In this document: piece by piece, positions 1-34,098 of the stretch
How positions within the stretch are numbered: position 1 is the first letter of the stretch
Layout: each line of letters starts with the position of its first letter
Source: Planctomycetaceae bacterium
GTDB lineage: Bacteria; Planctomycetota; Planctomycetia; Pirellulales; Pirellulaceae
Assembly (NCBI GenBank): GCA_024225195.1
Contig: JAAEMV010000331.1
Span: 1-34,098 of the forward strand
Reading direction: 5' to 3'
Length of the DNA: 34,098 nucleotides
Position numbers and translations under genes: made by a program
Notes under the pieces: generated by a model
What the model saw: only the letters and a program-made list of their open reading frames with translations
Database searches by the model: none
What the model was told of the DNA's origin: nothing

Positions 1-1
1 A

Positions 2-253
2 TCGGAAACTTTTTACGATGGCTACGTCGTCAATGCGATCATGGACGCCGCCTATCAGTCGGTAAAATCGAAACGATGGGAGTCAATCGAGTTGCCGGTT
101 TGGCGAGGTCAGGAGCAAACGGATCATATTTCAGTAAGTCGAGATTTTGATGATGAACACCACTTGGTAAAACAGGAGCGAATGCCCGATGGTTCCACAA
201 AGGTGATCTTGAAAAACAAAACGACCGGTGAAATTAGCCAGAAAATTATCTAG
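2..253 (+). CDS. C-terminal fragment of a Gfo/Idh/MocA-family oxidoreductase (5' truncated by window edge)
   Basis: The frame is open from base 2 (SETFYDGYVVNAIMDAAYQSVKSKRWESIELPVWRG...), and the listed ORF at 41 is an internal Met. The 'F.DGY..N.I.DA.Y.S...W' pattern is typical of the C-terminus of Gfo/Idh/MocA-type dehydrogenases. Confidence 0.6.
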   Translation, partial: SETFYDGYVVNAIMDAAYQSVKSKRWESIELPVWRGQEQTDHISVSRDFDDEHHLVKQERMPDGSTKVILKNKTTGEISQKII

Positions 254-280
254 TGATTTTCTAATTTCATCGGTAGTCGT

Positions 281-1060
281 TTAACGCAGTTCCAATAATT
301 CGCTGACATCGTAACGACTTGCCACGTGTACTGGGAAATCATCTCCTAAAATTTCGCGGTGAATCTCGCGAGCACGAGCCGGCTCGTTATTTTCTTCGGA
401 AAGATGGCAAAGACAGGCCCATTGAAGGCGTTCGGTTTTTGTTTGCTTCAATAACATCGCTGAATCTTTGTTGGAGAGATGCCCTCCATCTCCACTAATT
501 CGTGATTTTAAATGCTCCGGATAGGGTCCATTTTCAAGCATCTCGGAATCGTAATTACTTTCAATGATGACAGCGTCCAGCGATTTTAAAACATCCCGCA
601 ACCCATCAAATGCATGCCCTAAATCAGTCAAAATTCCAACACGATGTTTTTGATCTTCGACAACAAATGCAACGCCGTCGACACTGTCATGCGGTGTCGG
701 AATCGAGTGAACTGTAACAGAGCCGAACGACTGAGAATTTCCGGCAGTAAACAGTCGAATACGATCGAGTTTGCCGATTTTCTGATTGCGTTGAACGGCG
801 TCTAGTGTCCGGCGGGTAATGTAAACTGGCATTCCAAATTTTCGCTGGAAAACGCCGACCGCGCGAGTGTGGTCACTATGGTCGTGGGAAATAAACAGTG
901 CGTCGACGTCGCGAATGTCTCGATCGTGGTGGGCAAGTCTTATTTCAGCTTGTTTCCCGCTGATGCCAGCGTCAAACAGGAGCTTAATGTCCCCTGATTC
1001 GACGTAAAAACAATTTCCGTTACTTCCGGATTGAAGAGATACTACTTTCATGGATGTCAA
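281..1060 (-). CDS. MBL-fold metallo-hydrolase, YycJ/WalJ-like
   Basis: The N-terminal 'SLQSGSNGNCFYVESGDIKLLFDAGIS' and metal-binding 'ISHDHSDHTRAVGVFQRKFGMPVY' (HxHxDH) are typical of YycJ-like MBL proteins. Also 'SNYDSEMLENGPYPEHLKSRISGDGGHLSN'. Confidence 0.85.
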   Translation of the reverse strand: MTSMKVVSLQSGSNGNCFYVESGDIKLLFDAGISGKQAEIRLAHHDRDIRDVDALFISHDHSDHTRAVGVFQRKFGMPVYITRRTLDAVQRNQKIGKLDRIRLFTAGNSQSFGSVTVHSIPTPHDSVDGVAFVVEDQKHRVGILTDLGHAFDGLRDVLKSLDAVIIESNYDSEMLENGPYPEHLKSRISGDGGHLSNKDSAMLLKQTKTERLQWACLCHLSEENNEPARAREIHREILGDDFPVHVASRYDVSELLELR

Positions 1061-1260
1061 TTTTATGGTGACAATTCAGTTTGACTAGACGACGGCTTTG
1101 GAAACTAGCTCTATGTGAAGTAATCGACGAACCAGAATCAAAATCGCATTAGAAACGCCGATGGGATCTTAGGCATGAATCTATTTTTTTAAAAAAGGTG
1201 AATAAGCAATGCGAAAAAAGCTAAACTAAACTAGCTGAATTAATTCATTTCTTTCGTGAA

Positions 1261-2097
1261 GTGGGTAGCAAATACACTTCGCGGGCTGAGAGTCAATTGA
1301 CCAATCATATCGACAGTTATCGAAATACAGAATTACCGAAACACCAACATGAACCGGTAGATCCCCGACTTGTTGTGTCGATTGTAATCCCGTTCTTCAA
1401 TGAATCTCAAACCCTTGAGACCTTGGTGAATCGTGTGGTCGATAATCCTTTCTCCAAAGAGATTGTCCTCGTGGATGATGGCAGCACAGACGATTCACTT
1501 GCCATAGCGCAGCGGCTTGCCGCTCAACACTCAACCAGCACGGATGATTTCACCAATCGGCTAATTGTAAAAGTACATGAAAAAAACATTGGAAAGGGTG
1601 CCGCGCTGAAGACAGGTCTGTCGAGTGTTCGTGGTGAGGTGGTTGTTTTACAGGATGCGGATTTGGAATATCATCCCGAAGAGATTTTGCAACTGATTCA
1701 ACCGATCATTGATGGTCAAGCGGATGTGGTGTACGGAAGTCGGTTTATTAACAGGGGCTCGGATCAATCTCGCCATCAGCCCTCTGGCTATCGCTCCAAT
1801 TACATTGCCAATCAAGTTATCACCCGTTTCTCAAATTTGTTAACCGGCCTGAAGCTGACCGACATCGAAACTGGTTACAAAGTCTTCACTCGGGAAGTGG
1901 CTCAGAACCTCGCTCCATCGCTAGTGAGCCGAAGTTTTGCGATCGAGCCGGAAATCACGGCGAGGATCGCCAAACAAAAAGTACGGGTAGTTGAAGTACC
2001 GATCAGCTATTCCAGTCGAACCTATCAAGAGGGAAAGAAGATTGGCTGGTGGGACGGGATCAAGGCGTTACTGACGATTCTTCGGTTTGCAGTCTGA
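1261..2097 (+). CDS. Family 2 glycosyltransferase (dolichyl-phosphate mannosyltransferase-like)
   Basis: 'VSIVIPFFNESQTLETLVNRV', 'EIVLVDDGSTDDS', 'KNIGKGAALKTGL', 'VVLQDADLEYHPEE' and 'YGSRF' are GT-A/GT2 motifs. The start is a GTG and is uncertain. Confidence 0.85.
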   Translation: MGSKYTSRAESQLTNHIDSYRNTELPKHQHEPVDPRLVVSIVIPFFNESQTLETLVNRVVDNPFSKEIVLVDDGSTDDSLAIAQRLAAQHSTSTDDFTNRLIVKVHEKNIGKGAALKTGLSSVRGEVVVLQDADLEYHPEEILQLIQPIIDGQADVVYGSRFINRGSDQSRHQPSGYRSNYIANQVITRFSNLLTGLKLTDIETGYKVFTREVAQNLAPSLVSRSFAIEPEITARIAKQKVRVVEVPISYSSRTYQEGKKIGWWDGIKALLTILRFAV

Positions 2098-2099
2098 GT

Positions 2100-4328
2100 T
2101 TAGAGAACTCTCTGGCTTGCCGGAAAACTGCCGAGGACGGTTAAATTTTTACAGTGAGCACGAGCCTCACCGATGATTTGAGCGATCGCTGAATTAGTGC
2201 GGTGCCCCTCGATGTCAATAAAAAACGTGTAATCCCAGTTTTCTTCTCGACTGGGCCGTTTTTCCAGATGGGTGAGATTGATTGAGTTTCGTTTGAAAAC
2301 TTCCAGCACATCCATCAAAGCCCCCGATCGATCAGTGGTGGTAAACATGATGGAAGTTTTATCGTTACCTGAGATTAGGGTTTTGCTCTTCGATAAAATC
2401 AAAAATCGAGTCATGTTACTTTGTCGATCTTCGATGGCTTCAAAAAGTGGCCGAAGACCGTAAATCTCGCCGGCCAAGGAAGAACCAATCGCTGCGACTC
2501 CACAGTCAGGATCGTTATCTATTTCAGCTTTTGCTTTCATGGTTGCCAACGCAGTACTCTCGGTTGGTACACGCATGGCCTGTGGATATTGAGTGCTCAG
2601 CCAATTTCGACATTGCTCAAAAACACCTGGTTTCGAGTAAATTTTCTTTACTTGTTCTGGTTTGCAATTGGCAAGAAGACAGAACCGAATTTGAAATTTC
2701 ACTTCACCATAAATATTTAATTGATCGTGAAGGTCGATGAATGAGTCGAGTGTTTCATTGATACCTCCCACGGAACTGTTCTCGACAGGAACGAGTCCGT
2801 AATCGATCTCTCCGTTTACTACTTGTTGAAAGACGGTACGAATCTCACGTGCGGGAATAAAATTCACGCTTGATCCAAAATGCCGCACAGCAGCTAGGTG
2901 TGAAAATTCTCCTTCGGGTCCTAAGAAACCGATGCTTAGAGGTTTCTCAATTGCAAAACTGCCGCTCATCAATTCGCGATAGATTGATTCAAATGTTTTG
3001 TCGGTTAACGGACCGCTGTTCAGAGATTTTATCTTGTTGAGGACAGCGTGTTCGCGGTGAGGTGCATAAATTGGAACATCAGATTTTCTTTTGAAATCGC
3101 CGACTTTCACAACCAAATTAGCCCGTTCGTTTACCAGGTCGACGACGCGTTGATCCATCGTCTCAATCGCGGGTTCCAATTCAGTCAGTGAAGAATACTG
3201 GTTGGAAATTATTTCATTTTGATAGCGATAATTTTCGTCATAAATTGGAAAGCTTCCGAGGACATGGAGGCTTTTACAGTAAGCTCGGACTTCACCAAGA
3301 ATTTCCGCAATTTTTTCATCGTTGGCATGTCCAAGAATATCAACGAAAAAAGTGTAGTCACTTCCAACTTCGCGACCAGGTCGTTTTTCAATATGACTTA
3401 GATTGATGTTGTATCGTTTGAAAACTGAGAGAATATCTACCAAGGAACCAGGCCGGTCGGAGCAAGTAAACATCAATGATGCTTTGTCCTTACCAGTAAT
3501 TTCAGTTTCGCGTTTTGATAAAATTAGAAATCGGGTAATGTTGTTGTTGCAATCTTCGATACCGTCAAACAGCGTGTTTAACTCATAGAGTTCCCCGGCT
3601 TTGCTCGATCCGACAGCCACGACTCCATCCGATGGATTGGCGAGGTAGGCGATTTCAGCCGCACTGGCGGTACTCTGGGCGGGGATTTGCTGGGCGTTAG
3701 GATATTTTTGAGATAGCCACTGTCGGCACTGCGCCAGCGCTTCCCCTTTTGAGTAAATTACTTTGACGTTGTCAGGGTCACATTTACCTAAAAGAGAAAA
3801 TTGAATCGCTAATCGAATTTCTCCGTAAATTGTCAATCGGCCATGGTAATCAGAAAACGAATCGAGGGTTTCGATGATTGCACCGCCGGTGCTGTTTTCA
3901 ATCGGAACCAGTCCATAATCGACATGCCCTCGAGCCACTTCTTCAAATACACCTTCGAGTGCTCTTAGGTTTTCATAATCGACTGTGGGTCCAAAAAATT
4001 TGGAGGCCGCAAGATGGCTGAACGTACCCTGAGGTCCAAGGTAACCAACTCTTGTTGGCCGTCCTAAGACAAAGGCGCCGTTGAGAATTTCTCGATAAGC
4101 CCCTTCGAGCGCCGAATTGGGGATTGGACCCTCATTTTTGGAAACTACATTTCGGACCGCTTGAACTTCAGAATGCTGATCAATTCCACGGGCACCTGTT
4201 TGAGCTCGATGGATTCGGGCTCGTTCAACTGCCAGTTTTGATCGATCGTTGATCGCCTGAACCAGTCGCTGATCAACTTCGTCGATAGCGGTTCGCAACT
4301 GTAGTAGTGTTTTATCGGTCGCAGACAT
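2100..4328 (-). CDS. pheA: Tandemly duplicated P-protein: (chorismate mutase-prephenate dehydratase-ACT) x 2 in one polypeptide
   Basis: Copy 1 (aa ~1-372) has an AroQ-like helix region 'LLQLRTAIDEVDQRLVQAINDR', PDT 'GYLGPQGTFSHLAA', 'VPIENSTGGAI', 'NNITRFLIL', and ACT 'RPGSLVDIL...IEKRPGRE'. Copy 2 (aa ~378-742) repeats it: 'LTELEPAIETMDQRVVDLVNERANLVVKVGDFKRKSDVPIYAPHREHAVL', 'GFLGPEGEFSHLAA', 'VPVENSSVGGI', 'SNMTRFLIL', 'RSGALMDVL...LEKRPSREENWDY'. Confidence 0.92.
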   Translation of the reverse strand: MSATDKTLLQLRTAIDEVDQRLVQAINDRSKLAVERARIHRAQTGARGIDQHSEVQAVRNVVSKNEGPIPNSALEGAYREILNGAFVLGRPTRVGYLGPQGTFSHLAASKFFGPTVDYENLRALEGVFEEVARGHVDYGLVPIENSTGGAIIETLDSFSDYHGRLTIYGEIRLAIQFSLLGKCDPDNVKVIYSKGEALAQCRQWLSQKYPNAQQIPAQSTASAAEIAYLANPSDGVVAVGSSKAGELYELNTLFDGIEDCNNNITRFLILSKRETEITGKDKASLMFTCSDRPGSLVDILSVFKRYNINLSHIEKRPGREVGSDYTFFVDILGHANDEKIAEILGEVRAYCKSLHVLGSFPIYDENYRYQNEIISNQYSSLTELEPAIETMDQRVVDLVNERANLVVKVGDFKRKSDVPIYAPHREHAVLNKIKSLNSGPLTDKTFESIYRELMSGSFAIEKPLSIGFLGPEGEFSHLAAVRHFGSSVNFIPAREIRTVFQQVVNGEIDYGLVPVENSSVGGINETLDSFIDLHDQLNIYGEVKFQIRFCLLANCKPEQVKKIYSKPGVFEQCRNWLSTQYPQAMRVPTESTALATMKAKAEIDNDPDCGVAAIGSSLAGEIYGLRPLFEAIEDRQSNMTRFLILSKSKTLISGNDKTSIMFTTTDRSGALMDVLEVFKRNSINLTHLEKRPSREENWDYTFFIDIEGHRTNSAIAQIIGEARAHCKNLTVLGSFPASQRVL

Positions 4329-4528
4329 AAATTTATCGGTGGTATTGAAGCGTCATTGGGGATGGAGTAACCCGCTATTCTAATGTGAATTGCAGGTTGA
4401 ACCAATCCAGATCGAACAATACGAATTTGTTAATTCAGTCTCTACGTTTTTTGATATCGCCTCGGGAAACGGAGTTTCCGGTCATGGTAGGTTCGCCGGT
4501 TAATTACCAGCAGAGCCACGAGTTGATT

Positions 4529-5971
4529 TTAGAGAAAAATATAGCCCTCTTCACCGTGTTGAGTGACATCGAGGCCGCGTTGCTCTTCTTCCGGGGTCAC
4601 TCGCAGTCCGATCGTTACATTCAGAAGGGTTAAAAGGATGATTGATCCGACGATGGCAAGACTGGCGGCAGCCAAAATACTGACCAGTTGGTTCGTCAGC
4701 TGCGTGTAATTCGTAAAGCCACTTTCAATCAATCCCATGCGGCCTCCTTCTAGTTCGCCAGTGATGGAACGACTGGCAAACACGCCGGTCAAGATTGCAC
4801 CAACGCCCCCGCCTACGCCATGAACGCCGAAAGCATCGAGCGCGTCATCATATTGAAATCTTTTCTTAAGCGATGTGCAGGCAAAGAAACACACAATACC
4901 GGCGACGAAGCCAAGGACAATTCCTCCCATCGCGGTGACAGATCCGCAGGCTGGTGTAATGCAAACCAATCCGGCCACTGCGCCAGAACAGGCGCCTAAA
5001 ACGGTTGCCTTACCTCGTAATAGCCATTCGGCACCCGCCCAGGCGATCACTCCGGCGGCCGCAGCGAAGTGGGTAGAGACAAAAGCATTTACCGCACCTG
5101 TGCCCGCTGAAAGCGAACTACCAGCATTGAACCCAAACCAACCAACCCAGAGAAGAGCTGTGCCGATGCATGTATAAGTCAAATTATGTGGCGGCATCTG
5201 GTCTTTTCTAAACCCAATTCGTGAACCGACAAAAATGGCACAAACAAGTGCGGACACACCGGAACTAATATGCACAACGGTTCCGCCTGCGAAGTCGAGA
5301 GCAGGATATTTTGCGTCCGGGTTCCACTCGCATAACCAACCGGCGTCACTCCATACCCAATGACAGATCGGGCAGTAAATTAATAAACCCCACAGAACCA
5401 TGAAAATACACATGGTTGAAAATTTAAGTCGTTCGGCAAAGGCTCCGCAAATAAGCGCTGGAGTAATGATGAAGAACATTCCTTGGAAACACATGAAAAT
5501 AGAAGTTGGCAAAGTCCCTGTCGCAGGCGTAACAATTTCACCATCAACAAACGAGGGTGTGACACCGGCCAGAAAAACATGGTCGAAGTTGCCGAAATAA
5601 GGATTTGTCCCGCCGAATGCCAAGCTATACCCAACCACGGCCCATAAGATCGACATTAATCCCATCAGGAAAATACACTGCATCATTATGCTGAGGATAT
5701 TTTTCTTACGAACGAGTCCACCATAAAATAGGGCTAAACCCGGTGCGGTCATCATCAGAACCAAAGCTGAACAGACCAGCATCCACGCAATGTCAGCAGA
5801 AACGAACTCGGCTGGTGCTTCAGTGCCGATCGACTCTTCACCGAGACTATCGAGGAGGCTAGCAGGATTGGCTGTGTTTGCCGCTGTTTCTTGAGCCACT
5901 AAAACGTGACAGTTCTGAGTCCCAATAACCAAGGCAATCAGCACTGTAATTGAGCGAATGATAACGCCCAT
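4529..5971 (-). CDS. amt: Ammonium transporter (Amt family) with N-terminal signal sequence
   Basis: 'MLVCSALVLMMTAPGLALFYGGLVRKKNILS', 'FAGGTVVHISSGVSALV', 'WVGWFGFNAGSSLSAG' and 'ALDAFGVHGVGGGVGAILTGVFA' include the twin pore His motifs. Multiple TM segments. Confidence 0.95.
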   Translation of the reverse strand: MGVIIRSITVLIALVIGTQNCHVLVAQETAANTANPASLLDSLGEESIGTEAPAEFVSADIAWMLVCSALVLMMTAPGLALFYGGLVRKKNILSIMMQCIFLMGLMSILWAVVGYSLAFGGTNPYFGNFDHVFLAGVTPSFVDGEIVTPATGTLPTSIFMCFQGMFFIITPALICGAFAERLKFSTMCIFMVLWGLLIYCPICHWVWSDAGWLCEWNPDAKYPALDFAGGTVVHISSGVSALVCAIFVGSRIGFRKDQMPPHNLTYTCIGTALLWVGWFGFNAGSSLSAGTGAVNAFVSTHFAAAAGVIAWAGAEWLLRGKATVLGACSGAVAGLVCITPACGSVTAMGGIVLGFVAGIVCFFACTSLKKRFQYDDALDAFGVHGVGGGVGAILTGVFASRSITGELEGGRMGLIESGFTNYTQLTNQLVSILAAASLAIVGSIILLTLLNVTIGLRVTPEEEQRGLDVTQHGEEGYIFL

Positions 5972-6214
5972 GACACAACTCCTCTAAGAATTTCCATCCC
6001 GCCAGCCAGATACTTTGCAGAGGCTGTCGAGCTTATGTTTGAAGACGATTGTTGATCTTGCGAAATCTAAATCGAAACAACATCTAACCTTGGGATGCCG
6101 TGAATGTCAACTCGCTCAAGCGGTTGCTCGACAGTTGCCGCGCATTTCTCACGCTCTATTTCGTATATCAAAATGAGGGTGGAAATAATCACCCGCAACA
6201 CGCGTTAATGGCGT

Positions 6215-6739
6215 TCACTCCTGTGTGAGAAAAAACTCAACTGCGCGGCGATTAGATTCAAACGCAAATCGGTCAAGAATTTCTAGTGAAGGTCGGGCAA
6301 TGTGAAATGACTCAACCTCGCCGGGTTGAGCGGTTAGGGGGTCGAATGAATCAACCCTGCATTCAAAAAAAACGTCGAGTACATCAATCGTAATTCCGCG
6401 GTACGTATATTGATTGGGAAACGAACAAAGATAGCTGGCGCGGGTTACTGTAAGTGATGTTTCTTCCATCACTTCTCTAGAGAGAGATTTTTCAAGAGGT
6501 TCGCCAGGGTCTACAAAGCCACCCGGTAGACCAAATTTTCCTTTGCCAGGATCCCGCCCGCGCACCAGAAACAGCAGTTCGTTATTTGAATTAACAACGA
6601 TCCCGCCAACCGCAGCGACGGGACTAAAGTAAAATACGAAACCACATTCTTTGCATGCGAAAGGAGAGGTTCCAGTCGCCTGCGTCTCTGCGCCACATCG
6701 AGGGCAAAACTGAAATGCGTCGGCAATGTGTTTAGTCAT
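6215..6739 (-). CDS. NUDIX hydrolase with N-terminal zinc ribbon
   Basis: Zinc ribbon 'FCPRCGAETQ...FACKECGFVFY', then Nudix box 'GGFVDPGEPLEKSLSREVMEETSL'. Confidence 0.9.
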   Translation of the reverse strand: MTKHIADAFQFCPRCGAETQATGTSPFACKECGFVFYFSPVAAVGGIVVNSNNELLFLVRGRDPGKGKFGLPGGFVDPGEPLEKSLSREVMEETSLTVTRASYLCSFPNQYTYRGITIDVLDVFFECRVDSFDPLTAQPGEVESFHIARPSLEILDRFAFESNRRAVEFFLTQE

Positions 6740-6776
6740 TGTACAAGTCGTCTTTTATTCGAAATGCGAAGTGGCA

Positions 6777-8867
6777 TCATTCAGCAAATTTAGAGGCAGT
6801 TATCACCAATCTGGGAACGGCATGAGGAGCGCGGGTCAGGATAGCAGATGCCGCTAAAACGGTTTGCTTCGATTGTTTGAGATAGGCCTCTTGTTTCAGG
6901 GTCGTTCCGAGATAATGCAGATTAGCGGCGGAAACACTGTTACCCCCGGGCATGGCTCCATCGCTTGCTCGTTTGCTACGAGCGATAAGTTGCTCGTGGT
7001 CTTTTGAAGTGTAAAAGTAACCTCCTTTTTCATCCCAAAACAAATCGTCTTGAGTTTTTTGGAGTTGGTTTGCTGCGTCAAGCCATTTTTGATTGCCATT
7101 AGCGCGATGAAGTGAAATTAAACCATCAATGACACAGGCGTAGTCAATCAGGTAGGCATTAAGTCGAGCCTGTCCATCGGTATAGGTTCGATAAAGTCGC
7201 CCGTCGGCAGAGACCATTTTTTCTAAGATAAAATTAGCAGCGTCTTCTGCTTTTTTAACATGATCCAAATTGTTTAAAATTCGACCGGCATCTGCATACC
7301 CTCGAATCATTAACCCATTCCAGGCTGCTAATATTTTTGTATCCAGCAACGGTCGTTGACGTTTTGCCCGAATATCAAAGAGTTTTTTCCGAATCGGGGT
7401 TAACTGAGACTCCAGTTCAGCAAGGGTCATTTTGCGAGCTGCCGCATGTTCACTCATCATCAATTTTAATTGCGGAGCATAAAATTCTTCTTCAAAATTC
7501 GGAGGCTCATCCAGTCGATACAGTTTTGAAAAAATCTCATACTCTTGATCCGTCAGTGCCGATTTGATTTCCTCGCGATCCCAACGGTAAAACTTTCCTT
7601 CGATACCCTCGGATTCTGCATCGAGAGAGGCATAAAATCCACCGCCAGGGGCGGACAATTCCCGACTCACGAACTCTAGAATTCCATTTGCAACATTTTT
7701 GAATTCCTCTTGTCCGGTAAGCTGGAATGCTTCTGCGTAGACAGTCGCGAGCTGACCATTGTCGTATAACATTTTTTCGAAGTGCGGGATGTGCCAAAAT
7801 CGATCGACGCTGTAACGATGGAAACCGCCTCCAAGATGATCATAAATGCCACCTTTGAGCATACCTTCGCAGGTTCTGACCAGTAACTTGGAAGCCTGCT
7901 CGTGAGTTTGTTCCGAGGCGTCAGGGTTCTGCTGCAAGTAATCTAATAAGAAAAACAGATTAGAAGGTTCGGGAAATTTTGGGCGACTTGGGTTGAGCGC
8001 GCTGTAGCCAAAACCTCCGTATCGGCTATCAAAACTCGCACTTAGGTTTTCAATTGTGTTGGCAGGCCACACAGCTTGAATTGGTAAACCAGTGTCCGGT
8101 TCAAGTCCAGCCAATAATTCACGTGTCCTTTCGGAGACCAACTCGGAGTCCTGAATAATTGCTTCTCGGTTGTTCTGATAAGCATCCTTCACTTTCTGGA
8201 TGATCGTCAGAAATCCCATCGAGGCTCCTCGATCTCCATCCCTGGCAGGCCAATAGGTGCCCCCAAAAAATGGTTTAGCTTCCGGTGTCATGAACATTGA
8301 CAGCGGCCATCCTCCTCCACCGGATCGAATGACTTGCAGTGCATTCATATAAATTTCGTCGACGTCCGGTCGTTCTTCTCGATCTACTTTGATGCAAATA
8401 AAATTCTCGTTTAAAAAATCGGCGATTTCCTGGTCGAGAAAAGATTCACGTTCCATCACATGACACCAGTGGCAACTTGAATAGCCGATAGATAGAAAAA
8501 TCGGCTTCCCAGATTTTTTTGCAAGAGCAAGAGTTTCATCATTCCAGGCATACCAGTTCACAGGATTGTGAGCGTGCATTAATAAGTAAGGGCTGGTCTC
8601 TTTGGAAAGCGCGTTTTCATGTGAAGGTGTTTGTGTTTTGGGTTGTTCGATTTCAGTTGGAGGTGAAACCTCGATCGGGTCACCGGGTGTCTTAGCTGTT
8701 GATTTAATTGCTGGCTCAATGTCCTGAGATTCCGCTTTGGAATCGGACTTGGAATCCGACTTGGAATCGGGTTGAGAAACAGATGGATTTGAATTGCAGG
8801 CGGGTAGGGCGATCAAACAGCACAGCCAAATTACATAACGACCGTATTGAAACATGGGTTGTCCCAA
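6777..8867 (-). CDS. DUF255 thioredoxin-domain protein (YyaL/SPATA20-like), putative lipoprotein
   Basis: 'LSKETSPYLLMHAHNPVNWYAWNDETLALAKKSGKPIFLSIGYSSCHWCHVMERESF', 'KVDREERPDVDEIYM', 'GGWPLSMFMTPEAKPFFGGTYWP', 'GGIYDHLGGGFHRYSVDRFWHIPHFEKMLYDN'. The N-terminus 'LCCLIALPACNSN' looks like a lipobox, followed by an SDSK repeat linker. Confidence 0.92.
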   Translation of the reverse strand: MGQPMFQYGRYVIWLCCLIALPACNSNPSVSQPDSKSDSKSDSKAESQDIEPAIKSTAKTPGDPIEVSPPTEIEQPKTQTPSHENALSKETSPYLLMHAHNPVNWYAWNDETLALAKKSGKPIFLSIGYSSCHWCHVMERESFLDQEIADFLNENFICIKVDREERPDVDEIYMNALQVIRSGGGGWPLSMFMTPEAKPFFGGTYWPARDGDRGASMGFLTIIQKVKDAYQNNREAIIQDSELVSERTRELLAGLEPDTGLPIQAVWPANTIENLSASFDSRYGGFGYSALNPSRPKFPEPSNLFFLLDYLQQNPDASEQTHEQASKLLVRTCEGMLKGGIYDHLGGGFHRYSVDRFWHIPHFEKMLYDNGQLATVYAEAFQLTGQEEFKNVANGILEFVSRELSAPGGGFYASLDAESEGIEGKFYRWDREEIKSALTDQEYEIFSKLYRLDEPPNFEEEFYAPQLKLMMSEHAAARKMTLAELESQLTPIRKKLFDIRAKRQRPLLDTKILAAWNGLMIRGYADAGRILNNLDHVKKAEDAANFILEKMVSADGRLYRTYTDGQARLNAYLIDYACVIDGLISLHRANGNQKWLDAANQLQKTQDDLFWDEKGGYFYTSKDHEQLIARSKRASDGAMPGGNSVSAANLHYLGTTLKQEAYLKQSKQTVLAASAILTRAPHAVPRLVITASKFAE
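8737..8772 (-). repeat. Three tandem 12-bp units encoding the SDSK-SDSK-type linker of the YyaL-like lipoprotein
   Basis: ttggaatcggac / ttggaatccgac / ttggaatcgggt read directly at 8737-8748, 8749-8760 and 8761-8772. Confidence 0.8.
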
Positions 8868-9064
8868 GGGTTAAGCCAGAAGGAAAAAGAGTTTTTAAAG
8901 TTAAACGATGTCAGAAGCGAACCCGGAAACCCAGCCAGAAATATCTATTTGTCAAAGTCAAATGGGCCGAGGTTCACTGGCACGTGCAGCAGTTGCTCTC
9001 ACGCTAGTTACCGCTTGGTAGCCGACTTATTTTCAGACGGAGAGAGCCTAGCGGAAGAACGATT

Positions 9065-10258
9065 CTACTTGGGCATTTTCAGTTCGATGAGTTGATTGCC
9101 GTTTTGATTTGTGGTTAGCTCGTGAGTAAATGTTGTTTTTTCTTGAGAGATTCTGAGTCGATAAGTTTTGTCAGGTTCTAATCGAAATGAAAGCATGTCA
9201 TTCATGTCAGCCGTACCCGCTTTTGTTGTTCCAGATTCGAGCACATCGGTGCTTTTCGGAGCGAATACTTCGACTTTGGCGATTTCCCGTTTTGATTTAT
9301 CACGGTTCCAGACTCTCACCATGACATTGACGGCGTTGCTGATGGGAGCGTTTGTTTTTGGAATGTAGCGCAGGGTGACATTTTCCGCAAAAACACGTTT
9401 TTCAGGAGACCAGACCATAGGAAAGGCTGTGTCGGTTTTTTGAAAGCTCGCCGCGTAAATAGAATGTAGTTTTGAATTGGGATCGGCGAGTGCGGCGTCT
9501 CCCTGAAACCAAGTTCGATTAAGACCTTGCGGGTTAGGTTCTGCTGCACCTGTAAATTGCCAGCCATCGTCCCAGACTTCGACCCAGGTATGGTTGCCTT
9601 TTTTATTTTTCCAACTGGGGATTCCTGCCAACCGCGCTGGTACGCCGACGCTTCGACATGCATCGGCTAGTAAAATAGAGAGACCGGTGCAGGAAGCCAG
9701 TCCTTGTTCAATGCTCTCTTTAGGGCTTTGGTTAGCGCGTTTTCTAGCGGTTGAATATTTGACGGATAACTGTCCAAACAGGGTAGCGTTAATTTTCTGT
9801 GCCGCTTCACCAGGGGTTTTGCAATTGGCGACAATCGGTTGGCACAGCTTGAAAAAATCTTCTCGCCAGGGATCACGCGGTTCATCGATATTGGCATAAG
9901 GCAAAACATTGTTGAGAAATAGCTGATCGGAAATATCCCAGGGTGCAGCTTCTCTTGCTTGATAGGCAAGTCGAATATTATTGAGCAGAAATTCTGCGGT
10001 AAGATTTTTTAAATCGTATTCTGGCATGTTGATCAGCAAAAACTCTAAGGCTTGCCGATGTTCTGGAGGAACTGTGTTGATTGCTTTTTGCAATTCATTT
10101 TGATTGTCTCCCGCTTGCTGAATCCGCCTTTTTAGCAAGCCTGCTTTGTCGATCGACTTCTCATTCATGTCCTGTTTTTGTGCAGACGATGTCGAGACAA
10201 TCATCCCAAGCGTCAATGCTAAAAAGAAAGTAGATTTGATAATCGATGCGGTCTTCAT
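9065..10258 (-). CDS. Secreted transglutaminase-like domain protein
   Basis: Signal-like N-terminus 'STFFLALTLGMIVSTSSAQ'. Transglutaminase-core pattern: Cys in 'QGLASCTGLSILLADACRSVGVPARL', His in 'GNHTWVEVWDDGWQF'. Confidence 0.8.
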   Translation of the reverse strand: MKTASIIKSTFFLALTLGMIVSTSSAQKQDMNEKSIDKAGLLKRRIQQAGDNQNELQKAINTVPPEHRQALEFLLINMPEYDLKNLTAEFLLNNIRLAYQAREAAPWDISDQLFLNNVLPYANIDEPRDPWREDFFKLCQPIVANCKTPGEAAQKINATLFGQLSVKYSTARKRANQSPKESIEQGLASCTGLSILLADACRSVGVPARLAGIPSWKNKKGNHTWVEVWDDGWQFTGAAEPNPQGLNRTWFQGDAALADPNSKLHSIYAASFQKTDTAFPMVWSPEKRVFAENVTLRYIPKTNAPISNAVNVMVRVWNRDKSKREIAKVEVFAPKSTDVLESGTTKAGTADMNDMLSFRLEPDKTYRLRISQEKTTFTHELTTNQNGNQLIELKMPK

Positions 10259-10489
10259 AAAAATTCCAGTAACTTGGTTGTCTCAAAAACAGCTCTTGTA
10301 GCTTGGCGATTCCACCGAACTTGCTCCCTCCAAGATTAACACGTTTCATCACAAAGAAACATTGTGACAGTGCGTTATCAATGCTGATTCGAATAATTAC
10401 AAATCACAATGGTGTGCATGATTACTTATAAAGCAAATATGCGTTATGATTACGCGCCGATTCATACACGCTAAAACACCGGAAATACA

Positions 10490-11593
10490 ATGAAAATCGC
10501 TCGCATTTCTGCATATCAAGTCGATCTCCCTTTAAAAGAGGGCAGTTATAAGTGGTCTGGCGGCAAGTCGGTCGATGTTTTTGACAGTACCGTCGTAGAA
10601 GTTGAAACAGATACTGGGCTAATTGGTTACGGAGAAGTCTGTCCGCTTGGTCCATTTTATTTACCAGCCTATGGTCCGGGAGTAAGAGCGGGAATTAAAG
10701 AGTTGGCGCCGCACTTAATCGGAATGAATGCGACTGATCTTGGACCACTGAATCGAATGATGGACGCGGCGTTGAAAGAGCATGCGTATGTCAAATCAGG
10801 TATCGACATGGCATGTTGGGACCTCCTTGGAAAATCGACTGGCAAAAGCGTTTGCGACTTAATGGGTGGAAAATACAGTGAGGATTTTGTGCTGTATCGT
10901 GCGATTTCCCAACAGGCGCCTGAAGCAATGGCTGCCAATGTTGCAGGCTATCGAGCCGAAGGCTATCGCCGTTTTCAATTGAAAGTAGGTGGTGATCCAG
11001 ATGTCGATATTGAGCGTATCAGACAGGTAGCAGCGGAAATGCAATCGGGGGAAAAATTGGTTGCCGACGCCAACACAGGTTGGTTGATGCATGAAGCAGC
11101 ACGTGTGGTTCGAGCAGTTCGAGATTTAGATGTCTATATCGAACAGCCTTGCTTGTCTTACGAAGAATGTCTGTCGATTCGAAAACGAACAGACCATCCG
11201 TTCGTGATGGACGAGTCGATCCACGGAATGCCGGAATTGCTGCGAGCCAGTCACGATCAGGCAATGGATGTGGTGAATATTAAAATCAGTAAATTTGGTG
11301 GATTAACAAAAGCAAAACTCGCTCGCGATTTATGTATCTCGCTGGGCGTCGCAATGACGCTCGAAGATAGTTGGGGTGGAGATATTATCACCGCAGCAAT
11401 TGCTTCTATTGCTCACAGCACGCCTACTGATTTACTGTTCACGTCGACCGACTTCAATAGTTATGGAACGGTCAGCATTGCAGAGGGCGCGCCGCAACGG
11501 GCCAACGGTCGACTCTCTGCGTCCGACGCTCCGGGTCTCGGTATCCAACCTCGAATGCAAGTCCTTGGAGACAAGGTTCTGGAAGTTTCTTAA
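10490..11593 (+). CDS. Enolase-superfamily mandelate racemase/muconate lactonizing enzyme (possibly hydroxyproline-betaine epimerase or hydroxyproline dehydratase-like)
   Basis: '[33 protein letters not shown]', '[30 protein letters not shown]', '[17 protein letters not shown]', 'LVADANTGW', '[22 protein letters not shown]'. Subfamily assignment is tentative. Confidence 0.85.
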
Positions 11594-11633
11594 TGGAGAA
11601 GAAACCGAATTGGCATGCGTATCTGCATGTGAA

Positions 11634-12407
11634 TTAGTGCTCAAATTGCACGGGGTCGATATCGAAGTATTCACAAAGCAGATCGTAGACGTCAGGTAAG
11701 TTTTTTTTGAGCCGACTTGGTGAATCGAAAAAGTTCTCACCACTGACTGCAAAGAATTCCGCTAAGTTCGTTGCCGCATAGGCATCAATTCGTGGTTCGC
11801 GTCCGCGGTCAAGATCTTCATTGAGTTCCGAAAACCGTTGCTGAAAAACATCGTCCCAGCGATGCCGAAGGGATTCAGATGAGATGATCGGCATACCTCC
11901 CATTTCCCCGTCGAGTCCGTCGATATGGTGAATAAACTCGTGGATGATCACATTTCGTCCATCTCCCGGTTGGCTTGCTCCCCTCAAAGCATCTCGCCAT
12001 GAAAAGACAAGCGGTCCGCCTTGCCATGCCAAGCCTGAATAATAGGCGGTCTCGTGACTTACGAGTCGCCCTTGCTGAACGGCTCGATTTTGAATGAGAT
12101 CAGGGTGCACCAAAATGGTCGAGACACGATCAAAGTAAAATGGTGCTTTTAGACCAAGAGTTAAAAGGGAAGCGGTAGCGGCGATGGTGAGTTTGACTTC
12201 GTCAGTTACTTCGAAACCTTTAACAGCTTCCCATGATTTTTCGGCAACAATAACTGTCGAAGATTGGAGGACTCTCTGTTGCTGCGTTGGAGATAAAGAA
12301 GAATATTGCCAAACGTTGTTGGTAATGATCTCTTCCCAAAGACTAGGAAAAGATCGATTGAGCAATCGCTGCCTTCTACGGTTTTTAAAAAAAGAAAACA
12401 AAAACAA
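11634..12407 (-). CDS. mtfA: M90-family zinc peptidase (MtfA-like)
   Basis: 'WEAVKGFEVTDEVKLTIAATASLLTLGL' and zinc-binding 'NVIIHEFIHHIDGLDGEMGGMP' (HExxH), with C-terminal 'INAYAATNLAEFFAVSGENFFDSP'-type motif (here 'IDAYAATNLAEFFAVSGENFFDSPSRL'). Confidence 0.88.
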   Translation of the reverse strand: MFLFSFFKNRRRQRLLNRSFPSLWEEIITNNVWQYSSLSPTQQQRVLQSSTVIVAEKSWEAVKGFEVTDEVKLTIAATASLLTLGLKAPFYFDRVSTILVHPDLIQNRAVQQGRLVSHETAYYSGLAWQGGPLVFSWRDALRGASQPGDGRNVIIHEFIHHIDGLDGEMGGMPIISSESLRHRWDDVFQQRFSELNEDLDRGREPRIDAYAATNLAEFFAVSGENFFDSPSRLKKNLPDVYDLLCEYFDIDPVQFEH

Positions 12408-12670
12408 GTCCGAAAAAACAGGGAATTAGAAATTAATGAAACGGCAGGTTTACATAATGCTGCTGGGGAAAATTTGAGTGTCGACGTTCTCTGAGATTAC
12501 TCCATTGAATAAAATATAAGACCCGTCCATCGTTCGTCAATATTACGGTTTTTTCAATTCAGCCTCAGCCAGATCACTTTTACGAGGTCAATTAAGCCGA
12601 AAAACTGGTAACGCCTAAGTTAATCCAGTACGCTTGAACCAGCACAAGTAAACTAACCAGAAAACGTAAA

Positions 12671-13348
12671 ATGAAATCATCAATTATTTTGCCTCCGCGA
12701 CGTCAGTTCATTCAACGCTCAATGGTAGGCGTCGGTGCGGTTGCTGGAACCTTGTTGTTTAACCGACCGGGGTTGTTTGCGGATCTGTTGTTAACGCCAT
12801 CGATGACCGAAGGACCGTTTTATCCCAATCCATTACCGCTCGATACAGACAATGATTTACTAATTCTAAACGATGCAATCACTCCAGCGGTGGGCGAGAT
12901 TACACACTTGTCGGGTACAGTCATGGATCGGAAAGGAAATCCAATTCCCAATGCCCGAGTTGAAATTTGGCAAGTGGATGGCAAAGGAGTCTATCTTCAT
13001 CCCAAAGGTGGTGATCGAAAATTGCAGGATAAGAATTTCCAAGGTTTTGGTCGGTTTATTACTAACCTAAAAGGGCAGTATTATTTCCGGACAGTTAAGC
13101 CTGTTTCGTATCCTGGTCGAACACCTCATATCCACGTCGCGGTTTACGTTAAAAATAAACGGGTGCTGACGACTCAATGTTTAATTAAAGGCCATCCGCA
13201 AAATCAAAAAGACGGCTTGTTCAAGCGAGTGAAGAATCCAAAACTGCGAAACAAGCTGTTGGTTGATTTCCAGCCTCTGCCGGATTCAAAAATTAAAGAA
13301 TTAACCGCAACCTTCGATATCGTTGTTGGTTTAACACCAGCAGACTAA
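12671..13348 (+). CDS. Tat-exported intradiol ring-cleavage dioxygenase-like protein (protocatechuate 3,4-dioxygenase family)
   Basis: Tat-like 'PPRRQFIQRSMVGVGAVAGTLL'. Core: 'MTEGPFYPNPLP', 'IPNARVEIWQVDGKGVYLHP', 'GQYYFRTVKPVSYPGRTPHIHVAVYV'. The two Tyr and the HxH iron ligand positions appear present. Confidence 0.85.
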   Translation: MKSSIILPPRRQFIQRSMVGVGAVAGTLLFNRPGLFADLLLTPSMTEGPFYPNPLPLDTDNDLLILNDAITPAVGEITHLSGTVMDRKGNPIPNARVEIWQVDGKGVYLHPKGGDRKLQDKNFQGFGRFITNLKGQYYFRTVKPVSYPGRTPHIHVAVYVKNKRVLTTQCLIKGHPQNQKDGLFKRVKNPKLRNKLLVDFQPLPDSKIKELTATFDIVVGLTPAD

Positions 13349-13395
13349 GCCTGCGGGCGGGAAAAGTAGCGAAAAAAATTATTTAATTGCTTGTC

Positions 13396-13450
13396 CTGAA
13401 TTTTGCTCTGTCGCGTGTTTAGGTTTGTGCAGAGCGTTTCGGGAATTCAG
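13396..13450 (+). promoter_or_regulatory. Structured leader (two-tier hairpin) upstream of the EF-hand CDS
   Basis: Outer arms ctgaatt (13396-13402) and aattcag (13444-13450) are exact reverse complements. Inner arms gctctg (13405-13410) and cagagc (13430-13435) also pair exactly. Confidence 0.5.
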
Positions 13451-13470
13451 AAAGAAATGAAAGAAGTACG

Positions 13471-14148
13471 ATGAAAAATACAAAAATGATGATATTTGCC
13501 GTCGCGATAACAATGTGCTTGGCAGCAACTGTGATGGCTCAACCTCCGGGTGGTCAGCGTGGTGGCGAGCGAGGGCAACGTGGTGGCGAGCGAGGCGGGC
13601 CTGGCGGCGAGCGTGGCGGACCTGGCGGCCAACGCGGTGGTGGCGATATGGGGCGAATGATGCAGATGATGCCAGTTCTTGCTGCTCTAGATGCTAATAA
13701 GGATGGCGTAATTTCGAAGAGCGAGATCAATAACGCAGCGGCAGCATTGCGGAAACTCGACAAAAACGGTGACGGAGAATTGGATGCGGAAGAGATGCGA
13801 CCTACTCGTCCTGAAGGTGGACGCAGTCGCGGTGGTGCTCCCGAAGGCGGACCTGGCGGTGAGCGAGGCGAGCGTGGTGGTCGTTCTGCTGGATCTGGTG
13901 GCATGATGGAACGAATCATGAGCCAAGATAAGAACAAAGACGGCAAACTGAGTAAAGACGAAGTTGACGAGCGAATGTTGCCGATGTTTGATCGCTTAGA
14001 TGCGAACAGTGACGGTTCCATTGATAAATCGGAAATTGAAGCAGCAGCCGCACGCATGGGTGGTGGTCGTAGCGGTCGCGGTGGACCTGGTGGAAATCAG
14101 GGTGGTGGCCAGCGGCCACAGCGTCCATCGTTCGATGGCGATAACTAA
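13471..14148 (+). CDS. Secreted EF-hand protein with Gly/Arg-rich low-complexity segments
   Basis: Signal peptide 'MKNTKMMIFAVAITMCLAATVMAQ'. Four EF-hand loops: 'DANKDGVISKSE', 'DKNGDGELDAEE', 'DKNKDGKLSKDE', 'DANSDGSIDKSE'. RGGERGGPGG-type repeats. Confidence 0.9.
   Translation: MKNTKMMIFAVAITMCLAATVMAQPPGGQRGGERGQRGGERGGPGGERGGPGGQRGGGDMGRMMQMMPVLAALDANKDGVISKSEINNAAAALRKLDKNGDGELDAEEMRPTRPEGGRSRGGAPEGGPGGERGERGGRSAGSGGMMERIMSQDKNKDGKLSKDEVDERMLPMFDRLDANSDGSIDKSEIEAAAARMGGGRSGRGGPGGNQGGGQRPQRPSFDGDN
13553..13641 (+). repeat. GC-rich low-complexity coding repeat (GGERGxxGG units)
   Basis: Reiterated ggtggcgagcgagg / cctggcggcgagcgtggcgga units encoding (Q)RGGERGGPGG. Confidence 0.75.
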
Positions 14149-14181
14149 CCCACGAATCTGAAGATTCTTGATAACACTTAG

Positions 14182-14210
14182 CGCGTCGATTACTATCGAC
14201 GCGTTTTTTT
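14182..14210 (+). terminator. Intrinsic terminator after the EF-hand gene
   Basis: Perfect 9-bp stem cgcgtcgat-tact-atcgacgcg followed by ttttttt. Confidence 0.92.
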
Positions 14211-14339
14211 ATGCGCGCAGTGAAAAGCTAATAATTCGAAGTTATTTATTTCCACATTATTGCATCGGGTTCGCTAGAATAGGTGGTTTCGATAATCGTG
14301 AAATACGCGATCAACTTTTTGCTTGGCTTGGGAGACATT

Positions 14340-16115
14340 ATGTTGCGGGACTCCATTCGTTTATCTATTTATCTTCCATTGTTTGTTTTGTTATTGGTCT
14401 ACTGCAAAACGGACTCAGCCGTTGCAAGACAGGTTGATCGCCGAGTGCCGCTTGAAGAAATTTCAACTGATTTTGAAATGGCAGACGGACCTGCTTGGGA
14501 TGGATACTCACTAGTCATTCCAGATGTAAAAGGCCAAAAGTTATTTCGTTATCTACCTGCGAAGAAACAAATGCAAACACTGATGCCTGAGTCAGGTCGA
14601 ATCAGCGCGAGTTTTTACAATCATGGCCGCTTGTTTTTGTCTGACAATCCGGGCGGAGAAATAGCTTTTCTAGATGGGAAGAAAAAAGCCACGGTTGCAT
14701 CTTTCGACAGCGTAAGGCAGGAAAAAGAAAAGCCCTATCGACCGAACGATCTTGTAGTTGATCAAAACGGAGGAATTTATGTAACGTTCACGCCCCAAAA
14801 CAAGGTTGCGTATATAGATCCTCAGGGGAATGTTTCGATAGCGGTAGATGGCATCGCCACACCCAACGGAATTACGATGTCGCCGGATGAAAAAACGCTC
14901 TATGTGTCTTCTTTCGTTCCGAAAAAAATCTGGGCCTATGATATTGTCACCGCTGGGAAGACCGACCGCGGACGAATGATTGCCTCGATGGACGACGGGC
15001 CGGATCGAGGAGCTGATGGAATGACAATCGATCGTGCCGGAAACATTTATTGCGCTGGACCGACGGATATTTGGATTTGGAATCCAGAGGGGAAATTACT
15101 CGACAAAATTGCGTGTCCGACTAAACCGATTAACTGCACGTTTGGCGATCAGGATATGCAATCGTTGTATATCACCGGGCCGGGGGGATTGTATCGGCAA
15201 CGAATGCTAATCTGCGGGCGATCTCCTGAGCCGAAAGCGATTTCTCTACAACCTCCCGCAAAATTTCCACGCAAAAAAAATATAGCCCAACCACCGACTT
15301 CGGTTCCTGAAAATGTTGTCGCACACCGTAATGTTGTGTTCGCCCAATATGATCAACGAAAAGTACTGATGGATATTTTTGTTCCATCCGATGCGACAGT
15401 GGATGAACCCAAACCGGCTGTGGTTGTTGTTCACGGCGGGGGCTGGCGAAAGGGTGATAAAACCAAGTTCCGAGCACTTGCAATTAAATTGGCTAGTCAC
15501 GGTTACGTAACGGCAGCGATTGAATATCGGCTTGCTGACGAAGCTGCTTTTCCTGCAGCGATGCACGACTGCACTGCGGCCGTTCGGTTTTTGCGTGCCA
15601 ATGCGGCGACCTACCATTTGGACCCGAAAAAAATCGGAGCTGTGGGCGGTTCTGCCGGCGGGCACTTAACCGGATTGATGGCGTCTGGTGGAGGCAATCC
15701 AAAATTGAAAGGTGATGGTGGAAACGCTAAACAATCTTCACGAATACAGGCATCCATTGTGATGGCTGGCCCGCTGGAGATGCTTACCGGATCGGTCGCT
15801 GATCGATCTCGGCAACCGGATTCAGGATCAAATTCGAACGTTTGGCTTCGAAGCACTGTCGATCAAAACCCGGAACTGTATGGACTTGCCGATGCTTGTG
15901 CCCAGATCGATGCGTCGACGTGTCCAATTCTTTTTCTGGTAGGTGAACAGGATAACCCGGCTCGGAATCAACCTGCACGCGATAAGTTAACATCGTTCGG
16001 AATTGAGACAGGCGTAATCACTTATCCGAATGCCAAACATGGATGCTGGAATCGACAGCCCTGGTTTGAGGAAATGGCAAACGAGATGGTTAAATTTTTT
16101 AATAAGCATCTTTAA
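14340..16115 (+). CDS. Fusion of SMP-30/gluconolactonase-like beta-propeller with a C-terminal alpha/beta-hydrolase (esterase/lipase)
   Basis: The ORF extends from 14283, but the ATG at 14340 gives a better signal peptide (MLRDSIRLSIYLPLFVLLLVY). N-half: 'MADGPAWDGYSLVIPDVKGQKLFRY', 'RPNDLVVDQNGGIYVT', 'TPNGITMSPDEKTLYVS', 'GADGMTIDRAGNIYCAG'. C-half: 'VVVVHGGGWRKGDK', nucleophile 'GAVGGSAGGHL', 'LFLVGEQDN', 'YPNAKHGCW'. Confidence 0.88.
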   Translation: MLRDSIRLSIYLPLFVLLLVYCKTDSAVARQVDRRVPLEEISTDFEMADGPAWDGYSLVIPDVKGQKLFRYLPAKKQMQTLMPESGRISASFYNHGRLFLSDNPGGEIAFLDGKKKATVASFDSVRQEKEKPYRPNDLVVDQNGGIYVTFTPQNKVAYIDPQGNVSIAVDGIATPNGITMSPDEKTLYVSSFVPKKIWAYDIVTAGKTDRGRMIASMDDGPDRGADGMTIDRAGNIYCAGPTDIWIWNPEGKLLDKIACPTKPINCTFGDQDMQSLYITGPGGLYRQRMLICGRSPEPKAISLQPPAKFPRKKNIAQPPTSVPENVVAHRNVVFAQYDQRKVLMDIFVPSDATVDEPKPAVVVVHGGGWRKGDKTKFRALAIKLASHGYVTAAIEYRLADEAAFPAAMHDCTAAVRFLRANAATYHLDPKKIGAVGGSAGGHLTGLMASGGGNPKLKGDGGNAKQSSRIQASIVMAGPLEMLTGSVADRSRQPDSGSNSNVWLRSTVDQNPELYGLADACAQIDASTCPILFLVGEQDNPARNQPARDKLTSFGIETGVITYPNAKHGCWNRQPWFEEMANEMVKFFNKHL

Positions 16116-16271
16116 AAATGCCTCGAGGACTATGTTCTCTAATTCGAATTTGTTGGCGCAGCAATGCGCCTCAATCGAAATTAATCTTTTGTTAATAACC
16201 GTTGCTTGTTGATGAAGAAACCTTTCAAGCATATTCATAATTAACAAACGCTATCTTCCCGTTATCTTTAA

Positions 16272-16317
16272 ATGCGGACGCTAACCTATTGGCCTTTAAA
16301 GCGGAGTTAATCCGCAT
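16272..16317 (+). promoter_or_regulatory. Leader with alternative pairing arms upstream of the first DUF1559 gene
   Basis: Arm atgcgga (16272-16278) and arm gcgga (16301-16305) can each pair with the same tccgcat (16311-16317). Confidence 0.3.
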
Positions 16318-16351
16318 GTAATTGGCAATCTAAAGATAGGATTTAGTAGAA

Positions 16352-17482
16352 ATGAGCACACGAAAAAAGGGTTTTACACTTGTGGAACTTCTTGTTGTTA
16401 TCTCCATCATTGGAATCTTGATGGCATTGCTGTTTCCGGCATTCGCAGCGGTTCGCGGAGCTGCCCGGTCGACCCAGTGTAAGAGTAATTTACGAAACTT
16501 TGCACTTTGCCTTCTTGCCAAGGCAAGTAACTCTCCTAACGGTGCCTACTGTTCCGGAGCATTTGATGGTAAGCGAGATGGTGCTTTTGATCAGTATTCA
16601 TGGGTGTCGGATTGTGTTGCTCAAGATGTAATCCCGGGCGATATGCTTTGCCCAAGTTCAAAATGCATCGCTTCGGAAAAGTGGAACGCTGCCAGTTCCA
16701 ACGGGGCATCTGCTCCGCCAGCTCGTCAGGGTGTTCCATTGAAGCAGTCTTTACAAGCTACAGCTGAAGCCGGATTCAACACCAACTATGCAACCAGTTG
16801 GCATCTCGTTCGATCTGCTCCAATGTTTACCGGTACCGCAGGTGTTCAAATTACCAAGGCAGGCGGTCTAAAAGACTGGTACAAATCATCGGGACAGCGC
16901 CAGTGTGTGGGGCCTCTGACGATGCGAGCGATGGATACAAGTGATATTCCAGCGAGTGCTTTAGCGATCATGGGTTGCGGAGGCCAGGGCGATGTTGCCT
17001 TGCCTTACGACGGTAACGAAGATGGAATTCTTACAGAAACTATTTCGGAATCGCGCGGATTAGTCGCAGGAATCCCACTGGCGGAGAGCTTTAACGATGG
17101 TCCAGCTTATGTGGCAAGTGGAAATCGTGCGGCTGTAGTTTTACAAGCAGACGGTACACCGCGAGCTGCGTTCGAAGCGCCAGCAGGTGGGTATCCAACT
17201 CTTGGGGAAGTCGGCGTTACCAACGTTTACTTGCAAGATACGCGAGATTTCTTCGCTTGGCACCAAAAGACGGTGAATATGGCTTTCGCAGATGGTAGCG
17301 TCCGCGCGATTGAAGACGCCAACGGCGACGGTTATATCAACCCCGGATTTGGAGTAGACCCGTCCATTGCGACATTTGAGAACACCGGCTACACATCGGC
17401 TGAGTGTGAAGTAAACCCATGGGATATGTTCCCTGGTGTCCTCTTGAACGGCTCATTTCCCGTCAAGAAATTCGAGCAGTAA
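16352..17482 (+). CDS. DUF1559-type protein with prepilin-like N-terminal methylation motif
   Basis: '[47 protein letters not shown]' and C-terminal H-x9-DG-like '[18 protein letters not shown]'. Confidence 0.88.
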
Positions 17483-17524
17483 ATCGGTTCTTGAGAAGAA
17501 TTGAATTTTACTTTGTGCGTTTGA

Positions 17525-17560
17525 GTCTGTTTTGACCGCGCGTCAAAACAGACATTTTTT
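17525..17560 (+). terminator. Intrinsic terminator between the two DUF1559 genes
   Basis: Perfect 12-bp stem gtctgttttgac-cgcgc-gtcaaaacagac followed by a-tttttt. Confidence 0.92.
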
Positions 17561-17595
17561 CCTCTCGTCAACAATCGCTCGATTGTGATTTACCC

Positions 17596-18573
17596 ATGAT
17601 AAATCAGTCTCTGAATCTTCATCCGCGGATCTGCAACAAATGCCGTGCGAATTTGCGACAAGGGTTCACTCTTGTTGAACTGCTAGTCTGCATTTCAATA
17701 ATTGGAATACTTCTGGCACTTACCCTGCCCGCAGCGCAGGCCGTTAGACAGGCAGCGCGTCGAGCAACCTGTCTTTCGAATTTGCGACAAGTGATGATGG
17801 CGGCATTAAGTTACGAATCGACAAACCAAGCATTCCCTGCAGGCGACAATGGTGACGGGATGGGCTTTCTCGGCCCCTTATTACCTTCGATGGAAGAAGA
17901 AGCACTATGGGAAAAGTTGCGAGCCAAGCCTACTTCAGGTCAAAGTTATCAAAGCCGCTGGCAACAAATATCAGAGACCGAAATACCTGTTTTACTTTGC
18001 GCTGCCTCGGATCCCGAAGAAAATGTTGCATCTCTAACAGGTTCAAATCAATATACGACTCATTACTACGGAGTATGTGGCCCAGCCAATCTGACGACTG
18101 TTTACGCTAAGCGGAAAAATAATAAGTACCGTACGATTGTTTCAAAGGTATATGGTGATATCGGCTTGCAAGGTTTGTTTTCACCTTTGAAAAGCGGACA
18201 GTTTCGAGCGAAGCAATTGCGGGATGTTGTCGATGGTGTTTCCAATACCTTTGCGATCGGAGAGATATCAACATTCCAAACCAGCGAAAACATTCAAATT
18301 CCACAACGAACCGCGTGGGCAATGGGTGCAAAATACGACGCTTCCAAAAGAGTTGAGCAACTATTTACGGTCAAATCAATAACTCAGCCGATTAACTCTA
18401 CCAGTACAAAATTGAATAGCGTTCCGTTTGCAAGCAACCATGCTGGAGGCGCTCATTTTGCTTTGGTCGACGGTTCAACTCAGTACATCGATCAAAATGT
18501 ATCACTCGATATTTTAAAAATATATTCGAGCATTAATGGAAAAGAAAAAGAGTTAGGCGAACCACCTTTTTAA
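17596..18573 (+). CDS. DUF1559-type protein with prepilin-like N-terminal methylation motif
   Basis: '[45 protein letters not shown]' and C-terminal 'ASNHAGGAHFALVDGSTQYI' (H-x9-DG-like). Confidence 0.92.
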   Translation: MINQSLNLHPRICNKCRANLRQGFTLVELLVCISIIGILLALTLPAAQAVRQAARRATCLSNLRQVMMAALSYESTNQAFPAGDNGDGMGFLGPLLPSMEEEALWEKLRAKPTSGQSYQSRWQQISETEIPVLLCAASDPEENVASLTGSNQYTTHYYGVCGPANLTTVYAKRKNNKYRTIVSKVYGDIGLQGLFSPLKSGQFRAKQLRDVVDGVSNTFAIGEISTFQTSENIQIPQRTAWAMGAKYDASKRVEQLFTVKSITQPINSTSTKLNSVPFASNHAGGAHFALVDGSTQYIDQNVSLDILKIYSSINGKEKELGEPPF

Positions 18574-18754
18574 GTTTTTGAATGTTTTCACTTCTAAAAT
18601 CTTAATCAAGAAGTTGGAAATGGCAGTCTGCATAGTGTTCGGCAGCGTTCTGTATATAATTCAAACTGTCCCGCTTTCCCTTTACTCTTAAAGCGAGTTT
18701 TAAGCGAGTGGACCAACTAAAAAGGTAGCGACTGCTTAAATGGGTTTTTAGTAA

Positions 18755-19441
18755 ATGGAGATTTCATTTCGGCAAACATTGAATGTTGCGATGAGCCAGA
18801 CAAAATTAACGGGCTGGCAGTCGCCGTTGGACGTCCCAAATTTGGATCGTCCGCAAAAGCGTCCTTCTGATTTGCCTGGTGACGGTAAAGTGGCCGCCGT
18901 CCTTGCTCTGTTTTGTGACCAAAGCAACGATGAGAAATCGGATAGTCTACCGACCATGCCCGATCTTTTGTTAACGCAGCGAGCGATTAATCTGACCAAT
19001 CATGGAGGTCAAATCAGTTTTCCCGGCGGTCGACTGGAGCCGGGTGAATCAACGCAACAGGCAGCGATTCGAGAAACCGAAGAAGAAATTGGCGTTCATG
19101 AGTCAAAGATTGAACTCTTTGGGCAGTTGACGAGTGTCTACATTCCACCAAGTGATTTTACAGTAACCCCTTATGTGGGAGTAATTCGTGGCGAGCCGAA
19201 TTTCAAACGCTGTCCTCGCGAGGTCGAGCAAATTGTTCGGGCTCCCCTCAATCAATTGATGGAGCCAGAAGCTCTGACTTCCGGAATGGTGACCCGCTCA
19301 AACGGCGAGACTTTGAAGGTGCCCTGCTATCGAGTTGGAGGGCATCAAATTTGGGGCGCAACCGCAATCATGGTCGGGGAATTAGTTGAACGTTTGAGAC
19401 GGGCAGGGGGAGCACCCACGATTACGGCAGATCAGAAGTAG
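18755..19441 (+). CDS. NUDIX hydrolase, CoA pyrophosphatase-like
   Basis: 'LLLTQRAINLTNHGGQISFPGGRLEPGESTQQAAIRETEEEIGV' combines the CoA pyrophosphatase signature with a Nudix box. 'YIPPSDFTVTPYVGVI' is typical. Confidence 0.9.
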   Translation: MEISFRQTLNVAMSQTKLTGWQSPLDVPNLDRPQKRPSDLPGDGKVAAVLALFCDQSNDEKSDSLPTMPDLLLTQRAINLTNHGGQISFPGGRLEPGESTQQAAIRETEEEIGVHESKIELFGQLTSVYIPPSDFTVTPYVGVIRGEPNFKRCPREVEQIVRAPLNQLMEPEALTSGMVTRSNGETLKVPCYRVGGHQIWGATAIMVGELVERLRRAGGAPTITADQK

Positions 19442-19481
19442 TGAGTGAGATGCTGTAGTTTTCTATTTACTTCTACAGATG

Positions 19482-19718
19482 CTATTCACCACGACTCCAC
19501 ACATTTGCCTCACCATCGTTGTTAAATTCGACAAAAATGATGTTGGGGTTACAGCAGACGGGGCAATCCTCCACGTATTCCTGAGACAAACCCTCCGAAT
19601 AATCTAGGGGAACAATGATCTCCTCACCGCATGAATTGCAGGTGTATCCAGCCTCTTCATGAATAGCGGTATGATTTTCGGAGGTCTCGCTTTCACTATC
19701 GTCAAAAAAAAAGTCCAC
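19482..19718 (-). CDS. Small CPXCG-motif cysteine-rich protein
   Basis: Paired zinc-ribbon Cys motifs 'YTCNSCGEEIIVPLDYSEGLSQEYVEDCPVCCNPNIIFVEF'. Confidence 0.82.
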   Translation of the reverse strand: MDFFFDDSESETSENHTAIHEEAGYTCNSCGEEIIVPLDYSEGLSQEYVEDCPVCCNPNIIFVEFNNDGEANVWSRGE

Positions 19719-19762
19719 GGCATGCCTGTTCTAAAAATGTTCTCGGTCGCGGGGATAACCGT

Positions 19763-22543
19763 TTAGTCTTCCAGTTGAATAACTTTTGATTCTGACTGTG
19801 TTCCGTCAAAAGCATTAACGATTACTTTGGTGCCAGGTAAAACATCAATGAGTCCAGCGATCGCGATTTCTCCCTGCTCGTTGCTTCGGGTTCCTCGAAT
19901 AGCACTTCCGTTGGTTCTGTAAAAATGAACATCTGCATTGGGGAGCACGCGAATAGAGGGAATTTTCGCTGTTGGCGTTCGCCCTGTGCGAGACGAAGTG
20001 GTTTCTAAGCTGTCTCCTCCGCGAGGTGTTTCAGCGGGTGAGTCAACAAGATTTCTGATGCGTAATTGAATGTTTGGGTCTTGCTGAGTGGGATCAAATT
20101 CCATTTCGAGGAAATTCCAGTAAAACGGGTCATGACTGGCGTGTGGTTCCTGATCAGGGTTTGCAAAATCTTTATGGTAGAGCGCATGGACTTGGATTAC
20201 TCGTCCATCGACATCTTTCATTTGTCGACCAAATCCCGGGATTAATGCCCTCCCACCATTTCGTCCAATTGGCCCAAAACTGCATTCGATTAACCCGTGA
20301 TCGAGATTTTTCATAATGCATCCATTGTGAACATCGCCATAAACCGAAACGATCCCATCGCGTTGTCCCAGCAGTTCAATGACTCGGTCTGAACCAGCCT
20401 TCACCCAGCCGGCATAGTCGGCGGTAACCCGATCGCGTTGCGAAAAGTTTTGGGGGTGGTTCTTGCTTGTGGATTCGCCGTTTTTCGCTCCCGCCCAAAT
20501 GGTGTGCAATCCATTGATTCCCGTCAGGCAAATAAGAGGAGAGGAATCTGTTGTGAGGAGAGACTGTAACCATCCGTATTGCTCTTCTCCTAAGAGGCTG
20601 CGAGTAGGGTCTGTTCGATCGTAAAGGCTTTTGAATTGATTCCAACCCTGATCATCCCAGATGTCGACATCTTGACTGCTTCTCCAGAGCCTCGAATCGA
20701 GAATGACGAAAGTAAAATCTCGGTTTGGCATTTTCCATGCCCGCCATTTTTTTGGATTTTCATAAGGGTCAACATGTTCGGCACCTGTCGTTAGATGGTG
20801 CACGATTTGAAAATTTCTTCGCATGTAGGCGGGATCTTGACCGAGTCCTTCCGTTTTTCGAATCAGTATTTGTTCGGGGCCTTTTACGTCGTCCATACCA
20901 TAGTCGTGGTCACCCGGATTGATGACGTTCCAGTGCCGCATCATTTGCCATCGACTCGTTGGACCGCAAATCGAGAGCGCCACAATTTTATAAGCATCGT
21001 CGGTGCTCGGCGGGTACATGAGTAACTCCATGTACCAGACATCATCTTCCCAGACCATGATTTGAAAGTTGTAATCATCAAGGTGCTGATAAGCTTCAAC
21101 AGTCGGTTGGTCCCGAACACCCCAGGTATCTCGATGCCCTGAAATGGTCCACCCGTCATCATTACGTTCTTGAAGTCCAGAATTGATCGCATGACAACTG
21201 AGACCGCATAACTTGTAGGGCGCCTTCAACTGCGGTAGTCGACCAACATAGTTTCCCCCTCCGGGAACTTCGCCCACCAACCCCATTCCCGGACCGCACG
21301 CTTCGGTGCCGACTCTCTCGTCGGAAGTGACATTCTTTCCATCTTTCCAAACTGTGTAATAAAGAGTTTTTTCAGAGGGATTAATGGGTAGAGTCACGTT
21401 AATTACGGCGGTGTTTCGACGCCATTGGTTGTCGACAATCCGTCCCACACCGGCAATCTCTACCTGTTCCCATCCACCTTGAGGAGCGGGTGAATCGGCA
21501 ACCCGAATTTCTATCTTTTTACCGTCGGATGAAAACATACCTACAAAACGGACATGCCATTTTTCGCCTTTCAACGTCAGCGTATCGCCTAATGGGTAAC
21601 AGACGAGGCAGTCAGAATGGCCAACCTGTAGGGGTTTGTTTTGGTAGGGTTGAACTTTGAAGCGAGTAACATCAAAGTCGATGAGACCCCGCGATAGGAC
21701 TCCGACAAATCCATCTGTCTTCTGGTTTGGAAAGGAATGAGTAAGCGATACTGTTTTGGCATTCGCAGAAAAAGTTACCCGAACTTGGCATCGATTTTCT
21801 TCTGAAGGCAGCACGTGCACCATTAATCGACACTGGTCTCCCGGCTTTAACTGCATTGCTTCAGTAGATTTCAAGATAGAATCGGTGGACGGTGACAGGC
21901 CACCTTGAGAATTCCTTTTGGCTGTTTTTGTGGGTCCCATAATGACCAATTGCTGTTTGTCGCTCCAGCCAATTCTTATGAGTTGACCGAGCCGGTTATA
22001 GCTTTGGAAAACAGATTTTGCGCCAATCGCAATACCCATCAAACCGTAGCCATCCTGATGCATTTTCCAGCTGGATTGATCTCCTTTTGGCAATGCGGGT
22101 CGATCGGCGTGGTAGGTAAATTCAGTTTCTAATTGATATTCACCGGTGAGTTTCCACTGAGGGGTATAGATGACTCCGCAATCTAAAGAGGGATCGTATT
22201 CAGTTTTGTAATCAAAGTTGTGAGTTTCAGCGTGAAAGGGAAAACCTGTTCGCCGCGCGCGGTCTCCATAATTTTGCAATCGTCGGCGAAGGGCACCATT
22301 TTCGATTTTCCAGAAACCGGGATTTAGCGTTTGCCATTGCTGGCCGTGATAATTCGAGTTGGGGCGGTCGAATTGATACTCCGTTTCCAAGCTCTTTGCA
22401 GAGTTGAAAGTTGACGATAGCGCTGGATGTGGAGGAAGTGCCGAGGCAGCCAGCGCGGCGCCTGTCGCTCCGGCTGCGCCCTCTAAAAACGAGCGGCGAT
22501 CTAAATTCGTTTTTGGGTTCCGTTTGGGTTGGTCAGGGTTCAT
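19763..22543 (-). CDS. Tat-exported PhoD-like metallophosphatase/phosphodiesterase with large N-terminal extension
   Basis: The ORF reaches 22654, but the Met at 22543 gives 'MNPDQPKRNPKTNLDRRSFLEGAAGATGAALAASALPPHP', a twin-arginine signal. Phosphatase-like motifs: 'VINPGDHDYGMDDV', 'ICLTGINGLHTIWAG', 'VSVYGDVHNGCIMKNLDHGLIECSFGPIGRNGG'. Confidence 0.78.
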   Translation of the reverse strand: MNPDQPKRNPKTNLDRRSFLEGAAGATGAALAASALPPHPALSSTFNSAKSLETEYQFDRPNSNYHGQQWQTLNPGFWKIENGALRRRLQNYGDRARRTGFPFHAETHNFDYKTEYDPSLDCGVIYTPQWKLTGEYQLETEFTYHADRPALPKGDQSSWKMHQDGYGLMGIAIGAKSVFQSYNRLGQLIRIGWSDKQQLVIMGPTKTAKRNSQGGLSPSTDSILKSTEAMQLKPGDQCRLMVHVLPSEENRCQVRVTFSANAKTVSLTHSFPNQKTDGFVGVLSRGLIDFDVTRFKVQPYQNKPLQVGHSDCLVCYPLGDTLTLKGEKWHVRFVGMFSSDGKKIEIRVADSPAPQGGWEQVEIAGVGRIVDNQWRRNTAVINVTLPINPSEKTLYYTVWKDGKNVTSDERVGTEACGPGMGLVGEVPGGGNYVGRLPQLKAPYKLCGLSCHAINSGLQERNDDGWTISGHRDTWGVRDQPTVEAYQHLDDYNFQIMVWEDDVWYMELLMYPPSTDDAYKIVALSICGPTSRWQMMRHWNVINPGDHDYGMDDVKGPEQILIRKTEGLGQDPAYMRRNFQIVHHLTTGAEHVDPYENPKKWRAWKMPNRDFTFVILDSRLWRSSQDVDIWDDQGWNQFKSLYDRTDPTRSLLGEEQYGWLQSLLTTDSSPLICLTGINGLHTIWAGAKNGESTSKNHPQNFSQRDRVTADYAGWVKAGSDRVIELLGQRDGIVSVYGDVHNGCIMKNLDHGLIECSFGPIGRNGGRALIPGFGRQMKDVDGRVIQVHALYHKDFANPDQEPHASHDPFYWNFLEMEFDPTQQDPNIQLRIRNLVDSPAETPRGGDSLETTSSRTGRTPTAKIPSIRVLPNADVHFYRTNGSAIRGTRSNEQGEIAIAGLIDVLPGTKVIVNAFDGTQSESKVIQLED

Positions 22544-22821
22544 GGCGTTTATGCTGTAGGTGATAAAGTAGAGTTTACAGGCCTTCTTCGAATCCATTAG
22601 AGCAGACTTAGGTTGCCCGAGGCGTGCTTTGGTTAAATTTGCCATAACCGGCACGGACGCCTTGCGGTCGCCAAGCGTTGTGACCGGATCAAGGTAATGT
22701 CAAAGTGGTCTGAATTCTAATTTTTTATTTCTCGTGAATCTCTAACAGAGTGTATTTAATTGTGTTGAAGGGGTTCAATCTTGCAATCGGAATAAGAAGT
22801 TTTTAGAGACAGGATCTAGTC

Positions 22822-23115
22822 ATGAAATATTGTAAATTATCTCTCTTGTATGTTCCTTGCTGTTTCATTTTTGTATTGCTGGTACAGGCTTGGGTGCCAG
22901 CAGCTTCACAGGCGCAGGAACCGAGTTGGTATCCTTACGTGTTAGCGAGAGGGAATGACCGTTCGGTCATCAAGAACACTCATATTAATGATCGTCCGTA
23001 CCGCCCTCTCCATTTTTATGGCAACGCGGTTCGACGTAATCATTATCGAGGCAACCCAGCTCCAATGCCAAAGGATCTGGTTCGTGCTTCAACGGTAAGA
23101 TTGCGACGGCGATAA
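22822..23115 (+). CDS. Small secreted hypothetical protein (97 aa)
   Basis: Signal peptide 'LSLLYVPCCFIFVLLVQAWVPAASQAQ', then a basic, Tyr/Arg/Asn-rich mature peptide 'EPSWYPYVLARGNDRSVIKNTHINDRPYRPLHFYGNAVRRNHYRGNPAPMP'. Followed closely by an intrinsic terminator. Confidence 0.72.
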   Translation: MKYCKLSLLYVPCCFIFVLLVQAWVPAASQAQEPSWYPYVLARGNDRSVIKNTHINDRPYRPLHFYGNAVRRNHYRGNPAPMPKDLVRASTVRLRRR

Positions 23116-23145
23116 TGATTCGCAATGTGGGTTAAAGGCTAAATG

Positions 23146-23178
23146 AGAACGGTGGGTTTTTCCTACCGTTCTTTTTTT
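23146..23178 (+). terminator. Intrinsic terminator after the small secreted protein gene
   Basis: 11-bp stem agaacggtggg-ttttt-cctaccgttct (one G-T wobble) followed directly by ttttttt. Confidence 0.9.
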
Positions 23179-23490
23179 GCAAATTTTGTCGGGGAATTGA
23201 AGTACTTTGATTTGTACCTAGGGGCTTTTTAAGTCGTGCGTCACATGAATTACCCATCGCAGCGACTTTGGCATCGGTGTCAAAAAATACTTATCCGCGG
23301 TTTTTTTTAAATCAAAGTCTCTTTTGCCATTTTTTGTTGGCGGTAAAGAACCGGACGGTTTAAAAATATTGTAGTGCGTAGTTTGAGCTACTTTGATTGA
23401 AATAATCCAACCAGCTCAACCATCAGTTTCAATGTAGGCCATCGAGCGTCTATGTTTCACGATTTCCTCCTTCGGCGATTTTGATTTGAT

Positions 23491-25320
23491 ATGAAAAATA
23501 TTTTTGCGATCCTGTTTGTTCTTGTTGCTGGAACAGCGTTGGCAGAGGAACAACCGAATATTCTTTGGCTTACCTGCGAAGACAATAATATTAACTGGGT
23601 TGGGTGCTACGGAAATCCATATGCGGATACGCCTAATATCGATCGCCTGGCTGGCGAAGGGTTCCAGTACATGCATTGTTACGCCAATGCTCCAGTTTGC
23701 GCGCCAATGCGAAGCACTTGGATTACGGGTGTTCACGCACTTTCGATGGGAACTCACCCGATGCGTAGTCGATATCCAATCCCTCACGAAACGATTAAAT
23801 ATTACCCGGACCTTTTAAAGAAGGCAGGCTATTTCGTAGGTAATGCTCGAAAGACAGATTACAACATTGGCGGCCGCAATGATAAAAGTCCCTGGGATAC
23901 CGACAAGGTGGATTGGGAAGTCCTTAAAAATAATCAACCGTTTTTTATGGTGATCAACAGTACCAAATCGCATGAGTCAAAAGCGTTTGGCGATGTGGAT
24001 AATACAACTCATGATCCGAAGGATGTACGGCTTGCTAAATACCATCCAGACATTCCAGAGATCAGAAAAAATTATGCTCATTACCATGATCAGATGAAAA
24101 AGATGGATGCTGATATCGGATCAGCACTGGCGAAACTGGAGAAAAGTGGAATGGCAGACAATACGATTGTTATCCACAATTCAGACCACGGCGGTGTTTT
24201 GGCACGCAGCAAACGATTTCTATTTAATAGTGGAACGCATTGCCCTTTGATTATTAGGATCCCGGAAAAGTATAAGCACTTGCGCCCAGTCGAACCGGGA
24301 AACAAGGTTAATGAAATCGTTAGCTTTGTGGATATGACAAAGACATGGTTGAATATTTGCGGAGCCGAGACGCCAGATTATTTGCAGGGAAAAGTCTTTC
24401 TCGGTCCGGACGCCGAAGCTCGTGAGTACCACGTTAGCTTCCGTGGTCGCATGGACGAACGTTGCGACAATGTCAGGGCTATTCGAGATGGCAAACTCTT
24501 ATACGTTAGGAATTACATGCCCTTCGCACCCTGGGGGCAAAAGCTAAATTACCTTTGGCGAATGAAAGCGACGCAGGCTTGGGATCAATATCACCGCGAA
24601 GGCAAAACCAATGCGGTGACGGGTCGGTTTTTTGGAACCAAACCAATGGAAGAACTCTACGACACTGCCGCGGACCCGGACAATATCAATAATTTGATCG
24701 ATGATCCAAAGTATGCCGGCGATGTAAAACGGTTAAGTAAAGCGTTGGATCAATGGCAGGTTGAGAAATTTGATTCTGGTTTAATACCGGAAAGTGAAGT
24801 TGTAAAACGATCGGAAGATTGTGGAAAAACCATTTATGAAATGGTCCGAGATCCTTCGCTGTATGATCTTCGCGCCTATCAAGCCGCATCGGCGATGGCA
24901 CTGGAAAAGAATCCGAAGAATCTTCCTGTGTTTTATAAAAATCTCAATGCAGATGATTCCGGTGTCCGTTATTGGGCCGTCGTTGGTTGTTTTAATCTGC
25001 AGGGAGATAGCTCTATCGATTTGGAGAAAATCAAAACCTGCTTGAATGATAAATCTCATCACGTTCAAGCAATGGCGGCTTGGATTTTATATCGAGCAGG
25101 GGATCAAGAATCTGCACAAGCGTGTTGGAATCGCTTGCTTGCGGGTAGTTCTTATGCGTCCCTAAAGGTTCTAAATATTATTGACTGGATTGGTGACGGC
25201 GCAGAACCCTATGTGGAAGCCATGAAAAAATGTGAATTTAGTCATCAGGGATACGTACCAAATATGAAAGAAAATCTTGGTGTCGCAGTTTCGAAACCAA
25301 AAAAGAAGCGTGCCCCGTAG
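23491..25320 (+). CDS. Secreted sulfatase (formylglycine-dependent) with C-terminal helical/HEAT-like extension
   Basis: 'EEQPNILWLTCEDNNINWVGCYGNPYADTPNIDRLAGEGFQY', maturation motif CAPMR in 'APVCAPMRSTWITG', 'TIVIHNSDHGGVL'. The C-terminal region 'VRYWAVVGCFNLQG...HHVQAMAAWILYRAGD' looks HEAT-like. Confidence 0.93.
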   Translation: MKNIFAILFVLVAGTALAEEQPNILWLTCEDNNINWVGCYGNPYADTPNIDRLAGEGFQYMHCYANAPVCAPMRSTWITGVHALSMGTHPMRSRYPIPHETIKYYPDLLKKAGYFVGNARKTDYNIGGRNDKSPWDTDKVDWEVLKNNQPFFMVINSTKSHESKAFGDVDNTTHDPKDVRLAKYHPDIPEIRKNYAHYHDQMKKMDADIGSALAKLEKSGMADNTIVIHNSDHGGVLARSKRFLFNSGTHCPLIIRIPEKYKHLRPVEPGNKVNEIVSFVDMTKTWLNICGAETPDYLQGKVFLGPDAEAREYHVSFRGRMDERCDNVRAIRDGKLLYVRNYMPFAPWGQKLNYLWRMKATQAWDQYHREGKTNAVTGRFFGTKPMEELYDTAADPDNINNLIDDPKYAGDVKRLSKALDQWQVEKFDSGLIPESEVVKRSEDCGKTIYEMVRDPSLYDLRAYQAASAMALEKNPKNLPVFYKNLNADDSGVRYWAVVGCFNLQGDSSIDLEKIKTCLNDKSHHVQAMAAWILYRAGDQESAQACWNRLLAGSSYASLKVLNIIDWIGDGAEPYVEAMKKCEFSHQGYVPNMKENLGVAVSKPKKKRAP

Positions 25321-25379
25321 AAACCAGATTCACCTATTGAAATTTCTTGACTTCGTTTTCACGCCTGCTGTATTTCAAT

Positions 25380-26807
25380 ATGAAAAAAACACTTGCTCTG
25401 CTGTGTCTATTGTTTGTGCTGCCGTTAAGTGCGGAGGCGGTCGAACGTCCTAACATATTGATCATCATGGCGGATGATTGCACATTTTCAGATTTGCCCA
25501 TGTATGGGGGGCGAAATGCAAAAACTCCAAATCTGGAGGCGCTTTCCAAAGAGAGCCTAGTATTTAATCGTGCCTATTTGTCGTCAGCGATGTGCCAACC
25601 ATGTCGTGCAGAGCTCTATACCGGACAATACCCGATGAGGAATGGCTGTGCTTGGAACCATTCGGCAAGTCGGCCGGGCACAAAAAGTATGCCGCATTAT
25701 TTGCGGAAATTAAATTATCGTGTTGGTTTGGCCGGGAAAGTACATGTGCTGCCCAAGAAAGCCTTTCCGTTTGAACCAATTCCGGGATTTGATAAAAATT
25801 GCGTCCGGAATCCAACGTCCGCCCACGATCTAAGCGCGGCAAAAGAGTTCATTTCACGTGATGCGGAACAGCCGTTTTGTCTAGTCGTGGCTTTGGTGGA
25901 ACCGCATGTTCCGTGGGTCATGGGAGATGCTTCGGTTTACCCGCCGAAGGACTTGGAGCTCCCGCCAAACATTGCTGATACCCCGAGAACACGCGAAGAT
26001 TTTGGGAAGTACCTCGCCGAGATTAGTTATATGGATGGTCAGGTAGGCGAGATTCTTAAAGCACTTGAGGAGTCGGGCGAATCAGACAATACGCTGGTTC
26101 TATTCACCTCCGAACAAGGCGCCCAATTCCCCGGTTGCAAATGGACGAACTGGGATACAGGCGTTCATTCTGCATTAATGGCTAGATGGCCAGGGAAAAT
26201 TAAGGGTGGATTGCGTACTGACGCGTTGGTGCAATATGCGGATATCTTACCGACGATTCTAGAACTCTGCGGTGGAAACTGTCAGGGCAAGCCGTTTGAC
26301 GGAACCAGTTTTTCATCAGTTTTAAAACAACCCGATAGTCGTCATCGGGATTTTGTATTCGGGATGCACAACAATGTACCCGAAGGACCAGCCTATCCAA
26401 TTCGTTCGGTCTGCGATGGTGAGTTTCACTATATTCGCAATCTCTCGCCCGCCGAAACCTACATTGAAAAACATCTAATGGGGGTGAAAGGGGAGGGCGT
26501 TCTCAACAATCCATATTGGGGCACCTGGATTTGGGATTCGACAACAAACGAACGAACGTACGGATTGGTGAAGCGTTACATGCATCGTCCTGCGGAGCAA
26601 TTATATCGTTTGACCAGCGATGCCTATGAAATGAGCAACCTTGCACTCGATCAGGAGTATCAGGCAACGCTTGATAAAATGAGCGGGGAACTCGATCGTT
26701 GGATGCAAGCTCAAGGCGATCCCGGGGTTGAGCAAGATACACGAGCAAGTCATCAAGCGGCCAAAAAAGGTCAACATCGTTTCACGCCTCCCTCAGACAT
26801 AAAATAG
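25380..26807 (+). CDS. Secreted sulfatase (formylglycine-dependent)
   Basis: The Met at 25380 begins signal peptide 'MKKTLALLCLLFVLPLSAEA' (ORF from 25347). 'RPNILIIMADDCTFSDLPMYGG', maturation motif CQPCR in 'SSAMCQPCRAELYTGQYP', 'TLVLFTSEQGAQFPGCKWTNWDTGVHSALMARWPG'. Confidence 0.93.
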   Translation: MKKTLALLCLLFVLPLSAEAVERPNILIIMADDCTFSDLPMYGGRNAKTPNLEALSKESLVFNRAYLSSAMCQPCRAELYTGQYPMRNGCAWNHSASRPGTKSMPHYLRKLNYRVGLAGKVHVLPKKAFPFEPIPGFDKNCVRNPTSAHDLSAAKEFISRDAEQPFCLVVALVEPHVPWVMGDASVYPPKDLELPPNIADTPRTREDFGKYLAEISYMDGQVGEILKALEESGESDNTLVLFTSEQGAQFPGCKWTNWDTGVHSALMARWPGKIKGGLRTDALVQYADILPTILELCGGNCQGKPFDGTSFSSVLKQPDSRHRDFVFGMHNNVPEGPAYPIRSVCDGEFHYIRNLSPAETYIEKHLMGVKGEGVLNNPYWGTWIWDSTTNERTYGLVKRYMHRPAEQLYRLTSDAYEMSNLALDQEYQATLDKMSGELDRWMQAQGDPGVEQDTRASHQAAKKGQHRFTPPSDIK

Positions 26808-26871
26808 CGGCTGCCAAATAGGCGCTGAATGAGGTGATGCACCAGTCAATTATAAGTTCTCTGAGGAGCCC

Positions 26872-28389
26872 ATGAAAATCACACTTTCATCTGTATTGTT
26901 GGCAGTTTATCTGTCTTTCGGGGGTGCTCTTCTGGAACGAGCTGTCGCACAGGAGGCAAGTTCACAGTACAACGTCTTGTTCATCATTTCAGATGATCTG
27001 ACCTCGACAGCCCTTTCTTGTTATGGAAATCCTCGGTGTCAAACACCCAACATTGATGCGCTTGCTGCTCGCGGAACGCGCTTCACGCGGGCTTATTGCC
27101 AGGGGACATACTGTGGTCCCTCACGGGCTTCATTTATGTCGGGTTACTATCCACATGCAACAGGCGTTCTTGGTTATGACAGCCCGCGGCCTAAAATCGG
27201 TGATCGGGCAACGTGGCCGCAGCATTTTAAAAATAACGGATATTACACTGCGCGGGTTAGCAAGCTTTTTCATATGGGAGTTCCCGGCGGCATCGAGGTT
27301 GGTTTTGGTATCAAGGATCACTTGGGATCAGATGGTTCCGATGATCCGGCATCCTGGACCGAGCGATTCAATTGTCCAGGACCGGAGTGGAAGGCTCCTG
27401 GCGACATTGAACTGCTCGAGGGCAATCCGGATGGCAACAAGGCACCTGAAGGTGGTAATAATTTTATTGTTGTTGAGGCCGATGGAGGAGATGAAGTTCA
27501 CTCGGATGGGCTTGCGGCAAAGAAGGCAGTTGAGCTTATTGAGGCTCACAAAGATGAGCCGTTTTGGCTAGGGGTCGGGTTTGTTCGCCCTCATGTTCCG
27601 TTTGTCGCTCCGCGAAGTTATTTCCCGCCCTTTCTCCCGTATTCGAATATCGAATTGCCAGAAAAAATTGTTGGAGATCGCGATGACACCCCTCGCGCGG
27701 GAGTCAACTACAAGACCAGCGAAAATATGAAAATGGATATTCGTCGGCAAAAGAAAGCGGTAGGCGGATATCTCGCGTCCGTGGCCTTTATGGATGCTCA
27801 GGTTGGAAAAGTGATGGATGCACTCGACCGCGCTGGATTGCGAGAAAAGACAATTGTGATTTTTACAAGTGACCACGGGTACCATCTTGGCGAACATGAT
27901 TTTTGGGCCAAAGTTAGTCTTCGTGAAGAATCGGCGGCAGTCCCTCTGATCATTTGTGTGCCTAATCAAGCGCCGGGAGTTTGTAACAGTCTCGTCGAAC
28001 TTTTAGATCTTTATCCGACGGTTGCTGATCTTTGCGGACTCAAGGTTCCGCAACGGCTGCAAGGTAAAAATATTAAATCGATGTTGAGCAATCCGGAAGC
28101 AACGGTGCGAGAATCTGCTTTTAGCGTGGCGCCCATGCGTAAAGGGTTTTTACTTCGTGAAAATAAATGGGCCTATATCCAATACGGGGAAGATGCAGCC
28201 AACGGAATCGAGTTGTACGACATGGATTCAGATCCCAAGCAATATAATAATTTGGCAGGAGATCCGGCTCACACTGAGTTGATTAATGGCTTTAAAGCAA
28301 AGATGAAATTAAAAATGACTCAGATTAGAACCAACGATTTACCAACTTTAAAAAAACAGAAGAAGCGAAAAAAACAATCTAAACCGTAG
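26872..28389 (+). CDS. Secreted sulfatase, iduronate-2-sulfatase-like
   Basis: 'YNVLFIISDDLTSTALSCYGNPRCQTPNIDALAARGTRFTRAYCQGTYCGPSRASFMSG' (CGPSR), 'FWLGVGFVRPHVPFVAPRSYF', 'TIVIFTSDHGYHLGEHDFWAKVSLREESAAVPLII'. Confidence 0.93.
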   Translation: MKITLSSVLLAVYLSFGGALLERAVAQEASSQYNVLFIISDDLTSTALSCYGNPRCQTPNIDALAARGTRFTRAYCQGTYCGPSRASFMSGYYPHATGVLGYDSPRPKIGDRATWPQHFKNNGYYTARVSKLFHMGVPGGIEVGFGIKDHLGSDGSDDPASWTERFNCPGPEWKAPGDIELLEGNPDGNKAPEGGNNFIVVEADGGDEVHSDGLAAKKAVELIEAHKDEPFWLGVGFVRPHVPFVAPRSYFPPFLPYSNIELPEKIVGDRDDTPRAGVNYKTSENMKMDIRRQKKAVGGYLASVAFMDAQVGKVMDALDRAGLREKTIVIFTSDHGYHLGEHDFWAKVSLREESAAVPLIICVPNQAPGVCNSLVELLDLYPTVADLCGLKVPQRLQGKNIKSMLSNPEATVRESAFSVAPMRKGFLLRENKWAYIQYGEDAANGIELYDMDSDPKQYNNLAGDPAHTELINGFKAKMKLKMTQIRTNDLPTLKKQKKRKKQSKP

Positions 28390-28446
28390 CTTTTCTTTCG
28401 ATCCTTTAACGACTGCGGTGCAATCAAAATTTGCAAAAGAGGAACC

Positions 28447-30339
28447 ATGAGAATTTTACTTGTTTTGGTTAGCCTGTTTTTGTCCAGCTGGACTTCGGAA
28501 ATTTTGTGGGGTGAAGAGCCGCCCAATGTGGTTGTGTTTCTTACTGACGATCAAGGGTGGGGAGATTTGGGATGTTATGGGCATCCCAGAATTCAAAGCC
28601 CGCATTTGGACCAGTTTGCGGCTGAAGGCTTACGATTAACGCAGTGCTACGCTGGTTGCAGCGTATGTTCTCCTTCTCGGTCTGCTATTTTGACGGGTCG
28701 GACGCCCTATCGGAACGGCGTTTGGCGATGGATACCCCCGGGAAGTCAGTACCATCTTCGAACGAGTGAAATTACGATTGCGGAGCTATTGAAAGAACGT
28801 GGTTACGATACCTGCCACGTTGGGAAATGGCATCTAAACGGAAAATTCAACAGTGACGAGCAACCTCAGCCGAATGATCACGGATATGACCATTGGATGG
28901 CAACGCAGAATAATGCGGTACCTAACCACATGAACCCGGAGAATTTTGTTCGTAATGGAAATTCGATTGGCAAAGCGACCGGACCGAGTTCCATGATTTG
29001 TGTGGAGGAAGCAATCGATTGGCTTGAGTCTCGAGAAAATTCTAGCCGCCCCTTTTTCTTAACTGTCTGGACTCACGAGCCTCATTTGCCAATCGAATCG
29101 GCTGAAAAATACATGCAGGCTTACGCTGATATCGAAGACGAAGGTATTCGGCAGCATCACGGCAACATAACTCAACTCGACGATGCGTTTGGTACTTTAA
29201 TGGCGGGCTTGGATCGCCTTGAGCACCGAAAAGACACGCTCGTAATTTACACTTCCGACAATGGACCCGAGGGAAAAGGGACGTCGGGGAGAACGCGAGG
29301 ATCCACAGGAGGGTTACGGGGCAGGAAGCGAGCGTCACACGAAGGAGGAATTCGGGTGCCAGGAATTATTCGCTGGCCAGGACACGTGAAGGCAGGTTCA
29401 CAAAGTGATACGCCAGTGATCGGCTCAGATATTTTCTCCACGATTTGCGACATCGTGAACATACCTTTGCCTCAAGATCGAACGATCGATGGGGCGAGTA
29501 TATTGCCGGTTTTTGACAATCAACCGATCCAGCGAGAGCAACCACTCTATTGGCGAAACCATTTGGCTCCAGAGAACTCACGTGTAGCGATGCGAGTTGA
29601 TGATTGGAAGATATTAGCATCTGAGAATTTGACTAAGTTTGAGTTGTACAACATTCAAGAGGATTGGCAGGAAACAGACGACCTGCGATTGAAACACCCT
29701 GTCAAATTTGAGGTGCTCAAAAAGCAACTAATTCAAATGGATGCGGCGGTATTAGCCGAAGGTCCGGACTGGTGGAAAGAAGATAAATCCCGGTCTCGAA
29801 AAACAACCAAGACTGTTAACCCACCCCCTGGCACCGACAGCACGGGTCACTTTCAACAAGTCAATGGCGTCAGTGTGGCTGCGTGCGATTTGGGCTATCG
29901 ATTGAAAGCAACCGGTGAGGGCCTCGCGTTGCGAAAGCTCGACTCTCCCATTGTCGGGCGGGCGGTATTGAGCACAACGTATCGCAGCAACCAAAAAAAG
30001 GGGAAGATCCGAAATGCAGCGATCGTTTTTGGAACCGATTCTAGTAATCAGCAGACATTAAAAATTGGCACGGCCATTGGAATGAATCAACATGTGGCGT
30101 TTAGCGGCGGCTGGCAAAATGTTGGTGAGCTTGCCAAAGTTAACGCTGATTTTGAGCCGCTTGATACATTTCAGATCCAGGTTGAATTTGATTTAGATCG
30201 TCATTTGGCTATTACCAAGATCAATGGCAAAACGATGGAGGTAGCCTTGCCCGCGGCTTGGAAAGAAATTTCCTGGATAGGGTTTTACGTGAAAGCGACG
30301 GAATCAGATTTCGCCGATTTCAAAATTGAATTGGAATGA
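28447..30339 (+). CDS. Secreted sulfatase with ~170-aa C-terminal extension
   Basis: 'PPNVVVFLTDDQGWGDLGCYGHPRIQSPHLDQFAAEGLRLTQCYAGCSVCSPSRSAILTGRTPYRNG' (CSPSR), 'GYDTCHVGKWHL', 'TLVIYTSDNGPEG'. The C-terminal ~170 aa look like a separate beta-rich domain. Confidence 0.94.
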   Translation: MRILLVLVSLFLSSWTSEILWGEEPPNVVVFLTDDQGWGDLGCYGHPRIQSPHLDQFAAEGLRLTQCYAGCSVCSPSRSAILTGRTPYRNGVWRWIPPGSQYHLRTSEITIAELLKERGYDTCHVGKWHLNGKFNSDEQPQPNDHGYDHWMATQNNAVPNHMNPENFVRNGNSIGKATGPSSMICVEEAIDWLESRENSSRPFFLTVWTHEPHLPIESAEKYMQAYADIEDEGIRQHHGNITQLDDAFGTLMAGLDRLEHRKDTLVIYTSDNGPEGKGTSGRTRGSTGGLRGRKRASHEGGIRVPGIIRWPGHVKAGSQSDTPVIGSDIFSTICDIVNIPLPQDRTIDGASILPVFDNQPIQREQPLYWRNHLAPENSRVAMRVDDWKILASENLTKFELYNIQEDWQETDDLRLKHPVKFEVLKKQLIQMDAAVLAEGPDWWKEDKSRSRKTTKTVNPPPGTDSTGHFQQVNGVSVAACDLGYRLKATGEGLALRKLDSPIVGRAVLSTTYRSNQKKGKIRNAAIVFGTDSSNQQTLKIGTAIGMNQHVAFSGGWQNVGELAKVNADFEPLDTFQIQVEFDLDRHLAITKINGKTMEVALPAAWKEISWIGFYVKATESDFADFKIELE

Positions 30340-30365
30340 TTATTACTTTGCCATTCAACTAGAAT

Positions 30366-30731
30366 TCACGATTCAATTAAAACCGTATCATCGTCCTCAT
30401 AAGGCGGGCTACAGCAGCAGAGTAACCTTAGTACGACTGAGCCATCATTTGAGATTTGATGAATCTGGCCGGGTGGGATTGAGACGGCGTCGCCAACGCC
30501 GACGTGTTGCGTCTGCCCTTCGATGGTCATGATTCCCTGACCTTCGGTAATGAAGTAGATCTCTTCCGCCTTGATGTGATAGTGCGGAATCGTTTGCCCG
30601 CCGACCGGAACACGCGCCTCTGCGAGACTTTGATTACGGATGGAAGAATTTCGATAAGATAACAACTCTCTAATTTCGGAGGAGTCCTTCGTGGTAAACG
30701 AAGGAACAACATTAAGGTTTTTAACATCCAC
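30366..30731 (-). CDS. Cupin-domain protein
   Basis: 'PVGGQTIPHYHIKAEEIYFITEGQGIMTIEGQTQHVGVGDAVSIPPGQIHQISNDG' contains both cupin motifs with HxH...E and H. Confidence 0.92.
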   Translation of the reverse strand: MDVKNLNVVPSFTTKDSSEIRELLSYRNSSIRNQSLAEARVPVGGQTIPHYHIKAEEIYFITEGQGIMTIEGQTQHVGVGDAVSIPPGQIHQISNDGSVVLRLLCCCSPPYEDDDTVLIES

Positions 30732-30783
30732 GGTTGAAGTCCTGATTGTTATTTAAATTGTCTGGCGCGAGTGGTGAATTAAG

Positions 30784-31893
30784 TTATTTTTTCTCATTGT
30801 TCAGTGGCTGCCAAAGGCCAATGCGTCCATCACTCCCCGAGGCCCATCCTCGGTTTCCTGTTGGTGAAAATTGAACCGAATGAAATCCTGTTTCGGAAAT
30901 GCGTTGCCAAGTATGGCCAAGGTCAAAAGAAATATCTGTTCCGCTAGGCCCTACAGTAATTGCACATGGTGCTCCGCGGTGTCGAGCTTGTGTTACGCAA
31001 CTGCGAAAACCAGAAGGAGGTTTGCTGCCGCTGGGAATTGTCCATGTCACTCCCCCGTCGGAGGAAACCGCGTAGTTGTGAGTTTTGTCGTCAGCTAGTG
31101 TATAGTTCCCGCCAACGACGACCCCGCATTTTTGATTAAAAAAGCAAACGGAAAAAATTCCCGAGGAAGGGTCTCTTCGGATGGGAACGTTAGCCATTGC
31201 CCACTGTTTTCCGGCGTCCCGAGAAATAGCGATTCGACTTGTTTCGCTGACTTGCCCCTTTAGTTCGCTGCCCAAAGCAATAAAGATATTCGAGCCTGAG
31301 GTCGTAATCATGTTAGTACCGCTGGCGGCGAAGCCTGCTTCGCCGGGGCGAGTTGCCGGTGAGTTATCTACTGGTTTCCAAGATGCACCCCCGTCGGAGG
31401 TTGCTAAAAGAAATAATTTTCCGTCAATGGGATCACCCATGATGATTCCGTTTTCTTGATTTAAAAAAGAAAGCGCGTCGAGAAAGACTTTTTCATCTTT
31501 GTTTTCATACACCCGCTGCCATTTGGAACCTCCATCGGTGCTGCGGTAGACACAGGCAGGCGTTCCCGATGTCATGGCGACGATGGTTTTCGAGTCGATG
31601 GCGTGAATATCTCGAAAATCAAGATTCTCAGCCCCCGGAACAATACAGATGTTCCAGGTTTTACCGCGATCGGTAGAGTGGGCAATCGTTCCACCAGTTC
31701 CGCTGGCCCAAATGGTCGAATTCGAGAAAACATGTAGCCCGCGAAGACTAGCCTTTGTGTCGAGTTGAATGACTTGCCAAGGATCGGCTCCACGGCTTTC
31801 ATCCTCTTGATGTTCGGTTGCTTGTGTAAAACCAACAAGGAAGCTCGAAAAAGTGACAATTAATAGTAATGAATCAATCAGTTTAGTTTTCAT
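30784..31893 (-). CDS. Secreted YCF48-like/Asp-box beta-propeller protein
   Basis: Repeated Asp-box-like motifs: 'STDRGKTW', 'STDGGSKW', 'TSDGGASW', 'SRDAGKQW', 'SSDGGVTW', 'SFDLGHTW'. Signal-like N-terminus. Confidence 0.85.
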   Translation of the reverse strand: MKTKLIDSLLLIVTFSSFLVGFTQATEHQEDESRGADPWQVIQLDTKASLRGLHVFSNSTIWASGTGGTIAHSTDRGKTWNICIVPGAENLDFRDIHAIDSKTIVAMTSGTPACVYRSTDGGSKWQRVYENKDEKVFLDALSFLNQENGIIMGDPIDGKLFLLATSDGGASWKPVDNSPATRPGEAGFAASGTNMITTSGSNIFIALGSELKGQVSETSRIAISRDAGKQWAMANVPIRRDPSSGIFSVCFFNQKCGVVVGGNYTLADDKTHNYAVSSDGGVTWTIPSGSKPPSGFRSCVTQARHRGAPCAITVGPSGTDISFDLGHTWQRISETGFHSVQFSPTGNRGWASGSDGRIGLWQPLNNEKK

Positions 31894-32024
31894 TTGAAAC
31901 CTTAGTTGACTTATAATCAGCGATTGAAAGCAGGATTGTTTTGGGTTGGAAATTATTTGGCTGGAAATAGAAGTGTTGGGAAGTCAGAGCATCGACTTAA
32001 TCGTACGATTGCTGGAATACTGAA

Positions 32025-34098
32025 ATGACTAAGCATAATTTAACTTATCAGATTTGCCTTGGTGTAGTCTTCTTTCTCAATTTAATGTCGCACATTGGGT
32101 TTGGACAGGATCAGGTGAAGGTTAGCTTTGCCAATCAAGTACGGCCTATTTTTGAAAAGCACTGCTACTCTTGTCATGGTCCCGCCGCTCAAGAAAGCGA
32201 ATATCGGTTAGACGTCAAAAGTGCTGCGATGGGTGTTGGTGATCGTGGTGATCAGCCAATCGAAGTTGGCGATCGAAAACATAGCCCATTGTTTATGTTT
32301 GTTAGCGGTGCCGCGGACGATGAGCGAATGCCCCCAGTTGGTTCGGGTGAATCACTTAATCCGAAAGAGGTTGAGATTGTTGGCCGATGGATAGATGAAG
32401 GTGCGAGTTGGCCGGACGAATTTGCGAATGAATCAGCAATTGAATCAGGGCGGCAACAAATTAAAACAGATCATTGGTCATTTCAGCCGGTAGTCGATCA
32501 TGTCCCTCCCGGCGTCGAGTGGCCGTTGCCGGTAAATTTTCCCATTCGGGGAGCGGTAGATCAATTTATTAGCCGGAGTCTTCAAGAGAGCAGGCTTCGT
32601 CCATCGTTGCCGGCGGATCGCAGAACGCTAATTCGGCGGGTCTATCTGAATATGCTTGGTCTTTATCCAACGTCTGAACAGGTTGAAAATTTTCTTGCTG
32701 ATAAATCTGAATTTGCGTATCCGAATTTGATCGAACAGGTTTTGGCAAGTCCTCATTACGGTGAACGTTGGGCGCGTCATTGGTTAGATGTTGTTCGCTT
32801 TGGCGAATCAACTGGCTACGAAGTAAATAGAGATCGGGCGAATGCTTATTACTATCGAGATTATGTGATTGACTCACTCAACAACGATAAGTCCTACCAA
32901 GATTTTATTCTTGAACAGCTCGCGGGTGATTCGATTGGATCGGATGTCGGAACTGGATTTTTGGTCGGCGGCGCTCACGACATAGTGAAAAGCCCGGATA
33001 AAAATTTGACACTCATGCAGCGGGAAGATGAGTTAGCCGATTATGTGAACACCACCAGCACGACGTTTTTAGGTTTAACCGTCGGGTGTGCTCGATGCCA
33101 TAACCATAAATTTGATCCCATTCTTCAATCGGACTACTATTCACTTCAAGCGGTATTCGCCGGGGTTCAACATGGTGAGCGAAAGCTTAAAGAACACTTG
33201 GATCCATCCGTTCAGATAACAATGGACAAACTTGAAGCAGAGCGAATATCTTGTCAGCAAGAAATTGCTGAACTTGAAAATAGACTTTCTCCGCTGACGG
33301 CCAAAGCGGTTGATTCGCCGGCGGTGAATGCCAAGCAGAACGTCGATAGTTTTCCACCCACCGAAGCGAAATTCATTCGATTCAAAATCTTTCGAACGAA
33401 TGGGGCAGAACCTTGTATTGATGAACTGGAAGTGTTCTCTCATCAAGATCAGAAAAATGTGGCGCTGGCATCGAACGGGTGTAAGGTTCGCTCCTCAGGT
33501 GATTATCAGAATAATCCAAAACATAAATTGAAACACATTAATGACGGCAAGTATGGAAATGATTTCAGTTGGATATCTAATCAAAAAGGCGCGGGTTGGG
33601 TAGAGATTGAATTGCCAGCGGCGACAACAATTGACCAGATCGTTTGGGGACGAGAACGAAACGGTGCCTACGCCGACCGTTTAGCACTTGGTTACATCAT
33701 CGAAGTTTCGGTGGATGGGAAAAACTATCAGCGAGTTTCTGGTTCGTCGAGACGACCATCGAGTGTGGCGGGGTTATCTGTGTTAGATCCGGATGCGATA
33801 CGGCTCCTTTCTGAACCAGATGCTGCGAAAGCGAAAAAATTGTTGACGCTGTTAAAACAAACGGAATCTCAGCTTGCCAAATTGACTCAGTCGATCCCGA
33901 CTGCTTACGTGGGGAAATTCTCTAAGCCGCCCGTGATTAAACGTCTGTACCGTGGTGATCCACTTTCTCCCCGGGAGGAAGTTTATCCAGACGCTCTGGC
34001 CGTTCTGGGAACGTTGGGAATGACTTCGGATGAACCGGAGCACAGTCGGCGACTCAAGTTAGCCAAGTGGATCGCTTCTGAGGATAATCCGCTAACGG
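32025..34098 (+). CDS. PSD1-type planctomycete cytochrome-c protein (PSC1-DUF1549 architecture) with internal F5/8 type C-like domain; 3' truncated by window edge
   Basis: Open from ATG 32025 to the window end, so absent from the ORF track. 'VRPIFEKHCYSCHGPAAQESEYRLD', 'HWSFQPV', 'DQFISRSLQESRLRPSLPADRRTLIRRVYLNMLGLYPT', 'YGERWARHWLDVVRFGESTGYE', 'FLGLTVGCARCHNHKFDPI'. Then 'AKFIRFKIFRTNG...CIDELEVFS...AGWVEIELPAATTIDQIVWGRE' resembles discoidin/F5-8C. Confidence 0.9.
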   Translation, partial: MTKHNLTYQICLGVVFFLNLMSHIGFGQDQVKVSFANQVRPIFEKHCYSCHGPAAQESEYRLDVKSAAMGVGDRGDQPIEVGDRKHSPLFMFVSGAADDERMPPVGSGESLNPKEVEIVGRWIDEGASWPDEFANESAIESGRQQIKTDHWSFQPVVDHVPPGVEWPLPVNFPIRGAVDQFISRSLQESRLRPSLPADRRTLIRRVYLNMLGLYPTSEQVENFLADKSEFAYPNLIEQVLASPHYGERWARHWLDVVRFGESTGYEVNRDRANAYYYRDYVIDSLNNDKSYQDFILEQLAGDSIGSDVGTGFLVGGAHDIVKSPDKNLTLMQREDELADYVNTTSTTFLGLTVGCARCHNHKFDPILQSDYYSLQAVFAGVQHGERKLKEHLDPSVQITMDKLEAERISCQQEIAELENRLSPLTAKAVDSPAVNAKQNVDSFPPTEAKFIRFKIFRTNGAEPCIDELEVFSHQDQKNVALASNGCKVRSSGDYQNNPKHKLKHINDGKYGNDFSWISNQKGAGWVEIELPAATTIDQIVWGRERNGAYADRLALGYIIEVSVDGKNYQRVSGSSRRPSSVAGLSVLDPDAIRLLSEPDAAKAKKLLTLLKQTESQLAKLTQSIPTAYVGKFSKPPVIKRLYRGDPLSPREEVYPDALAVLGTLGMTSDEPEHSRRLKLAKWIASEDNPLT

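Follow-up and report, generated by a model that had tools for sequence, protein, structure and literature searches.

The window analysed here, a stretch of DNA of 34,098 nucleotides, carries a pheA gene whose 742-aa product contains two complete units of chorismate mutase (CM), prephenate dehydratase (PDT) and ACT domains in a single chain, and the two CM halves of this double PheA have lost complementary parts of the catalytic pocket. An AroQ-alpha pocket requires Arg28, Lys39, Arg51, Glu52 and Gln/Glu88 (E. coli PheA numbering) in cis, together with Arg11 donated by a partner of identical sequence. Neither half has all the residues of this set; both halves together do. The explanation that we consider the most probable is a history of duplication and fusion leading to one composite site, in which the pocket of the second CM domain (CM2) would be completed by Arg12 of the first (CM1). 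The sequence itself, the phylogenetic distribution, the residue pattern, the purifying selection and the failure to find another CM in 28 genomes of the genus are directly documented; the geometry of the pairing and the activity are inferred.

The gene (2100..4328), like all of its features given below, lies on the minus strand and is read from 4328 to 2100 as one uninterrupted frame. The sequence-only reading, which gave these coordinates without a strand, had described the product as two full CM-PDT-ACT units in one chain, and this held: Pfam and NCBIfam both find CM_2, PDT and ACT twice along the 742 residues, and the order by Pfam is CM1-PDT1-ACT1-CM2-PDT2-ACT2. CM1 (residues 1-92; 4053..4328), an AroQ-type domain with a degenerate pocket that is supported by the alignment and the AF2 model, scores 38.6 bits against CM_2 and is followed by PDT1 (residues 93-280; 3489..4052) and ACT1 (residues 281-362; 3243..3488), the latter with its GSLV and EKRP motifs kept. 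A linker between the copies (residues 363-379; 3192..3242), placed by the alignment and by the lack of any helix before residue 381 in the AF2 model, leads to CM2 (residues 380-464; 2937..3191; 68.9 bits, also supported by the alignment), whose pocket is intact except for Arg11 in E. coli PheA numbering, and then to PDT2 (residues 465-655; 2364..2936) and ACT2 (residues 656-742; 2103..2363), with GALM and EKRP motifs. The presence of CM_2, PDT and ACT in one chain, which is a criterion for a P-protein, is met twice over; the criterion of one CM-PDT-ACT unit per chain (~360-390 aa) is not met, and the NCBIfam model PRK10622 gives the protein a score of 356, below its cut-off of 577. The gene is flanked by an ammonium transporter gene on one side and by a convergent glycosyltransferase gene on the other.

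Elsewhere in the window, four sulfatase-like genes stand in a row on the plus strand (23491-30339), the first and last of them recognised by Pfam and the middle two by sequence only. A 610-aa protein (14283-16115) has an SMP-30/gluconolactonase region joined to an alpha/beta hydrolase (BD-FAE) region, and a secreted-looking protein rich in glycine and arginine, with EF-hand motifs, is encoded at 13471-14148.

Both CM halves and a series of single PheA sequences were aligned by MAFFT with the PheA of E. coli MG1655 as the reference. In copy 1 of the window protein, Arg11 is retained as R12 (codon CGA, 4293..4295; the proposed trans donor) and Arg28 as R29 (4242..4244), which persists despite the degeneracy of its own pocket; the Lys39 position is occupied by H40 (4209..4211), that of Arg51 by S53 (4170..4172), that of Ser84 by A85 and that of Gln88 by G89 (4062..4064). 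Copy 2 has E385 (3174..3176) at the Arg11 position and retains R402 (Arg28; 3123..3125), K413 (Lys39; 3090..3092), R425-E426 (Arg51-Glu52; 3051..3056) and S457 (Ser84; 2958..2960), with E461 (2946..2948) at the Gln88 position. All these assignments, first made by hand alignment, were confirmed, with two additions: Glu52 persists in copy 1 of 9/12 doubles (E54 in the window protein), and Glu461 is no sign of degeneration, since Glu is ancestral at this position in the lineage and occurs in every one of the 30 single PheA from the genus and its near relatives.

The same pattern recurs throughout the 12 known doubles. Their copy 1 sequences keep Arg11 and Arg28 in 12/12, Lys39 in only 1/12, Ser84 in 3/12, and Arg51 and Glu/Gln88 in none of the 12, so that Lys is lost in 11 and Arg51 and the ancestral Glu88 in all. 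In copy 2, by contrast, Arg11 is absent from 12/12 (Glu in nine, Gln, Asn or Gly in the others), and Arg28, Lys39, Arg51, Glu52, Ser84 and Glu88 are each present in 12/12. Arg11, Arg28, Lys39, Arg51 and Glu52 are kept in 62/62 different single PheA, 30 from near relatives and 32 from a wider set. The prediction that homologues would show the same complementary losses was thus borne out in 12/12 doubles, as against 62/62 singles that keep these residues. In two species an Arg does occur beside position 11 of copy 2 (R10 in genome G484, R12 in genome G486).

Among the 28 CM columns that are invariant across the 30 near single PheA, Arg11 is the only one present in 12/12 copy 1 and in 0/12 copy 2 sequences, and 11 (E. 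coli positions 29, 35, 36, 39, 47, 49, 51, 55, 81, 82 and 88) show the opposite pattern, with complete or near-complete loss in copy 1 and retention in copy 2. The retained columns are also spatially divided. In five divergent representatives the N-terminal part of helix 1 (E. coli 5-22) has nine invariant columns in copy 1 versus one in copy 2, and the segment formed by the C-terminal part of helix 1, the loop and helix 2 (32-62) has two versus 24. A permutation gives p 0.003 for this split; the figure treats the columns as independent and there was only one duplication event, and hence it is to be taken as a description and not as a strict test. A stronger point is persistence: the CM identity between representatives is ~49% for copy 1, compared with ~70% for copy 2 and single PheA, and despite this the copy 1 Arg11 is unchanged; Leu7, Arg11, Ile14 and Asp18 are all kept in 12/12 copy 1 sequences while the remainder of CM1 diverges. 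As a separate observation, Arg28 is invariant in copy 1 even though the pocket there is degenerate, and Arg at positions 37 and 40 is likewise invariant in copy 1; the Arg28 could be structural or could point to a retained anion-binding role.

Comparisons between close species give uniformly low dN/dS values: 0.032 for the N-terminal half of CM1 helix 1 and 0.086 for the rest of CM1, 0.021 for CM2 outside its N-terminal part and 0.059 for that part, and ~0.02 for each of the PDT and ACT domains. The CM parts that are predicted to be dispensable evolve 2-4x faster, and no domain of the double PheA resembles a pseudogene. AF2 models of the window protein and of its most divergent orthologue (pLDDT 88 and 86, pTM 0.79 and 0.75) have a three-helix fold in both CM1 and CM2 of these two orthologues; in the window protein the CM1 helices span residues 3-44, 51-63 and 71-89. 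Confidence is low around the loop between helices 1 and 2 of CM1, which is what would be predicted for a scaffold with a dead site; in the alignment used for the model, single PheA was placed on copy 2, and copy 1 was modelled from 12 sequences. A fold search of the PDB with the whole chain returned mainly PDT matches and noise.

A motif comparison of the 12 doubles revealed no complementary loss between the two PDT copies, which both keep the main motifs; the first carries E232Q and the second sporadic substitutions. Both PDT copies keep the equivalents of Glu159, Asn160, Ser208, Gln215 and Thr278-Arg-Phe in most species, all of those from E159 to T278 being kept in PDT1 of the window protein and the active-site motifs being mostly kept in its PDT2. 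Barring single substitutions in some species, the P-protein motifs (Glu159, Asn160, Thr278-Arg-Phe) and the GALV/ESRP-type motifs of ACT are present in both copies. The position of E. coli Glu232 is Gln in PDT1 of 12/12 doubles, and Glu is kept there in PDT2 of 11/12; the Ser163 position is Val/Ile in PDT2 and Gly in the single PheA of the lineage. The PDT2 changes are scattered across species, with most of them in G484, the most divergent double, whose PDT2 is without the Gln215, Glu232 and Thr234 equivalents; this might perhaps mark the start of PDT2 decay. By their sequence both PDT and both ACT domains appear to be largely usable, and we infer that the protein probably has a single CM site for its two PDT sites.

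When 243 genomes of the family were searched, 12 from the window's genus, its own among them, proved to carry the double at full length. The 11 further doubles of the Mariniblastus group have 62-99% identity across all 742 residues, and in a second collection several double-bearing records are named Mariniblastus sp. or uncultured Pirellulaceae. Outside the genus no double turned up in samples drawn from the class (398 genomes), the phylum (395) and the order (398). Within the genus, sister species have PheA single, not doubled; as close relatives we found single PheA in 14 other genomes of the genus and 16 of other genera, and these 30 match the copy 2 half best (54-68%). A tree of the PDT-ACT region unites all copy 1 sequences in one clade (support 88) and all copy 2 sequences in another (99). 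The copy 2 clade groups with single PheA from this genus, and the copy 1 clade has a long branch of uncertain placement. The simplest history, and a likely one, is a single duplication and fusion predating the divergence of the 12 species. All 12 doubles trace to this one event and hence represent one origin that has been maintained, not repeated origins.

Conserved synteny did not establish an in-place duplication: the doubles share amt, the glycosyltransferase gene and others, but the single-copy relatives have different neighbours, and the original duplication locus could therefore not be identified. Two long frames at single PheA of other genera were suspected to be fusions, and the one inspected resembled GC-rich read-through. 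With respect to the wider relationships, the PheA of the genus (single or copy 2) has 50-54% identity with some single PheA of out-of-class Planctomycetes (E <1e-118) and is more distant from most other members of its own family (E ~1e-50 to 1e-75), which suggests a horizontal transfer of this PheA type.

The genome from which the window comes (6.4 Mb, 94% complete) has a chorismate synthase (AroC) and contains no other PDT and no other CM_2 match. Across the 28 genomes of the genus, neither an AroH-type CM (PF07736, CM_1) nor a CM_2 outside PheA was found, and a TyrA (PDH_N) without CM is present in 20/28. Since no other CM was detected and both AroC and TyrA are present, the prephenate for Phe and Tyr should come from the double PheA. 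The searched genomes are mostly incomplete (71-97%), and another CM could escape notice in any one of them. G491 (77% complete) and G492 (92% complete) have no CM_2 match at all, probably as a consequence of missing contigs.

In the scheme that we propose, the starting point would be a single PheA (CM-PDT-ACT), its CM working as a dimer, that underwent tandem duplication and fusion in the ancestor of one subclade within the Mariniblastus genus-group. The two CM domains would then pair as a covalent pseudo-homodimer, and a CM2-based pocket (R402, K413, R425, E426, S457 and E461), completed in trans by Arg12 of CM1, would be the sole site of chorismate mutase activity. The mirror pocket, formed by residues of CM1 together with E385 and lacking the equivalents of Lys39, Arg51, Glu88 and Arg11, would be dead. 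After the fusion, selection would have preserved, in copy 1, the N-terminal stretch of helix 1 that donates in trans and, in copy 2, the remaining pocket, and the redundant complementary parts of each CM copy would have decayed. The trans donation has precedent: in the E. coli CM, Arg11 acts from the other monomer (PMC5526877) and Arg11' is termed catalytically important (PMC12329711), and the M. tuberculosis CM uses Arg18' in a like manner (PMC9910054). Given the trans role of Arg11 in AroQ dimers, a single composite site is the best explanation: with R12 from copy 1 and everything else from copy 2, exactly one complete pocket can be built. The earlier suggestion of a covalent pseudo-homodimer with a single composite site is thus supported, as is its premise that the partner donates Arg11, which held for the E. 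coli enzyme. The distance of R12 from the copy 2 pocket, the pairing within the chain and the activity remain inferred, the proximity of R12 to that pocket being deduced from homology and not from any distance in the models.

Several observations weigh against the composite site or remain compatible with other views. The simple model does not require that R29 (Arg28) be kept in the dead pocket, and the Arg beside position 11 in two copy 2 sequences might partly substitute for the missing residue. The latter is also an argument for an alternative that we consider unlikely, in which CM2 suffices on pairing with its counterpart in a second chain, the missing Arg11 is compensated by a neighbouring residue or by the pose of the substrate, and CM1 is a decaying leftover. 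Every other CM2 pocket residue is indeed kept, and the N-terminal part of CM2 helix 1 adjoins the linker and might erode for that reason; however, Arg11 is invariant in all 62 single PheA, and a leftover CM1 would not be expected to hold on to Arg11, Leu7, Ile14 and Asp18 in every double. Less credible still is the possibility that both CM sites are dead and that the protein is only a prephenate dehydratase, with an undetected CM or uptake of Phe/Tyr meeting the cell's needs. In its favour, neither copy has a complete cis pocket set, but the 12 species show no variation in the pocket residues of copy 2, with a dN/dS of ~0.02, the 28 genomes of the genus yielded no CM of the AroH type and no further one of the AroQ type, and AroC, TyrA and both PDT domains are kept.

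Pairing of CM1 with the CM2 of another chain, giving a dimer or higher oligomer with a real but inter-chain composite site, would produce the same residue pattern. The 17-residue linker that follows the PDT-ACT module does not fix which CM2 is reached, and the pTM values of the models concern one chain only; nonetheless, pairing within the chain is, by inference, the simplest account of a tandem fusion, and we regard the inter-chain version as very unlikely. An assembly artefact, or chance degeneration in a single genome, is all but excluded. The window does sit in an assembly of 1063 contigs, but the double gene recurs as one frame, and with this residue pattern, in 11 other genomes, several of them with the same neighbours amt and glycosyltransferase, and for this reason neither artefact nor chance can account for it. 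A bolder reading than the composite site, and one that we think improbable, would see in the double PheA a young bacterial counterpart of the events presumed to have given rise to the yeast-type chorismate mutase: loss of complementary parts after duplication and fusion would have produced an obligate composite site, and the dead mirror pocket would have been repurposed for a binding or regulatory role, as the Arg28 kept in 12/12 and the copy-1-invariant Arg37 might hint.

The double PheA appears to be a natural case of the passage from a homodimer to a single-chain pseudo-dimer with mutually dependent halves. The single-copy gene persists in sister species, the double clade offers several stages of divergence between 99 and 62% identity, and the complementary, irreversible decay of fused homodimers, presumed for the yeast chorismate mutase, becomes directly testable. 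The presumed ratio of CM to PDT sites in a central metabolic enzyme would shift from 1:1 to 1:2. The open-access literature that we searched (subscription journals were not covered) did not describe any tandem PheA whose CM halves complement each other. The claim that the arrangement is undescribed for PheA is qualified by the yeast AroQ-beta and the AroQ-gamma enzymes, which have one site per chain within a helix bundle like that of AroQ; yeast AroQ-beta serves as a conceptual precedent.

Among the closest known systems is the E. coli P-protein PheA, which has CM, PDT and ACT domains in the same order and alignable CM residues, and in which a CM pocket draws its residues from two CM domains, Arg11 being contributed in trans (PMC5526877, PMC10520331). 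Its chains each carry a single unit and its dimers two identical sites; the chain of the double carries two units, and its residues would allow only one site. The M. tuberculosis AroQ-delta CM also has a trans Arg (Arg18') from the other protomer in its active site (PMC9910054), but it is a homodimer with two sites and is activated by DAHP synthase. Yeast Aro7 (AroQ-beta) has a single active site per chain and an AroQ-like all-helical fold. A frequent explanation of its origin is that an AroQ-alpha-like gene was duplicated and fused and that one site was lost. Aro7 is a twelve-helix dimer with separate allosteric interface sites and without PDT or ACT (PMC10520331); in the double PheA two CM domains are still recognisable as separate units of 80-90 aa split by PDT-ACT, so the AroQ-beta criterion of one contiguous CM module with allosteric Tyr/Trp sites fails on contiguity, and unduplicated sister species survive. 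The exported AroQ-gamma CMs (the exported CM of M. tuberculosis and CM-CDT fusions) have one site in a six-helix bundle (PMC10520331), but they are exported, have a rearranged topology and are not tandem P-proteins. An export signal and a rearranged six-helix module, the AroQ-gamma criterion, are lacking in the double PheA, in which there is no room for a signal sequence because the N-terminus begins with CM helix 1 (residue 3 onward). The double gene itself is a derived P-protein, and its functional likeness would, by analogy, be to the AroQ-beta and AroQ-gamma enzymes.
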